A stretch of DNA of 64,000 bases, taken from assembly GCA_003023725.1 (NCBI GenBank), contig PXYT01000014.1:1-64000 (forward strand). Direction: 5' to 3'. A program made the translations under genes and the position numbers. Below are positions 1 through 64,000 of this stretch, one piece after another. The notes under the pieces are model-generated. The model was not told where the DNA came from. It ran no database searches and worked only from the letters and a program-made list of their open reading frames with translations. The stretch comes from Sulfobacillus benefaciens. GTDB taxonomy: Bacteria; Bacillota; Sulfobacillia; Sulfobacillales; Sulfobacillaceae. Numbering within the stretch: the stretch's first letter is position 1; the number at the start of each line of letters is the position of its first letter.

Positions 1-662
1 TGAATCGTCCAAGTTCCTACTGTCCATTGGAGTACGCCTGACGGATACAGCCTTGCCGTAATGCCAGAGGTCAACAAAACGGATGCGGAGTGCGTGCCGA
101 GCCGTGTCAATGGGATCCAAGTCGGAGCCGCCTGTGTTTGAAGAGCACGATAGGCTTGCGTTGTTGAACCATAATGGGATCCTTGAATAGTGGTAATCCA
201 TACATGGGAGGAATGGGAAAACTGTGCGCTATTAATCGATAATGCGGGCGCACTCCTCCAAAATGTCACCTGATACGAATGGGAAGTTTGACGGGTAGTA
301 GCGGTAACGGACCATGAGGGATGTGACTCAATTGACGGAATACAGGTGGGTAATTCTATCGGCATGGGACATTGATAATGGACCACATCAGCAATACGGG
401 TGTCTAGTGAAGAGGTATCGGTGATGTGGGGTTTTGATACAGCGGGTAATGTCGTTGATATCGAGGCAGGCGGTGTTATCGTGGGGAAAGAACTTGGTGG
501 AGCGGCAGAGGTGGTAGCCCCATCACTTGGTTGCACCGTCGCGGAACGGAGACTCCGACTAGTGCTTGTTGGTGTCCCACCGACGTGAGGGCTGATCCCA
601 CACCCAGCCAACGCGAACGTCCCCAAAGCTAATCCCGCCACCTGAAAAAAGTGTGATCTCAT
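1..662 (-). CDS. Secreted lipoprotein, cut by the left edge
   Basis: An open frame starts at an ATG (660-662) and runs leftward off the window with no stop in 220 codons. AGGAGG lies 7 bases upstream of the ATG. The N-terminus has a charged start, a hydrophobic stretch and a lipobox ending FALAGC, with the lipidated cysteine at residue 21. A Thr/Ser/Pro-rich linker follows to about residue 75, as in surface lipoproteins tethered through a flexible stalk. The visible distal part has no motif I recognise. Signal type and orientation are read from sequence; the function is unknown. The gene points away from the RuBisCO remains to its right. Confidence 0.8.
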   Translation of the reverse strand, partial: MRSHFFQVAGLALGTFALAGCGISPHVGGTPTSTSRSLRSATVQPSDGATTSAAPPSSFPTITPPASISTTLPAVSKPHITDTSSLDTRIADVVHYQCPMPIELPTCIPSIESHPSWSVTATTRQTSHSYQVTFWRSAPALSINSAQFSHSSHVWITTIQGSHYGSTTQAYRALQTQAAPTWIPLTRLGTHSASVLLTSGITARLYPSGVLQWTVGTWTI

Positions 663-2210
<1,548 letters not shown>

Positions 2211-2772
2211 TCCGGGATTTCATCCGGTCCGGCAGGAAACGAGTGATCGCATGATCCGCTATACCTTGCATAGTTATGCCACCGACAATCCCACAGGTGA
2301 TCGATTCATAGAATAAACCGGGTTCAAACTGACCGAACAATCGCCATTGGGGCTGTTCGATCTTTTTTTCACCGGCGACTCCAACATCTCTAAACGCCCA
2401 ATCCCTATCCCGGAGCCACTTCCCTCTCGGGATTTTCTCGGCGACTCGTCGTTCCATCCCGACGGAGCGGGTAGAGCGTGTGAGCGAAACGTCCGCCGTA
2501 GCTTCGATTCATTATCTTTGCCTAATCCATACTTCCGCAGGTTGGTATTAGTCAGTCCCCGAAATTATTGTTATGCTCTCCCTATGAACCTTCAAAAATC
2601 TCGTGTTTAGCGACCCCGCACCAAAGGACCCAAGAGTCGCGCCCTATGGCCCTGAAGGGTGGGAGAACCGGATCAGTGGCCTTGACTTGCAAGTTGGTTC
2701 TGCTTTTCGCTCTCAACATTTTCGTTCTCAATACATGGAAAATATGCCTGTGTTACGGAGGAGGTGACGTAC
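2211..2772. other. Stretch downstream of the RuBisCO remains, no gene seen
   Basis: Frames at 2347-2610 and 2568-2933 show no family motif and lack good ribosome sites. The first part (2211-2320) may be a scrambled cbbS tail, but I cannot align it with confidence. The end holds the AGGAGGTG ribosome site of the next gene. Confidence 0.45.
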
Positions 2773-3273
2773 ATGTTCCTGTTTCAGGCTACTCTGACAT
2801 CTTCAAGGTCTCCTGTTCATCCGTGGATTTCTCGTATACTCATCTGGGGAATCGATATCTTATATCTCTTGGCGGTTCTAAGCATTTTTCTCTTAGCCGG
2901 ACATGTGGTCGCGGCCATTGCTCTTCGTCTTAGTCTTTCGCATCGGTCCACGTATACCGTGTTACTTACAGCTCTTGATCCCATTTTGTTATTGGTGATG
3001 TTGGCGGAGTTGCTGCACACTATTGCCGTGGCCACCCAGACACATCGGCTGCCCAAAGAACAATTGATGGCATTGCTGTGGATGGCTCTCTTACGTCATG
3101 CCGTGGTATTGACACAGACAGCCCCTTCTTTGGCAACCCCTAATGCGGCGGCTACGTTGGGAGGGCTTATTGTTCTGACGACGCTCTTAGGCAAACGGCG
3201 CAGACACGGTGGGGACATTCATGTACCGCATGATCCGTCGCCACTCCCAGATACAGAAAAATCGCATTACTGA
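2773..3273 (+). CDS. PsiE-like integral membrane protein
   Basis: A 166-residue protein with three to four hydrophobic spans: residues about 20-45, about 60-85 containing LLLVMLAELLHTI, then about 100-120 and 130-145. The tail is charged and polar. The layout, and an acidic residue in the second span followed by a basic RHAVVL segment, resembles phosphate-starvation-inducible PsiE-type proteins, whose molecular function is unknown. I chose the ATG at 2773 because AGGAGGTG lies six bases upstream; a GTG at 2764 falls inside that ribosome site. It stands alone, with no co-oriented partner nearby. The PsiE family call is tentative; the membrane nature is clear. Confidence 0.65.
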   Translation: MFLFQATLTSSRSPVHPWISRILIWGIDILYLLAVLSIFLLAGHVVAAIALRLSLSHRSTYTVLLTALDPILLLVMLAELLHTIAVATQTHRLPKEQLMALLWMALLRHAVVLTQTAPSLATPNAAATLGGLIVLTTLLGKRRRHGGDIHVPHDPSPLPDTEKSHY

Positions 3274-4256
3274 CCAAACACCCTCATTATCTTCACATCA
3301 CGCCAGTTAGAATGCTGAGAAGACAAGGACTGGGGACAATATGAGTAATCTTCGGCTTCATCACGATCCCATGGATAAAATTCTCCTCGGACAACTCGCC
3401 GCACTTAAACATGCGCCATGCTTTTCGCGAAATAAGCGTCGTTGACTTGGCGTTCCTGTGGACTGCGAGCTGCCCAACACACCGTGTTTAGAGAAGAAGG
3501 GGCGGGGGTGCCAGCACTCCTGATTAGACTATGGCTGATCCTTATCATGGCCAAGAGGCGGGGTTAGCCAGGAACCATCACAAAGAAAAAGGGGCTGGCC
3601 CCCCGCTTCAACCCTCTGGCCGACTAACGATTCGTGATTCCAATAAATCTGAGCATCGAATCCTGGGGACTTTCACAGGCAACGCGGAACGGGCTGGCAT
3701 CCCCATGAAATTGGAGAGAAACTCAGCCAGACGGAGATTTTAACAGGAATGTCCGGACAGGGTCTTCACCGAGAACTGACTGGTGATCCTTTTGGCCCCG
3801 ATCCTCAGTTGTTGTTCGTACCCAGAGGAGCGTGAACTTTTTGGCCTTTGTGAATGACGGCTTGAGCATTGACGTGAGAGAAGGGGTTATCATCCCGGAA
3901 GACAAATTATGCTTACCCCTCTTCGCGGGTGAGAGTATAAACATCAATACCGCGAGATACCAATCACGGTGGCGTGAATACTCACTGCCATACTTAACCC
4001 ACGCACGCGCACCCCCCTGTGTTGCCACCGGCTCCCATCCATCTGCCGATGTTTGTTTGGCACCTAAATGTGTAGGTGTGCGGGTTTTGTAATGGATTCC
4101 GAAGACTTTTCATGCCGAAGAATGCCAGGATCTTTTGTGTTGACTGGTGCCGCTTCCCCGGAACAGGAATAATCGGCCAAAATCGGTTGAGCAGCAAGTA
4201 TGTACGAATGCGCTAACGCCTCCTCCAGTGCCCAACATTACTCTCACTCGGCACCC
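3274..4256. other. Nearly 1 kb gene-poor stretch with tiny ORFs
   Basis: A 34-codon frame at 3341-3445 (MSNLRLHHDPMDK start, weak GGGGA ribosome site) and an 86-codon GTG frame at 3832-4092 are the only plus-strand candidates. Neither resembles a known family. A minus-strand frame at 3723-4028 overlaps the second. I see no terminator or clear repeat. Confidence 0.4.
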
Positions 4257-5192
4257 CTATCCCTGATAATTCACCAAGATCTTGATAGGACGGATTCGTC
4301 CCGCTGCCAGCTCCTGGTAGCAGCCGATAAGCGCACTGGGCTCTATCTCGAGCTGGAACAAGTCTGATATATAGGGGGTGCTGGGGACATGCTCAAAGAA
4401 CCATTTCGCATGTTCTTGGTAGTCCCAGCCATCGCTCGATCCGACAATGCCCAGTTCCTTCTCAAAGAAGGCAGAATGTAACGAAAACTCCTCAACATTC
4501 CCGTCTGATAGGACACACAGTCTTCCATGGGGCTCCAACGATGCTTGCAAGACATGAAATGCGGCATTTCTTGCAGAGCACTCAAATCCCACGTCATAGA
4601 CTGAGGGGATTGACCGTTCATCGCAAAAGCACACGTTTACGCCAAAGCTAATGCCCATCGCGGATCGCTCGCGATCCGGTTCCATGGCATCAACATGTCG
4701 CACATTCAGGTATTCCCGCAGGAAGTAGACCGTCAATAGCCCCATGGTCCCCAGCCCGCTCACCAGCACTTTATCGGAAGCCTTTGGCCGGAGTTTCAAT
4801 ACCCCCTTGGCTGCATCACACGATAAAATCGTCAGAAGCGCTGTGGATGGCTTGATGTTTCTCGGCACGGAAATCACCTGGGTTTCAGGACAGACGGCGT
4901 AAGTCTGCTGTCCATAGAAAGCCACGACCGGATCGCCGATTTGGATCCTCGTCACGCCCCGGCCGATGTCCATAACTTCCCCGTAACTCTCATATCCCAT
5001 TTGCCGAGGGTAAACAGTTGAGCGGGTGGCGAGAGAATCACCGCGGTACATCGGGATCTCAGATCCGATACTGACCGCACAGGCCATGGTTTTTATTAAG
5101 ACTCCGTGATCATCCAGAGGAGGCAAATCATGCTCGTGCCATTCCAGCTCCCGGCTTCGCATCAGCCGCAAGCTCTTAGTGCGTCGGATCAT
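4257..5192 (-). CDS. Zinc-independent MDR-family alcohol/polyol-type dehydrogenase
   Basis: 311 residues of the medium-chain dehydrogenase/reductase fold. An N-terminal GroES-like half (residues about 20-130) carries YPRQMGYESYGEV and IQIGDPVVAF in place of the usual GHE and GDRV motifs. A Rossmann half follows with SGLGTMGLLTVYF (about 147-159) and the acidic VDAMEPDRER strand end expected for NAD(P) binding. The four-cysteine structural zinc lobe is absent and the catalytic GHE is altered, as in the bacteriochlorophyllide/threonine-dehydrogenase-like branch that often works without zinc. GGAAGTG precedes the ATG. The substrate cannot be told from sequence. It stands alone between gene-poor gaps. 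Confidence 0.8.
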   Translation of the reverse strand: MIRRTKSLRLMRSRELEWHEHDLPPLDDHGVLIKTMACAVSIGSEIPMYRGDSLATRSTVYPRQMGYESYGEVMDIGRGVTRIQIGDPVVAFYGQQTYAVCPETQVISVPRNIKPSTALLTILSCDAAKGVLKLRPKASDKVLVSGLGTMGLLTVYFLREYLNVRHVDAMEPDRERSAMGISFGVNVCFCDERSIPSVYDVGFECSARNAAFHVLQASLEPHGRLCVLSDGNVEEFSLHSAFFEKELGIVGSSDGWDYQEHAKWFFEHVPSTPYISDLFQLEIEPSALIGCYQELAAGRIRPIKILVNYQG

Positions 5193-5879
5193 ATCTCACA
5201 CTTCCTGTGTCTTTATACTGCCTCATAACCGGGCCTGGGGTATCGGGCGCATTCACAAAGGATTTTCTGTGTAGAACATCGCCCCCGTATACCCCACCCC
5301 CGCCACGTCATGACGTGGCAGCGTCATCCCGAATTTTGGAGAGGGCTGTGGGGGTTGATGACCGTACCGTGATCGTCCGGCAGATTCGCTCCCCACCCGC
5401 CCTATCGCACCGGGACCATCCCCCTTGTGTTGGACAGCCATCTGCCACGCCTTGAAGGAGGATTTCTTTCACATCGCATTCGACGAAGAAAAGGCCCGCA
5501 TTAATTACCTCTGCCAAGAGAAATCACTGACAGCCGAAATCCTTGAACCCTCCGCACAAATCAACCCGCTTATTTTTTCACGCCGGCTTATCACTTTTTT
5601 GGCATCGCCCGTCAAGCAGGGCTTATTCGGTTAACTCGCTCTCTCCCCCGTTGACGACTGTTAAAACACCGCCATGAGGAATTCAGCAAAGAAACAAGAC
5701 TCATGCCCGTCGACATTGTCGAATTTCCCCCTTTCTGGCCACCGATTAGAACCTAAAAGTGGTCCACGCCACCCCTGCTTTGAAGGGAGATGACTCAACC
5801 ATTATGGACAGGGAAACGGGTCTCGGAATCCGCGCGGATTTGATGGGCCATGTGCTTCAATTGACTGGCTCCTTCAGCC
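5193..5879. other. Gene-poor stretch with a palindrome and one small ORF
   Basis: A frame from a TTG at 5452 to 5634 (60 codons, beginning KEDFFHIAFDEEKARINYL) has coding-like composition but no ribosome site upstream of the TTG and no recognised family; it may be a gene remnant. The palindrome at 5302-5319 is listed separately. The rest shows nothing I can assign. Confidence 0.4.
5302..5319. repeat. Perfect 18-bp palindrome
   Basis: GCCACGTCATGACGTGGC reads identically on both strands with no spacer, a form typical of operators bound by dimeric regulators. It lies about 110 bases upstream of the start of the minus-strand MDR dehydrogenase (5192), a possible target. Its function is inferred. 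Confidence 0.6.
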
Positions 5880-6779
5880 TCAACCACGATCTCTGGGATT
5901 GGTTCCGGGAATATCGGCCGGGCGCCAGCTTCCGTCATCATCCCGAACATAGCCGTCATCGTAGTGCCGAATCAAGTCGTCGTTTGACCCCAAAGACGAC
6001 ACGACCTGGGCGCCACGCCAGCCCTCCCCTCGCCACAGAATCTCACGCTGATCCGGATAGCAGACGATATCCTTGGTCCTAAACTCCCGATCCGGCCAAA
6101 TTTCCATATCCAACACCGTCACACTTTCCCCGAGCGATGTCACCAAATGGCTTGTCAAATCGGGTCCTGTCGGCTTTCCGATGAGAGTCCCCGGACCGAC
6201 CTCTAACTCGTGGGACCCCATTCTCAAGAGTGCTCGTCCGGCCAACACCAAGTAATACTCGTCGACGGCGGAATGGCTGTGGAGTCTGGCAGTGGCGCTG
6301 TTGGGCGGAACAACCTCGACACGCATAAACGCCCGCCCCACTCCCAACAAAGGCATGGCATAGCGCGCCGTCTCACCCGGTTGATACACTGTGGTCATCC
6401 GCAGTTGAGCCTCACTCTGATTTTCTTCCTCGAAAACATTCAGTACCGGCGCGCGCCAACAGTTGTTGTCGCTGGGATCCTTGCGATAGTCGACCACCTT
6501 GTCCGACCAAAAGGATGCCAGTCGAATGACTAAGTCCTCAGCAGCGGGTGACAAGGGAGGAACGACACACCATACTTCCTCTGGACAAACAGGCTGAAGA
6601 CGGCCCATCACTCGCCCCATGGCCTCCCAGAACCAGCGAGCCAACGGCACGACCTGCTTGCCGTCCCCTGCCGGAATATCACCGACGGCATCCGGCAGAA
6701 AAAGCGGCCACGCCAGGTCCCATCTGACGGCCAGCCGCGGCGCTTCGGGAACTTCCGTAGCCAACACAATTTTTGTCAA
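5880..6779 (-). CDS. Cupin-domain protein
   Basis: 299 residues. The central part (about 140-235) holds a cupin barrel: ARLHSHSAVDEYYLVLAG matches the first cupin motif with its metal-binding histidines and glutamate, followed by GSHELEVGPGTLIGKP and the second-motif region TSHLV. The flanking regions are unassigned. Such single-cupin proteins include sugar isomerases, dioxygenases and regulators, so the reaction cannot be named. I chose the TTG at 6777-6779 because GGAGAGGAGG lies just upstream; an in-frame ATG at 6815 would put that strong site inside the gene. No partner gene is adjacent. Confidence 0.72.
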   Translation of the reverse strand: MTKIVLATEVPEAPRLAVRWDLAWPLFLPDAVGDIPAGDGKQVVPLARWFWEAMGRVMGRLQPVCPEEVWCVVPPLSPAAEDLVIRLASFWSDKVVDYRKDPSDNNCWRAPVLNVFEEENQSEAQLRMTTVYQPGETARYAMPLLGVGRAFMRVEVVPPNSATARLHSHSAVDEYYLVLAGRALLRMGSHELEVGPGTLIGKPTGPDLTSHLVTSLGESVTVLDMEIWPDREFRTKDIVCYPDQREILWRGEGWRGAQVVSSLGSNDDLIRHYDDGYVRDDDGSWRPADIPGTNPRDRG

Positions 6780-7591
6780 CGCGATGCCTCCTCTCCAAAC
6801 ATGCAACTGTCCCATTGACTATTCACCTCAACCCTGGGCTGATTGGCAGAGAACTCAATATTCGGAAAGTCCTTACGAGACTGCCCGGCCCCTTATCCCT
6901 ATAAGAGTGCCCATTTTAGCGCACACCCATATTCGGCATGGCGGTCGGCCGGAACGGGACAAATCCCCTCTTGAAAATGCCTATCCATCACATGATCCCA
7001 GTTTGCCTTCCTAATTAGGACCCGGTTCAATCCCTCTCAAAATCCGAATTAGCCTCCGCGTGTCCCACACAGCGGCAATAACCGGATCCACATAAAAAAT
7101 CCCATACCCAAATTTTTAAGGCATTCGCAATCATAGGATATAGACTGATACGGCATGGAAGAACCTACCATGACATATTTTAGGTGATCCGGCATAAAGA
7201 ATCCAAATGGAGTCGTAATGACAATCGATATTGCGACCCGAGATATACCCTTGACCGAGATGGGTACGTTGCCAGCACGTCTTTTGGTTCCTTTACTGCC
7301 TTGAAATGAATCCCGGCGATATTGGTGTGGTGACCATGACCTGGCCCACATCAAATGGAGAGCTCTCAACCCTTCGACAAACTCCTTGGGGGTTTGGTCG
7401 CTTGGCACATTCCCCGCTGGGCTGCCTCGACGTCCATAATGGCAGGGAAAATCCCGCCGGGAATTAATTAACTGAAAATACCGAAAATGGAGCGGACATT
7501 TCGACTGGGTCCGCTCCCTCTCTTAGTTAAGCCCTTCCGGATCTCTTCTCCGACTCGAACACTGGCCTCGTCTAGCCCATTTGTCATGTGT
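6780..7591. other. Gene-poor stretch
   Basis: A 119-codon minus-strand frame at 7049-7408 is the longest here. It has no recognised motif, an ordinary start context and low-complexity overlap with other frames. I cannot support a gene. Confidence 0.4.
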
Positions 7592-7876
7592 TCAGCGCAT
7601 ATAGGCGAAAAGTTCCAGAAGATCCTTAATGGCCCGCCCCTGTTGCTGAGGATGACGCATGGGACGCTCCGGATGAATTTCATAACGGTTTTGACGTCCG
7701 TCTCGAAACCGGGTAATATACCCGGTTTCCTCCAAATCGTCCAAAATACGTTGCACGGCGCGTTCCGTAATCCCCACAACTTCCGCAATTTCCCGCGCCG
7801 TCATGCGCCCGCCGTTGCGGGCAAGACACAACAGCACTTGAGAGTGATTAGTCAGAAAGGTCCACTCGGCCGTCAT
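7592..7876 (-). CDS. Small winged-helix (MarR/ArsR-like) transcriptional regulator
   Basis: 94 residues forming one winged helix: SQVLLCLARNGGRMTAREIA is the first helix and turn, VGITERAVQRILDDLEETGY is the recognition helix, and ITRFRDGRQNRYEIHP is the wing. No ligand-binding domain is present. GGGGGGCGATT precedes the ATG at 7874-7876; an upstream in-frame ATG (7915) lacks a ribosome site. A near-palindrome about 28 bases upstream (7904-7916) is a plausible autoregulatory site. The family level is uncertain because many small winged-helix groups look alike. Confidence 0.78.
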   Translation of the reverse strand: MTAEWTFLTNHSQVLLCLARNGGRMTAREIAEVVGITERAVQRILDDLEETGYITRFRDGRQNRYEIHPERPMRHPQQQGRAIKDLLELFAYMR

Positions 7877-7903
7877 AATCGCCCCCCTATGCACTAAATA
7901 TGA

Positions 7904-7916
7904 CATGAAATTCATG
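7904..7916. promoter_or_regulatory. Candidate operator, CATGAAATTCATG
   Basis: Inverted arms CATGAA and TTCATG around one central base lie just upstream of the winged-helix regulator start. The position suits autoregulation; binding is inferred. Confidence 0.4.
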
Positions 7917-8154
7917 ATCAGGCAATCAATGAGGAGGCCCGGCTCCGCGCTTTCTGTTCTGAAAATACCGTTCTCTTTCGGGGCTCCCTAAACCTGAATG
8001 CCCGGGGTGGCTTCTCTGACTTGAAATATACTTCTTGCGCCCGACCCTTGACGCCTATCCCTCCCATGGCCATTGGAAAACGTGCCGGGCCACGGCATTT
8101 GTTCGCGCCAACAAAGGCCGCCCGAAGCAATTTCTCTCTCCCAGGCGAAAGAAT

Positions 8155-8550
8155 TCAGCAGGGCATCCCCGGCCGGCCAGAATGGGAATGAGAATTCGTG
8201 ACAGGCACGAACAATTCTTTCAGAACCCTGGCCGGCTTCGTCATTACCCGCAATGGCATCCCCATCCAAAATCCGGACATGTCTTCTGCTATCTCTTCTT
8301 CCACGCGGCGAGGCTTCGTGATGATGCGATACAACAAATTGCCGGATGACTTGGTGCCGCAATATCGTCCGTATCTCGCATCCCCAGAGGAAGAAACAGA
8401 GGACGGCGTATCGAGTCCAACGTGAATCTGACGACCGCAGGACTGACAGGTTATGGTATGGATCCGGCCCCGCCGGTATGTTACCACATGCTCTGTCGGA
8501 TTGTTGCATGGCACACAAAAGAGTTCAGCCACGGCACTGGTATTGTTCAC
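8155..8550 (-). CDS. Small zinc-ribbon protein with paired TKP repeats
   Basis: 131 residues from a GTG start preceded by AGGAGGGATGACTT. The N-terminus has a C-x2-C pair (FCVPCNNP) and a second C-x2-C pair (ITCQSCGRQI), enough for one zinc ribbon. The middle and end carry two similar helical stretches, RIITKPRRVEEEIAEDM and RVMTKPARVLKELF. This pattern resembles short conserved proteins of unknown function in Bacilli and related acidophiles (bh-protein type). The sequence after the second repeat (VTNSHSHSGRPGMPC) looks less conserved and could be read-through of an altered stop. No function can be assigned. It is divergent from dabB with a 636-base gap. Confidence 0.65.
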   Translation of the reverse strand: MNNTSAVAELFCVPCNNPTEHVVTYRRGRIHTITCQSCGRQIHVGLDTPSSVSSSGDARYGRYCGTKSSGNLLYRIITKPRRVEEEIAEDMSGFWMGMPLRVMTKPARVLKELFVPVTNSHSHSGRPGMPC

Positions 8551-9003
8551 AAGTCATCCCTCCTGCGTGATATTCAATGACCTTCTCCAGCCTCTTTTTT
8601 CGGGGTTCTATCAGCAATGCAACCGGGACAATACCTCTTCGGCGCATGGTAAGGCACGGGGCCTAGGAGAGACACTGACAGTTTCAAAGCTCTCCCCTAC
8701 TTAATGACGGCAAAGTAATTCTAAGTATGTCATTAGTATCGTGAATTTTCCACCGTATCGCAACAAAAATATGCCCTGCCCATCCGCGTGTCTCGGCAAC
8801 TGGACCCCGGATATTTTTTCCGGCGTCATCAAGAAGATTCCCGTAATAGGGCACGCCAAACGCCAAGGACACCTGATCATGCCCCAATTAAGGGGGGGCA
8901 CGCCGCACCGAGGGTGCTTGCCTGTGGTCATTGCCATCCCGCCATGAGGTTTCGAGCCTTTCTTGTGGTGGAAAAAATTATCTTTCTTTAACTATGGCCT
9001 TTA
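8551..9003. other. Intergenic stretch between the zinc-ribbon gene and dabB
   Basis: Overlapping short frames on both strands (8684-8947) have no recognised family and no good ribosome sites. The right end leads into the dabB promoter. Confidence 0.4.
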
Positions 9004-9032
9004 TTGCATCTTTCCGAAGAGCCAGGTATAAT
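9004..9032 (+). promoter_or_regulatory. Sigma-A-type promoter for dabB-dabA
   Basis: TTGCAT (9004-9009), a 17-base spacer and a perfect TATAAT (9027-9032) precede dabB by about 155 bases. Just downstream, GACATAAATGTC (9040-9051) is an inverted repeat, and ATAAAT/ATTTAT half-sites lie around 9044-9073, which would suit a LysR-type or other dimeric regulator. Confidence 0.7.
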
Positions 9033-9186
9033 GACTTACGACATAAATGTCATGATTTAAACTACGTATTTATGGAGGGATATCCCTGTGGTTTCTTCCC
9101 TTCTGACCCATACAGCCATCCGGATACGGCTTTTTGCTTAATCCCTAGCCCCACGCAACTTGAGTCAAGAAAGAGGTGTTAACACT

Positions 9187-10851
9187 ATGCCGACGCTAAG
9201 CATGGCAACGGCGATCCTCATGCTTATTTTACCATGGCCTCTATTGCTCACCGGTGTTATCGGAACCAGAGGCTCCAACAGCCATTTTCGCTTAATGAGA
9301 GAACTGACCACAAAATCTGCCTGGTTTGCATTGGTCAGCGCTATTCTGGCCGTGATAGCATATTTATCCAGGTCGAATGTGTCGGAGACGTTCCTTTCCG
9401 TGCCGTTGCCTTGGGGACTTAACCGGTTTGCACTCAGCGTCGACGTCAATAGCCTGACGGTGCTAATGACATTGCTGGTCACCTTGGTCGGATTGGTTGT
9501 ATCACGCTACGCCTTTACGTATATGGACGGCGACCCTCATGAAGGGGCCTTTCACCGGTGGCTGAGTCTTACACTGGGATCGTTTCTGATGATGATTACG
9601 ACCGGCAATTTATGGGAGTTTTTCATATTCTGGGTCGCCACCAGTTTATTTCTGCACAACTTACTGGCGTTCTACCGGGATCGGCCCCTGGCTGTCTTGG
9701 CCGCCCGTAAAAAATATCTTTTTCACCGGATTGCCGATGTCAGCCTGTTCATTGCCCTAGTATTGGTTGTACGCACACTGCACACCACAGAATTTGACCG
9801 TCTCTTGCCGGCCGTCGCCGGAATACAGGGAAATCTCCCGGTAACCCTCCAAGCTGCCGCTGGTCTCTTTCTTCTGAGTGCTGTTCTTAAGAGTGCCCAA
9901 GTGCCCTTTCATGGCTGGCTCATTCAAGTGATGGAAGCGCCCACCCCCGTCTCGGCGCTGCTGCACGCCGGAATTATTTATACCGGCACATTCCTGCTAT
10001 TGCGCATGACTCCCATCATGTCGCGAGTGCCATGGTCCGGCGATCTTCTCATAGTCATCGGGTTGGGTTCGGTTACCGCTGCCTCTCTCATGATGATGAC
10101 CGCCACGAATATCAAGGGATCCTTGGCGTATTCGACCTGCGCCCAGATGGGTTTCATGCTGCTTGAACTGGGGCTTGGTGTCTATGCTCTGGCATTACTG
10201 CATATTGTTTCCCACGCGGTATATAAGGCCCATGCCTTCCTTTCTTCAGGAAGTATCGTGGATCATAGTCGTTGGCCGGCGATACCGGCGGCGACTGCCG
10301 CCTTGAGCACCACAAAAACTGTGGGGAGTTGGTTCGCGGGCGCTGTTGTCGTAATCCTCACGGGATGGATCCTTCAAGTCCCCCTGCTCCGGGATCTTCC
10401 CATCACGGTCATGGGCATAATTCTGGCGATAGCTCTCTCCCAGTTGATATGGCAAACCTTCATCAAGGAGGAATCCGGCATCAAGGCGTTCATGTGGTCA
10501 ATCGGCCTAAGCGCGCTCCTAGCCGCCCTGTACTTCCTCTTGGACGCCCTGTTTACGGTCCTCTTTGGCACCGTTCTCCCGGTGCCTGTCGTGTCCGGGG
10601 GAATTACGCATGATCTGCTGTTGGGACTGACTGTTGCCGCGTTCGTTAGCCTCTTATGGATTCAGCAGCGGCTTCCCCGACTCCTGGAGCATCCTTTATG
10701 GCAAGCCGTCTTCGTCCATCTCTATAACGATCTCTACTTCGATATGATGATTAGCCGCTGGATTAGGAAATGGACTGCGACTGCGCATCCCCAATCTCTA
10801 CCGAACAGCCGTGAACCTGAACACCAGCTAAGGAAGGTGATATCGTCATGA
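9187..10851 (+). CDS. dabB: DabB: membrane subunit of an inorganic-carbon uptake pump
   Basis: 554 residues with about a dozen to fifteen hydrophobic spans of the proton-translocating NuoL/MrpA family. The central region has KSAQVPFHGWLIQVMEAPTP and HAGIIYTG, the family core with buried lysine and histidine. The ATG at 9187 follows AGAGGTG by eight bases; an in-frame TTG at 9160 has no such site. A NuoL paralogue immediately followed by a DUF2309 gene is the DAB signature, in which proton flow drives conversion of CO2 to trapped bicarbonate. The stop overlaps the dabA start (ATGA), indicating coupled translation. Assignment rests on the gene pair plus family features. Confidence 0.92.
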   Translation: MPTLSMATAILMLILPWPLLLTGVIGTRGSNSHFRLMRELTTKSAWFALVSAILAVIAYLSRSNVSETFLSVPLPWGLNRFALSVDVNSLTVLMTLLVTLVGLVVSRYAFTYMDGDPHEGAFHRWLSLTLGSFLMMITTGNLWEFFIFWVATSLFLHNLLAFYRDRPLAVLAARKKYLFHRIADVSLFIALVLVVRTLHTTEFDRLLPAVAGIQGNLPVTLQAAAGLFLLSAVLKSAQVPFHGWLIQVMEAPTPVSALLHAGIIYTGTFLLLRMTPIMSRVPWSGDLLIVIGLGSVTAASLMMMTATNIKGSLAYSTCAQMGFMLLELGLGVYALALLHIVSHAVYKAHAFLSSGSIVDHSRWPAIPAATAALSTTKTVGSWFAGAVVVILTGWILQVPLLRDLPITVMGIILAIALSQLIWQTFIKEESGIKAFMWSIGLSALLAALYFLLDALFTVLFGTVLPVPVVSGGITHDLLLGLTVAAFVSLLWIQQRLPRLLEHPLWQAVFVHLYNDLYFDMMISRWIRKWTATAHPQSLPNSREPEHQLRKVISS

Positions 10852-13334
10852 ATCCTCAGCATTCGCAAGAGTTTGGCATCATGAAACAGGTTGAATCAGC
10901 GTGTCGGCGCATAGCCCCCTTGTGGCCCCTCAAAAATTTTGTGGCAGTTAATCCCTACATGGGCTTGAGTGATCAGCCTTTCTGGACGGCTCACGAAACG
11001 CTAAACCGTCTCACCGGAGTCGGGTTGTGTATGCCCCGGGCTTATTATTACGAAAAAATTATGCAAGGGCGGATCACGCGTAGCGATTTACAAGACGCCT
11101 TGCAGGAATTAAAGAGTCCGTGGGACCTGGCAGCATTTGAGAAAATTCTCGCCCATGATCCCCAGCCGTCGGTGGCATCGATAAGTCTTTTTACGGATGT
11201 GCTTTCCGGATCCGATGAGGACGACTGGTCCGGCTTTGTTACTGAACGTATCAGCAGATATTGCGCTGCCTACTTTGACCAGGGCCAAGCCCTTTGGCCC
11301 ATGCCTTGGAAAGACAAGTCGCTTTACAAAGGCTGGCTTCAATTTATGCGTTTTGATAAGAGCCCCACGGTCATGGGCCTGGGCAATCTAGACAAGATCG
11401 TGCTAACGTTGCCAGACACGGCTCAGGATCTTATTGTCTGGGCATTCCAAGAACTCCAAGTCCCGGAAGAGGTCTTGGACGATTACCTGCACGCAGTCCT
11501 ATTGAGCGTTGGCGGCTGGGCGGGATGGACACGTTATAACGCGTGGCAAGCTGAACTTCAAGGCGACCAAGATGATTCGACACCAGATCTCTTGGCCATC
11601 CGTCTTGGCTGGGAAGTGATTCTTTGTCGGGTTCGGGGCAGCAAGGCGCTGAAGGAACGTTGGCACAAATCCCTGGCATCATACACCCGCTCGTTAAACC
11701 AGCCCAATATCCGCTCTCAGATCGATTCGGTGTTGCAAAGTGCATTCGAAATAAGTTATCAGAAACAGCTGAGTGCCATCATACGGAGCTCCAATGACCG
11801 AGAGCAGGCGCATGCGCGAGCGGACATTCAGGCCGTATTCTGCATCGATGTACGGTCCGAAGTGTACCGCCGTGCTCTGGAAACGGTGGCGCCCCAAGTC
11901 GAGACTCGGGGTTTTGCTGGATTTTTCGGGATTCCGATGGAGTATTTTCCCTTCGGTTCTGCACAGGGTGAGAAACACAGTCCCGTATTGTTCAACCCAT
12001 CTCACCGCATCCGAGAAGGAGTGCACAATGCAACAGGCAAACGAGTAAAAACACTACTCCGCCACCGCCATACCCGCTTGCGGGCAGAAAAAATCTGGAA
12101 AATCTTTAAAACTTCGGCATCGTCCTGTTTCGCGTTTGTCGAAGCAGCGGGTCTATTATCAGCACCAAAACTTATTACAGACAGTATGGGATGGACGCGC
12201 CCTGTGACCCCACCAAAAACGGCTGGGTTTCAAAGGGCTGCCGTTGAGCACTTAGGGCCGGTTTTAACTCCGGAGGAAGAGTCACCATTCGCGGAGTTGA
12301 GCGGACTGACCGGCCTTCCTGAAAAAGAGCGTCCTGGGGCGGCTGAATTCGTCTTACGGCACATGGGTCTAACGCGGGACTTTTCACGTCTCATCGTATT
12401 TGTGGGACACGGAAGCACCACAGTCAACAATCCGCAAGCCACGGCTCTTGATTGCGGCGCGTGCGGAGGTCACTCAGGCGAAGCCAGTGCGCGACTGGCA
12501 GCGGCCTTGTTAAACGATCCGTCCACACGCCGTAGCCTCAGCCACAAAGGGATAATCATACCCGAAGACACCTATTTCATGGCAGCATTGCATGATACAA
12601 CGACGGATGAGATCAAACTCTTTCATGAACAAGATGTTCCACCGTCCCATAAAGAGATGGTGGCCCAATTGCACCAGTGGATGGAATCCGCCGGGCACAT
12701 TGCCCGCGCGGAGCGAGCGGCGTTGTTGGACGTTCCCGTTTTACCCGGCGCGTCTATCTACAGCACGATCAAGCGCCGGGCTCAGAATTGGGCTCAGCTC
12801 CGCCCGGAATGGGCCTTGGCGGGTAACGCCGCCTTTATAGCCGCTCCGCGGAACCGTACTCTTCGCTGCAACTTCTCAGGGAGAGCCTTCTTGCATGACT
12901 ACAACTGGCAGGATGATGTCGAATTTTCCACGCTGACACTGATTATGACGGCCCCACTGGTTGTCGCCCAGTGGATCAATATGCAGTACTACGGTTCCAT
13001 CGTGGATAATCGCCGGTTCGGCAGTGGAAACAAAGTTCTGCACAATGTTGTGGGCGGCTCCATCGGCGTGTTGGAAGGCAACGGAGGCGATCTTCGAGTC
13101 GGATTGGCTCTGCAATCTCTGCACAATGGCAATGGATGGATGCATGAACCATTACGCCTGAATGTCGTGATTGAAGCTCCGACTGAGGCCATTGACAATG
13201 TGATTGCCCTTCACCGGCAGGTGCGGGAATTAGTCGATAATAGCTGGATTCACCTGTTTCAGCTTGATGACTATGGCCGGCTTAACCGGCGCGGTCCGGA
13301 CAAAAAATGGCATTTGTACCAGCCATCAAGATAA
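10848..13334 (+). CDS. dabA: DabA: zinc-containing subunit of the inorganic-carbon pump
   Basis: 828 residues of the DUF2309/UPF0753 family, distantly related to beta-carbonic anhydrases. The expected zinc-site residues are present: C332 and D334 in FCIDVRSE, H521 in FVGHGSTT, and a cysteine in LDCGACGGHSG (C536 or C539). The conserved N-terminal PLWPLKNFVAVNPYMGLSD motif is intact, and length is normal. DabA is a peripheral membrane protein that hydrates CO2 unidirectionally when paired with DabB. Its start overlaps the dabB stop by four bases. It looks fully functional although the RuBisCO copy 9 kb upstream is decayed, so the cell either keeps another RuBisCO elsewhere or uses bicarbonate for anaplerosis. 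Confidence 0.95.
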   Translation: MNPQHSQEFGIMKQVESACRRIAPLWPLKNFVAVNPYMGLSDQPFWTAHETLNRLTGVGLCMPRAYYYEKIMQGRITRSDLQDALQELKSPWDLAAFEKILAHDPQPSVASISLFTDVLSGSDEDDWSGFVTERISRYCAAYFDQGQALWPMPWKDKSLYKGWLQFMRFDKSPTVMGLGNLDKIVLTLPDTAQDLIVWAFQELQVPEEVLDDYLHAVLLSVGGWAGWTRYNAWQAELQGDQDDSTPDLLAIRLGWEVILCRVRGSKALKERWHKSLASYTRSLNQPNIRSQIDSVLQSAFEISYQKQLSAIIRSSNDREQAHARADIQAVFCIDVRSEVYRRALETVAPQVETRGFAGFFGIPMEYFPFGSAQGEKHSPVLFNPSHRIREGVHNATGKRVKTLLRHRHTRLRAEKIWKIFKTSASSCFAFVEAAGLLSAPKLITDSMGWTRPVTPPKTAGFQRAAVEHLGPVLTPEEESPFAELSGLTGLPEKERPGAAEFVLRHMGLTRDFSRLIVFVGHGSTTVNNPQATALDCGACGGHSGEASARLAAALLNDPSTRRSLSHKGIIIPEDTYFMAALHDTTTDEIKLFHEQDVPPSHKEMVAQLHQWMESAGHIARAERAALLDVPVLPGASIYSTIKRRAQNWAQLRPEWALAGNAAFIAAPRNRTLRCNFSGRAFLHDYNWQDDVEFSTLTLIMTAPLVVAQWINMQYYGSIVDNRRFGSGNKVLHNVVGGSIGVLEGNGGDLRVGLALQSLHNGNGWMHEPLRLNVVIEAPTEAIDNVIALHRQVRELVDNSWIHLFQLDDYGRLNRRGPDKKWHLYQPSR

Positions 13335-13735
13335 ACCAAACCGAGTTCTACGGGACTGCCTTTTGATACATTCCATTGTCGGGCATTGCGTCCGAAGCCG
13401 ATTCACTTGCTTATGGGTCGCTCAAGCGCTTTCCTAACTTGTATAAGCGGCCCCGGTAAACGCTCTCAAGACCTCGAAAGGTCACGCGGCACATTGTCTC
13501 CCCCCTTATTCTGGCACTTTCGTAGAAGAATAAGGGACGGGAGACGGTTTTATGGATCAGCATAATCGGCGTCACCCCACAGTGATTTGCTTGAACACCA
13601 AGCAACAGCAAATCTTGGGCTCGCTCTATCGTCGCTGTTGTCATTCTGAGAACGCACGTCTTCACCTATCGGATGGGAGACGCTGCTACTCTTTCAAGAA
13701 GATGCCGGTCATGACGTTCCTTCCGCAACAGCGGA
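13335..13735. other. Gap between dabA and the LysR gene, with a stem-loop
   Basis: CCCTTATTCT (13503-13512) pairs with AGAATAAGGG (13527-13536) across a 14-base loop. It lacks a T-run on either strand, so its role as a terminator is uncertain. A 66-codon frame at 13552-13752 has no recognised family. The convergent genes dabA and lysR end on either side. Confidence 0.45.
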
Positions 13736-14638
13736 CTACATCCCGTCCATGACCGAGTTTTGCATTCGCACATACGACAATAATAAGGCCGTGGGCGATC
13801 CGTCTTTGACAAGCTGTTTACTCAGAGCATAGAGATCCCGCACAATAGGGCCTCCTTGAAGTCTCACGGCCTTGATCTGAGGCTGGCACGTTCGGGCGAC
13901 GACTTGCCGGGAAGCAAATCCTACTCCAATTCCGGTTGCCACGGCTTCGATCAATTCTTCGTGGGAATCCACTTCACAGACTACATGGAATCGGGGCGCA
14001 ATGCCCCGTTCTCTTAACATGTTATACGCGGTCAATTGGGTTCCCGAACCTTCTCGGCGCTCGACAACAGCAAGCTTCTCCAGCTGGTGCAGCGGGATGT
14101 TTTGAGGCCATTTTCGGTACGGGAGCCGGTCGGGAACGATGAGACACACTTCGTCCTGACCAATTACTTCAATTCGCCACGACGGTTCGTCAGGTTTCAT
14201 TCCAGCAAAACCGACGTCCACGGTTTCGCGTTGAACGGCCTGAATAACTTTTTGAGAATTCATGACCGAAACGTGAACCGAAATAGAAGGATAGTCGCGA
14301 AGAAACCGCGCCACAGCCGGCAAGACCAGAACTTTGGCCGGAACCGTGCTGCTTGCGATCTCAATGCTGGAGGTTATGAATGGGGGACTGGAAAAGGACT
14401 GCTTTAAGGTGTTCCAGTCCGTCAGAGTACGTCCAGCGAATTCCAAGATCATCGCGCCCGCGGGGGTCAGTACGAGAGGATGGGATGAGCGATCCAATAG
14501 TGAAGTTCCCACTTCCTCCTCCAGTTGCTGAACATGACGGGAAATGGTGGGCTGGCTCAACCGAAGAATTTGAGCAGCGCGGGACAGACTTCCGGCAGTC
14601 GCAACGACCCGAAAACTCTTCAGGACCTCATCATTCAT
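13736..14638 (-). CDS. LysR-type transcriptional regulator
   Basis: 300 residues. The N-terminal winged helix (about 1-60) reads VVATAGSLSRAAQILRLSQP then TISRHVQQLEEEVGTSLLDR, a textbook LysR start. An effector-binding domain follows from about residue 90, with FAGMKPDEP, CLIVPDRLP and GIGVGFASRQ typical of its two subdomains. The ATG at 14636-14638 follows CGGAGC; longer in-frame starts have no site and would cover the divergent promoter. It is divergently transcribed from the permease at 14751 and so most likely controls it, and perhaps dabBA. The co-inducer is unknown. Confidence 0.9.
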   Translation of the reverse strand: MNDEVLKSFRVVATAGSLSRAAQILRLSQPTISRHVQQLEEEVGTSLLDRSSHPLVLTPAGAMILEFAGRTLTDWNTLKQSFSSPPFITSSIEIASSTVPAKVLVLPAVARFLRDYPSISVHVSVMNSQKVIQAVQRETVDVGFAGMKPDEPSWRIEVIGQDEVCLIVPDRLPYRKWPQNIPLHQLEKLAVVERREGSGTQLTAYNMLRERGIAPRFHVVCEVDSHEELIEAVATGIGVGFASRQVVARTCQPQIKAVRLQGGPIVRDLYALSKQLVKDGSPTALLLSYVRMQNSVMDGM

Positions 14639-14665
14639 GGTCTGTGCTCCGTTCTCTATGCATAT

Positions 14666-14707
14666 TTCGTATAGTTTGTTGTTGCGATCATACCACATTC
14701 GTATAGT
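14666..14707. promoter_or_regulatory. Shared LysR/permease control region with direct repeats
   Basis: A plus-strand promoter TTGTTG (14679-14684), 17 bases, TATAGT (14702-14707) serves the permease. TTCGTATAGT occurs twice, at 14666-14675 and 14698-14707, 32 bases apart (about three helical turns), the second copy covering the -10 box. The arrangement suits LysR binding to face-aligned sites; binding is inferred. Confidence 0.5.
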
Positions 14708-14750
14708 CAATACATCGCTAGTGATCAAACTGCTCGGAGGAGAGAATCTC

Positions 14751-15818
14751 ATGCGCTTTGAACCGCCCGATCCTCTAAAACAATCCACAATACGGCAAAA
14801 GTGGGCCCTCGCTTGGTTCCTGATTCTTACTGTCGCTCTTCTATATTATGCCAAATGGGGTCCTTACGGACATCAAATTTCCCTGGTCTCCCACTCTCAT
14901 ACGCTTGGGCCGTCCATTATCACCGGCTATTCGAATCACGCTCCCCGTGTCTCGTGGCTAGCGGCTTGGGGTTACGCCCGGATTTACTTTCAGGATATCT
15001 GGGCGGCTCTTGTCGCAGGATTGGTAATTGGGGCTGGGGTGGAAAGCCTGCTGCCACCTGGGTGGTTAGCACAAAAACTGGGAAAAGTGGGGTGGAAAAG
15101 CCGTCTGTGGGCGGGAGTGGCTGCCTTGCCCTCTATGATGTGCACCTGCTGTTCGTCTCCTGTCGTCGTTAACTTGAAACGCAGCAACCTTTCCACGGGC
15201 GCCATATTTTCTTACTGGATTGCCAACCCCATTTTGAATCCAGCTACCATTGCGTTTATGGGATTCGTACTGGGGTGGAACTGGGCCTTATTGCGTATCA
15301 TCCTGGGCGTTATCCTGGTGGGAGCGGCAGGGGTGCTGGGAGATCGGTGGCTCCCTCAGGGAGTAGAGCCCATGGCAATGACCAGGGTATCCTGGCACCG
15401 TTCCCAAGAACCGACCGTGCTACGTCCTTTTCTTCGTTCCTTGGCGAGGCTTTTAGTCAGACTGCTTCCGGAATACGGTCTTTTGGTTATGCTGCTGGGA
15501 GCGGCAAGGGCATGGCTTCTCCCGGCCATGAATCCGGGACTAGCTCATGCCTGGTGGTTTTTACCAGTCGTCGCTCTCGCAGGCACTCTTCTTGTCGTAC
15601 CAACGGCAGGAGAGATCCCGATTGTCCTTGTGCTCATGCATTATGGACTGGGGCGTGGGGCAGCTGCGACTTTGCTAATGACTCTTCCGGCCATAAGTCT
15701 TCCTTCGGCGGCCATGGTCAGCCAGGCCATTCCCCTGCGGGTTCTACTGAGACTGGGTCTAGTTATTGCGCTCTTCGGCATCTTCGCCGGGTTTACCGGC
15801 CATCTCGTCATGGGGTAA
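14751..15818 (+). CDS. Multi-span permease of the UPF0718/ArsP-like family
   Basis: 355 residues with eight or more hydrophobic spans. The conserved cysteine cluster MMCTCCSSPVVV (about residues 130-141) and ANPILNPATIAFMGFVLGWN are characteristic of this permease family (YraQ and ArsP relatives, the latter exporting organoarsenicals). The second half repeats the pattern with VVPTAGEIPIVLVLMHYGLG. GGAGGAG precedes the ATG. The transported substrate cannot be deduced: related members handle arsenicals, others are uncharacterised. It is controlled in all likelihood by the divergent LysR regulator. No arsenic resistance gene accompanies it. Confidence 0.78.
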   Translation: MRFEPPDPLKQSTIRQKWALAWFLILTVALLYYAKWGPYGHQISLVSHSHTLGPSIITGYSNHAPRVSWLAAWGYARIYFQDIWAALVAGLVIGAGVESLLPPGWLAQKLGKVGWKSRLWAGVAALPSMMCTCCSSPVVVNLKRSNLSTGAIFSYWIANPILNPATIAFMGFVLGWNWALLRIILGVILVGAAGVLGDRWLPQGVEPMAMTRVSWHRSQEPTVLRPFLRSLARLLVRLLPEYGLLVMLLGAARAWLLPAMNPGLAHAWWFLPVVALAGTLLVVPTAGEIPIVLVLMHYGLGRGAAATLLMTLPAISLPSAAMVSQAIPLRVLLRLGLVIALFGIFAGFTGHLVMG

Positions 15819-16134
15819 CATAATTCGCTCACCTTGGGCAAAAGTGAAGGGCCGGTCATCGAATCTTGCAGCACTCTTTCCGAAAAAGAAAAATCATGGA
15901 CAATAACCGCACAGTGTTGTAACGATTCGATTGGTATTATCCGACAATGTCAGGTTATCACCCACAAAAAGCCGATAAAATCGGACGATTGAGTAGAGCG
16001 TCATAACCAAAATGGTTTCGCCGGCTTCTCAGTGAAAATGACAACCGGAGCTGATTTAGCCTTATCCGAGAAGGGATCTTCTTGGAAAGCGCGGGTAAGG
16101 TGAAGAATCTTCACAAATTTTCGATGTTTGCCAC
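15819..16134. other. Intergenic stretch
   Basis: No gene is supported; the only sizeable frame (minus, 16001-16195) overlaps the next promoter and has no recognised motif. Confidence 0.4.
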
Positions 16135-16164
16135 TTGACAGTGATAAGGCGCTATCCGCATAAT
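16135..16164 (+). promoter_or_regulatory. Promoter for the secreted hydrolase
   Basis: TTGACA (16135-16140), an 18-base spacer and CATAAT (16159-16164) lie about 68 bases upstream of the GTG start. Confidence 0.65.
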
Positions 16165-16231
16165 AGTCGGGAATCGAAACGATTTGATCCCACATGTGTT
16201 CAAAATCAAAAATATGTGAGGAGGAATCACT

Positions 16232-17827
16232 GTGAATCGCACTGTTTCACGCTCCCACCATTCAAAGAATCACGCGGTGCCGGGAGCCGGAGCTGCTGTG
16301 TTGGCGATGTCGAGTATATTGCTTTGGTCTCCGTTGTCCCCGGCAGCGAGTGCACCGCTGGTGGGGACAACGACTATCAAGTCTCCGCCCTCCGAGTCTT
16401 TAGCCCCGGCTCCTCCTTTGAACATGCTTTACGCCGGCCAGCCTTTAAATTCCCAGCAGCGGAAGATTTTGAAGGCAATAGCTACGCGTACGTGGAAGTT
16501 TTTCTCCATTGACGTCAATCCGCAAACGGATTTGCCGATGGACAACGTCGGATTCCAAGGAGCTCCTGCCGAGGGAGCCTATACCTCGCCTACGGACATT
16601 GCCATGTACTTATGGAGCATTACGGCGGCGGCCCAGATGCACATTATCTCTCCCCACGCGGGGTATATGATGGCAAGCCGAGAACTGAGCGCCATTCAAA
16701 AACTCCAAAAGTGGCATGGTTTTCTCTTGAGCTGGTATAACACGAACACCGGTGCAGCCATAAAAGGACCAAATCAAGCGGCTATTTCGACGACTCACGG
16801 ACAATTTATCTCCACGGTGGATAATGGTTGGTACGCCTCGTCTTTGGTGATTATCCGGAACGCTTTCCCTGGCCTTAAAACACGGGCCACTAATTTGCTC
16901 AAGGCCATGAATTTCGGAATATTCTACGATAATGGGAACCAATCCACGAACATTAATGCTGGACAGATGTACGGAGGATACTATGCGGGCGTCGGTCCGG
17001 CTACGTTCGAATACGGCCTGCTCAATACGGACCCGCGCATTGCAGCCTATATTGGCATAGGCACCCAAACCTTGCCGGGGGATGTCTGGTGGCGCACATG
17101 GCGTACTCTCCCCGCCGACTTCACGTGGCAAACACAAACGCCGGCCGGACCCACTGTCTCCTACACCGATCCCTATTCCAACAAAAGCTTCGCCGTCGTA
17201 GAAGGCCACTACACCTATGACGGAATTAGTTATGTGCCAAGTTGGGGCGGCAGTGAGTTTGAAGCGTTGATGGCTCCTTTGGTTGTGCCCGAGGCAAGTT
17301 GGGGTCAAAAAAGCTTTGGGCTCAATGACATCAACTATGCCCAAGCTTCCATAGACTACGCGACCAAGACTTTGAAATATCCGGTATGGGGATTGTCGCC
17401 TGCCAGTGTTCCGGGAACCACAGGCAATTATAACGCTTATGGCGCGTACCCCCTTGGATCCGGGGGGCTAGGCAGCGCTTATTCCCACAGTGCCGTAACA
17501 CCGTACGCCTCGTTCTTGGCCTTGCCATTTTTGCCCCAGGAGTCCTACAACAATATCGAAAAGTTGCATAAACTGTATAAAGTCTATGGATCCTACGGAT
17601 TCTACGATGCCGTAAATCCGGTGACGGGCACGGTGGCCCCCCGGTATTTGGTGCTGGATCAAGGGATGGTGATGGCGGGAATTGATGCGGCGCTCATGCA
17701 GGGCGGGTTGCAGCGCTACTTTGCTGAAGATCCCATCGGTCAGCGCATCAAATCCTATCTTACGATGGAGCACTTTTCCATTAATCCTGTGCCGGGAATG
17801 GTCCTACATTACGGCCAAATTCGTTGA
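16232..17827 (+). CDS. Secreted glucoamylase-like hydrolase (Glycoamylase/DUF3131 type)
   Basis: 531 residues from a GTG preceded by GAGGAGG. A signal peptide (hydrophobic about residues 18-42, cleavage near PAASA) sends it outside. The rest resembles the (alpha/alpha)6-barrel family that includes DUF3131 and glucoamylase-like beta-1,2-glucan enzymes: RTWKFFSIDVNPQTDLPMDN at the start, then FISTVDNGWYASSLVIIR, SWGGSEFEALMAPLVV and a C-terminal VLDQGMVMAGIDAAL. Aromatic and acidic residues typical of glycan-binding clefts are frequent. It probably degrades an extracellular polysaccharide, perhaps feeding the sugar operon downstream. The exact linkage is unknown. Confidence 0.72.
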   Translation: MNRTVSRSHHSKNHAVPGAGAAVLAMSSILLWSPLSPAASAPLVGTTTIKSPPSESLAPAPPLNMLYAGQPLNSQQRKILKAIATRTWKFFSIDVNPQTDLPMDNVGFQGAPAEGAYTSPTDIAMYLWSITAAAQMHIISPHAGYMMASRELSAIQKLQKWHGFLLSWYNTNTGAAIKGPNQAAISTTHGQFISTVDNGWYASSLVIIRNAFPGLKTRATNLLKAMNFGIFYDNGNQSTNINAGQMYGGYYAGVGPATFEYGLLNTDPRIAAYIGIGTQTLPGDVWWRTWRTLPADFTWQTQTPAGPTVSYTDPYSNKSFAVVEGHYTYDGISYVPSWGGSEFEALMAPLVVPEASWGQKSFGLNDINYAQASIDYATKTLKYPVWGLSPASVPGTTGNYNAYGAYPLGSGGLGSAYSHSAVTPYASFLALPFLPQESYNNIEKLHKLYKVYGSYGFYDAVNPVTGTVAPRYLVLDQGMVMAGIDAALMQGGLQRYFAEDPIGQRIKSYLTMEHFSINPVPGMVLHYGQIR

Positions 17828-17850
17828 ATCGGCTTTTCGAGTAGAAAGTG

Positions 17851-17879
17851 CAGGGTCATATCGAACCGGTATGACCCTG
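17851..17879 (+). terminator. Hairpin after the secreted hydrolase
   Basis: CAGGGTCATA and TATGACCCTG form a perfect 10-bp stem with a 9-base loop, 24 bases after the stop. There is no clear T-run, so termination strength is uncertain. Confidence 0.6.
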
Positions 17880-18279
17880 TGTAAGGTATGCCGGTACGGC
17901 GCTTTGGCAGGATTGTTCAACGCCAAAAGCTGATGAACCATCGCCGTGGAGCCGGCTTTGCTGACCCGGCGACTTCACTTGTGTGAAAAAATACGGCGCT
18001 CGGACACGAAGGGAATATGCTGAAGGAAGAGTTCCGCGACCTATTCTATAAGTTATAAGTCCCCCAACCCGGGGGAGGCCAGAGCAGCCTCCATGGACTT
18101 TTTGCTGTTGTGATCCCCGGGATGTTCGGTCAAGGCCATCGTGATCCGCCCCATCCCCAGGCAATCCTTACCCACAGAAACCGCCTCGACAAACTTCCGG
18201 CGCCAGACCGGAATGAGTTTCGGATATCAATTGTGCGAAGAGGGTATCTTCATTGTCTTCGCAGAGACGAAATGCATTC
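17880..18279. other. Gap between the hydrolase hairpin and mntP
   Basis: A GC-rich hairpin (TCCCC...GGGGA, about 18059-18075) is visible. No gene is supported on either strand. Confidence 0.4.
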
Positions 18280-18840
18280 TTAACCATTGAGCAAACGCAC
18301 GACAGCATCAATCACTAACCATAAACCCAGTAATCCCAGAACAATTCCCGCCAACTTTTCTGCCCATTCACCAAGATAAGGCTTCAATTTTGAACCGAAG
18401 GTGAGTCCGAGAAGCGTAAAAATAAAAGCTTGCAAAGCGATTAATATAATCGTAAGCGCCACCGGAACTCCGACAAGACCGATAGAAAAACCCACTGCCA
18501 GCTCATCCAAGCTAACGCTCAGAGCGGTCAGAATCAATGTCCATCCGCCCAAATTCCCTTCCAATCTTTCGTCTTCGTCGTCTTCATCGTGAAAAGCCAA
18601 GAGCCACACCGCTACTCCCAGCAGAAGGATACCGCCAATTAACGAAGCCCAATCCCCAATGAACCGCCCCAAACCTTTACCGGTGAATAATCCGATTAAG
18701 GTCATGACCGCTTCCGTACCGGCAAAGGTAAAAGCGATCCGGACTTTTCCTTGCGTCTGGAAAACCCCGAGAGATATGGACATCATGAGCGTGTCGATAC
18801 CGACTGATAAAATCAGTGCCACCATTTTAAGGGCGACCAA
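18280..18840 (-). CDS. mntP: MntP-like manganese efflux pump
   Basis: 186 residues with six hydrophobic spans arranged as two repeats of three. Each repeat carries the family's buried aspartate motif: SVGIDTLMMSISLG and SVSLDELAVGFSIG, with GxxxxG-type helices around them. A charged DEDDEDER loop sits between the halves. The family exports Mn2+ from the cytoplasm. Length matches the family. The start is a TTG (18840) after GGGGGAAAC; an ATG at codon 6 is an alternative. No yybP-ykoY riboswitch was recognised upstream. It stands alone on the minus strand. Confidence 0.85.
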   Translation of the reverse strand: MVALKMVALILSVGIDTLMMSISLGVFQTQGKVRIAFTFAGTEAVMTLIGLFTGKGLGRFIGDWASLIGGILLLGVAVWLLAFHDEDDEDERLEGNLGGWTLILTALSVSLDELAVGFSIGLVGVPVALTIILIALQAFIFTLLGLTFGSKLKPYLGEWAEKLAGIVLGLLGLWLVIDAVVRLLNG

Positions 18841-19105
18841 AATTGTTTCCCCCGCATCTGAATCCCACTGTTATAACTGTCACGATAAATGAACATTCAC
18901 TATTAAAGTACGTACTGCTACAAGATAAAGTCCTTTTTGTTCCAAAAAACATACCAACGATGCTCAATCTGCAAGGAAGCACGTAAATGGGGCCCGGCAA
19001 GCTAATAGCTTGCGTCCTTGACTCCGGAGTCTGCCCAGCCGCTGCCGCAACACCCACAGCCGTCACGGCACCTAAAGCCAGAGATTTTTTTCGGTGCGAG
19101 ATTCA
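18827..19105 (-). pseudogene. Frameshifted gene for a small secreted protein
   Basis: An ATG at 19103-19105 with AGGGA upstream begins MNLAPKK and meets a run of seven adenines (19084-19090 on the other strand). With six adenines the frame would continue as SLALGAVTAVGVAAAAGQTP, a plausible signal peptide with an alanine-rich cleavage region, and remain open to 18827. With seven it shifts out of frame. The mature part has a few cysteines and no recognised family. It could be a pseudogene or a sequencing artefact. Confidence 0.45.
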
Positions 19106-19715
19106 TAAAAATCCCTGCGGGAACTTGCCACTCTGTGCTATTTTGGCGAGACATAAACAGGAGATTTCATTACAGATGGCCAAGAGATAACTGACGATGA
19201 CGGACGTATGCCATCCCTTGCTCATATTAAATCAAACCCGGCTGAATCAGACAATGTGTTGGCCGGGAAACATGGCCGCCGCAAACACAGCCGGGGGAAA
19301 CGTGAACAAGTCTTCATCCCCGCGGGTGATTTTTCCCCTCCGTGCCTGCTCTCCTCAACATCACTGTCACACCTGTCTGTCGGCACGACCTTAAGTGTCT
19401 GCTGTTCCCATGAGTGATCGCAACGTATCGATGACATTTCGCCAATCACCCGCGAAGCAATGTCCACCATTGCCGGCTATAATGTCACAATTTCGTCCTG
19501 CTGCATAAGGATCCTGAACGACCCGAGGGACAATCTTCCCCTCCTTAAAATCCTCCTCGGGCTAAAGACACGCCATCACCCGGCAGAACTGCACAGCACT
19601 CGTTTGGTATGACCCGTCGTTTAAGGGTTTTGTTCACCTTTCCTCTCAAGAACTTAAGAGAATCCGAATTGGCAAGATTGGGTGATCGCCGCCCCTAAAT
19701 TTTTCTGCCAATCTA
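19106..19715. other. Gene-poor stretch upstream of the LacI regulator
   Basis: Short overlapping frames at 19197-19470 show no family motif and no ribosome site. Nothing else is recognised. Confidence 0.4.
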
Positions 19716-19744
19716 TTGACTTTTTGCACAACGCAGAAAATAAT
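19716..19744 (+). promoter_or_regulatory. Promoter of the sugar operon
   Basis: TTGACT (19716-19721), a 17-base spacer and AATAAT (19739-19744) lie about 40 bases upstream of the LacI-family start. Confidence 0.65.
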
Positions 19745-19753
19745 AAAGAAGCG

Positions 19754-19767
19754 TCGAAACGTTTCGA
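19754..19767. promoter_or_regulatory. LacI-family operator
   Basis: TCGAAACGTTTCGA is a perfect 14-bp palindrome with the central CG typical of LacI/GalR sites. It lies ten bases after the -10 box, where a bound repressor would block the promoter, implying autorepression of the operon. Confidence 0.75.
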
Positions 19768-19783
19768 TTCATAGGAGAATTCA

Positions 19784-20818
19784 ATGGCAACAATTCGTGA
19801 TGTAGCTAATTTGGCACGAGTCTCCGTTTCAACAGTCTCATTGGTCTTAAGACAACCCCATCGGGTGTCTCCGGAAACCCGGGAACGGGTCGAGAAGGCC
19901 GTCGAAGAATTGCAATACCAGCTAAATGGCATAGCCCGCGACCTCAGGGTGCGCAAAACCGACACGATTGCCATTTTGCTGCACAACCTGAGCGGGCCGT
20001 TCTATTCGGAACTGATTCGGGGTGTCGAGGAAGCCGGCGATGCTCTGGGCTTTACCACACTGGCCGCAGGATGTTCCAAGAATCACGATCAAGGATCCTT
20101 GCGCTTGCTGAAAGAAGGACGGGTGGACGGGGCGATTGTCCTGGATCCTACCATAAGTTCCCCGGTATTGCTGCGTTACGCCCGTAAAACGCTGCCAATC
20201 GTGGTATTGGACCGCGGCTTGTCAGGCGAACTGCAATCCGACTTCATTACGGCCGTGGGATCCGACCATGAATCCGGTGGATATTTGGCGGGTCAGCATC
20301 TGCTTGCTCAGGGGTACCGGCGTTTTGCCTTGATTGCCGGTCCCGTGAATTCCGAGCACAGTCATTTGCGCGAGATGGGTTTTTTCCGGGCCCTTCAAGA
20401 AGGTGCAGTGGATGTCACCACCATTCCAGTCATCCACAGCGACTTCACCGAGCAAGGCGGAATACGGGCGATGAACATGTTGCTCGACCATGAGTGGACC
20501 GCCGAAGCCGTCTTTTCGGCCAATGACGAGATGGCCATCGGCGCCCTGCAAGTGCTGGAAGAACGGCATTTTGCCATTCCTAAGGATGTTGCGGTTATGG
20601 GCTTCGACGATATCCGCCTGGCGCGGTACGTGACCCCACCCTTGTCTACCATTCGTCAGCCTATGTACGAATTGGGAGTCGCCGCCATGAAACAATTGCA
20701 TCGCGCCATGGAAGGAAAAACACGGATCCCCGGCGAGATGCTTCCCGTAAAGTTGGTTCCACGCGCTTCAACCCAAAGCAGGATAACGAAAGCCGGTGAC
20801 GAATCCGATGTTTCTTAA
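19784..20818 (+). CDS. LacI-family transcriptional regulator
   Basis: 344 residues. The N-terminal helix-turn-helix MATIRDVANLARVSVSTVSL with the hinge-helix region LQYQLNGIARDLR is followed by a periplasmic-binding-protein-like sensor domain (about 60-335: TIAILLHNLSGPFYSELIRG, FSANDEMAIGALQ, VMGFDDIRLARYVTPPLSTI). Such proteins release DNA on binding a sugar. GGAG precedes the ATG. A perfect operator lies between promoter and gene, and the gene is first in an operon with a GH35 hydrolase and an ABC importer, so it almost certainly represses that system. The end overlaps the next start. Confidence 0.93.
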   Translation: MATIRDVANLARVSVSTVSLVLRQPHRVSPETRERVEKAVEELQYQLNGIARDLRVRKTDTIAILLHNLSGPFYSELIRGVEEAGDALGFTTLAAGCSKNHDQGSLRLLKEGRVDGAIVLDPTISSPVLLRYARKTLPIVVLDRGLSGELQSDFITAVGSDHESGGYLAGQHLLAQGYRRFALIAGPVNSEHSHLREMGFFRALQEGAVDVTTIPVIHSDFTEQGGIRAMNMLLDHEWTAEAVFSANDEMAIGALQVLEERHFAIPKDVAVMGFDDIRLARYVTPPLSTIRQPMYELGVAAMKQLHRAMEGKTRIPGEMLPVKLVPRASTQSRITKAGDESDVS

Positions 20819-23138
20819 GATGAAGAACCACGCTTTTTGGCATAATCAAACACCCTACTTTTTCTACGGCGGAGAAATGCACTATTTTCGGCTGCCTCCC
20901 GAAAGGTGGGCCGATCAACTGGCGCGGCTCGGCGATCTGGGTCTGAGCACAGTGAGCACCTATGTTCCCTGGCTGTGGCACGAACCCGAACCCGGTCAAT
21001 TCGATTTTTCCGGAAAGACTCATCCTCAGCGCAATTTGCTGAATTTTCTCTCCATGGCTCAGGATGCCGGTCTCAGCGTGTTTTTAAGGGTGGGGCCTTA
21101 CGTCATGGCGGAACTGCGGCAAGAGGGGTTGCCTCCCTGGTTGTTTACCCGCTATCCCGACATCTTGGCCCAGACACCCGGAGGGGACATTCATCCGGCC
21201 CGTATGGCTACCTATCTCAACCCAACGTTTTTGGACTTGGTTGATCGGTGGTATGCCCGTCTGGCGTCGGCCGTCTCTCCTTATTTTTGCACACAAGGCG
21301 GCCCCATTATTCTCACCCAGCTGGACAACGAGGTGGGAATGCTGCACTGGGTTACCCGTCTCCCTGATTCCCGTGATGACGTTGTCAATGCATACCGGAC
21401 CTTTCTCACAGCGAACGATCAGCAGCCCTCATACTGGACATACGGCTTATTCTGGCGAGAGTACCGGGCACAATATCTGCAACATCTCTACGACCAGGCC
21501 CACTCTCTGGGTTTTCCGGGTCCCTACGTCATAAATGTGCACGGCTTTCGCGATTTTTCCATCTATAGCCGGGGCGTGGACTATCCCGTTGGCCTCTCTC
21601 AACTGGCCGGTGCCAAAGTTGTGCCAACTTCACTCTTAGGTGGCGATTTCTATCCTGGGCACGTCACTTATGACAATTTCCACGACATCGCATTGGCAGT
21701 CGCCTTCACCCGAAGCGTGAATTCTCCGAACTGTGCTGCGTTTTCTCCGGAATTTCAATCGGGACGATTTCAGGATCGGCCTCATATCGAGCCCTCCGAT
21801 CTCGATCTTTCCGCCCGTGTCAGCATAGCCTATGGACTCAACGGTTTGAATTGGTACATGGTCTCATCCGGCGAAAACCCGCAGGATATCGGGGTCTTCG
21901 GCCCGGCTCACGACTGGCAGGCTCCTTTAGCCATGGACGGATCCCTAAGACCCCAGGCCCATGCTATCGCACACCTAGGGAAATTGCTGAAAGACTTCGG
22001 TCCCACTCTGGCTCAAACTGAGCCTGTTCCTGACGTGACAATAGGTTTCTATTCCCCCTACTACATGACGGAGAATCCCGCCCCTGATACAGAAAAGGAA
22101 AAAGCCGCCATCCTTGACACCATCGTCCGGGAACGGGAAACTCTGCACTTTGACGGCATCTACCGGTGTCTGGTAGCGGCAGGAATAAACCTGGACGCGT
22201 TGTGGCTTGATGATCCGGACAAGAAGCACAATGAGGCTCTGGACACCCTTAAGCATCCCTGGTTATGGGTGGCCACTACCCGGTTTATGGATCCGAACAC
22301 CCAGTTGCGACTGGCTTCGTATGCCCAGGCCGGAGGAACCCTGATTATTGGGCCGTACGTGCCGGACCAAGACCTGTTCGGTCAACCTTGCCGCATTCTG
22401 GCCGACACTCTGGACATTCCTTTACCCCTTTCCCCTGGCCGTCCGGGAGTAGTGCGCGTTCTGCCGGAGGATTCTCTCTTTTGTTCCACCTGTGTCCCCT
22501 TTCCTCCTGTTCCCGGTTCCACGGTACTGGGCTATGTGGAATCCCGGGATTCCGAACCTACTCCGGTTATCATTCGGCGGGCGGCAAGCCAGGGAGAAGT
22601 CATCGTCTTTGGCATAGGCCTCTCCGGTACTTATGACACATCCTATCCGGTCCTCAGGCGTTTGCTCCAATCTTTGGGCAAAGACCTCGCGGTGGAGAAC
22701 AGCAACCCGGCAGTCCATGCCGTGCGCCGCGTGGGCTCCCAAGGGCACTTTCTGTTCGTGCACAATTTCCATGAAACGGTGCAGCACACCCGCATAACTG
22801 TCCACGACGCCGAGAATGGGAGTGCCGTGTGGACTCTCAGTTTGAGCGGACGTCAAGGACTGATGCTGCCTTATGGCGGTGTTCCCCTAATTCCGAACCG
22901 GCTTCATATTCTTCAGAGCACGGCCGAGCTGTCACGAACTGAAGACACCGTGACCATCTATCCATCCAGCACCGAAGGCTTTGTGAAACTCCAGTGGCTT
23001 GGAGACATCCGTCCCGAGTTCGTATCCCTCACGGAAGGAACCATGGTGGGGATGAGGGAGCGGATCGTCACGATTCAATGGGAATCCCAAGAACATTCCC
23101 GTCCCATTCATATTCGGTGCCATTGGCCCCGGAACTAA
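20796..23138 (+). CDS. GH35-type beta-galactosidase
   Basis: 780 residues, cytoplasmic (no signal peptide). The N-terminal barrel begins FFYGGEMHYFRLPPERWADQ, like GH35, and has YVPWLWHEPEPGQFDF and VGPYVMAELRQEGLPPWL. GGPIILTQLDNEVG carries the likely acid/base glutamate (E179), and SPEFQSGRF the likely nucleophile (E319). A C-terminal beta-rich part follows. It would release galactose, or a related sugar, from imported oligosaccharides. The GTG at 20796 lies inside the regulator's last codons; an ATG at 20808 is possible and neither has a well-placed ribosome site, suggesting translational coupling. Confidence 0.87.
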   Translation: MTNPMFLKMKNHAFWHNQTPYFFYGGEMHYFRLPPERWADQLARLGDLGLSTVSTYVPWLWHEPEPGQFDFSGKTHPQRNLLNFLSMAQDAGLSVFLRVGPYVMAELRQEGLPPWLFTRYPDILAQTPGGDIHPARMATYLNPTFLDLVDRWYARLASAVSPYFCTQGGPIILTQLDNEVGMLHWVTRLPDSRDDVVNAYRTFLTANDQQPSYWTYGLFWREYRAQYLQHLYDQAHSLGFPGPYVINVHGFRDFSIYSRGVDYPVGLSQLAGAKVVPTSLLGGDFYPGHVTYDNFHDIALAVAFTRSVNSPNCAAFSPEFQSGRFQDRPHIEPSDLDLSARVSIAYGLNGLNWYMVSSGENPQDIGVFGPAHDWQAPLAMDGSLRPQAHAIAHLGKLLKDFGPTLAQTEPVPDVTIGFYSPYYMTENPAPDTEKEKAAILDTIVRERETLHFDGIYRCLVAAGINLDALWLDDPDKKHNEALDTLKHPWLWVATTRFMDPNTQLRLASYAQAGGTLIIGPYVPDQDLFGQPCRILADTLDIPLPLSPGRPGVVRVLPEDSLFCSTCVPFPPVPGSTVLGYVESRDSEPTPVIIRRAASQGEVIVFGIGLSGTYDTSYPVLRRLLQSLGKDLAVENSNPAVHAVRRVGSQGHFLFVHNFHETVQHTRITVHDAENGSAVWTLSLSGRQGLMLPYGGVPLIPNRLHILQSTAELSRTEDTVTIYPSSTEGFVKLQWLGDIRPEFVSLTEGTMVGMRERIVTIQWESQEHSRPIHIRCHWPRN

Positions 23139-23207
23139 TCTTTTCTCACTCAGTGGATTTTGAAGATCAAAAGTCGCCCGTTAAAAGACAAAGAGGAGGC
23201 ATTAACC

Positions 23208-24854
23208 ATGAAAACGTCCCGTATCGTTCCGAGTCTTGCCGGAATCTCCGTGGCCTGCGCCCTGGCTCTGGCCGGCTGCGGTCAGTCACCCGCCACCCAG
23301 GCCAGCCCGCAACCCAACCGGCCCCTGACAGTCATTCCCGGATTAAATGGCGCCTTCGCCGATAATTTCAATCCTTATTCCTCCAGTGCCTTAAGCGGCA
23401 CCTTGGGTATCATTTATCAGCCCCTGTTCTACTTTAACCTGGTTGGACCGCAAACCTATGGGCTGATAGGGCAGTCATACCAGTGGAGTAACGGCAACCG
23501 CACCCTAACGGTCACTCTTAGGCCCCATGTCAAATGGTCTAACGGCCAGCCGGTGACCGTGCAGGACGTTGTCTTTAGCTACGACATCTTGCGCAAATTT
23601 CCCAGTCTGGATACGAGCGGAATCTGGACTCATCTCACCTCGGTGACGGCCAAAGGCAGCAATCAAGTCGTCTTTACTTTCCGTGCGCCGGATGTGCCGT
23701 TCGGCAATTTCGTCTTGGGAGACGTCTATATCGTGCCCCAGAGCATATGGAGCAAAGTGGCCAATCCCGCCAAAGTTACCAACACGCATCCTATTGGCAC
23801 AGGTCCTTACCTGGTCCACAGCTTCTCCACCCAGGCCTACACCTACACGGCCAATCCCCGCTACTGGGGGGGCGAGCCTAAAGTGCATGAACTGAAATAT
23901 CTCGATTATAGCGGCAACCAAAGTGCCACGTTGGCGCTAGCCTCGGGAACGGTCGACTGGACCGACTTATTCTTCCCCAACATCAACAAAGTTTTCGTCA
24001 GTAAGGCGCCTCAGTACAACCATTATTGGTTCTCGGTGGGCGGCACCAACATGCTCTACCCCAATCTCAAGAATCCGTTGCTTGCCCAGCTTCCCGTCCG
24101 TCAGGCTATTAGCGCGGCCATTAACCGCACCCAGCTCGACAAAGTGGGGGAATATGGTTATGAGGCTCCTGCCACACCGACCGCTTTGTTGCTGCCGCAG
24201 GAGAAATCCTGGATTGACCCGCATTTGCCACCTCAGGACCGGAACTTTTCCTATAATCCGCAGAAAGCCGTATCCATACTGCAAAAAGCTGGGTTTAAAC
24301 GCAATGCCCAGGGCATCTTCACCGCGCCCAACGGCACACCTTTGTCGTTCACTCTGGAGGTGCCCACCGGCTGGACCGACTGGGATTCGGACTGTTCATT
24401 AATCGCCAATGACTTGAAGAAAATCGGGATCCAGGTAACCGTTCAGCAGCTCAGTTTCGGCGCCTACTATTCCAACATCACCACCGGTCACTACCAGCTG
24501 GCCATGTCGTGGAGCGGTTCCGGATCCACCCCCTATTACCTCTATCAGGCCTTGCTCATGCCCAAGAATCCGGGCAACTTCGAACAATGGTCCAATCCTT
24601 CGACCACTGCCGCCTTGACAGCGTACAGACGTTCCAGCAATCCCACTGTCCAGCGTCAGGCCATTTATACCCTGGAAAATGCGGTGGCTAAAAATCTGCC
24701 GGCCATCCCTCTGATTTATGGCGCGACCTGGTACGAATACAACAACAAGTATTTCACCGGCTGGCCGACAGCCCAAAATCCCTATGCACAACCGGCTCCT
24801 TACAACTATCCGGCAGAAGGCATTGTCCTATCTCATTTGAAACCCCGAGGATAG
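23208..24854 (+). CDS. ABC importer solute-binding lipoprotein (SBP_bac_5)
   Basis: 548 residues. The signal peptide ends in lipobox LALAGC (C24), anchoring it outside the membrane. The body is the family 5 fold of oligopeptide/oligosaccharide binding proteins: LTVTLRPHVKWSNGQPVTVQ then DVVFSYDILR, HPIGTGPYLVHSF, and VRQAISAAINRTQL. AGAGGAGG precedes the ATG. Family 5 proteins bind peptides, nickel or oligosaccharides. With a GH35 enzyme and LacI regulator in the same operon, sugars such as galacto-oligosaccharides are the likelier load, but that is an inference. Confidence 0.9.
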   Translation: MKTSRIVPSLAGISVACALALAGCGQSPATQASPQPNRPLTVIPGLNGAFADNFNPYSSSALSGTLGIIYQPLFYFNLVGPQTYGLIGQSYQWSNGNRTLTVTLRPHVKWSNGQPVTVQDVVFSYDILRKFPSLDTSGIWTHLTSVTAKGSNQVVFTFRAPDVPFGNFVLGDVYIVPQSIWSKVANPAKVTNTHPIGTGPYLVHSFSTQAYTYTANPRYWGGEPKVHELKYLDYSGNQSATLALASGTVDWTDLFFPNINKVFVSKAPQYNHYWFSVGGTNMLYPNLKNPLLAQLPVRQAISAAINRTQLDKVGEYGYEAPATPTALLLPQEKSWIDPHLPPQDRNFSYNPQKAVSILQKAGFKRNAQGIFTAPNGTPLSFTLEVPTGWTDWDSDCSLIANDLKKIGIQVTVQQLSFGAYYSNITTGHYQLAMSWSGSGSTPYYLYQALLMPKNPGNFEQWSNPSTTAALTAYRRSSNPTVQRQAIYTLENAVAKNLPAIPLIYGATWYEYNNKYFTGWPTAQNPYAQPAPYNYPAEGIVLSHLKPRG

Positions 24855-24912
24855 CGCGGCAATCACCCAAAATGACCTTTTGACCAAAGGTTTTCCAAAG
24901 GAGGCACAACTG

Positions 24913-25899
24913 ATGCAATTTGTCCGCCAGCGTCTCGCATTCCTCCTCTTGTCCCTGTGGGCGGCCGCAACCATAAACTTCGTTCTGCCTCGGCTCATGC
25001 CTGGCAATCCGGCCATTTTGATGATTGGCCGTTTCAAAGGTCAATTGAGCGCCCGCGCTCTCAAGGCGTTGGAACTGCAGTTCGGAGTGACGCATAAACC
25101 TCTTTGGGACCAATATCTCATCTATCTCAATAACCTCATTCACGGACGCTTGGGCCTCTCCCTCACCTACTACCCGGTCCCGGTCTCCCGGATAATCGCG
25201 GAGAGTCTGCCCTGGACCCTGGGCCTGGTGGGGGTGGCCACGCTAATCAGCGTGGCTGTCGGGCTCATTTTGGGTATTTACACCGCATGGCACCGGGGAG
25301 GAAACTGGGATGCCATTCTTCCCACGATGGCCACCTTTACCGCAGCCCTCCCCTATTTCTGGCTGGGGCTCTTGATGCTCTTCCTCCTGGGTTACCTGTG
25401 GCACTGGTTTCCCTTGGCCCATGCCTATTCCACCAGCCTGACACCTTCCTTCAGCTGGTCCTTTATCCGCAACATGCTCTATCACGCCCTGTTACCAGCC
25501 ATGACTATTGTCATCAGTTCCATGGGTGGCTGGTTGCTGGGCATGCGCAACAACATGATTCAAACCCTGGGCGAGGATTACGTCCTCTTTGGAAGGGCCA
25601 GGGGTCTGTCCCAGCGCCGGTTAATGATCCACTACGCTGCCCGCAACGCCATTTTGCCCAGCATGACCGGATTTGCCATGGCCATCGGCTTCGTGGTGGG
25701 AGGCGCTCTCTTGACCGAAGTGGTGTTCTCATATCCCGGAGTCGGCTATCAACTCCTGGCCGCGGTGCAAAATGAGGATTACCCCCTGATGCAAGGACTC
25801 TTCCTGATCATTGCGTTTTCGGTTTTGATCACCAATTTTCTGGTCGAGATCCTTTATGCCAGGCTGGATCCCCGAACCCGGGGAGGTGTCCATAAATGA
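24913..25899 (+). CDS. ABC importer permease, DppB-like
   Basis: 328 residues with six spans. It starts FVRQRLAFLLLSLWAAATIN then FVLPRLMPGNP, the DppB N-terminal signature, and has the cytoplasmic EAA loop near GEDYVLFGRARGLSQRRLMI, which docks to the ATPases. The ATG at 24913 follows AAAGGAGG. It forms half of the pore for the upstream binding protein. The stop overlaps the next gene's ATG by four bases. Confidence 0.92.
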   Translation: MQFVRQRLAFLLLSLWAAATINFVLPRLMPGNPAILMIGRFKGQLSARALKALELQFGVTHKPLWDQYLIYLNNLIHGRLGLSLTYYPVPVSRIIAESLPWTLGLVGVATLISVAVGLILGIYTAWHRGGNWDAILPTMATFTAALPYFWLGLLMLFLLGYLWHWFPLAHAYSTSLTPSFSWSFIRNMLYHALLPAMTIVISSMGGWLLGMRNNMIQTLGEDYVLFGRARGLSQRRLMIHYAARNAILPSMTGFAMAIGFVVGGALLTEVVFSYPGVGYQLLAAVQNEDYPLMQGLFLIIAFSVLITNFLVEILYARLDPRTRGGVHK

Positions 25900-26837
25900 G
25901 TGCATCCCATGTCCCCATTTCCCCAAGATCCCTGCCGACCCCTCGCCGTCTGCCGGTGTGGCATACAATTCGGAGCATATTGCAGCGTGATAAGCGTCCG
26001 CTGTTCGGGGTGGCGATCCTCGCCGTGTTTGTGCTCATGGCCATCTTGGCCCCCGTGCTGACACCCTATTCGCCGTCCCAAACCGGATTTCAGACGATGG
26101 CGGCCCCATCCGCGCGCCACTGGCTGGGCACAACCGCCAGCGGACAGGATGTTCTGTCCCAATTCCTGTACGGCAGCAGGATCTCTTTAGGCGTCGGATT
26201 CACGGCAGGCTTCATCGCCACCCTGTTGGCAGTGATCATGGGGATGTTTCCCGCCTATCTCGGCGGGCACACCGACACCATCATGGCCACTGTGACCAAT
26301 ATCATGCTGGTAATCCCCGGCCTGCCGCTGTTAATCGTCATTACCGCTTATGTGCATCAGACGGGACCTGCCACTATTGCTCTCGTGATTGGCCTGACCG
26401 GATGGGCCTGGGGTGCACGGGTGCTTCGGTCCCAGACCCTCACCCTCTCTCACCGGGACTTCGTGGTCGCAGCCCGTCTGGCCGGAGAAAACCGGTGGCG
26501 CATTTTGCTGGCGGAGATCTTGCCCAACATGCTGTCATTGGTTGTGGCCAATGTGGTTTTCGCCACAATTGGAGCCATTTTAGCCGAAGCCAGTCTGGAA
26601 TTTTTGGGTCTCGGCAACCCCAATATCATTACCTGGGGCACGATGCTTTATTGGGCCGACGCGGGGGAGGCGCTGCTGGGCGGCGCTTGGTGGTGGATTG
26701 TGCCTCCGGGGTTGGCGATTGCCCTAGTCGGATTAAGCCTGGCCTTAATTAACTTCGGCATCGATCAAATCGCCAATCCCAGACTGCGGGTCAACCGCAT
26801 CAGGAAAAACCGAGCCGGGAGGGGATCACATCCATGA
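25896..26837 (+). CDS. ABC importer permease, DppC-like
   Basis: 313 residues with six spans. The DppC pattern is clear: an N-terminal cytoplasmic segment with RDKRPLFGVAILAVFVLMAI, HWLGTTASGQDVLSQFLYGS near residue 70, and an EAA loop at RDFVVAARLAGENRWRIL. It pairs with the DppB-like subunit. The start overlaps the previous stop and its own stop overlaps the next start (both ATGA), so the four transport genes are translationally coupled. Confidence 0.92.
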   Translation: MSASHVPISPRSLPTPRRLPVWHTIRSILQRDKRPLFGVAILAVFVLMAILAPVLTPYSPSQTGFQTMAAPSARHWLGTTASGQDVLSQFLYGSRISLGVGFTAGFIATLLAVIMGMFPAYLGGHTDTIMATVTNIMLVIPGLPLLIVITAYVHQTGPATIALVIGLTGWAWGARVLRSQTLTLSHRDFVVAARLAGENRWRILLAEILPNMLSLVVANVVFATIGAILAEASLEFLGLGNPNIITWGTMLYWADAGEALLGGAWWWIVPPGLAIALVGLSLALINFGIDQIANPRLRVNRIRKNRAGRGSHP

Positions 26838-27847
26838 AACCTGCCTTGTCCACCGAGCACCTGACCGTTTCCTACTATACGCCGCAAGGACCGGTGCCCG
26901 CCTTGCGGGGGGTCTCGTTTACCCTGTTCGAGAACGAGATTTTGGGACTGGTGGGTGAATCCGGCAGTGGGAAATCCACCTTGGCCCTGGCGGTTATGCG
27001 CTTGATGGAACCGGACAGAGCCGAGGTCTCAGGACAGGTGACGGTCGGATCCAAAAATCTCTATGACCTGAGCGCAAGGGATCTCCAGAGGCTGTGGTGG
27101 GAAGATATCGCCATGGTCTTCCAGAGCTCGATGAACGCCTTAAACCCCGTTTTGTCCATCGGAGATCATTTTACCGACACATTTCTCGCTCACAGGCCCA
27201 TGATGCGGATGACCGAAATCCGTCAGAAGACCGCCTCGCTCCTGCAGCAGGTGCAATTGAGCCCCAAGCTTGTCCGTTCCTATCCGCATGAACTGTCGGG
27301 AGGCATGAAACAGCGAGTGGTCATTGCCCTGTCCTTGGCGCTGGACCCAAAGGTTCTGATTATGGACGAACCGACCACCGCGCTTGACGTGGTGGTGCAG
27401 CACTCCATTTTGGCCGAAGTGGCTGCTATCCAGCGGGAACGCCATCTAGCGGTACTTTTCATCAGTCACGACTTTTCGCTGGTGTCGGGCCTTGCTCACC
27501 GTATTGCCATCATGTACGCGGGGGAGTTGGTAGAAATCACCGAGAGGGACATGGCCATCGGCAATTCGACACCTCATCATCCCTATACCGAAGGCCTGAT
27601 TCAGGCTACACCGCGGATAACGGGGGGCCGTGTCCGAATTCAGGGCATACCAGGAGAACCGCCCGACATGACCCGGCTGCCGGCAGGCTGTCCTTTCTGG
27701 GAGCGCTGTCCCAAACGCCTGGACCGGTGCCAAACGGTTCCGTTGCCCCAGCAGACGGGGCACACCTTTATCCGCTGCCACCTCACGGGCACATCATCGT
27801 TATCATCGTCATCATCGTCCAAGGAGGGAATGGCCCATGGCGAGTAA
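26834..27847 (+). CDS. ABC importer ATPase, DppD-like
   Basis: 337 residues. Walker A GESGSGKSTLA, Q-loop MVFQSSMNALNP, signature LSGGMKQRV, Walker B VLIMDEPTTALD and the switch histidine in LFISHDFSLV are all intact. The C-terminal oligopeptide-transporter domain carries a cysteine set (GCPFWERCPKRLDRCQ) that in relatives binds a [4Fe-4S] cluster or stabilises the tail. A serine run near the end is encoded by a TCATCG-rich microsatellite (about 27792-27820). The stop lies inside the next gene. Confidence 0.93.
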   Translation: MKPALSTEHLTVSYYTPQGPVPALRGVSFTLFENEILGLVGESGSGKSTLALAVMRLMEPDRAEVSGQVTVGSKNLYDLSARDLQRLWWEDIAMVFQSSMNALNPVLSIGDHFTDTFLAHRPMMRMTEIRQKTASLLQQVQLSPKLVRSYPHELSGGMKQRVVIALSLALDPKVLIMDEPTTALDVVVQHSILAEVAAIQRERHLAVLFISHDFSLVSGLAHRIAIMYAGELVEITERDMAIGNSTPHHPYTEGLIQATPRITGGRVRIQGIPGEPPDMTRLPAGCPFWERCPKRLDRCQTVPLPQQTGHTFIRCHLTGTSSLSSSSSSKEGMAHGE

Positions 27848-28802
27848 CGTCCTGATTCAGACCAATGATTTGCATGTGCGCTTTGTCCGTCAGAAACAGC
27901 TGGATATCTTCGCAGTGCGCTCGCTGAACCTTGAGGTGCACGAGAAAGAAACCCTGGCCCTGGTCGGGGAATCCGGGAGTGGAAAAACCACGACGGGGCA
28001 CGCCCTGGTCCGTCTCTTGCAGCCCGAGTCCGGAACCATCCGTTTTGAGGGAGAAGATGTCAGCCGAATTCGAGGAAAGCGTCTGGAACGGTATCATAGC
28101 CGTGCCCAGCTCATCTTTCAGGACCCGTTTGCCTCATTGAACCCGTTTCATACCGTATCCTATCATTTACAGCGCCCCCTTAGGCGCTTGGGCCATTTGT
28201 CACCCAAACGAGCACGCGAGGTTTGCCACGACTTGCTGGCTCAGGTGGGGCTGACACCGACGGCCACATTCGAGAACAAATATCCCCATGAACTGTCCGG
28301 AGGGCAGAGGCAGCGGGTCGCGATTGCCCGGGCTCTCGCCGCCGATCCTGTCTTCATCGTCGCGGATGAGCCGATATCCATGCTGGATGTGTCGTTGCGG
28401 GCGGGAATTCTGCACCTTCTCGAATCGCTGCAGGCCGACCAAGGACTCAGTTATCTCTACATTACCCACGATCTGGCGTCGGCCCGCTATCTTGCTCAGC
28501 GCATTGCGGTCATGTATGGAGGATCTCTCGTCGAGATTGCCCCCGCCGCTGATTTGGTTCAGGCTCCGGCACATCCTTATACCCGGCTATTGTTGCAAGC
28601 TTCCTCTTCATCTTGGGGCCAAGACCTGGCTCCATTGCCCGAAAAGCATCCTGGCGCTCCCGATTTGACCATCACGCGCAAAGGATGTCCGTTTGCACCC
28701 CGCTGCCTTCATGCCATGAAAAAATGCGAACAGGAGATGCCAGAATTGATTCCGGTTGCCTCAGATCATGAAGCCGCCTGCTTTTTGGTGTCCTCCTCTT
28801 AA
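27837..28802 (+). CDS. ABC importer ATPase, DppF-like
   Basis: 321 residues with intact nucleotide-binding motifs: GESGSGKTTTG, IFQDPFASLNP, LSGGQRQRVAIARAL, VFIVADEPISMLD and YITHDLASARYLA. The C-terminal cysteine cluster GCPFAPRCLHAMKKCEQEMP is present. It forms the heterodimer with the preceding ATPase. AAGGAGGGAATGGCCC provides the ribosome site, and the ATG lies inside the upstream gene's end. Last gene of the operon, followed by a strong terminator. Confidence 0.93.
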   Translation: MASNVLIQTNDLHVRFVRQKQLDIFAVRSLNLEVHEKETLALVGESGSGKTTTGHALVRLLQPESGTIRFEGEDVSRIRGKRLERYHSRAQLIFQDPFASLNPFHTVSYHLQRPLRRLGHLSPKRAREVCHDLLAQVGLTPTATFENKYPHELSGGQRQRVAIARALAADPVFIVADEPISMLDVSLRAGILHLLESLQADQGLSYLYITHDLASARYLAQRIAVMYGGSLVEIAPAADLVQAPAHPYTRLLLQASSSSWGQDLAPLPEKHPGAPDLTITRKGCPFAPRCLHAMKKCEQEMPELIPVASDHEAACFLVSSS

Positions 28803-28814
28803 ACCCAAAGCACG

Positions 28815-28860
28815 GCGCATGGGAGACGGGCCAACTTTGTTTGACCCGCCTCCCATGCGC
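28815..28860. terminator. Bidirectional terminator between convergent genes
   Basis: GCGCATGGGAGaCGGG pairs with CCCGcCTCCCATGCGC (one mismatch) around a 14-base loop. It sits exactly between the ABC operon stop and the stop of the minus-strand hydrolase (28861). Confidence 0.85.
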
Positions 28861-29829
28861 TTAATGCACGTTGTCAGAGAATATCTGGCCTGTTTCAATC
28901 CAGCGGACAATATCGCCAACGACGCGGGAATCGACGTGATCGGGCGCGGCATAGGCTCGGGGTGTAGCCACCGGGGTCGGGGACGGCATAAACAGATGAT
29001 GGAGCCCGGGGTAGCTGCGACATGTCAGTTGGGAGCACGACCGGGATTTTTCCTGCCACTGACGGAAATCACGGTCCATCATGACCTGATAGTCGCTTTC
29101 TCCCTGCAAAATCAAAGCAGGGACCCGGGTGTCGCACAGTGTCTCGACCGGCCGATATGTCTGAAGATCGATCCAATAACTGGCAGGAACGTTAAAAGGC
29201 GCGACGTCGGAATGGGAGTCTTGTCTGAGGGATCGAATCAGTTCAATCTGGGCTTTCATAGATTCCAATACCTCCCGCATGTCATCCGTTGTCTCCGGCA
29301 ACGCCTCCAAATAGGCCATCTGCGAAGCCATGACCTCGTCGAGGGGACGGGCATTGGCGGCTAACAATATCACGCCGGCGAAAGCGGATGCTTCCGGATA
29401 GACACTGAGAACGCGGGGCAGAGCAAATCCTCCCAAACTGTGCCCTAAGGCAAAAATTTTGCCGTTATCCACGGTATCGAGGTCTTGGACAAACTCGATG
29501 GCGGATATGACGTCATCGGTGGTTTCTTCCTTTATCGTGAACGAAGAAAGATTTTTCAGCTCATCCGGGTAGATGCGTGTCCGCTTTTCGTAGCGCAGCA
29601 CCGCAATCCGGTGAGACGCCAGTCCCCATGCCAAATCGCGGAAAGGCTGATTGGGACCGATGGTTTCGTTGCGATCCTGTGGTCCCGAACCATGCACCAG
29701 AATCACACAAGGAAAAGGTCCGGAACCTTTAGGCAGCGTAAATGTCCCGGGAAGCCTCCAGGGCTCACGACCAATTTCCACCCCGGATTCCGAAAATGAT
29801 TCCTGGTCGATATATGACGGCATACCCAT
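28861..29829 (-). CDS. Alpha/beta-hydrolase (dienelactone hydrolase/esterase-like)
   Basis: 322 residues. VILVHGSGPQDRNET gives the oxyanion-hole HGSG motif, and FALGHSLGGFALPRVL the nucleophile elbow with the catalytic serine. QGESDYQV carries the probable acid and YPGLHHLFMP the histidine. A short N-terminal beta segment (PWRLPGTFTLPKGSGPFP) precedes the core, as in acyl-peptidase/BAAT-like esterases. Cytoplasmic; the substrate is unknown. The start is an ATG at 29829 with only a distant purine stretch; a second ATG two codons on is possible. A TATAAT box lies about 50 bases upstream. Confidence 0.82.
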   Translation of the reverse strand: MGMPSYIDQESFSESGVEIGREPWRLPGTFTLPKGSGPFPCVILVHGSGPQDRNETIGPNQPFRDLAWGLASHRIAVLRYEKRTRIYPDELKNLSSFTIKEETTDDVISAIEFVQDLDTVDNGKIFALGHSLGGFALPRVLSVYPEASAFAGVILLAANARPLDEVMASQMAYLEALPETTDDMREVLESMKAQIELIRSLRQDSHSDVAPFNVPASYWIDLQTYRPVETLCDTRVPALILQGESDYQVMMDRDFRQWQEKSRSCSQLTCRSYPGLHHLFMPSPTPVATPRAYAAPDHVDSRVVGDIVRWIETGQIFSDNVH

Positions 29830-29992
29830 GGCTAATCGTTTTCTCCCTCATTATATTCCTCGGACTATTATTCCCTATTATACCTGAGTTGTCACACCAC
29901 GACGATTATGGCTTGTCAATGTTCAAAACAAAATATCATTCCTATTATTTTATAAAGATGTTCCAGGTTGAATCGGACCATTGGAGGAAACA

Positions 29993-30391
29993 TCAGAAAA
30001 GCCAAATCAGGTGGGGGTGGAGAAAATATGCGATCATCACCAAGATCCGCGGCAGAGCCAACCCAGTTTGCCACTCATTCACCCTCACACACCGGGGGCA
30101 TAGCCGCGGTTCAGCGGGCGCACCGCTTGGGTGAGCCTGGGGTTCTTTGGGTATATAGGCCTTGGCCATGACGCCGTCATTTCTCACCTCCAACCGCTGA
30201 GACAATTTTTTCGCAGTTGCATGGGTAAATCCCACGTGCGGTTCCGCCCACATCACAGGGGCATGCTCACAATGATCCCAGCACTGGGTTTGACAAACCC
30301 GCACCCGCTGGGGATCCATCTGTGTCCCCAACACTTCTTGCAGTTTGTCCGGTCCATACAGATGACCAATAACATCACCGCGTACCTGCAC
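29993..30391 (-). CDS. Thioredoxin-like [2Fe-2S] ferredoxin protein of the formate dehydrogenase locus
   Basis: 132 residues from a provisional GTG start. The middle part, VRVCQTQCWDHCEHAPVMWA, matches the cysteine-bearing half of thioredoxin-like [2Fe-2S] ferredoxins, followed by a helix that closes the fold. Coding similarity appears to extend upstream of the GTG (LCFPGNSPHPRVQVRGD) without a standard start codon, so the N-terminus and one cluster cysteine may be lost or the start unusual. The C-terminus ends in a hydrophobic stretch unlike the family and may be out-of-frame read-through. It lies downstream of the formate dehydrogenase and could have been its electron acceptor. It may be degenerate. 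Confidence 0.5.
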   Translation of the reverse strand: MQVRGDVIGHLYGPDKLQEVLGTQMDPQRVRVCQTQCWDHCEHAPVMWAEPHVGFTHATAKKLSQRLEVRNDGVMAKAYIPKEPQAHPSGAPAEPRLCPRCVRVNEWQTGLALPRILVMIAYFLHPHLIWLF

Positions 30392-30448
30392 CCGTGGATG
30401 GGGGCTGTTTCCAGGAAAACAAAGTATAAAAGACGCTACCCCATTCCC

Positions 30449-30662
30449 TTACGCATAAGGAATGACCATCACCCGCGACAATTCGCCAATGATTTCCGGA
30501 TCCAGATAATGAAAATGCTCTGGACACTCCACAGCTTTAGCAAGGCGTTTGACAGCCCGTTTGATAAACACGCCATAACGCCGGCAGCAGATGCTGCCGG
30601 ACTTTGGGAATGGTTTCGAGCACCTGTTCAATTTTCGGAACCGTCGATTCTTGGTGATCCAT
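30449..30662 (-). pseudogene. Frameshifted small gene directly after fdh
   Basis: An ATG follows the fdh stop with no gap (TGAATG). The first frame reads MDHQESTVPKIEQVLETIPK then VRQHLLPALWRVYQTG and stops at 30537. Shifting one base near 30560 restores KRLAKAVECPEHFHYLDPEI and IGELSRVMVIPYA, ending at 30449. Both halves look coding, so a single-base indel has probably split a gene of about 70 codons. The family is not recognised. Coupling to fdh suggests an accessory role. Confidence 0.55.
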
Positions 30663-32642
30663 TCACGCCCTTTCATCCCCGGACGAAGACGCCTTGAGGG
30701 CATATTGTTCCGCAGCCTCTGCCGAACCGGAAGGCAGCGAATCCACCGCCACTCGCTCGATGCGGACAGCACAAGCCTTGAACTCTTCGGTTCCGGAGAT
30801 GGGATCCCACGCGTCAATCGTCAGCTTATTGGTAGCCGCCAAATCTGGAAAGTGAAACGACAGGAATACCGTGCCGGGAGGAACCGTACGGGTCTTGAAG
30901 GCAAGCACCCTGATTTGTCCGCGCCGTGAAATGAGATGGACAACATCCCCATCGTCAATGCCTAATTTGTCCGCATCCTCTGGGTGAATCTCCATCCACT
31001 CCCCGCGGTGAGGATGATGGTACACTTCCGACTGCACCCCGGTATTGTAAAAGGCAAGCCGCCGCCCTGTGGTCAAGGTGAAAGGAAATTCCGGCGTGGG
31101 TGTTTCCACTGGCGGTTGCCATTCCACCCGCGTAAAGGGAGCCAAAGGAGCCACCTTATCTTCCCACAACCGCGTGTGCAGCGTCCGGGTTCCGGGATGA
31201 TTCTCATCCGGGCACGGCCATTGAATCCCGTGTTCTTTGGTCAGGCGCTCATAGGTCATACCCCGAAAATTCGGTGCCAGGTGCCGCATCTCATCAAAAA
31301 CCTGCTCGGCACTCAAATCGGGCCAGTCATAACCCATCGCCCGGGCCAGATGGGTCACGATCCACAAGTCATCCGCGGCCCCGTCCGGGGCCACGCGGGC
31401 GGCTCTCACTCGTTGTACCCGCCGTTCGCTATTGGTGTAAGTGCCCTCGCTCTCCGCAAAGGAGACTCGGGCGGGGAACACTACGTCAGCCATTTCGGCA
31501 GTTGCCGTCAGAAAAATGTCTTGCACCACCAGCATATCGAGTTGGCTCAATAACTTGCGAATATGCGTGCTGTTCGCATCGGAATCCACAGGATTTTCCC
31601 CGATTACGTATAATCCTCGCAGTTTGCCCTGTTCCATGGCCTCAAACATCCGGGTCTGATTCAGTCCCGGGGTTTCGGAAATCGGCACGCCCCAGGCCTC
31701 TTCGAAGCGGCGGCGCTCGTCTGGCCGGCGAATGCTTTGGAATCCCGGCAGCCTATCCGGCAACGCTCCCATGTCACCGCCTCCCTGCACGTTATTCTGT
31801 CCGCGCAAGGGATTGAGTCCCGAGCCTTCCCGGCCCACGTGCCCTGTCAGTAAAGCCAGATTAATGAGAGAAAACACGTTATCCGTAGCATTATGATGCT
31901 CGGTAATTCCTAATGTCCAGGCAATGATGGCCTTCTCGGCCTGCGCATAGGCCCTGGCTACCCGCTCAATTTCTTCCGGGGCAATCCCGGTGATGAGAGA
32001 CGCACGCTCCGGAGTCCATGCGGCGAGCTGAGCAGCATACTCTTCAAATCCGCTTGTCGCACGTTTCACGAATAATTGATCCCACAGCCCGCCCCGAATA
32101 ATCACGTGAGCCATGGCGTTGGCCAAGGCAATATCCGACCCAATGGCGATGGGCAGATGAATATGAGCCCTTTGCGCCGTCAGAGTGCGTCTGGGATCCA
32201 CAACCACCAGCGTTGCCCCGTTATGAACCCCTTTCATCACATGGTGGAAAAAAATCGGATGTGTCTCCGCCGCATTGGATCCCACCATCATGATGAAATT
32301 GGTGTGATGAAATTCGTCATAAGCGTTTGTCCCCGCCCCGCTGCCGAATACCGTCGCGAGACCCGCGACCGAAGGGGCATGTCACGTTCTGTTGCAGGAA
32401 TCCACGTTATTGGTGCCAAAAACCACCCGGGAAAATTTTGATGCCAAATAGTTCAACTCGTTTGTGGACTTGGAACAGCTGAACACTCCCAGCCCCGTCT
32501 CGCCAGAACGGGATTTGATACGTTGAAATCCCCGTGCCGCCACACCAAAGGCTTCGTCCCAGGTAGCGGGTTCAAGCCGTCCGTTCTTTCTAACCAGCGG
32601 AGTAGTGAGTCGTATTGATGAACGTTGAACGACACTGGCCAT
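30663..32642 (-). CDS. fdhF: Molybdopterin formate dehydrogenase with in-frame UGA (selenocysteine)
   Basis: 659 residues if UGA at 32382-32384 is read as selenocysteine (residue 87). Before it, RLTTPLVRKNGRLEPATWDE and FSRVVFGTNNVDSCNRT; after it, HAPSVAGLATVFGSGAGTNA then YDEFHHTNFIMMVGSNAAET. This is the invariant formate dehydrogenase core, where the residue binding molybdenum is Sec or Cys. The remaining domains are complete, including RVSFAESEGTYTNSERRVQR and the C-terminal cofactor-binding barrel. An E. coli-like SECIS hairpin follows the UGA. The start is the ATG at 32642 after AAAGGAGG. The usual N-terminal [4Fe-4S] domain (about 55 residues) is missing. It would oxidise formate to CO2 in the cytoplasm, if active. 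No sel genes are in the window. Confidence 0.85.
32353..32384 (-). promoter_or_regulatory. Candidate bacterial SECIS element
   Basis: Twelve bases after the UGA, GTCGCG and CGCGAC form a perfect 6-bp stem (32364-32369 with 32353-32358) capped by GGTCT. E. coli fdhF has GGUC in its SelB-binding loop at the same distance from UGA. The position, loop and coding frame agree, so selenocysteine insertion is more likely than a simple nonsense mutation. Confidence 0.75.
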
Positions 32643-32874
32643 GAATATCACTGCCTCCTTTAAGTTCAGCAAAGCGAGGTAGCCAGCTGCCGCCGATCCA
32701 ACTGCGTGTGAAGCACCACGCACGGGGTCTGCCATGTGCCTTGGCCGGCATTTCATTTGAAGGCTGGCCTTTGCTTGTGACAGCCTGCCCGCGAATCGCA
32801 GGGCTAATTTTGGTTCCGAGAAAGACCGGTTGAGCGGCAGCCGGGCCACACAGTGCAATTAGACCGCTGTCTAA
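32643..32874. other. Leader upstream of fdh, possible lost N-terminal domain
   Basis: The fdh frame stays open upstream to 32858 but does not encode the C-x2-C-x3-C iron-sulfur motif expected there. A second frame (about 32815-32700) is also open without recognisable motifs. Either the iron-sulfur domain was deleted or the gene never had one. Confidence 0.45.
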
Positions 32875-33996
32875 CTAATTGACGGAAAGTTGTTCTAACC
32901 GCAGCAAACTTAAGGCTTGAAACGCCATCCAGGCTTCGGCCACGCATTCGGTATTGCGAAAATCGTGGTGTAAGAGATTTTCCGCTTGATGGACGCGGTA
33001 AATCACCGTATTCTTATGAACGTGAAGAACGCGGGCGGCCTGGTCCACCGATTGATGATGAAAGAGATATTCCCGCAATGTCACTAAAATGTCCTGATGC
33101 CCCGGGTCCAGAATCGGTTGCAGCACATCATGAACCAACTGCACCAACGCTTCTCGGGGCAAATTCACCAAAAATCCCATCGCATGCTGATCAAACAAAC
33201 GGTTTAAAAACCCTTGATGATGTTCCTGGACGGCGTAATCCATAATTTTTCGGGCTCGGGCCAGAGCTGATGGCAACTGGTCGAACTGATTGCACGGCGT
33301 CCAATAACTTGCGACGGGAAACGAAGGATAAGCATGTTCCCATTCCCCCACCAGGTGAGTCAAAAACTTCATGGGATCAGGGACTTCACTGACAGGAAGA
33401 ATAGCCAGTAACCCATTGGGGATCCATCCCACAAAAGGAAAGTCGTCCCGGTAACCCCATATCCTTCCGAGGAAAAACCGCCGTAGCTGATGCATATGCT
33501 GAAAAGGAAGATGATGAGTCATGGAAATGGCAAAAATCCCCCAAGGGGGAGTGGCCAGTCCGCATAAATCCAATAAGCGGACATTTTCTTCGGTTAACCC
33601 TAACTGCATGACACGGTGAATTTTCTCACTGCGCCGCTCCGCCTCGGTCTCGGCCCACCTTTGGACCATATTCAACGCCATGGCCAATTCCGCGGTAAAG
33701 ATGCGCAAATAACTGTCTTGAGGATTCACACTGCACGACGAAAAAATCGTGGCCACAGGGGTTCCGTAAAAAGTTAACGGAAACGAATAGCGGATCGTGG
33801 GAGCTGCCCCTTTTCCTTCATAAAAGACAGATCCTTGGCAATCAACCAGCTGCAGCCAATTGGCGTGAAAAACATCGGACCACTCATCCACAACGCGCCG
33901 CAAAGTTGCCAGAGCCGCCACACCCTCATCTTTCGCGTCCATGACCACGTCCATGATTCGCCGGAAAGGTGATTCCTGCTGCTTTTGGGAAATCAT
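32875..33996 (-). CDS. PucR-family transcriptional regulator
   Basis: 373 residues. The C-terminal PucR helix-turn-helix is clear: TLREYLFHHQSVDQAARVLH followed by VHKNTVIYRVHQAENLL. The N-terminal about 280 residues include a GAF-like or GGDEF-related sensor that I cannot classify closely. The ATG at 33994-33996 follows AAAGGAG; a longer GTG-type start at 34020 has no site. Such regulators respond to small metabolites and usually control adjacent catabolic genes. Its place between fdh and the aquaporin/formaldehyde dehydrogenase genes, all minus strand, suggests it controls C1 oxidation. Repeated sequences upstream (34090-34150) may be its sites. Confidence 0.85.
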   Translation of the reverse strand: MISQKQQESPFRRIMDVVMDAKDEGVAALATLRRVVDEWSDVFHANWLQLVDCQGSVFYEGKGAAPTIRYSFPLTFYGTPVATIFSSCSVNPQDSYLRIFTAELAMALNMVQRWAETEAERRSEKIHRVMQLGLTEENVRLLDLCGLATPPWGIFAISMTHHLPFQHMHQLRRFFLGRIWGYRDDFPFVGWIPNGLLAILPVSEVPDPMKFLTHLVGEWEHAYPSFPVASYWTPCNQFDQLPSALARARKIMDYAVQEHHQGFLNRLFDQHAMGFLVNLPREALVQLVHDVLQPILDPGHQDILVTLREYLFHHQSVDQAARVLHVHKNTVIYRVHQAENLLHHDFRNTECVAEAWMAFQALSLLRLEQLSVN

Positions 33997-34089
33997 GCGG
34001 ATTCTCCTTTGCGCCCACACCCATCGTCCCGTGTTGAGTCAGCACTCACATTCAAGAAACGATTTGTCCGCCAAAGCAATTCGGCAAGT

Positions 34090-34150
34090 TGTTACGGTTC
34101 GCGTATTGTGTTGTGTTGTTGTAGACGTTACAGTTGGTAACGTTACAGTT
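34090..34150. repeat. Spaced direct repeats upstream of the PucR gene
   Basis: CGTTACAGTT occurs at 34126-34135 and 34141-34150 (15-base period), and a related TGTTACGGTT at 34090-34099. They lie 95-155 bases upstream of the pucR-type start and could be regulator half-sites. Confidence 0.45.
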
Positions 34151-34290
34151 AATATCATATTACATTCGCGCTATTTCGGATCATCGAAATTCTCGGGACT
34201 CAGAACCGTCAATCTCTGTCCAGGGCGCAAAAATCTTCCTACCTCTCTCCCTTCGTCATATTCGGGTCCGGACGAAAAGGGCCCATGCTC

Positions 34291-35091
34291 TTATGCTTGT
34301 TTTCTCGTAACCTCGCTTTGACGCTTCAGTGTAGTCCTCGCTTCCGCAATCAAAGGATAGACCCAAGCCGCCGCGGCTGCCCCCAACAATTGGGCGATGA
34401 TGTAAACCACCACGATGTGCCACAGATTGGGGCCGCCCAAAACCCAGTCAGCAAAAATGGGACCTATGGTCCGGGCGGGGTTAATAGCGGCGCCGGATAC
34501 GTTTCCCAGGAGAATAATCAGTCCAGCTATGTTCAGTCCGATGATTAATCCCGCCCAATGAGGCGGAGCATGCTTGTTGACAGCCAGTCCCAAAACACCC
34601 AATACCAAACCAAAGGTGCCGATGGCCTCGGCGGCACCCGCCTGCCACAGGGGTATGCCCGGAAATGGGCCAGGAGCCCCAAGCCCTCCAATAGCCCAGG
34701 CACTATGCCCGTAGACCAAGGCTATAGCAAAGGCCCCTAATGTCGCTCCAATCAACTGGGCGACCCAATAGGCCACGGCTTCCATAGGCGAAATCAGGCG
34801 CTGAATTAGTATAGACAAGGTCACGGCCGGGTTGATATGCGCCCCGCTCACATGGCCAAAAATATAGACCATGGTCATAATAGCAAAAGCAAAAGCCAGT
34901 CCTATGGCCAGCCAATCCGCGCTGCCGCCCAAAGCCCCAATGCCGATATCACTCTTGGTGTAACGGGGTGCTCCGTGATTCAAAATCAAGGTCATGGCTG
35001 CCGTTCCCGCTCCGACAAATACCAGGAAAAAGGTCCCGATGCCTTCTGCCCACATTTTTTGTCCCAGGGTGAAGTGTTCGTCCATATCCAT
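34291..35091 (-). CDS. Aquaporin/aquaglyceroporin (MIP family)
   Basis: 266 residues with six spans and two half-helices. Both NPA signatures are intact: SGAHINPAVT (about residue 87) and GAAINPART (about 204). N-terminal GIGTFFLVFVGAGTAAM is typical of the family. GAGGAG precedes the ATG. MIP channels pass water, glycerol or small neutral solutes. Beside formaldehyde and formate genes, passage of a small neutral C1 compound is conceivable but unproven. The protein is somewhat long owing to an extracellular loop between spans 1 and 2 (HGAPRYTKSDIGIGALGGSA). Confidence 0.93.
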   Translation of the reverse strand: MDMDEHFTLGQKMWAEGIGTFFLVFVGAGTAAMTLILNHGAPRYTKSDIGIGALGGSADWLAIGLAFAFAIMTMVYIFGHVSGAHINPAVTLSILIQRLISPMEAVAYWVAQLIGATLGAFAIALVYGHSAWAIGGLGAPGPFPGIPLWQAGAAEAIGTFGLVLGVLGLAVNKHAPPHWAGLIIGLNIAGLIILLGNVSGAAINPARTIGPIFADWVLGGPNLWHIVVVYIIAQLLGAAAAAWVYPLIAEARTTLKRQSEVTRKQA

Positions 35092-35172
35092 ACACTCCTC
35101 GTATTAGTTAATGGCCCACGGCCCCTGCTATGAGACCCTGCCGCGCTTGCGGCATAGATAGCCTACCCGAAA

Positions 35173-35319
35173 TCAAAATAAAAATCCTCCAACACCTGAC
35201 AGCGCAATGAAATGGCGAATCAGCTCAGCGCTTAAGACGAGGACAAGAAAAATGGTGACAAGGGTCACTGGCAAACGCCAGCGGCCCTTGATGCGTGGTG
35301 ACTGTTCTTGCTCAGTCGT
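35173..35319 (-). CDS. Small single-span membrane protein with non-standard start
   Basis: Immediately after the TAA of the formaldehyde dehydrogenase, the same frame continues for 50 codons: TEQEQSPRIKGRWRLPVTLV then TIFLVLVLSAELIRHFIALS and GVGGFLF. This is a basic N-terminus followed by one clear transmembrane helix. No ATG, GTG or TTG begins it; the only near-start is ACG at 35317-35319, and there is no ribosome site. It could be a coupled gene starting at ACG, a stop-codon read-through extension that anchors the dehydrogenase, or a gene whose ATG mutated to ACG. Coding character is good; expression is uncertain. Confidence 0.45.
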   Translation of the reverse strand, partial: TTEQEQSPRIKGRWRLPVTLVTIFLVLVLSAELIRHFIALSGVGGFLF

Positions 35320-35322
35320 ATG

Positions 35323-36456
35323 TTAAGTATTCGGATGAATCAAGACTTTGGTGTAGCCTTCGATCCGTTTGTCGAATTTCTCGTACGCAGCGGGCGCTTC
35401 ATCAATTCGGATTTCGTGGGAAACGACAAAGCTGGGCTTGGCCCGTTCGGCAATAATCATATCGCGCAGATACCGGTTGTAGTGCTTGACGTTGCACTGC
35501 CCGGTTCCCATGCTCAATCCCTTCTCGAAGAATTTCCCGACGGGAAATATTAAATGACCTTCCTTGGCATGCGGATCCACACCACCCGGGTCCGAAGGCA
35601 CATAGAGTCCCGGCACGCCTAATCCCCCGGTGGCACGAACAACGCGGACCATCGCGTTTAACACGGTGTTGGGCACTTCATGCCCCTTTTCTACGGCCTG
35701 ATAACCCACCGCATCCACGGCGCGGTCCACCATGTTTCCGTGGCGCATCTGCAGAATCTGATCGACGGCGTCGCCCTGGTCGAAATTCACCGGTATCGCG
35801 CCGATTGACCGCGCTTTGTCCAAGCGCTCGGGCACATGATCCACGGCGTACACTTCCGAAGCCCCGCGCAAGATCGCACTGTAAGCTGCCATCAATCCGA
35901 CCGGTCCGGCTCCAAACACCGCGATCGATTCACCCGGTTGAAATCCCGACAGGCTCACGCCATGCCATCCGGTGGGAAAAATATCCGCCAGCAGCGCAAA
36001 ATCCGCTTCGTGTTCAGTTCCTGCAGGCAACCGCAAGGCATTGAAATCCGCCCAGGGCACCCGCAGGTATTGAGCCTGGCCGCCCGGGTATGGTCCCATC
36101 GCCACATAGCCGTAGGCGCCGCCGGCAAATCCCGGGTTCACCTCGGTGCAAAATGCCGAATATCCCGACTCACAATTCCGGCAGTGCCCGCATGCCACGT
36201 TAAACGGCATAACAACGCGGTCGCCTACTTTTAACTTGCTGACTCCGGGCCCGACTTCGGTCACAATTCCCATGTTTTCGTGACCAAATACAATACCGGG
36301 CTGGGCTGCCGTCCGACCCTCATACATATGCAAATCGGATCCACAGATACAGCTCGTGGTAATTTTGACGATGGCATCATTGGGATGAAGAATTTTGGGA
36401 TCCTCGACATCCCGAACGGCCACCTTAAACGGTTCCACATAAACAACTGCTTTCAT
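35323..36456 (-). CDS. Zinc-dependent formaldehyde/alcohol dehydrogenase (glutathione-independent type)
   Basis: 377 residues of the zinc MDR family. SCICGSDLHMYEG supplies the catalytic cysteine, FGHENMGIV the zinc histidine and glutamate, CGHCRNCESGYSAFC the four structural-zinc cysteines, and VFGAGPVGLMAAYSAI the NAD-binding turn. The insertion GFAGGAYGYVAMGPYPGGQA and QYLRVPWADFNALRLP are characteristic of the glutathione-independent formaldehyde dehydrogenase group, which oxidises formaldehyde (often by dismutation) with tightly bound NAD. A GGGGG-type ribosome site precedes the ATG. With formate dehydrogenase nearby it makes a formaldehyde-to-CO2 route plausible. Confidence 0.88.
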   Translation of the reverse strand: MKAVVYVEPFKVAVRDVEDPKILHPNDAIVKITTSCICGSDLHMYEGRTAAQPGIVFGHENMGIVTEVGPGVSKLKVGDRVVMPFNVACGHCRNCESGYSAFCTEVNPGFAGGAYGYVAMGPYPGGQAQYLRVPWADFNALRLPAGTEHEADFALLADIFPTGWHGVSLSGFQPGESIAVFGAGPVGLMAAYSAILRGASEVYAVDHVPERLDKARSIGAIPVNFDQGDAVDQILQMRHGNMVDRAVDAVGYQAVEKGHEVPNTVLNAMVRVVRATGGLGVPGLYVPSDPGGVDPHAKEGHLIFPVGKFFEKGLSMGTGQCNVKHYNRYLRDMIIAERAKPSFVVSHEIRIDEAPAAYEKFDKRIEGYTKVLIHPNT

Positions 36457-36982
36457 AAATTTACCCCCCTTTGCTATTGCGGTGCAGGAAGTGACTCCCG
36501 ACTAGTATTGTCCTGGTTCCATGGTCGGGTTGTCTCGAAATCCCGGAAGTTTTGTAGTCAAGCCCAACAAATGGCAGAAAATTTTAACCTCAGGAACAAT
36601 CCCTAAAAGACACTCGATTCTGACCATATACGATTTAACCGGCCTCGCCAAAAATTAAACCACCGAGAGAGTCCCTGAAGGAATCCGACAAATCACGCGT
36701 CTCTCGGATGCCGATGGGATGCGCGTGGAATCCAAATATCAGGGTGGCCTGCGCCGTAGATACCCCAAGGCACAAGCCAGCAGTCCGGGGGCCTCAGAGC
36801 GATTTTTGGACAGGCCACCATCAGCGTCAGAACAATTCCCTGCCTTCTCGGGCTCACCCCTATCCATAAATAGATGCCGGCATAAGAGATTGCCGACTCG
36901 GTCTCGGAGACTCCAGAGCCACAACTGAAATATTTGCTTAGATTTGAATCGTCAGTCAAATAACCCGGTATCAGCCTATTTC
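36457..36982. other. Intergenic stretch upstream of the Hyf-like operon
   Basis: Overlapping short frames at 36693-36959 on both strands have no recognised family. Nothing structural was seen before the promoter at 36983. Confidence 0.4.
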
Positions 36983-37011
36983 TTGATAAGAGCCAATGTT
37001 TTTTCTATAAT
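36983..37011 (+). promoter_or_regulatory. Consensus promoter of the Hyf-like operon
   Basis: TTGATA (36983-36988), a 17-base spacer and TATAAT (37006-37011) are near-perfect. They leave a leader of about 155 bases before hyfC. Confidence 0.8.
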
Positions 37012-37045
37012 GACAACATGTGATGGAGTCCACACTGTGCCGAAG

Positions 37046-37126
37046 GGCTAATGACTCCTACCTGTTAAGGGAGGAGTCATTAGCCTTGGGGTAATTTGCG
37101 CCGGAATCAGATTAACCGGCCCAAGG
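37046..37126 (+). promoter_or_regulatory. Structured leader with competing hairpins
   Basis: GGCTAATGACTCCT (37046-37059) pairs perfectly with AGGAGTCATTAGCC (37072-37085) around a 12-base loop. CCTTGGG (37084-37090) can instead pair with CCCAAGG (37120-37126). The two stems share two bases and so compete at their junction, as in attenuators. No T-run follows. One arm recurs at 47129-47142, so the sequence may alternatively derive from a mobile-element end. Confidence 0.5.
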
Positions 37127-37174
37127 GCCGATACTTCTCCTCCCTGACTCTCAAGCCGATGGGGGGATTTTTCT

Positions 37175-38125
37175 GTGGCTGTCCATATCGTTTTCAACCT
37201 GTGCCAAGTCCTGGTCGTATTGCTATTGTCACCTTTTTTCCGCGGCCTTTTGACCCGTATCGAAGAGCGAATGCAAGCCAAGCGGGGTCCCAGCGTCTGG
37301 CAACCATATTATGATTTGTGGAAACTTTTTCATAAAGACGAAGTAGTATCCACCCAATCAACCTGGATATTTCGCTTCGCTCCCTATATTTATTTCGTAT
37401 CCCCGCTTCTGGTAACGCTATTGATTCCCGTGCTGACGGACTATCCTCTTTTCATGGCATTCATGGGAGATATGGTGGCTGCCGGATTTATCCTGTCCAT
37501 CGGAGCCTTTTTTCTCTCACTGGCCGCTATGGATGCCGGCACCGTATACGGATTTATGGGCTCCAGCCGCACCCGCATGGTCAGCTCATTGGTGGAACCC
37601 ATTTTCATCATTGTCTTTTTTTCCGTGTCCTTTGCCGCCAATTCCACCATCCCCTACATCGTGCAAGCCCATTGGGTCTCCACACCGGCGGCGTTTTATT
37701 CTCCCACCCATCTTTTAATCGTGGCGGCGTTCATCATGATTATTTTGGCAGAGACGGGAAGAATTCCCGTCGATAACCCTGCCGGACATTTTGAACTGGC
37801 CATGATTGACGAAGCCAGAACCCTGGAATTCTCGGGACCGTCACTGGCACTGGTTAAATGGGGCGGATACACGAAATTTATGGTTTTAAGCATCGTCTTG
37901 CTGAACGTGTTGGTCACGCCGTGGGGATTAGCCTCCCATCTCAACGGGATCGATCTATGCGCGGCCATAGTGCGGGTAGGTCTCAAGCTCACAGGATTTG
38001 TGGTGCTTGTTGCCATCGTCGAGACGTCTTTGGCCAAATTGCGGCTATTTCGGATTCCGGATTTTCTGGGAGTGGCTTTTGTCACGGCCGTTATCGCTAT
38101 GATTGTGCAACCGTTCCATTTCTAA
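37175..38125 (+). CDS. hyfC: Hydrogenase-4-like subunit C (NuoH-type membrane subunit)
   Basis: 316 residues with eight hydrophobic spans. The NuoH/HyfC marks are present: RIEERMQAKRGPSVWQPYYD followed by LWKLFHKDE, then ILAETGRIPVDNPAGHFELA and the acidic IDEARTLEFSG loop that contacts the quinone or electron-transfer module. The start is a GTG after a GGGGGG stretch. First gene of six in the same direction. In complex I and group 4 hydrogenases this subunit anchors the peripheral arm. It retains the charged residues needed for coupling. Confidence 0.9.
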   Translation: MAVHIVFNLCQVLVVLLLSPFFRGLLTRIEERMQAKRGPSVWQPYYDLWKLFHKDEVVSTQSTWIFRFAPYIYFVSPLLVTLLIPVLTDYPLFMAFMGDMVAAGFILSIGAFFLSLAAMDAGTVYGFMGSSRTRMVSSLVEPIFIIVFFSVSFAANSTIPYIVQAHWVSTPAAFYSPTHLLIVAAFIMIILAETGRIPVDNPAGHFELAMIDEARTLEFSGPSLALVKWGGYTKFMVLSIVLLNVLVTPWGLASHLNGIDLCAAIVRVGLKLTGFVVLVAIVETSLAKLRLFRIPDFLGVAFVTAVIAMIVQPFHF

Positions 38126-38158
38126 ACTTCCATTTCTCAACAAGGAAAGGGAATACTC

Positions 38159-38869
38159 ATGAACCAGCTTATGGTGGTGAATCATCTGCTCGTTAACATT
38201 AACAGTGTAATAGGAGCCTTGTTTTTGCTCAGCGCTGTGGTGCTCATGACCCAACGTCAGGCCCAGGCCGTGTTGAGACTGTTTGTCCGTCAGTCGATTT
38301 TGCTGGCCGTATCCGCTTTTATCCTCGGATGGCTGCATCATTCGGCAGAATTGATGATTGTCGGTCTGATCACGATTGTGGCCAAAGCCGTCCTCATCCC
38401 CCAGTTGTTAACACGCACCCTCGGACCGGATATTCGGTCCCGAAGAGAACTTGACTTTATCGTCAATACGCCAGTGTCTCTTCTGATCGCCCTGGGCATG
38501 ACCGTTTTATCGTATTTCTTTGTGGCGCCGCTTCTGAACGGCGCCAATCAGACCATTGCGGTGAACCTGCCGGTGGGACTGGATGTTCTCCTCATTGGCG
38601 TCTACACCTTGGCAGTACGCCGCGAAGCGGTCCCTCAAATGCTCGCAATGATGGCCATCGACAATGGCGCATTTTATGCCGGCATCGCGATCACCACATC
38701 GTCGGCCATCGTGGAATTGGCAGCGGGTTTGGAAGGCGTGATGGTCGTGTTGATTGCGGCTATTTTAGCCCGCACCCTGGCTCAACGTGTGGGCTCCACC
38801 GAGGTGTCGGAACTGACCCATCTCAAGGAAGGTGAAAGAATCGGCGAAAAAGAAGGTGAATCGGAATGA
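38159..38869 (+). CDS. hyfE: Hydrogenase-4-like subunit E (NuoK-related)
   Basis: 236 residues with about seven spans. The first segments and VAKAVLIPQLLTRTLGPDIR match HyfE, a subunit of hydrogenase-4 whose C-terminal part resembles NuoK. The C-terminal tail (HLKEGERIGEKEGESE) is charged and cytoplasmic. AAGGAAAGG precedes the ATG. The stop overlaps the next ATG by four bases. It probably lines the ion path between subunits C and F. Confidence 0.85.
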   Translation: MNQLMVVNHLLVNINSVIGALFLLSAVVLMTQRQAQAVLRLFVRQSILLAVSAFILGWLHHSAELMIVGLITIVAKAVLIPQLLTRTLGPDIRSRRELDFIVNTPVSLLIALGMTVLSYFFVAPLLNGANQTIAVNLPVGLDVLLIGVYTLAVRREAVPQMLAMMAIDNGAFYAGIAITTSSAIVELAAGLEGVMVVLIAAILARTLAQRVGSTEVSELTHLKEGERIGEKEGESE

Positions 38870-40299
38870 TCATTATCGCCATTCCTCTCGTACCCACTTT
38901 GGCGGCCTTAATTGCTCTCTTGACTCCCCGCATTCAGCTCATTCGGCTGACGACTGTATTGGGAACATTCGCGACGCTGGTTCTGAGCATGATCGTGGCC
39001 CATGAGATCACTCAGCGCATTCGGCTCACCGTTTTGCCCCACTGGATCGGAGTCGGCGGCCTGAGTTCTTTGATTCTCGTCCTGCAGGGTTTTGTCGCCC
39101 TAACCGCGGCACTGTACTCATGGGGATATATGAAACGGGTGACTTCACTTCACCCGCAACGCCAGCAGCAATTTTATGTCAATCTCAATTTGTTCCTGGC
39201 ATCTTTGTTCATGGTCCCGATTTTTCTTCAACCTGCTTTAACCTGGGTGGCCGTCGAACTGACCACCGTCCTTTCGGTGTTCTTGGTAGGGTTTGACAAC
39301 ACACCCCGGGCTCTCGAAGCCGCCTGGAAATATGCGGTGATCACGATCATGGGCGCCACCGTGGCGGTTCTGGGAATCTTTCTGCTGCTTTGGGGTCTGT
39401 TGACCCTGCATGTGTCGATTCAAACCTGGGACACCCTCAAGACGGCCGCCCCCCACATGCCGGTCGTGCAACTGAAATTGGCGTTTGTGCTCATTTTTAT
39501 CGGCTTTGGCACCAAGGTGGGCATCGTGCCAATGCACACCTGGCTGCCGGATGCTCACTCCCAGGCTCCCACTCCGGTCTGTGCCCTTTTGTCCGGAGTG
39601 GAGGTCAGCACGATTCTGTACGTGATTATGCGGCTTTGGCCGGTATTTGAACAAATCCCAGGAGGATTTGCCCAAAACTGGGCGTTGGTCTTCGGGCTGA
39701 TTTCCGTGGGCACCGCCGCCTTCCTCATGATTCAGGTGCGCGATTTTAAACGCTTGTTTGCTTTTTCCACGGTGGAGCAAATGGGGATCCTTTTGGTGGG
39801 ATTAGGTTTGGGGCCAGCCGGCCACTATGCCATGATGTATCAGTTGTTGACGCATGCCATCACCAAATCACTGGTGTTTTACAGTGCCGGCGCGGTATTC
39901 TTGGCCACATCCACGCTGGACATCGCATCGGTAAAAGGGGTGATAAGGAGCTCTCCCGTGGCGGGAACAACTTTGCTCTTTAGCGGATTGGCCATCGCGG
40001 GCGCTCCGCCTTTTGCCGTCTTTCTGAGTGAGTTTGCCCTTTTCCGCGCCTCGCTGATGTCCCGGCATATTATCGTACTGGTCCTGTTGCTGGTGTTTGT
40101 GACCTTGGCGTTCTTCGGCATTCTGCGCCATCTCAACCACATGATCTTCGGCCCGCCGTCCCACCCGCGGATCACCCTGCCCCGTTCGGTGATTTGGACT
40201 CTGGTCATCGGCTGGATTCCGGTTCTGGTGTTGGGCGTGTATCTTCCGGCTTCGGTTCACCACTTGCTCACTCTCACCACGTTGGCCTTAAGGAGGTAA
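38866..40299 (+). CDS. hyfF: Hydrogenase-4-like subunit F (antiporter-type, NuoN/M-like)
   Basis: 477 residues with about 14 spans. The proton-translocating core has GTKVGIVPMHTWLPDAHSQA then PTPVCALLSG, and the second lysine segment at MYQLLTHAITKSLVFYSAGA. FKRLFAFSTVEQMGILLVGL is the standard helix-7/8 region. Both halves of the inverted repeat are present, so ion pumping is expected. Coupled to hyfE by ATGA overlap. Confidence 0.9.
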   Translation: MIIIAIPLVPTLAALIALLTPRIQLIRLTTVLGTFATLVLSMIVAHEITQRIRLTVLPHWIGVGGLSSLILVLQGFVALTAALYSWGYMKRVTSLHPQRQQQFYVNLNLFLASLFMVPIFLQPALTWVAVELTTVLSVFLVGFDNTPRALEAAWKYAVITIMGATVAVLGIFLLLWGLLTLHVSIQTWDTLKTAAPHMPVVQLKLAFVLIFIGFGTKVGIVPMHTWLPDAHSQAPTPVCALLSGVEVSTILYVIMRLWPVFEQIPGGFAQNWALVFGLISVGTAAFLMIQVRDFKRLFAFSTVEQMGILLVGLGLGPAGHYAMMYQLLTHAITKSLVFYSAGAVFLATSTLDIASVKGVIRSSPVAGTTLLFSGLAIAGAPPFAVFLSEFALFRASLMSRHIIVLVLLLVFVTLAFFGILRHLNHMIFGPPSHPRITLPRSVIWTLVIGWIPVLVLGVYLPASVHHLLTLTTLALRR

Positions 40300-40307
40300 G
40301 GGCGTTG

Positions 40308-41867
40308 ATGACAGAAAAAACGTTGGAGCACATCCTCGAGCAACATGAAGAAATGGCCGTGACAGTCGAACCGAACTGGATCCGCATTGCGGCTCCAGCG
40401 TCCCGGCTCCCGGAATTGGCCTCACAATTAGCCCCTGAGTGGGCCTTTGCGGGCATTGTGCCCGAAAACGATCCCAAAACCCAAAGTCTTAGGTTACTTT
40501 ATGTGTTCTATGCGCGAAACGGCCCGTGGGTGGGCATTGAAGTCAGAAATCATGACCAAAGCATCCCCACCATCAGTAACATTCTGTTTGCCGCGGACTG
40601 GCAGGAACGGGAGATGGAGGACTTATTCGATGTGCAGTTCGAAGGCCATCCCCAGTTGGGTGACTTCGTACTGCATGACAGTCACTGGCCGGAAGGCACG
40701 GCTCCCATGAAACGGCATTCCTGGGAGATCCGGCAAAAAACCACCGAATCCCGGAATTTGAGCACACCCCGAATTGTTGAGGCCTCAGGTTCCTTTGTCA
40801 TGCCCATTGGACCCATTTTTTCCGGCACGCAGGAAGCGATTCAATTTGGACTCGAAACCGTGGGCGAAGAAATTGTTTTTGCCCACATCCGGCCATTTTA
40901 CAAATACCGTGCCGTGGAAAAGCTATTGGAAGGGCAAACTCCCTCTGTGGCACTCTTAATCGCCGAACGCATTGACGGGCTCACGGCCTTTTCCCACAGT
41001 CTCGCTATGGCCCAGGCATTCGAGACACTGGCCGGTGCTCCCGTTCCGCCGAGAGTCCGTCTTTTGCGGGTATTTTGGGCAGAAATTGAACGGATACGCT
41101 CTCATATGCAGGTGTTGGCGGGCATTTTGGAATCGACCGGGCTATCCGTTCCGGCAAACTTGATCCAGGCTCTTGAAGAAGACTTGCTGCAACTATCCGG
41201 GGCACTGACGGGTCATCGTTATTTATTCGGACTCGTCAGACCCGGAGGACTCAGTCGGGACTGGAGCGATACCGAGATTGAAAACATTGTCGACCGGCTC
41301 GGAACAATACTGGAACCCTCACAGCGGATCTTGGACGCATTAACCTTCGACAACAGTTTTTTGGACCGCTTGGAGGCTGTGGGCACTCTTAGCCTTGAGT
41401 CCGCCAGTACGCATTGTTTAGTGGGACCGGTAGCACGCGCTTCGGGGATAAACCGGGATTTAAGAGTCTGGCAGCCATATCAGGCTTACGATCAGATCAC
41501 CTTTGATGTGCCGGTGCAAGCGGAAGGCGACGGCTATGCCCGCTTTCGCCAACTGTGCCAGGAGATTGTCCAGTCGTACCGTATCGTTCAACAAATACCC
41601 CCCCTGCTCCCTGCTGCACTCTCCCAGACCGAAGACTTTGGGATAACCCAAGCAGGTACGGCTCTCGGATATGCCGAAAGCCCTGCGGGAGCGGTCATAT
41701 GCTGCGTGTCGGCCAATAGCCGGGGGATGGTGGAACGTTGCCGGGTGATAACTCCCGGTCTGGTTAACTGGCACGCTTTTCCCCAATCTGTCAGGCATTT
41801 TGCCTTTCAGGATTTTCCCATCATCCTGGCGACGTTTGGACTCAGCGTAGCCGATCTCGATCGCTAG
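40308..41867 (+). CDS. hyfG: NuoCD-like large subunit lacking nickel-iron ligands
   Basis: 519 residues. Residues about 1-150 are a NuoC-type domain (DWQEREMEDLFDVQFEGHPQ). The rest is the hydrogenase/NuoD large-subunit fold, with FAHIRPFYKYRAVEKLLEG and RVFWAEIERIRSHMQVL. In real [NiFe] hydrogenases two CxxC motifs bind the metal. Here the first region reads AERIDGLTAFSHS (D223, T226 for the cysteines) and the C-terminus reads FGLSVADLDR (S513, D516). All four ligands are gone, so it cannot activate H2 by the known mechanism. Such proteins occur in energy-converting hydrogenase-related (Ehr) complexes. The ATG follows AAGGAGG. Confidence 0.9.
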   Translation: MTEKTLEHILEQHEEMAVTVEPNWIRIAAPASRLPELASQLAPEWAFAGIVPENDPKTQSLRLLYVFYARNGPWVGIEVRNHDQSIPTISNILFAADWQEREMEDLFDVQFEGHPQLGDFVLHDSHWPEGTAPMKRHSWEIRQKTTESRNLSTPRIVEASGSFVMPIGPIFSGTQEAIQFGLETVGEEIVFAHIRPFYKYRAVEKLLEGQTPSVALLIAERIDGLTAFSHSLAMAQAFETLAGAPVPPRVRLLRVFWAEIERIRSHMQVLAGILESTGLSVPANLIQALEEDLLQLSGALTGHRYLFGLVRPGGLSRDWSDTEIENIVDRLGTILEPSQRILDALTFDNSFLDRLEAVGTLSLESASTHCLVGPVARASGINRDLRVWQPYQAYDQITFDVPVQAEGDGYARFRQLCQEIVQSYRIVQQIPPLLPAALSQTEDFGITQAGTALGYAESPAGAVICCVSANSRGMVERCRVITPGLVNWHAFPQSVRHFAFQDFPIILATFGLSVADLDR

Positions 41868-41937
41868 CCGGCATTGAGCTCAAGTCGTAGCCGGCAGTCA
41901 TTTTATCACCCATTTTACGTAAGGAGGAAAGTTTGCC

Positions 41938-42657
41938 ATGTTATGGTTTCGCAAGGGACTTGACCAGCCAGTCAGGACCTTAACCCCGAAAACATCTTCC
42001 ACGCTGCACGGATTGTCTCCCGGGCGCCCCGCCCCCACGCCTTCGCGCGATGCGGCGCCGGAAGACGTCTGTCCGACTCATGCGTTGAAAGAGCATGACG
42101 GCGTGATGGATGTCGATTACACACAGTGCATTCAGTGCCGCTTGTGCCGTCAACAGTCGCTCAAGAACAAAATGAATTGGGAAGAAGGATTTCATTGGGC
42201 CCAAATGACATCCACATCGCTTCCTGACGCCTTTCACCATTCGGTGCACGTAAGAGTCGTGGATGCAGGCGACTGCGGAGCCTGTCTCAATGAATTGCAC
42301 CAATTGGCCAGTCCGGTATACAGCTTGCACCGTCTGGGAATCGCGTTCACCCCGGCTCCGCGCGAAGCCGATGTGCTGGTGGTAACGGGGCCCGTAACGG
42401 TATCCATGAAAGAGACGCTGGAAGAAGCTTTTCAGTCTATGCCCACTCCTAAACGTGTCATGGCGGTAGGAACCTGTGCTCTTTCGGGTGGGATTTTTTC
42501 TTCCAGTTTTGCCGTAGCCGGTCCTGTTGACCGGGTGATTCCTGTAGATATTGCAATCCCCGGCTGTCCGCCGCCCCCCTTAGCTCTTCTCGATGGATTT
42601 CGTCTGATTATGGGCGCACGGCCGGAAAATCCCTTGGACGGGAGGGTACGGAAATGA
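41938..42657 (+). CDS. hyfI: NuoB-like small subunit fused to a ferredoxin-like N-terminus
   Basis: 239 residues. The C-terminal half is NuoB/HyfI: the proximal cluster cysteines C113 and C116 (DAGDCGACLNEL), C180 (GTCALSGG) and C210 (PGCPPPPLALLDGF) are all present, so one [4Fe-4S] cluster is retained. The N-terminal part has C45 (VCPTHAL) and C64/C67/C70 (CIQCRLC), enough for one ferredoxin-type [4Fe-4S] cluster, so a HyfA/HyfH-like function seems fused in. AAGGAGG precedes the ATG. It would carry electrons to the altered large subunit. Confidence 0.88.
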   Translation: MLWFRKGLDQPVRTLTPKTSSTLHGLSPGRPAPTPSRDAAPEDVCPTHALKEHDGVMDVDYTQCIQCRLCRQQSLKNKMNWEEGFHWAQMTSTSLPDAFHHSVHVRVVDAGDCGACLNELHQLASPVYSLHRLGIAFTPAPREADVLVVTGPVTVSMKETLEEAFQSMPTPKRVMAVGTCALSGGIFSSSFAVAGPVDRVIPVDIAIPGCPPPPLALLDGFRLIMGARPENPLDGRVRK

Positions 42658-44786
42658 CGGGTTTTCTCTTATTCCTGTCTTTGTCCCTTGCGGCCTGTGT
42701 ACTGGCATTCGTCGTGCCGGGGCACTGGACGACGCGCGTTAGCAGCGTCATGGGATCATTCGCGGCCGCCGCATTAGTGTACAGCGGAATCGTCTCGTTC
42801 TTTTTTCACTCCTGGTCACTGAATTTGTGGAACCTTCAAGGATGGGGACTGTTGGAGGTGGGAGAACCTCGTCTCCCCGCATTTTTCGTAGTGGTAACCG
42901 GACTCGTCTTCTTGCCGGTATCCTGGTTTTCTCCCGAATATCTCAAGCGATTGCAACCTCGCTATGATTTAAGATATTTCGTTCTCATCTACCACGCCTT
43001 GATGATGGCCATTGCCTTAACATTTTTGGCTCGGGATGTCATCACGTTTCTGTTGGCTTGGGAAATCATGTCGGTGGCAAGTTATCTGGCCGTGAACTTC
43101 GAGCATCTCCAAGAATCCCACACACAAGCGGGATATACAATGCTGGGAGCCAGTGAAGCGGGATTTCTCCTGACTCTGGGAGCCTGGCTGCCACTAATTG
43201 CGGTGTCCCACAGCATTGATTTTTCTGCGATTCAAGCTGCGTCAGCACGACACCATTTCCCTTTGAGTCTGGGATGGGCAGTGATGCTGTGCTCATTTTT
43301 CGGGTTTGGGGTAAAAGCCGGGTTATTTCCCAGCATGAGCTGGCTCCCGAGAGCCCATCCCGCAGCCCCCGCCAATTTTTCCGCGATATTGTCGGGTGTG
43401 ATTTTAAACCTGGGCATTTACGGCATTATCGAAATCAACGGAGTGCTTTGGCCTATCCACAACCCGTCCGAAGGACTCCTCATTGTCGTCATTGGAAGTG
43501 TGACCGCTTTGATTGGCATTTTGTACGCAAGTACCGAAAATCATCTGAAACGTATGCTGGCACACAGTTCCATCGAGAATATGGGGCTCATTACCATCGC
43601 CCTGGGAGCCACATTCACGTTTCGTGCGGCCCATTTGCCCGAACTGGCGTGGATAGCCGGCATTGCCGCGCTGTATCAAATTTTAAACCATTCCCTCTAT
43701 AAGTCGTTGCTGTTTCTCGGTGCCGGCGCGATTGACGCAGGTACAGGCGATCTGGAGATGGATCGGCTGGGCGGGTTGGCCCGGCGCATGCCCTGGACCT
43801 CCGCTGCCATGTTGGCCGGAGTCATGGCGATCTCCGCCTTGCCCCCCTTCAACGGGTTCATCAGCGAATGGCTGATCATTCAAAGCCTGCTTCGCAGTGT
43901 GGTTTTGAAACCCACGATTGATCAAGTGATTTTTGCCTTCAGCGGCGTGATTGTCGCTCTGACTGCGGGGCTGGCAGCGACCGCCTTCATCAAATTGTAT
44001 GGAATGATCTTTTTAGGCCCAGGCCGTTCCGCCGCTTCCGAAAACGCTCACGAAGCAGGATACGGGCCGAGATGGGCCATGGGATCTCTAGCGTTGCTCT
44101 GCTTAATTCTCGGGGTGACCCCGACTTATGTCGTCACGGGCTTGTCGCCTCTTGCCGCACAATTGGCCGGAGGCGGCGTCTTAGGAGGATTAATTCCGCC
44201 GTTTTTCTCGCCTCGGCACCTGCCGCGGTCTTTGGGCCAGACATTCGGGCCCCTGGGAGCGGAAGTTGGCCACCATCTCCTTCCCGGTCCAGGCTTGGTT
44301 TTTTTGTACCAAAGCCCGGGCCCCTCTCCGAACGTGGTGTTCGCCAGTTCCCCCTCCTACCTGGCCGTGGCCATGGGAATTTTTCTGGCTCTTTCGTATC
44401 TCGCTCTTCGCATTGTGAAAAAACACCAGCGGGTAGTGCGCCATGAACCGTGGCAAGGCGGTGTCAGACAATTGCCGGCCGATGCGCATTACACCGCCAC
44501 GGGTTTTTCGAACCCCATCGTGGTCATATTTCAGGCCATTTTACGGCCGTATCGGCCGGTGGAACACGAACAATTCCTCGCCTCCCATTTTCATAGCGCG
44601 GTTCAGCGCGAAGTCAGGGAGTCCTATGTGGTCGATCGTCTCGTGTTTTATCCCGCCGCCACGGTTGTGCAGAGTATAGCCGGAGTGCTGGCCCGTATCC
44701 ATCACGGAAAGATCAATGTTTATATTGCTTACGCGTTGATCACTCTGTTGGCGGTCATCTCACTGTCGTTGTGGGTCTTCCCTTAA
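42654..44786 (+). CDS. hyfB: Hydrogenase-4-like subunit B (NuoL-type antiporter subunit)
   Basis: 710 residues with about 16 spans. The NuoL/HyfB features are clear: FLLAWEIMSVASYLAVNFEH, GFGVKAGLFPSMSWLPRAHP then AAPANFSAILSG, and YQILNHSLYKSLLFLGAGAI with the second lysine. A long C-terminal extension (about 530-710) contains an interfacial segment and a final span. Coupled by ATGA to hyfI and last in the operon. It completes a membrane arm with two antiporter-type subunits (B and F) beside C and E. Confidence 0.9.
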   Translation: MTGFLLFLSLSLAACVLAFVVPGHWTTRVSSVMGSFAAAALVYSGIVSFFFHSWSLNLWNLQGWGLLEVGEPRLPAFFVVVTGLVFLPVSWFSPEYLKRLQPRYDLRYFVLIYHALMMAIALTFLARDVITFLLAWEIMSVASYLAVNFEHLQESHTQAGYTMLGASEAGFLLTLGAWLPLIAVSHSIDFSAIQAASARHHFPLSLGWAVMLCSFFGFGVKAGLFPSMSWLPRAHPAAPANFSAILSGVILNLGIYGIIEINGVLWPIHNPSEGLLIVVIGSVTALIGILYASTENHLKRMLAHSSIENMGLITIALGATFTFRAAHLPELAWIAGIAALYQILNHSLYKSLLFLGAGAIDAGTGDLEMDRLGGLARRMPWTSAAMLAGVMAISALPPFNGFISEWLIIQSLLRSVVLKPTIDQVIFAFSGVIVALTAGLAATAFIKLYGMIFLGPGRSAASENAHEAGYGPRWAMGSLALLCLILGVTPTYVVTGLSPLAAQLAGGGVLGGLIPPFFSPRHLPRSLGQTFGPLGAEVGHHLLPGPGLVFLYQSPGPSPNVVFASSPSYLAVAMGIFLALSYLALRIVKKHQRVVRHEPWQGGVRQLPADAHYTATGFSNPIVVIFQAILRPYRPVEHEQFLASHFHSAVQREVRESYVVDRLVFYPAATVVQSIAGVLARIHHGKINVYIAYALITLLAVISLSLWVFP

Positions 44787-45548
44787 GACGGGGCGGGCAA
44801 GACAGCGAATCGGTCGCCTTCGATCCGGGTGGCAAAAAGGTCCGCCATAATCATTTCGAATCTGGACCACTTGTTCCTTGCCGCCATTCGCGGCTGGTTC
44901 GGTGTGGCTGTGAATATTGCCACATGGTTCATGGCCCGGTAGAGGAAATTTGGCATCAGAGAAGGCAAAGACAAGCAAGGAAACATGCGGTACGCAAGCC
45001 GCGCTTGCGCAAACGACGAACCCCTACAACCTGGCTTACCCTCGTTTACCCTCGTTTAGCGGGGGTTTAGCGGGGGGTTGGCGGGTGAATGAACGAACGC
45101 CTTTGCATGAGGATTTTCGAGTGCTCTGTGTTGCCACGACAATTACCAATATTCATGGCAATCGTTAGCACATGAGTGATCACATGCTGTCAGTATTGCC
45201 CATCAAGGGGTTTTCGTCATTAAAGGGCGCCTTAGGGTCCGGCGGAAAGCGCCTTTGTGCGGTTGGAGCAGTGATTGAGCGGACTTGTCCGGCCGCACCG
45301 CGTAACAGTCGATTCACTGATCACATGACCTACGGTGCCGCCACGCAAAACCCGGGACGTAATACCACTATTCGAATACGCAGTATCCGCGAGCCTTAAG
45401 CTGGCGGGAACTCACTAAGGCACGGTTGGTCGCTCGACCCATGGCGGAATAGGTTCATCCAATGAACAAAGGACAAAACCTCGAACGTTGATGACCACAG
45501 CAGTCCAGCCGGATCAACATATTCCCGGGAAGATTCACGATGGTGATA
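44787..45548. other. Gap after the Hyf-like operon
   Basis: No terminator hairpin with a T-run was found. TACCCTCGTTT recurs in tandem at about 45039-45058, followed by related GGGGGTTTAGCGGGGGGTT. Frames at 45172-45399 and 44760-44986 have no supportable family. Probably decayed sequence. Confidence 0.4.
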
Positions 45549-45989
45549 TCACTCTATCCAGATTCCGTCCTCAATAGGATCTTCACCGGGTCCGTCCAAA
45601 ACGTAGGATATCATCGCGTCGCGGATTTCGTGGGCTAAATCCGCCATGGCTAAGGCCTCGTCGTAGCCCTCGCCAAAGCGCCGTGCCCGAAGTTCCAAAA
45701 TTCGGTTGATAAACCGCATTTGGTGCAAGGGAACAATAATTCTCATGCGGGCTGAATGCCACGCTTGGGGATTGGATGGGTAATCGAGCAATCCCTTCCG
45801 CGAGGAAAAAGGATCGGGCTCGAACACGAGTACGCGCCATGTTGTATTTTTAGCATCCATCACGTGAACCCAATGAGTTTCACTGCGATAAGGATCGAAG
45901 CACCCGAGAAAAGTTATATATTCGTACTCTTTAAATGCATCATACAACGCATCATCGAACTCGCCGGTCAATTTCACCATGAGCCGCAT
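45549..45989 (-). CDS. Hypothetical protein of unknown function
   Basis: 146 residues from an ATG with AAAGGAG five bases upstream. The sequence is balanced and globular: KLTGEFDDALYDAFKEYEYI, then RSETHWVHVMDAKNTTWRVL and RARRFGEGYDEALAMADLAH, ending in an acidic GPGEDPIEDGIWIE. The end is acidic and there are no membrane spans. I do not recognise a family. It has good codon structure and a strong ribosome site, so it is likely expressed. No co-oriented partner lies close. Confidence 0.65.
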   Translation of the reverse strand: MRLMVKLTGEFDDALYDAFKEYEYITFLGCFDPYRSETHWVHVMDAKNTTWRVLVFEPDPFSSRKGLLDYPSNPQAWHSARMRIIVPLHQMRFINRILELRARRFGEGYDEALAMADLAHEIRDAMISYVLDGPGEDPIEDGIWIE

Positions 45990-46285
45990 TCGTCTCCTTT
46001 CCCCTATTCCACATTCCCTCACTGCCGCGCCGTATCCACCCCGCAAACCGCGATAACTTCAAGACTTTCAAGCGGTATTATTGTAGCGTACCGGTCATTC
46101 CGATTCTTCCTGCCAAAGACGCTACAAAAATTCGGGAGGTTCGGCATTATAGGCATGAGGGCTGGCAGCGGAGGGATACCGAGAGATGAAGAGAGGGGTC
46201 TTTGGGCCGAGTCAATCCAGAGGATGGGCACAGACGGGGCGGGGGATCAGAATCTGATCCCCCGCAAGAGCTCAATCAAGGTCCG

Positions 46286-46645
46286 CTATCTGTTCGGATG
46301 ATTGGGCAGCTGATCCCCGCCCGGCCGAATCACCCGCAATTTGCGCCGCCTCCGCCACTGCCTCAATGTCTCAACACTGGCGGCATCCACTAACACCAAT
46401 CCGGCCAGAGGCAATAGCCCGAAAAACAAAAGGGCACTTAATCCAACCGCGTGACGAAACCCCAAGTGATCCCGCATATGCAGCCAGATTACCGCGGCCA
46501 TCACTATATTGATAAGCAAAGGCAGAAGAAGAGCCAGGAGCAGCGAGGGTCGATTGAAGTGATTTGGGGAATTTTCCCGGTGTTCCGTTTGGTTCCGTGT
46601 GACTCGCGTATTACCACCCCCACCCGTTAAGCGCGGTGCTCGCAC
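46286..46645 (-). CDS. Small two-span membrane protein
   Basis: 119 residues with two hydrophobic spans (LLLALLLPLLINIVMAAVIW and GLSALLFFGLLPLAGLVLVD) and an Arg-rich tail (ETLRQWRRRRKLRVIRPGG). The GTG start at 46645 has no obvious ribosome site, and the first 30 residues look non-conserved, so the true start may differ. The family is unknown. Confidence 0.45.
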   Translation of the reverse strand: MRAPRLTGGGGNTRVTRNQTEHRENSPNHFNRPSLLLALLLPLLINIVMAAVIWLHMRDHLGFRHAVGLSALLFFGLLPLAGLVLVDAASVETLRQWRRRRKLRVIRPGGDQLPNHPNR

Positions 46646-47534
46646 GCAGAGGGTGCGCGTGCCAAAGCGGTTTCCCAGGCCAAAGGGCCATCAATCTGTC
46701 AGTTCGGGAGAGGTTGACTGGCCCTGATCCCTCGGTGAATCCCAAACCTCGGACCACCCGCATATCCGCCAGCCCCGGCATAGCCCACGCCTTTGGGTGC
46801 ACAAAAAGTTCCCCTGCGCATCCCCCAGCAGACATACGGACAAAGAACAAACCCGCAATCACCTTTAACCGTCCCTTAGCCCGGACAAGGGCTCTATGCC
46901 AAACACCTACCACAGAGAAACGGATCGAAAAAGCCGTGACAGCCTCAAGGGTTCTTCCGGCCATCGCGATATTCATCCGCATCATCCCATCCTTTCATCA
47001 ATAATTGGACTTCACGGCCGCGTTGAGGCCGGACCCAGAGTGAACGCCGTAACGCAAAAGTCACAACTCCCAGGTTCCCCGCCACCTTATCCCTTCATTA
47101 GGGGCACAACGCCACAGTGAATCATGGTAGGAGTCATTAGCCCTCTTGGGGCGATTTCTCCGCCCTTGACCAACAGGCGGAATAGCAGCACTCCATTGCA
47201 TTGGTTTCCCGACGATACGTTCAAACCTGGTTCATTTTCTCCGATTTTTTCTGCGTAAGCATCTGCCGGCTCGTTGCGTATCCGCTACTGCCTTCAGCCT
47301 TCGGATCCATGAGTCATTCGAGGGCCGGCTATATACTGGGCAGCACAAGATCTCACCCTGACGCTGCCGTCATGGAGTCCTTCTCTGGTTCGTCTATTCC
47401 AATGCCCCGGGGAAAGGCCATGACCAACCCCCTTGTCACGGCCACCATCCGAGGGAGCCACCATTCTTCGTCTTAACCGGTGAATAGCATCCTTTTTTGT
47501 CTTGTGGCATCTGACTAGCATCAGCTATTGCAAA
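46646..47534. other. Gene-poor stretch
   Basis: A 124-codon minus-strand frame (46611-46985) begins after AAAGGATGGG but shows no recognised motif and overlaps the next frame. Opposing frames at 46636-47004 and 47201-47476 are unsupported. Otherwise only the repeat at 47127-47144 is of note. Confidence 0.4.
47127..47144 (+). repeat. Copy of the Hyf-leader repeat
   Basis: GTAGGAGTCATTAGCCCT is the exact reverse complement of 37044-37061 and shares 14 bases with 37072-37085. The next bases (CTTGGGGCGATTT) also resemble those after 37085 (TTGGGGTAATTT), giving about 30 bases of similarity. It is likely a dispersed repeat or element end. Confidence 0.6.
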
Positions 47535-47787
47535 TTAGTCCCCAAGGCGGCTAATCCCAAGGAGTCCGCTGTCATAATGCAGGTGGGCGACCTCCGTAAG
47601 AATCCGGCTCAGTACCCGGAATTCCCGGCCATTCCTCCGCCACCAGGCCGTTTGAGTCCCATAACGATCTGAGACAGAGATGGCCCTGGGCTCTTCGCTG
47701 AAGCAAAACCCGTATCGTCCCCGTCCCGCCACCAGGTTATTACCGGCCCCGGGGCATAGAGCCGAAGGAGTCTTGAATCAGACGTAA
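47535..47787 (-). pseudogene. Out-of-frame C-terminal remnant of the upstream gene
   Basis: Directly after the stop of the 47778-48686 gene, coding-like sequence continues in a second frame (SDSRLLRLYAPGPVITWWRD) and then a third (YGFCFSEEPRAISVSDRYGT then QTAWWRRNGREFRVLSRILT, ending GLLGISRLGD). Two small indels would join them to the upstream gene, so the original protein was probably about 80 residues longer. The family is unknown. Confidence 0.45.
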
Positions 47788-48686
47788 AGGCTGTCCCGCA
47801 AGGATCCCGACAGACCCGCAATATGCCACTCCGTAATTCTCACATTACTGAGGATTTCGTACAGCGCATAATTGAGACTTGCCGCCCAACTCGACCAAAT
47901 ACTGTCCCACGCCGCAGCCTCTGTGTCGGTACGTTCTGCGCCACGATGATAACCAAGGCCTAAAACCATCCAGGTGATACTCTCTTCCGCGCTCTGAGCT
48001 TGAGGGAGTGGAACCATATCGACCAGCGGAGGGTCTGGCACACGGATCTTATGGGCCTTTTTGTGCGTCCATTCCACAAGCCGTTCCTCCTCTCGCAGAC
48101 GCCAGCGATACCGCCACACGGCTTCTTCCCATTTGAGCCACCCGGAAGCCCATTGACTCATGTGCCGGGGCCAGAATCCTTCAAATCCCGGGAGGCTTCC
48201 TTGACCGATGTACTTTTGGCCAAGACGCCACATTGCCTCCCAATCCAGCCGCTCGTCCGGAACCACACCCGCACGGCTCATAACTTCCTGCGGCACCCGG
48301 GCATACAGAGTCGGACGGTGTGACCAACTCAATATTCTGACGATGGCTTGATCCAATAAGCTGTCTTGCCCCAGCCAATTCTGACAGGCATCCAGCCAAG
48401 AAGCTTCATGCCACCAATGGGGATGCTTTATGCCTACCGACGCCAATGCAACATCATGTTGGCTCAGAAGGGTTTCCTGCAAATGAATGGCATCCTCCAC
48501 GCGACTCAATATCCAATAGGACGGCAGCGCCGTTTTTCGAACCAGGGCATCATATGCCTGATTGCCAATCAGTTCTCGAAGAACAGGAAGACACGAATAA
48601 CATTGGGTTTGCCCTGCCAACCACGCCCAACGGCACCATTGTGCCGGATCAGCGTCTTGGGAAGGTGTCGGAAGTTCTCTTGCCAT
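47778..48686 (-). CDS. Hypothetical protein, Trp-rich, probably C-terminally truncated
   Basis: 302 residues from an ATG after GGAGGTGG. It is rich in tryptophan (AQWCRWAWLAGQTQ, WPRHMSQWASGWLKWEEAVW, AAAWDSIWSSWAASLNYALY) and alpha-helical, with no membrane span or known catalytic motif. I do not recognise the family. The end (SLRDSLYV) is followed by out-of-frame coding sequence, implying a frameshift has shortened it. A hairpin upstream (48721-48742) may regulate it. Confidence 0.55.
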   Translation of the reverse strand: MARELPTPSQDADPAQWCRWAWLAGQTQCYSCLPVLRELIGNQAYDALVRKTALPSYWILSRVEDAIHLQETLLSQHDVALASVGIKHPHWWHEASWLDACQNWLGQDSLLDQAIVRILSWSHRPTLYARVPQEVMSRAGVVPDERLDWEAMWRLGQKYIGQGSLPGFEGFWPRHMSQWASGWLKWEEAVWRYRWRLREEERLVEWTHKKAHKIRVPDPPLVDMVPLPQAQSAEESITWMVLGLGYHRGAERTDTEAAAWDSIWSSWAASLNYALYEILSNVRITEWHIAGLSGSLRDSLYV

Positions 48687-48720
48687 CACCCACCACCTCC
48701 GCAAGTCATAAATCTCTTAT

Positions 48721-48742
48721 CCAGTCGAATGAATTCGACTGG
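48721..48742. repeat. 10-bp inverted repeat upstream of the Trp-rich gene
   Basis: CCAGTCGAAT and ATTCGACTGG flank GA, 35 bases before the minus-strand start. It could be an operator or a hairpin in the leader; there is no T-run. Confidence 0.5.
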
Positions 48743-48803
48743 TGCTAACGGTTCTGTGATTGCACGGGTGGGGGTCTCTAGTGACCAATCTGCCACGAAA
48801 AAC

Positions 48804-48825
48804 ACACCCACCGTACGGTAGGTGT
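48804..48825. repeat. Hairpin at the left side of the TnpB relic
   Basis: ACACC.ACCGT and ACGGT.GGTGT form an inverted repeat with one mismatch. IS200/IS605 ends carry subterminal hairpins of this kind; the position just before the TnpB relic agrees. Confidence 0.4.
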
Positions 48826-48867
48826 CATCATCCTGAGAAGTCAGGCTCGAAGAACGCGGTCAACACC

Positions 48868-49610
48868 ATGACCTTACGTTCAGCTTACCATTCTTGCGTA
48901 CTTACAACAACATGCATCCGGTTGGATTCCGACGCCGGCTCAGATCCTGTTCTTTAAGCAAGCCGCCGGCACCACGCGGTTTGTCTGGAGCTGGACGCTG
49001 GCCGAACGGAACCGGCAATATGAAGCCGGACAAAAACCCCAAGCTGTTACCCGCTGAAGTATGAGCGGGTTTCCTGGTTGCGCGGTGCGCACCGAGATGC
49101 CCATGCCCAACCGTTTTCGGATTTAGCTGATACCTGGCATCGCTTCTTTACGGGGCAAAATGATCGTCCGGTGTTTAAGAAAAAAGGAGAAACCCCTGAC
49201 AGTTTCTACGTGGCGAACGATAAGTTTTGATCGCAGACCGCCGCGTGAAACTGCCCAAAATCGGCTGGGTGCGCTTACGCGAATCGCTCTGATTCCCCGG
49301 AAAAATCTTGGGCGCCCGGGTGGTTCGTGAAGCCGATCAATGGTTTTTCGCGGTGCAAGTGTCCGTGCCTGATTCCATCTATTACCGGGCCCGCACGGGG
49401 AACGGTCTCGAAGACGTGGATGTTGGCATCAAGACGTTTGCCACCCTGTCCACAGGCGACAAGATCGCGGGGCCGCAAGCCCACCTCCGCACTTTGCGCG
49501 CTTGAAAATACGTCAACGCGCCCTCACCCTGAAGACGCAAGCTGCCAAAGTCCAGATTGGCGGGGCTCCGCAGGATGGCGCGATCGGCGATCTTCCAAGG
49601 CCTCTTAAGG
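48868..49610 (+). pseudogene. tnpB: Decayed TnpB (IS200/IS605-type) relic
   Basis: Fragments in different frames make a TnpB N-terminal two thirds: QILFFKQAAGTTRFVWSWTL then AERNRQYEAGQKPQAVTR, LKYERVSWLRGAHRDAHAQP, GQNDRPVFKKKGETPDSFYV, ADRRVKLPKIGWVRLRES and VDVGIKTFATLSTGDKI, the last being the RuvC DxG...ATLS motif. Several stops and shifts interrupt it, and the C-terminal zinc ribbon and last catalytic aspartate are missing. TnpB is an RNA-guided nuclease; this copy is dead. The first frame starts at ATG 48868. Confidence 0.85.
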
Positions 49611-49963
49611 CCGAGTATCATGCTTCCCAAGTAGTCAAATGCGCGTTGGGATGCCTCACAATGCCGTGAAGGAACAAGCGATTGGCTTCTTAGCTGAGTC
49701 GAGACGGAATATAATTATGGAAGTGGCGGAGACCAGGGATTCCCCCGAAAACGTGGTGAACCTGGCCATGACCGATGGGTCTATGGGTGCAGGGTTAGTG
49801 GAGTTGGCGCCATTTTGTGCAAAATCCCCGGATCTCGTAACCGCTGGTCGGCACCCAAAGGGTCTGTGATGTGTGAGAGCGGTTCTTTGGGAACATGATA
49901 GCAACCGTCTCCGATTTGATCCGCTTAGGCAATCGCGTATGATGAATCGAAAGGATGATCGAT
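49611..49963. other. Stretch between the TnpB relic and ywbE
   Basis: One plus frame (49639-49869, NAVKEQAIGFLAESRRNIIM) follows the TnpB relic but does not match the TnpB C-terminus. No family is recognised; possibly a recombined fragment. Confidence 0.35.
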
Positions 49964-50170
49964 ATGGGAAATAGTCAAGGACAGCAGCGCAGTCAGATTC
50001 ACCCGGGCCTCGAAGTGGATATCGTGCTAAAGAAAGACCAGGCTACGGGATCTCTCACCCGCGGAATTGTTCAGGATATCTTGACAAATTCTGCGACTCA
50101 TCCGCACGGTATCAAGGTGCGACTCAAAGATGGTCAGGTGGGACGAGTTCAGGCCATTATCCGGCCCTAG
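49964..50170 (+). CDS. ywbE: YwbE-family protein (DUF2196)
   Basis: 68 residues. IHPGLEVDIVLKKDQATGSL then TRGIVQDILTNSATHPHGIK and VRLKDGQVGRVQAIIRP match the short, strongly conserved YwbE family (about 65 residues), a beta-barrel-like protein of unknown function. The ATG at 49964 is nine bases after AAAGG; an ATG at 49955 would overlap the ribosome site. It stands alone between mobile-element relics. Confidence 0.93.
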   Translation: MGNSQGQQRSQIHPGLEVDIVLKKDQATGSLTRGIVQDILTNSATHPHGIKVRLKDGQVGRVQAIIRP

Positions 50171-50404
50171 CGCCTGGCATGTGTCGCCGTGTTCTTGCCT
50201 AATGGCGACTCTGGTTGTATCGGGGCCGTGGTTTGTGACTTTTGGGTATTCGAATTTTATGATGGATCGACGGGTTATTGGGCCAGACAAATCCGGAATA
50301 TTGCATGTGCTTCTTCGTTGAAAGAGTGTACCCCGATAGCCGGTGGACGTCTATCCGGCTCCCGGGTCGTCGTTAAACTGTCCACCCTTTTTCGTAAAAC
50401 ATGT
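50171..50404. other. Gap after ywbE
   Basis: No gene is supported. A frame at 50189-50407 has no known motif. Confidence 0.35.
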
Positions 50405-50512
50405 TAGAAGCCGGTGGGTAGATGATCCGGCATCGCAATGCGGAGCTATGGCACGACAAGCCCGTTGGGAGGGTTAGCGACGAAGGTCCAGGACGGAAGC
50501 CATCATTAATAT
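50405..50512 (+). ncRNA. Candidate omega-RNA-like / IS right-end remnant
   Basis: GCCGG...CCGGC opens a structured run, followed by AAGCCCGTTGGGAGGG, TTAGCGACGAAGGTCCAGGA and CGGAAGCC. This resembles the 3' end of IS1341-type TnpB elements, where the guide RNA scaffold overlaps the right end. The TnpB relic lies 800 bases upstream with ywbE between, so it may belong to another lost element. The identification is from memory of similar ends and needs checking. Confidence 0.35.
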
Positions 50513-51011
50513 AAATGAATATAAATGGGCCCTGTTAGTTATGATGACCGCTGTTAGTTATGCCACACACTGGAATGCCTCGGTGCCAACTTGTTCGAGG
50601 CCTTCTGTAAGAAACTCGTCACGGACCCGATTAAATTCCCTCAGTATGTTGGTTGAACGCAACTCTGGCGGCACTCCCACATCCCTCGAATGCTTACCGC
50701 TTGCGTGGCTGTCTGTGTCATCGTTTCTCACTCTCATGGTTCGTCATGATTCTCCAATATCCTGCATATGAGTTTTGATGCCAGGTTCCCTCACCGGCTC
50801 CCCCGGCCTTTTCTTGGCGGCTCACACCTCCTTAGGGTCAATGGAACTTTATCGGAATATAACCCCTCTCGGAATCACACATCATAATTGCTACAATACT
50901 TTGGTATTGTGGATGTGGATCAAAATACCGGAAGTTCTTGTCCAATTCTTCCATAATGTGCGCATTCACAGGTCTATGGAATGCTATTACCCGATGAAAT
51001 GAGGAATGCCA
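50513..51011. other. Gene-poor stretch upstream of the membrane protein
   Basis: AATATAAATG occurs twice in quick succession (about 50509-50528), next to the candidate element end. No gene is supported. Confidence 0.35.
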
Positions 51012-51761
51012 ATGCTTTTCAATGCCGTTAAAATGTGGTTTCAAGCCTTGAAACAAGGGGGCACCTGGACGACCTTGGTATGGATGGCGGTGTTCTCCTT
51101 GACGTTTTTTCTCTTGTTACTGGTCGTCGGCGGAACCACTCTCGCGGGCGCCATGTTTCATTCCGGTTTCTCTCCTACCACAGGAGTGACTCCAACCAGC
51201 CCCGTGGCTCACTTTGCCATAGGTGTCTTGATCGTCTACATCCTCATGATGGTTGCAACCCCTTTTCTGACCGCAGGGCTCTACGGTCTATACGGCCAAG
51301 CTGTTCAAGGCAATAAAGTGTCGTGGGGAACTTTTTGGGCTATGGGCCGTAAGCTTTATGGCAGGGGATGGGGCCTTATGGGCTACGTGTCCCTCTATCT
51401 GCTGGTCATCGCATTTTTTGCTGCCATTGTCATTTTCTCTCTTCATGCCGTAGGGATTGTTCTTGTCGCCGCCGCAATCATTCTCACGCTTCCTTGGGCT
51501 CTGCGCATGACAGGAGGGCTCTTCGTAGACCAAAATACTTGGGGAAATAGTTTCCGTGCCAGTTTTCAAAAAGCTTATTATGGCCAGCTGTTGCTGGGCG
51601 TGTTCCTTGGCGCAATCGGCTATCTCATTCTGATTGTCTTGGACCTCGCCTTAACCCATGCCCTGGGGGCCGTGGGCATCGTGATTTACTTAATCCTCGA
51701 ATTGGTTTTCGCCGTCGCCATTCCCGTCTGGCTTTTTGCCCTTTATGCCGCCACAAAATGA
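51012..51761 (+). CDS. Multi-span membrane protein of unknown function
   Basis: 249 residues with about six spans, laid out like DUF4013/glycerophosphoryl-type membrane domains: LVWMAVFSLTFFLLLLVVGG, HFAIGVLIVYILMMVATPFL, GYVSLYLLVIAFFAAIVIFS, ALRMTGGLFVDQNTWGNSF, then GQLLLGVFLGAIGYLILIVL. The cytoplasmic segment YGQAVQGNKVSWGTFWAMGR is typical of such proteins. The ATG at 51012 is seven bases after GAGG; the ATG at 51006 is too close. The function is unknown. Confidence 0.65.
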   Translation: MLFNAVKMWFQALKQGGTWTTLVWMAVFSLTFFLLLLVVGGTTLAGAMFHSGFSPTTGVTPTSPVAHFAIGVLIVYILMMVATPFLTAGLYGLYGQAVQGNKVSWGTFWAMGRKLYGRGWGLMGYVSLYLLVIAFFAAIVIFSLHAVGIVLVAAAIILTLPWALRMTGGLFVDQNTWGNSFRASFQKAYYGQLLLGVFLGAIGYLILIVLDLALTHALGAVGIVIYLILELVFAVAIPVWLFALYAATK

Positions 51762-52027
51762 TCGCAGTCCGTTTTGAATGCTAATCCGACGTGGGCTATG
51801 CAGGGAAATCCCTAAAGAAACCCGAATCCCATACTCCGTTTCTCTGATGTGTTCCGGCCGTGCTCTGCCATTAAGACGGCTAACCGCCTGGCGTTGTTTG
51901 GGACTGTCCGGAGCCTTTGCGGTCATTTTGCAGTAAGCGCCCCGGCTTCCTAAACGCTACCCGCCATTTTCTGGCCTGACTCACAACGACTTGAAAACGG
52001 AATTTATGATAAACTCACAGTATTGAA
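51762..52027. other. Intergenic stretch upstream of the riboswitch
   Basis: No gene or clear consensus promoter was picked out. The riboswitch promoter must lie here. Confidence 0.4.
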
Positions 52028-52160
52028 CCGGAAGCAAAGCCAAATCATCCCAAATGGGGATGAACGGGGGAACCAGTGGTTACTGGGGCGAACCAACAGA
52101 GAGTCCTTTCCGCTCTAGCCCGTCAGCTAACCTCGTAGGCATGGAAAGACGGTAATCCGG
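52028..52160 (+). promoter_or_regulatory. c-di-AMP riboswitch (ydaO-yuaA type)
   Basis: The conserved ydaO elements appear in order: GGAAGCAAAGCC, GGGGATGAACGGGGGAACC, TTACTGGGGCGAA, and AGCCCGTCAGCTAACCTCGT followed by AGGC. The ends CCGGA (52028-52032) and TCCGG (52156-52160) close helix P1. This class normally switches genes off when c-di-AMP is high, often cell-wall or osmolyte/ion transport genes. It controls the amidohydrolase-symporter operon just downstream. Confidence 0.9.
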
Positions 52161-52192
52161 CGACAGCTCGGTATCATCCCTTTCCTGTCTTC

Positions 52193-52217
52193 CCCGTTCT
52201 TTCTCGGGAACGGGAGG
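52193..52217 (+). promoter_or_regulatory. Hairpin abutting the ribosome site of the amidohydrolase
   Basis: CCCGTTC (52193-52199) pairs with GAACGGG (52208-52214); the ribosome site GGGAGG (52212-52217) begins inside the stem. Together with the riboswitch this could be the expression platform acting on translation. No T-run follows, so it is not a typical terminator. Confidence 0.5.
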
Positions 52218-52227
52218 TACTTGGAAC

Positions 52228-53814
52228 ATGGATTATGACCACTTGATTGTGGCTTCGTCGGTGATGTCGCCCAACTCTGCGGGATCATTGGGCGAAGCTA
52301 TCTTGGTCGACAAAGGAAAAATTGCAGCCATCGGCCATCCGTCCGATTTTGTCACCGCCAAGGTCCGGAAACGGACGGACCTCACTCCATTCCATCTCTA
52401 TCCCGGATTCGTGGAATCTCATGCGCATTTGTGGCTGATGGGCCATCTCGGCCGGCAGATTGATTGCGGCCCGCCCGACAATGTCAGGGTTCAGGACATT
52501 CTAGAGCGCATTGCCCGGCGCACCCGGGAGGTTCCCCGGGGATCCTGGATTTTGGGTCATCACTGGGACGACACCTCTTTGGCTGAAGGGCGGCCTCCCA
52601 CGCTGGACGAGTTGACACAAGTGGCACCGCACCATCCCGTCTATTTGCTTCACAACTCGGCACATCTTGCCGTGGCCAATCAGGCGGCCTTGGACCGCGC
52701 ACGAATTACGGCCCAATCAGTGATCCCCGGTATTATGCGTGACGCCCACGGCAGGCTGACGGGAGAGCTGCACGAATGGGAAGCCTTGGAGGCTGTAAGC
52801 CGTCATATTCCCCGCCCGTCCGCCGATCAAATGGCTGAAGACATCACCCTGGCCGTGAACCAATGTCTGGAACAAGGGGTCACGTCGGCCACCGACGCAG
52901 CATTGGGACTGGGCGATCCCGATTCCATCCAGGCCATCTGGCATGCTTATCAGGCCCATAGGCTGGCCAAACGGCCGTTCGTGCGGACACAATGTTATGT
53001 GCGGGTGCTGGGACCTAACACCTTTATCCCCGCTGATCCCCCCACGCCCTTTCTTTCCGTGGCGGGCATCAAACTCTTTTCCGACGGCTCGATCCAAGGG
53101 CATACCGCACTCCTGAGCCATCCCTACCACGACCGCCCCGAAACGCGGGGCGTAGCTGTTAGCGAACTTGACTCGCTGGTTGAAACCATCGGCTTATACC
53201 AAAGCAGGGGATGGCAAATAGCCATTCATGCCAACGGCGATGAGGCCATTGATACGGTGATCCAAGCATACGACATAGCATTCGGAGGAAATTTCTCCCC
53301 AAGACGTCACCGTATTGAGCATGCGCAGATGGCGACCAAAGGGCAGCTGGAGCACATGCTTCACTTGGGAATTCTGCCCAACTTCTTCATCGGCCATGTC
53401 TATCACTGGGGGGATCGCCACCGCGACCTCTTTTTAGGCCCCGAACGCTCTCGTAACTTGAATCCTCTGCGCACTGCGGGTCAGTTGGGTCTGATCTACG
53501 GCTTGCATTCCGACGCCCCAGTCACACCGCTTAATCCGCTGCATTCGCTAAAAACAGCAATCACGCGCCTGACCCGCTCGGGACAAGTTCTGGGGCCCGG
53601 ACAAATCATCCCCTTGAAGGAAGCATGGCAAGGTTATACCAGCCACGCCGCCTATTTGGGATTTCGCGAACATCAAGTGGGAGATTTGGCTCCGGGCCTT
53701 TATGCCGACTTCATTGCCCTGTCAGAGAATCCTCTGTCCCAGGGTCCTGAAGCTTTAGAGTCCACGAGAGTGATCAAAACCTTCCTAGACGGAGAGGAAG
53801 TCTTCACCCAATGA
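52228..53814 (+). CDS. YtcJ-like amidohydrolase (Amidohydro_3)
   Basis: 528 residues. The metal-dependent hydrolase marks are FVESHAHLW (HxH), GVTSATDAALGLGD, the HANGDEAIDTVIQAYD histidine, RHRIEHAQM and LHSDAPVTP with the catalytic aspartate. The C-terminus returns to the small beta domain (VGDLAPGLYADFIALSENPL). This group hydrolyses amide or related bonds with broad, mostly unknown substrates. The ATG follows GGGAGG. It is first after a c-di-AMP riboswitch and is followed by a DUF3311/SSS transporter pair, so it may process an imported N-acyl or cyclic compound. Confidence 0.88.
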   Translation: MDYDHLIVASSVMSPNSAGSLGEAILVDKGKIAAIGHPSDFVTAKVRKRTDLTPFHLYPGFVESHAHLWLMGHLGRQIDCGPPDNVRVQDILERIARRTREVPRGSWILGHHWDDTSLAEGRPPTLDELTQVAPHHPVYLLHNSAHLAVANQAALDRARITAQSVIPGIMRDAHGRLTGELHEWEALEAVSRHIPRPSADQMAEDITLAVNQCLEQGVTSATDAALGLGDPDSIQAIWHAYQAHRLAKRPFVRTQCYVRVLGPNTFIPADPPTPFLSVAGIKLFSDGSIQGHTALLSHPYHDRPETRGVAVSELDSLVETIGLYQSRGWQIAIHANGDEAIDTVIQAYDIAFGGNFSPRRHRIEHAQMATKGQLEHMLHLGILPNFFIGHVYHWGDRHRDLFLGPERSRNLNPLRTAGQLGLIYGLHSDAPVTPLNPLHSLKTAITRLTRSGQVLGPGQIIPLKEAWQGYTSHAAYLGFREHQVGDLAPGLYADFIALSENPLSQGPEALESTRVIKTFLDGEEVFTQ

Positions 53815-53867
53815 CAACAACAGGCGTGCAGTGACTACTCGCAAGAAGACGGAAAGGGGGAAATCTT

Positions 53868-54080
53868 ATGTTATCGCGGCTGATTGCTTTGATTATTGGT
53901 CTCATTGTCCCGATTCTGGCCATAGTGGCTCTGTTTCCCTGGTACGACCGTGTTCACCCATTGGTTCTGGGCTTTCCTTTCCTCTATTTCTGGATCTTTA
54001 TGTGGTTTCCCTTGACCACCCTGTGCCTGTATGTGGCATGGAAGCTGGAACACCGTGCGTTAGGAGAGGGGGAACGATAA
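53868..54080 (+). CDS. DUF3311 small membrane protein
   Basis: 70 residues with two spans (LIALIIGLIVPILAIVALFP and LGFPFLYFWIFMWFPLTTLC). Such proteins sit directly upstream of SSS-family symporters and are thought to be an accessory subunit. AAAGGGGG precedes the ATG. It ends two bases before the transporter start, so the pair is co-translated. Confidence 0.87.
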   Translation: MLSRLIALIIGLIVPILAIVALFPWYDRVHPLVLGFPFLYFWIFMWFPLTTLCLYVAWKLEHRALGEGER

Positions 54081-54082
54081 GC

Positions 54083-55555
54083 ATGGCTATTGCGATATTG
54101 CTCGTCTTGCTGGCGGGATCCCTTGGATTGGCTATGTTGTCACGCCGCCATCACCAGACCCAGAATCTGGAAGACTTTCTTGTCGCCGGCCGCTCTTTAC
54201 GCACCCCCTTGTTCTATCTTCTGGCCGTGGGTGAAATCTACAGCATTGGCACCATCATCGGGTTTCCGGGCGGAATTTATGCCGGCGGCGCGGTCTATGC
54301 GGTGTGGTTTCTCGGATATATATTACTGGCTTACCCCATTGGCTATTTTGTGAACCCGCTGTTATGGCGAGCCGGGAAATATTACGGCGCGGAAACCGGG
54401 CCCGATCTGTTTCACCGGCATTTTCGCAGCCCGGGACTCATGCTGGTGGTTGCCATCGCATCGATGATCTTTGTGATTCCCTGGGGCCAGCTTCAATTTG
54501 CCGGACTAGCTGTGGTTCTGAAGGCATTCGACCCGCACCTGAATCCGGTCATTGGCTTGGTTTTGGCCGGCGGTTTGGCTTTTGTCTACATTCTCTTGGC
54601 GGGCATGCGGGCCCCTGCCATGGTTTCCATATTGAAAGATTCGCTGATGATTGCATCCATTCTTCTGGTCGGGATTGCCGTAGCGGTGATTTCCGGCGGG
54701 GTATTGCCAATCTTTCACAAGATGGCCTCCTTAAGTCCCCATTTCCTGATCGTGCCGATATCAGGCACGAAAAATGCCATGCCCTTTGTCTTGACCACGA
54801 TCTTGTTTCAGGCTATGGGGTTCTATGCAACCCCGTTTGGGATGCAATACAATTTTACAGCCCGATCCGAAGAAGCGGTCAAAAAAGCCCAGATGGTCAT
54901 GCCGCTTTATATGATCATGTATCCATTCCTCATTATCTCGGCCTTCTTTTCCCTCGCATATCTCAAGGGACTGCAGAAATCTCCGGATTTGTCGTTTATG
55001 GCCGCAGCCATGCATGTTTTGCCCCCGTGGCTGGTCGGAGCCGTCGCGGCCGGGGCCAGCTTGTCGGCGATTTTGGTCTTGGCGGGAGTGAGTCTAACCA
55101 TCTCGTCGATTGCGGCCAAGAACCTTATTCGGGGATACATCGCCCCCCATGCCACGGATTTTACTGTGGAAAAGTGGACAAAAGTCATTGTGGGCGTTTA
55201 TCTTTTGATTAGTATTCTTCTCACAGTGCTAACCCCGACGCTCATGTTAAATCTGATTAATACCGCTTATTACGGATTCACGCAATTCTTTCCCGGACTG
55301 ATGGCCATTTTGTTCTGGAAAAAGGCCACACCCGTGGGAGTCGGAGTAGGGTTGGTTGTCGGTGACGCCGTGGCCTTGACCCTGTATTTCGCTCATATAA
55401 CACCGTGGGGTTGGAATTTGGGACTTGTGGCGCTTTTGGCCAACGCTTTCGTCACCGTCTCCGTCTCGCTTATCACCAAAGGGGAACACAAGCCTGTAGC
55501 CTTTTTGTCTTCAGAAGATATCGCCTCTAGCCAGATCGCCGCGACCAAAGAATGA
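54083..55555 (+). CDS. Sodium:solute symporter (SSS family)
   Basis: 490 residues with about 13 spans of the LeuT fold. QNLEDFLVAGRSLRTPLFYL, GEIYSIGTIIGFPGGIYAGG, TGPDLFHRHFRS and the loop FNFTARSEEAV-like region (QYNFTARSEEAVKKAQMVMP) are characteristic of the monocarboxylate/pantothenate-like branch of this family. The driving ion and substrate are not deducible. The ATG follows GGGGGAACG. It ends with a charged cytoplasmic tail. With c-di-AMP control it fits a solute/osmolyte uptake role. Confidence 0.9.
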   Translation: MAIAILLVLLAGSLGLAMLSRRHHQTQNLEDFLVAGRSLRTPLFYLLAVGEIYSIGTIIGFPGGIYAGGAVYAVWFLGYILLAYPIGYFVNPLLWRAGKYYGAETGPDLFHRHFRSPGLMLVVAIASMIFVIPWGQLQFAGLAVVLKAFDPHLNPVIGLVLAGGLAFVYILLAGMRAPAMVSILKDSLMIASILLVGIAVAVISGGVLPIFHKMASLSPHFLIVPISGTKNAMPFVLTTILFQAMGFYATPFGMQYNFTARSEEAVKKAQMVMPLYMIMYPFLIISAFFSLAYLKGLQKSPDLSFMAAAMHVLPPWLVGAVAAGASLSAILVLAGVSLTISSIAAKNLIRGYIAPHATDFTVEKWTKVIVGVYLLISILLTVLTPTLMLNLINTAYYGFTQFFPGLMAILFWKKATPVGVGVGLVVGDAVALTLYFAHITPWGWNLGLVALLANAFVTVSVSLITKGEHKPVAFLSSEDIASSQIAATKE

Positions 55556-55767
55556 TTCGAGGATCCGGCCCGGCATCAAGGTTCACACCTCCGATATCCT
55601 CGGGGATTCTGACGGACCATGATCGAAAGATTGGCCAATTGGGCGCCTCGCCAATCCCTGGCACGCTCAAAAACGCCTTCAACCCAAACATGGTGACCTC
55701 GTTTCCGTGACCCGCTGAAGGATCAGCAGTGAAAGCTTGTCTTAATATTGGGCTAATGGTGATCTCC

Positions 55768-56232
55768 CTACCACGAAATTTCCATAAACCATGCACCCGC
55801 TACAGGATTGGCGTGGTAGGGAGCAATATCGCGAAATCCTAATGCCGTGTACAGGTGAATGGCGGCACCCATAGAAGAAGGGACCGTTTCCAAACGCATG
55901 GCCCGATATCCCCGTTTTTTGGCCTCCTCGATGAGCCTAATAACCAACTGCCGGCCGACTCCGGTATTGCGGCAGGCGGGACGGACATAGAGCCGCTTCA
56001 TTTCACAAATATCATGAGACAGTGGCCTCAATGCCACACAACCCCATAGGGTCTTCCTCTCGCAAGCTAGCAACCCAACACCTGCAGGGGATCCATATCG
56101 GGTGGGCAAAGACGGCAACTCGGCTTCAAAATCCTGAAAGCACAGCGCAAAATTCACAGAGATGCCATATTCCTCGAACAACGCGTGCAATTGTTTCCAC
56201 TGCAGAGGTGTCACCGTTTCCACGATTTCCAC
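55768..56232 (-). CDS. GNAT-family N-acetyltransferase
   Basis: 154 residues from a GTG after GAGGAGG. The acetyl-CoA site is clear: CEMKRLYVRPACRNTGVGRQ then LVIRLIEEAKKRGYRAMRLE matches motif A with RxxGxG, and SSMGAAIHLYTALGFRDI motif B. The substrate is unknown; this branch acetylates small amines. It stands alone, convergent with the symporter. Confidence 0.9.
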   Translation of the reverse strand: MEIVETVTPLQWKQLHALFEEYGISVNFALCFQDFEAELPSLPTRYGSPAGVGLLACERKTLWGCVALRPLSHDICEMKRLYVRPACRNTGVGRQLVIRLIEEAKKRGYRAMRLETVPSSMGAAIHLYTALGFRDIAPYHANPVAGAWFMEISW

Positions 56233-57058
56233 CGGCCAATCCTCCTCGTCCCATCTGTGAATCGATGGAGAAATTTCCGCGCAAAAAGGCGCAATTGGTA
56301 CATAATCCTGCCCAATCGAGGCTTTAGAAACAGTTTAGCGAATGGCAGGGCGTCTCATGTCAGGAAAAGAATAATCCCTTTCTTTGGGATCTTGAGGCAA
56401 ACCGCGTGCCAAAAAACACACATCTCTATCCGTCGATTGATGCACAACCTTGATCCGTCGTCCTCGAGGGCCGAATGACGTCATCCAAGAGTCGTGATGT
56501 GCTCTGCCCGTTGGATCATGATGGCTTCTTCCTGCGGTGTTCTCCCGAAACTTTGCCCCGATCCAGAACTCCCGAATCGTCGATACCGGAAGATCCGTTC
56601 GATTCTGCATTCCCCATAAAAGGTATCCACCACGATAGATGGTGAGTCTGCGGCTCTCTACTGATACCGTGCGGCAATGACCGCGAGGAGTTGACGAGGG
56701 CAATCCGGATATACCAAAAACGGGGTCCTTGGCTGGCACAACCCGGTTGGATGCCTAGCCAGGGCACTGCAATGTATTTCGGGGTATGGGGTAGGTAGAA
56801 CGCGGCCTCGAGGCTTGGCTGTCTTAGCGAGTTTCTCTCGGACCGCGAACCCCTGCAGAACCGGACGTGCGCAATTAACGCATCCGGCTCCCCAAAACAC
56901 TCACACGCATGACGTGGGCCGTGTCGGCCTTGCCCTGTCCCACCCAGCGGCTATCTCTTATCGACTCGCCTGTAGCACTGAGGTGCCAGTCGGCTACCGG
57001 AATGACTTCAGATGCGTTACGATATGACGAGCCGTAGTCAGATTGATGGAACCGCCCT
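56233..57058. other. Gene-poor stretch with a group II intron-like fragment
   Basis: Several minus frames (56335-56900) overlap but none has a recognised family. The structured fragment at 56843-56894 suggests an intron relic on the minus strand. Confidence 0.4.
56843..56894 (-). mobile_element. Possible group II intron fragment
   Basis: On the minus strand GGAGCCGGATGCGTTAATTG followed by CGCACGTCCGGTTCTG is an imperfect hairpin of the GAGCCGGATGCG...GTCCGGTTC type found in bacterial group II introns. No reverse transcriptase remains nearby. Identification is by resemblance only. Confidence 0.4.
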
Positions 57059-57517
57059 TCAAGAAGAGACGTTTATCATGTCGTCGGCCTGAACAGTCAC
57101 TTGGTGCGTCTTTTGGTTGACTTTCCAGTCTATATGTACTGATTGCGGTATCCGGGAGGAGTTCAGATAGAACCCAACACCCGCCTCAGACGACAGCGCA
57201 GAGGACGTGATCATCTTGGGACCAAAGTGAATGACCACATCGCGCACCGTATCCGGACTCGTATTCTGCACTTCGGCATATACCAAAGGATGCCGGTGGC
57301 GAAACCACAACCATCCCGTCGTGACTGTTCCGTGGCCGACGTACAAAGTCCAAGCGTGAACGGGGTTTTGTCTAAGATCGTTCAATACCCTGTTACTAAA
57401 ATGATTCAGACCCGTCTGATAGGGAGTAGGGCTGCCACATCCCGTTAAACCCAAACTTAAACCCAATAAGAGCGCACAAGACGCAAAACGCCGGGGAAAC
57501 AGCCACAATGCTGCCAT
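57059..57517 (-). CDS. Small secreted lipoprotein
   Basis: 152 residues with lipobox LGLTGC (C27) after a hydrophobic signal. The mature part is beta-rich (WTLYVGHGTVTTGWLWFRHR, then VQNTSPDTVRDVVIHFGPKM) and ends in SS. It has no recognised family. AAGGAG precedes the ATG. It may be a surface-anchored binding or structural protein. Confidence 0.7.
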   Translation of the reverse strand: MAALWLFPRRFASCALLLGLSLGLTGCGSPTPYQTGLNHFSNRVLNDLRQNPVHAWTLYVGHGTVTTGWLWFRHRHPLVYAEVQNTSPDTVRDVVIHFGPKMITSSALSSEAGVGFYLNSSRIPQSVHIDWKVNQKTHQVTVQADDMINVSS

Positions 57518-57940
57518 ATGCTTGGCTCTCCTTTGTCCAAGGTATCTACGCGGCCTCCGGCATGAAATCCCCTTCGGCTATCGCTTGCCCTTTTTCCTAA
57601 TGTGGCGGGAAGGCCCACTCCAGGATGGAAAGGACGTCCGTTTGAGGTCAGCAACAATGTCCGTTCGTATTTTATCCCTATTTCCATAGATTCCACAAAC
57701 TGATTTTGAATCGGAGAGCAGCAAAATAAAAAAGGACACTCTCGCGCCTATTCACTCCCCAATCCCCGTAGCAACGTAAATTCGATCATTGTCAGCCGCG
57801 GACAGGACAACGGAAGAATCAACACCCCACAAATACCCGGATCTTTTGTCATCATTTGGTCATTATTCGGCGATAACCTGAACTTAGCCTCAAACACCAT
57901 ACAAGCCGTCAAAAAATTATATGACTATCTAAGGAGGAAG
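57518..57940. other. Divergent control region for the lipoprotein and PepSY operon
   Basis: No gene is supported. AT-rich sequence before 57941 probably holds the PepSY operon promoter, but no consensus pair stood out. Confidence 0.4.
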
Positions 57941-58903
57941 ATGATGATGAAACACTCAGTGATATGGGGTTTCGTGTCAACCGGACTGATCGCGGCCTCG
58001 GTGATTGCCGCCGGGACGGCGCCAATCACCTTCTCTGGTGCAACGGCCGCATCGTCGGTTTTTGCATCGTCCAACAGTCCAAGCCAGTCTCAGGCTGAAA
58101 AAACTGCCATTCAGCATGTCGGCGGAGGGCAAATAAGTCACATTTCATCCGATACTTATCAAGGGCAAGCGGTTTATGACATCCACGTTCTATACAAGGG
58201 TACGCTGTATGACGTCAAGGTGTCGAAAAGCACGGGGGTGGTGATGCAGACAAAACTCTCCTCTGAGCAGCCCGGTGTCAATGGCTCTTCTCCCTCTCCG
58301 TCTGGGTCTCAACCTTCAAGTTCTTCCTCCTCGTCGGTGAGTTCCGGCCAGGCAGGACAACTCGCCGTGAAAGCAGTGGGTGGGGGAACAGTGTTGCACA
58401 TTTCCAGCGACCACTATCAGGGAACTCCTGTCTGGGATGTTCACGTTCAGTATCAAAATCAAGTATGGGACGTCAAAATTAGCCAGATCACAGGATCTGT
58501 TGCGGAAAAGTTTTTGTCTCCCGAACAGAATCCGGGACTTTCACCGTCCCGTTCGTCTCAACCCACACAAGACAAATCACCGGACAAACAAGACCAGCAC
58601 AATCAGAAAACGCAAGACCAGCAAGATCAGCACAACCAGCCCAGTACACCCGCATCACCGTCTTCCAGTGGGGGTATTGTGTACGGCCAAAAACTAACAA
58701 CTCCGCCCGCGTCCTATCAACAATACGTCAACCAGGCCTTAAAGCAGGAAAATGGCACCTTGAAATGGATTAAATTGATCCAAAAACACCAGGGTGACAT
58801 TCAAGCCAACATCAAAATTCGCCGCGCCCAAGGAGGCACGGTGAAGGTGAAAGATCTTTTTAGCGCATCCGGACAATTATTGCAGCAAACAATGAATCAT
58901 TAA
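57941..58903 (+). CDS. Secreted protein with two PepSY domains
   Basis: 320 residues: a signal peptide, then two PepSY repeats. The first is AIQHVGGGQISHISSDTYQG with YDIHVLYKGTLYDVKVSKST, the second AVKAVGGGTVLHISSDHYQG with WDVHVQYQNQVWDVKISQIT. A Ser-rich linker separates them, and a Gln/Asp/His-rich linker (DKQDQHNQKTQDQQDQHNQ) precedes a C-terminal helical part. PepSY domains are thought to inhibit proteases or bind peptides. AAGGAGG precedes three consecutive ATGs. It is first in an operon with a second PepSY protein and a two-component pair, suggesting it modulates envelope sensing. Confidence 0.82.
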   Translation: MMMKHSVIWGFVSTGLIAASVIAAGTAPITFSGATAASSVFASSNSPSQSQAEKTAIQHVGGGQISHISSDTYQGQAVYDIHVLYKGTLYDVKVSKSTGVVMQTKLSSEQPGVNGSSPSPSGSQPSSSSSSSVSSGQAGQLAVKAVGGGTVLHISSDHYQGTPVWDVHVQYQNQVWDVKISQITGSVAEKFLSPEQNPGLSPSRSSQPTQDKSPDKQDQHNQKTQDQQDQHNQPSTPASPSSSGGIVYGQKLTTPPASYQQYVNQALKQENGTLKWIKLIQKHQGDIQANIKIRRAQGGTVKVKDLFSASGQLLQQTMNH

Positions 58904-58989
58904 AGTTGATGGGGAAGAGCCAGGAAAGGACAGAAAAAGAGGGGAAGAGCGGTTCTTCTCCTCGTGTCCTCGTGGGGAGGCATGGCAAT

Positions 58990-59529
58990 ATGCGCGGCTA
59001 CCGGATATGGACTTTTATCGTCCTGTGCGTGATGATAGCAGCTCCCGGATTGATGGTGTATCATCAGGTTCCCGCTCCCGTGCCTCGGGCAGGCGTTTCC
59101 TTGACCACAGGGCTCGGGCAAATACGTGCAGCGTATCCTCATGCACAAGTGTTAACTGTGGTTCCCGACGTCTATCACCACGCCGTCGCATACCGCTATC
59201 GCCTGAGGATGCCAAACGGCCGTCTCTGGCATGTTTACCTCGATGCCCGGACTGACCGCATCCTGGCCACACAACCTTTGCCCGGGATTGCGCCCCGGCC
59301 ATCCCCCACTTCCCGTCCTACTCAACAATCCGTACGGCAAAAAGCTCTGGCAATCGCGTATCAAGCGGTTGGAGGCGGACAAATCGTGACTGTGAAGACC
59401 AATACGGAAGATCATGGTCGAATCTATATAATAGAGCTCATGTTGACCAATGGGCAGTATGCCAAGGTGCGAGTGAACCCGAACACGGCCCAAGTTTTAT
59501 CCATTCAGGTGGAAAAGGTGGACCATTAG
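58990..59529 (+). CDS. Membrane-anchored PepSY protein
   Basis: 179 residues: one N-terminal span (IWTFIVLCVMIAAPGLMVYH) and two PepSY-like repeats outside, the first ending in GRLWHVYLDARTDRILATQP and the second AYQAVGGGQIVTVKTN then GQYAKVRVNPNTAQVLSIQV. The ATG at 58990 follows GGAGG by nine bases; longer starts lie upstream without benefit. It ends two bases before the response regulator. It is likely a partner or regulator of the adjacent kinase. Confidence 0.8.
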   Translation: MRGYRIWTFIVLCVMIAAPGLMVYHQVPAPVPRAGVSLTTGLGQIRAAYPHAQVLTVVPDVYHHAVAYRYRLRMPNGRLWHVYLDARTDRILATQPLPGIAPRPSPTSRPTQQSVRQKALAIAYQAVGGGQIVTVKTNTEDHGRIYIIELMLTNGQYAKVRVNPNTAQVLSIQVEKVDH

Positions 59530-59531
59530 TC

Positions 59532-60215
59532 ATGGACCAAAATATGCGAATCCTCATCGTCGAAGACCATCCTGAAGTGGCACGGTGGCTTCAAGGTGAA
59601 CTCGGTCATTTCGGCTGGAAAGCCGACGTGGCGGGTACGGTCCAATTGGCGCGCACGATGGCCCGACACCAATTCTATCAAGTCCTGCTTCTTGACATCA
59701 TGCTTCCCGACGGCGACGGAATCGAGCTGTGCCGTCAATTGCGCAGGTTTACCAATGCCGCCATCATTATGGTGACCGCCAAAGATGAATTGGCAGACCG
59801 CATTCAAGCTTTGGAGGACGGTGCCGACGATTACATCACCAAGCCCTTTGCCATTGACGAATTGCGGGCGCGCATCCGGGCAGTATTGCGAAGAACCCAC
59901 GGGGACAGGGGCCCGGTTTTGGAATTTCATGATCTCCGGCTGTGGCCGGAAGAAAGAACGGCAGAACAAAAGGGGAAACCCTTGGATTTAAGCCGCCGGG
60001 AATTTGAACTCCTCTTGGTACTGTTGGAAAATCCCAACCGCGCCTTGACCCGTGACCAATTATTGGAAAAGGCATGGGGGTTCGACTTCTACGGAGAATC
60101 CAACGTCGTCGATGTCACCATAAGACGTCTTCGTGACCACCTTGATCCGCAAAGTCCGGTCAGCATTGCGACACTTCGCGGTATCGGCTACATGCTCAAA
60201 TACGGCCATGATTAG
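59532..60215 (+). CDS. OmpR-family response regulator
   Basis: 227 residues. The receiver has the acidic pair in VEDH, the phosphoacceptor D55 (LLLDIMLPDGDG), the TAKDE threonine and the TKPF lysine. The C-terminal winged helix follows (LDLSRREFELLLVLLENPNR and NVVDVTIRRLRDHLD). It is translationally coupled to the kinase (its stop overlaps the kinase ATG). Probable target: the PepSY operon itself and the convergent PepSY gene, which is an inference. Confidence 0.94.
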   Translation: MDQNMRILIVEDHPEVARWLQGELGHFGWKADVAGTVQLARTMARHQFYQVLLLDIMLPDGDGIELCRQLRRFTNAAIIMVTAKDELADRIQALEDGADDYITKPFAIDELRARIRAVLRRTHGDRGPVLEFHDLRLWPEERTAEQKGKPLDLSRREFELLLVLLENPNRALTRDQLLEKAWGFDFYGESNVVDVTIRRLRDHLDPQSPVSIATLRGIGYMLKYGHD

Positions 60216-61599
60216 ACCCAAACGCCTCACCTGGCGAATTTCATTGGCCCTTATGGTGAGCATTGGCGTTGCCGTCATTATGGCCGGGCTCGGATCCGGA
60301 TGGTTTGTTTATTCCTTGGCTAAGAGCACACTCATTCACGAAAGCATGCAGGAAATTTCCCAAACAACAAAAACCTCGGCTCACAAACTCACGGAGGAGT
60401 ATCGGCAGCATCCGGGGCGGGCTCCCGTGGAGGATTTGAATGACCTGGCCGCCGCCGGGCATCTTTATGTCCTGTTAATCACACCATCAGGACATTTTAT
60501 TGGATCCAGCGGATCCCTTCCACCCGCACTCCCCCAGAATGGCTGGGTTAACGCAGGATCATCTGGCTGGTTTCCTTTTCACGCCATTCCTTACGTGTTC
60601 GCTTCCTCCCCATTGACCTTGAACGGTCAAGCCCGCCGTCTCATTATCGTCGACGGGCTTGACCGCACTGCCGCGTTGCTGTCGACTTTGCGGACAGCGC
60701 TGTTATTTGGAGAATTGTTGCTGGTATTAAGCAGCACTCTGGCAGTGGTCATCATTGTCCGCCAGCTCACCGATCCCCTGCGTTCTTTGGAACATCTCGC
60801 TCAAACCACAACTCTTTCCCGCAAGAACAGCAATTCCGTGGACATTCACTCCAGACTGACCGAAGTTGCGTCCTTGACCGATTCCTTTAACAACATGTTA
60901 GAACGCCTACAAAAAGCTCAGGAAAGGGAACGGCAGTTTACCAGCAATGCCGCCCATTCGCTGAGAACTCCGATTCATGTCATCAGGGGATATATCCACA
61001 CTCTAAACCAATGGGGCCACGAGGACCCCGAGACCAGACATCTGACGTTAAAGGCGCTCGCCCGGGAATCGCAAGCGATGGAAACCCTGGTAGACCGTCT
61101 TCTGCAACTCTCCCGAATGGAGCAAGATGACCCGCCGGGTCTTCGGCCCGTGGTCGTGGCACCGTATGTGGCGAAGATCCTGCCTCGTCTGCGTGATACA
61201 TGCCTCCATCACCCTTTGGTCCTGGACTGGCCCCAGTCCCCCGTCCCGCCCATCTTGTCCGAACCCAATCTGCTGGAGGCGGTTCTGCGCACCCTGGTGG
61301 AGAACGCGGATGCCTACGGTGATCCGGAAACGCCGGTGGCCATCTTTGCGACTTACCGCGTGAATAATAATAAGGTCCGTATTGGCGTCCGCAATTATGG
61401 ACCGGATATCCCGGCCGACGTCTTGAACCATCTCTTCGACCGGTTCTACCGCGCCTCTCAGCCTGCATCCAGTCATCACTTTGGTCTCGGCCTGTCCATT
61501 GCCGACAGTATCGTCGGCCGCATCCAAGGCGAATGGTATGTGAAAAGCCTTGATCACGAAACCGTCTTTGCTGTCGATTTGCCTCGTGCCGACTCCTAA
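60208..61599 (+). CDS. Sensor histidine kinase
   Basis: 463 residues: N-terminal span (about 10-35), an extracytoplasmic sensor to about 160, a second span (LLFGELLLVLSSTLAVVIIV), HAMP-like linker, then AHSLRTPIHVIRGYIHTLNQ with phosphoacceptor H250. The catalytic domain has VENADAYGDPETPVAIF (N box), RNYGPDIPADVLNHLF and GLGLSIADSIVG. The H-box reads AHSLRTP rather than SHELRTP, a common variant. The pair with the upstream OmpR regulator and PepSY proteins is in one operon. Confidence 0.93.
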   Translation: MIRPKRLTWRISLALMVSIGVAVIMAGLGSGWFVYSLAKSTLIHESMQEISQTTKTSAHKLTEEYRQHPGRAPVEDLNDLAAAGHLYVLLITPSGHFIGSSGSLPPALPQNGWVNAGSSGWFPFHAIPYVFASSPLTLNGQARRLIIVDGLDRTAALLSTLRTALLFGELLLVLSSTLAVVIIVRQLTDPLRSLEHLAQTTTLSRKNSNSVDIHSRLTEVASLTDSFNNMLERLQKAQERERQFTSNAAHSLRTPIHVIRGYIHTLNQWGHEDPETRHLTLKALARESQAMETLVDRLLQLSRMEQDDPPGLRPVVVAPYVAKILPRLRDTCLHHPLVLDWPQSPVPPILSEPNLLEAVLRTLVENADAYGDPETPVAIFATYRVNNNKVRIGVRNYGPDIPADVLNHLFDRFYRASQPASSHHFGLGLSIADSIVGRIQGEWYVKSLDHETVFAVDLPRADS

Positions 61600-61674
61600 T
61601 TTGGCCCGGTCTTCTCCTGGTGACAGCTTTATTGGTGTGACATTGCACCTGTTTAGTGTGTGCATGTCACCATG

Positions 61675-61712
61675 CTAACAAGGCCGGGGATGTCGAATTC
61701 CGGCCTTGTTAG
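61675..61712. terminator. Bidirectional terminator
   Basis: CTAACAAGGCCGG pairs perfectly with CCGGCCTTGTTAG around a 12-base loop. It lies between the kinase stop and the stop of the convergent PepSY gene. Confidence 0.85.
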
Positions 61713-61723
61713 TGTCTCTCTTG

Positions 61724-62023
61724 TCAGATACGCACGGTTTTGAGCACGCGGTAGCTGTGCGTATCGACAAACACCCACCAATACTGTCCTTGGCGATCAA
61801 TACTCACCCTCCAAACATCAATCCCATTCAAACGAGTTCGGGTTATGGCGACCGGATGTCCTCCTCCTACGGCTTTTTCGGCAGCCAGATCAGCAAACAA
61901 AATGCGTTCCGACAAGGATATGGACGCGGGTGAGAGATTCGCAGCATGGGCAGCGGCAGGAAGCATGGCCGTCAATCCGCTGGTCAGCATTAGGGCGGCT
62001 GCAAAATGCATCTTTTTTCTCAT
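61724..62023 (-). CDS. Small secreted PepSY-domain protein
   Basis: 99 residues: a signal peptide (MHFAAALMLTSGLTAMLPAA, cleavage near AHA) then a single PepSY domain: ADLAAEKAVGGGHPVAITRT and VWRVSIDRQGQYWWVFVDTH ending YRVLKTVRI. The ATG at 62023 is nine bases after AAGGAG. It faces the PepSY/two-component operon across a terminator and shares the AVGGG motif with those proteins. It is likely part of the same regulon. Confidence 0.85.
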   Translation of the reverse strand: MRKKMHFAAALMLTSGLTAMLPAAAHAANLSPASISLSERILFADLAAEKAVGGGHPVAITRTRLNGIDVWRVSIDRQGQYWWVFVDTHSYRVLKTVRI

Positions 62024-62253
62024 GGTTCTCATCTCCTTATCTTGAAATCTTCCCACTACCAAGGTTGCTTAGAGCGCCTTTCATTCTGAGACTATCCCCT
62101 GACGATGACTCGAAGATGACATTCCCTCCATTTCTTCCAATTTCTTCACAAAAAATTGGGTTGTTGCCACAGCTCCCGGGGACGCTCTTTTTGGGATGTT
62201 CATCCGAGGCAACAATCACCAGGGATCCGGTCCAAGACAAGCGGAGGAAGTGA

Positions 62254-62500
62254 GATGGTGTTCAACTTAACAGGCCTAAGCAGGCCTTATACGGACAATG
62301 AGTGCAAAATATCATGCAGCAAATCGTGCAGGGGTATTTGCCACCAACATCGGTGCCGACAAGGAAGACGGCCTCCAAGCTAACTGTGAACCTCAACACC
62401 GTAGTCAGGGCGTATCAGGAACTGGAACGGTTGAATTTGGCGTCAGAACACTGTCAATCCGTTCCCAGCAGTGATTTCGAGAGGCTCTCGCAGAGATGAT
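62254..62500 (+). pseudogene. Decayed GntR (YtrA-type) regulator
   Basis: Fragments in two frames: MVFNLTGLSRPY (first frame) and IMQQIVQGYLPPTSVPT then ASKLTVNLNTVVRAYQELER in another. These are the effector-less YtrA-like GntR start and the recognition helix of its winged helix. A frameshift separates them and the C-terminus is missing. It normally regulates an ABC transporter next door, which is absent here. Confidence 0.8.
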
Positions 62501-62569
62501 CAATAGCTGGCTCCCCGGATGTGTTCCATCGTCCCTGGTACTTAGATATGGATCGGCGTTTCGGAAAGG

Positions 62570-62819
62570 TCAGTCTGACAAAATTTCAACGTTTTGAGCC
62601 GTGAATCGTTGGCTGTCCTTAGCCTCTGTCTCGACAAGATCAAATGCCACCCTTTGACCTTTCTTGAGAAAGCGGAATCCATTAGGAAATCTCACCAAAT
62701 CAGGTTTGATCGCACTGAAGTGAACAAAGACATGTTGCCCATCTTGTCCATCTAATATGATTCGGCCGTAGCCTTTTGTCTCCTTAAAACCATTTCACAA
62801 TCCCCTCGCACCGCGACAT
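62570..62819 (-). pseudogene. Cold-shock protein gene split by a single-base insertion
   Basis: An ATG (62817-62819) with AAAGGGG upstream begins MSRCEGIVKWF, then a TTTT run (62786-62789) brings in TAA. With TTT the frame reads on as KETKGYGRIILDGQDGQHVF then VHFSAIKPDLVRFPNGFRFL and KKGQRVAFDLVETEAKDSQR, ending QNVEILSD. This is a cold-shock-domain protein (RNA-binding KGYGRI and VFVHFSAI motifs), slightly longer than usual. The remaining sequence is undamaged, so the insertion is recent or a read error. Confidence 0.85.
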
Positions 62820-63127
62820 GAGGACAACCCCTTTCAGGCCCTAAAGCCAGCACCCTCTGACCATGGACCATCATTAAGTGATGGTCCACTACGAAATGGT
62901 TCGCACCTGCTTTCGACCTCTTGAACAATTCGAACGCCTGATCCCTCAAAATTCACAAATGCCCACAGAATCTGATCTGCCTCGTGTTTCATGTCATACG
63001 CCTCCGATGGCATCATATCTGTCACCATTTTCCGCAGGGTCACATGAGAGGATTTTCTCTTAATGTTCGCTCTCTGTCGACGGGTCTTATTCTTGAACCA
63101 ACCGCTGGCTGAATTCCCCATCGTGGG
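62820..63127. other. Stretch between the cold-shock and TnpB relics
   Basis: A minus frame at 62834-63121 (KHEADQILWAFVNFEGSG) resembles nothing I know. It may be remnant sequence. Confidence 0.35.
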
Positions 63128-63640
63128 CTAGAACCCTGCCAGGAGCGGTGTGCCGTCACGGGTCTCCTTCCCGCGACGGAACCCCTCCATGAGGATGGCC
63201 ATAACCTGCTTTTGGGGGGTCCAAAGACGGATCTTGGAGCCATCTAGTCGGGAAAGAAGGTTCCATTCTAGCCCCATGTCTGCATCACCATCCCACCCGC
63301 ATTCGAAGCAGTGAAATCGACCCCCTTGTCGATTGTCCGGATGGACATATCCACACATCGGAACGGGACAGGCTTGATGGGGCTATGCAGCATAAACCGT
63401 TTCAAGGCGGGAAGCTCCGCCTTGGTCCGAAACTCCAGCTGTGCCCCTCGGGCAGATCTCGCCCCAAAGGGAGACGATCCGCGAGGGTTTGCGGATTTTC
63501 GTACGGCCCCGCCTGTGGGTCAAGTCCTGCGCCACCACAACAGACGGTTGGGTTGAAACCGCACCAATCCCTGGTGGTCCCAGTAGGAAATCCGGAAATG
63601 CTCCGGCACCAGAAGCCTCTCCACGCAAAATACGAAAAGG
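63128..63640 (-). pseudogene. tnpB: Decayed transposase/TnpB C-terminal fragment
   Basis: The clear part is MCGYVHPDNRQGGRFHCFEC then GWDGDADMGLEWNLLSR, the zinc ribbon and the last RuvC aspartate of TnpB. Upstream, pieces in other frames (LEFRTKAELPALKRFMLH) may be the preceding helix. Only one half of the first zinc pair remains in frame. A dead IS200/IS605-type relic on the minus strand, distinct from the one at 48868. Confidence 0.75.
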
Positions 63641-63730
63641 AGGCCGCTCTCAGTCAGTTCTATCACACTTCATCCATTCCCAGGTCCCAGGCCGGGAACT
63701 AACCTCCGGACAGCCAACACTAGATTGTCC

Positions 63731-64000
63731 CTAGCTCTTCATCACATCTTTCTGGACACTGTTTTGATGAAAAAGAGCCGCGAACGACTGAAGTTGGGGA
63801 GTTTTTTGAGGACGGCCTAAGAGAAATCCCTGGCCGTAGGTGATCCCAAATTCTTTGAGGATAAAAAACTCCTGCAGCGTCTCAACACCTTCCGCAACGA
63901 GCATAATGTTCAATTCGTCACACATCTGGACCACAGATTTGAGGACAATCTGACGTCTGGGATCATGGTCCACACCAGTGATCAGCATACGGTCCACTTT
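63731..64000 (-). CDS. EAL-domain protein, cut by the right edge
   Basis: 90 codons of the C-terminus, open to the window edge. KVDRMLITGVDHDPRRQIVL, then LVAEGVETLQEFFILKEFGI and GQGFLLGRP are the last third of an EAL phosphodiesterase that degrades cyclic di-GMP. The EGVE catalytic glutamate and GQGFLLGRP end motif are intact. The EAL signature itself lies outside the window. About 20 further residues follow the domain. Confidence 0.9.
   Translation of the reverse strand, partial: KVDRMLITGVDHDPRRQIVLKSVVQMCDELNIMLVAEGVETLQEFFILKEFGITYGQGFLLGRPQKTPQLQSFAALFHQNSVQKDVMKS

Follow-up and report, generated by a model that had tools for sequence, protein, structure and literature searches.

A formate dehydrogenase catalytic subunit of Sulfobacillus benefaciens with a probable selenocysteine codon, a conserved SECIS hairpin, and lost partner genes

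A formate dehydrogenase (FDH) gene of Sulfobacillus benefaciens carries an in-frame UGA that, as deduced from comparative sequence analysis, is almost certainly read as selenocysteine (Sec), with a bacterial SECIS hairpin just beyond it. The gene lies within a stretch of 64,000 nucleotides (the window). Its product is very likely the catalytic portion of a cytoplasmic Sec-FDH that depends on molybdenum or tungsten. The protein is a member of a clade with a split alpha subunit, and its own partner genes have been lost; it is probably served by those of a second FDH operon, which lies elsewhere in the genome on contig C81. Among bacterial selenoprotein families, none is as widely distributed as Sec-FDH (PMC13188914), and a 2014 study in BMC Genomics (PMC4378227) reports putative Sec-FDHs beside NuoEFG-like genes in all Sulfobacillus genomes. 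Because Sec-FDH in Sulfobacillus is thus already published, the central claim for the window is an ordinary one. The published enzymes resemble the window copy in having a cytoplasmic Sec catalytic subunit and in belonging to the same genus, and the C81 operon fits their NuoEFG-like synteny; the window copy differs in having no functional genes for NuoE, NuoF, and the separate ferredoxin-like protein here called the N-piece. Neither this orphan copy nor the exact point of the split is described in the part of PMC4378227 covered here.

TABLE 1 Features at and around the FDH gene of the window
Feature	Position	Strand	Basis or remark
nuoE-like partner remnant	30187..30662	-	43-bp insertion, frameshifting indels, in-frame stops
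FDH catalytic subunit	30663..32642	-	659 residues with Sec87, without N-terminal [4Fe-4S] domain; TIGR01591 and Pfam
Terminating TGA, real stop	30663..30665	-	Next frame is the nuoE remnant
Bacterial SECIS hairpin, GUCGCG-GGUCU-CGCGAC	32353..32369	-	Covariation, codon conservation, UGA/Cys contrast; Rfam SECIS_3 below gathering score
In-frame UGA, very probably read as Sec87	32382..32384	-	Corresponds to Sec140 of E. coli FdhF; conserved in 36/36 aligned members
Shine-Dalgarno-like AAGGAGG	32654..32660	-	11 nt before ATG 32642; read directly from the sequence
PucR-type transcriptional regulator, possible regulator	32875..34020	-	Upstream, same strand; HTH_30, 54.6 bits
Zinc alcohol dehydrogenase related to glutathione-independent formaldehyde dehydrogenase	35323..36456	-	TIGR02819, 352 bits, below cutoff of 637

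A formate dehydrogenase frame with one internal UGA

The FDH frame is continuous from its ATG to its terminal TGA and contains a single internal TGA, at residue 87, in the context NNVDSCNRT-U-HAPSVAG. An earlier note on this DNA had proposed that the two open frames flanking the TGA join at the Sec/Cys position of FDHs and that automatic annotation would split the gene. Both points were borne out: the frame and its alignment with Sec140 of Escherichia coli FdhF agree with the former, and gene callers would indeed divide the enzyme into two. The note did not mention the missing [4Fe-4S] domain, the loss of the partner genes, or the earlier publication of Sec-FDH in this genus.

The catalytic residues U140, H141, and R333 of FdhF (from NC_000913) align with U87, H88, and R280 of the window FDH, and the two proteins share 40% identical residues (257/649 aligned). 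Against the profile TIGR01591 (formate dehydrogenase alpha), the window FDH scored 675 bits and passed the curated cutoff of 666 even though its alignment begins at profile position 50, with positions 1 to 49 absent. Pfam searches of the chain returned the domains Molybdopterin and Molydop_binding and did not return Molybdop_Fe4S4 (PF04879); likewise, the cluster Cys residues of FdhF have no counterparts in the alignment, and the window FDH starts approximately 54 residues later. In contrast, the chain of FdhF, an enzyme that works in formate hydrogenlyase, includes an N-terminal [4Fe-4S] domain.

A SECIS hairpin maintained by compensatory change

The stem GTCGCG/CGCGAC, closed by the loop GGTCT, begins exactly 12 bases after the internal TGA, just as the earlier note had read it. 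The description of this hairpin as E. coli-like held in part: the fdhF SECIS of E. coli K-12 (NC_000913) has a GGUCU loop at the identical distance from its UGA, but its stem contains an unpaired, bulged U (..GGU-U-GC..), whereas the stem in the window consists of six unbroken pairs. Folding of the bases after the UGA had been suggested as a check. The single-sequence fold was not better than that of shuffled sequences (z -0.54) because the region is GC-rich, and comparative tests, in which the pairing held in 36/36 relatives, were therefore applied.

Across the 36 aligned UGA homologues, all six pairs were formed in every sequence, with two-sided changes at four of the six. Helix cells were paired in 100% of cases (89.5% in shuffles), double-changed helix cells numbered 25 (3.9 in shuffles), and the covariation score was 0.438 (0.228 in shuffles); of 500 shuffles, none reached the observed helix values. 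The covariation signal was abolished when the pairing partner was shifted by one to three bases. Some compensatory pairs change amino acids jointly, as where VAGLA (GCG...GCG) stands against VVGLT (GTG...ACG) with the pair kept, and RNA pairing has constrained the protein sequence beside the FDH active site. Conservation of synonymous codons, scored over 562 codons, peaked at residues 92 to 96, which are those of the hairpin.

The UGA and Cys members of the split FDH family, which was enlarged by a genome scan that added 80 further members, form a natural control in which the hairpin is found only where a UGA must be read. The GGTCT loop was present in 85 of 87 UGA relatives versus 0 of 23 Cys relatives (all distinct sequences), and the full hairpin with this loop was present in 82/87 versus 0/23 (Fisher p 3e-19, without correction for phylogeny). 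The loci of the 23 Cys members are all titled as actinomycetes, and in them the pairing is mostly lost. All close relatives have both the UGA and the hairpin, and Cys codons are confined to homologues at a greater distance; the pattern that the earlier note had named as damaging to its reading, close relatives with a Cys codon and an unconserved hairpin, was therefore not seen. Two UGA-FDHs (L020 and L023, in genomes G024 and G026) have the loop GGGCT rather than GGTCT.

At Rfam gathering thresholds, no SECIS was called in the window. The top match was to SECIS_3 (RF01989), at 32387-32329 on the minus strand. It spanned the model from end to end, on the strand and at the site where a SECIS would be expected, but its score of 26.3 bits (E 2.6e-4) fell short of the gathering score, which is 63. 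On the comparative evidence, which we regard as decisive, the hairpin is a real bacterial SECIS.

Selenocysteine machinery

The genome of the organism (4.56 Mb in 155 contigs, 98% complete) encodes the full set of components for which a search had been proposed: selA (556 bits), selB (358 bits), selD (358 bits), and tRNA-Sec, the selC product (68.9 bits, above the gathering score, with anticodon UCA by ARAGORN). With this complete machinery, and with the UGA and hairpin conserved in close relatives, the organism very probably decodes Sec at the window FDH, in agreement with what the earlier note had supposed. Three genes in the genome call for Sec, namely, the window FDH, the C81 FDH, and selD, which contains an in-frame TGA with a hairpin behind it. 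The TGA of selD (L048, G000:C84:19770-20705) falls within TSKSG-U-GCK, and the gene is read here as one for a Sec-containing selenophosphate synthetase. Among relatives, G010 and G019 have no FDH and likewise no selA above the cutoff. A true tRNA-Sec was not found in G006, G024, G025, and G026 despite their UGA-FDH and selA, which is most simply explained by gaps in draft assemblies.

In the mechanism that we propose, SelB carrying Sec-tRNA-Sec would bind the hairpin just past the UGA, such that Sec would be inserted in place of a stop. The selenium would then ligate the active-site metal (molybdenum or tungsten), where formate would presumably be oxidized, and electrons would pass from the active site to the [4Fe-4S] domain at the C terminus of the separate ferredoxin-like N-piece, whose gene in this clade follows those for the NuoE-like and NuoF-like proteins.

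A split and permuted alpha subunit

A shared operon order of catalytic piece, NuoE-like, NuoF-like, and N-piece was observed in C81, G003, G004, G005, G011, G024, G035, G044, and others. The N-piece (285 to 314 residues) has 2Fe-2S and 4Fe-4S ferredoxin domains, and its C terminus is the very Fe4S4 domain missing from the catalytic piece (Molybdop_Fe4S4 at residues 224 to 276). Judged by this domain content, the catalytic piece and the N-piece together make up a single FdsA alpha subunit that has been permuted, with the cut just behind the Fe4S4 domain. All of the modules of the FdsABG-type NAD-dependent FDH (e.g., PDB 6tga) are also present in the complete operons of relatives: the 2Fe-2S and 4Fe-4S N-domains, NuoE, NuoF, and the Mo/W catalytic domain. 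The solved FdsA-type homologues, however, have a single alpha chain of 950 to 1,000 residues, whereas in these relatives alpha is split after Fe4S4 and the gene order is permuted. A frameshift or a wrong start as the cause of the missing Fe-S domain was considered and rejected, as relatives share the start and the length and have the domain in a separate downstream gene.

The split layout was found in 74 of the 74 loci of the wider scan with a placeable N-piece, in Firmicutes, Chloroflexi, Gemmatimonadota, Acidimicrobiia, Dormibacterota, and actinomycetes; in more distant homologues (42 to 49% identity), the alpha subunit is fused. Tentatively, these enzymes might constitute a distinct FDH class in which alpha is permanently split, with catalysis on a cluster-free Sec/Cys chain and electron transfer on another, and we are as guarded in suggesting that such a class could be common to Sulfobacillaceae, other Firmicutes, Chloroflexi, Gemmatimonadota, Acidimicrobiia, and actinomycetes. 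If it were, an orphan catalytic subunit could make use of an electron-transfer module encoded in a different operon. Among the titles listed for open-licence papers on NuoEF-linked Sec-FDH and on FDH gene fission, none concerned a split FDH alpha, and in the part of the literature covered, we found no description of a split and permuted alpha spread over many phyla or of the orphan copy.

An orphan catalytic subunit and its possible partners

What follows the window FDH is a remnant of nuoE with 70% nucleotide identity to the intact nuoE of G004. Its differences at the three codon positions are.28/.15/.45, versus.033/.027/.313 between intact copies. Genes for NuoF and the N-piece were not found within the window, and the only close matches to them in the genome are on C81, the others being distant complex I-like or other matches. 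By these signs, the nuoE of the window is a pseudogene and its nuoF and N-piece are gone. The second FDH operon, on C81, is complete: NuoE, NuoF, and the FeS N-module expected of an FdsABG-type enzyme stand beside its catalytic subunit, as they do not in the window. The C81 partners are 65 to 68% identical to those normally used by the clade of the window copy (G004).

Despite this loss, the FDH frame is, by its substitution pattern, intact and still constrained. Compared with G004, pN was 0.15 versus a pS of 0.78 (saturated), and 2 of 163 otherwise invariant residues were changed. No dN/dS ratio is given relative to G003 and G004 because synonymous sites were saturated; relative-rate tests and counts of invariant sites were used instead. 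The relative-rate tests were mostly not significant, with a significant rate excess for outgroup G008 alone, and the branch of the window FDH was 0.33 in length versus approximately 0.18 for G003 and G004; some relaxation after the loss of partners is therefore possible. Since the partners are lost and the frame is intact and constrained, we somewhat favor the view that the window FDH borrows the electron-transfer subunits of C81 in trans and would most likely work with that complete set. An orphan FDH kept intact after the decay of its partners makes the interchangeability of FDH electron-transfer modules testable.

The main rival to function with C81 partners is slow decay, by which the window FDH would be a leftover in which open frame, UGA, and SECIS persist with no working enzyme. 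We consider this rather unlikely, although nuoE is a clear pseudogene, two further partner genes are gone, the branch is longer than those of the sister copies, and a catalytic piece without the separate [4Fe-4S] domain cannot pass electrons on. Against decay, the 659 codons contain no stop other than the UGA, invariant sites are nearly all retained, pN is far below pS, and the SECIS and the ribosome-binding site are intact, whereas nuoE has many indels and several stops.

The loss of partners does demand another electron route, and the orphan might instead have been recruited to a different acceptor, such as an Ehr complex 5 kb away whose Hyf/Nuo-like genes include one with a NuoB-like product that carries a ferredoxin domain; the outcome would be either a formate:quinone system or one resembling formate hydrogenlyase. 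This appears improbable, as the genes of the complex run on the other strand and are separated from the FDH by three genes, none of them was seen to encode a Molybdop_Fe4S4 protein, and Ehr complexes are reported in every Sulfobacillus species (PMC4378227). More improbable still is a reading in which the UGA is a normal stop, or an error of sequencing, that leaves two fragments, with the hairpin there by chance or through conservation at the protein level. The hairpin does overlap the conserved VAGL coding sequence, and its single-sequence fold was not significant, but the UGA is at the same place in every close relative, the compensatory pairs described above change amino acids together (VAGLA, VVGLT), and Cys relatives that share the protein motif have no hairpin. 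At the level of sequence, this reading is already contradicted by the comparative data. Function with the C81 subunits remains the most likely reading.

Genomic neighborhood

Genes for a formaldehyde-dehydrogenase-like alcohol dehydrogenase, an aquaporin-type channel, the PucR-type regulator, and the Sec-FDH form a single-strand row at 30663-36456 on the minus strand, which is possibly a formaldehyde-to-CO2 cluster. The Ehr-type membrane complex, related to hydrogenase-4 and complex I, is encoded at 37175-42657 on the plus strand; Sulfobacillus Ehr complexes are reported to have no NiFe motifs (PMC4378227). Directly upstream of this Ehr-like operon lies a fluoride riboswitch (RF01734, 37010-37067, plus strand; 34.2 bits, gathering score 34) with a perfect 14-bp inverted repeat in its 3' part. 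A c-di-AMP riboswitch (RF00379, 62 bits) was identified at 52028-52156 on the plus strand.
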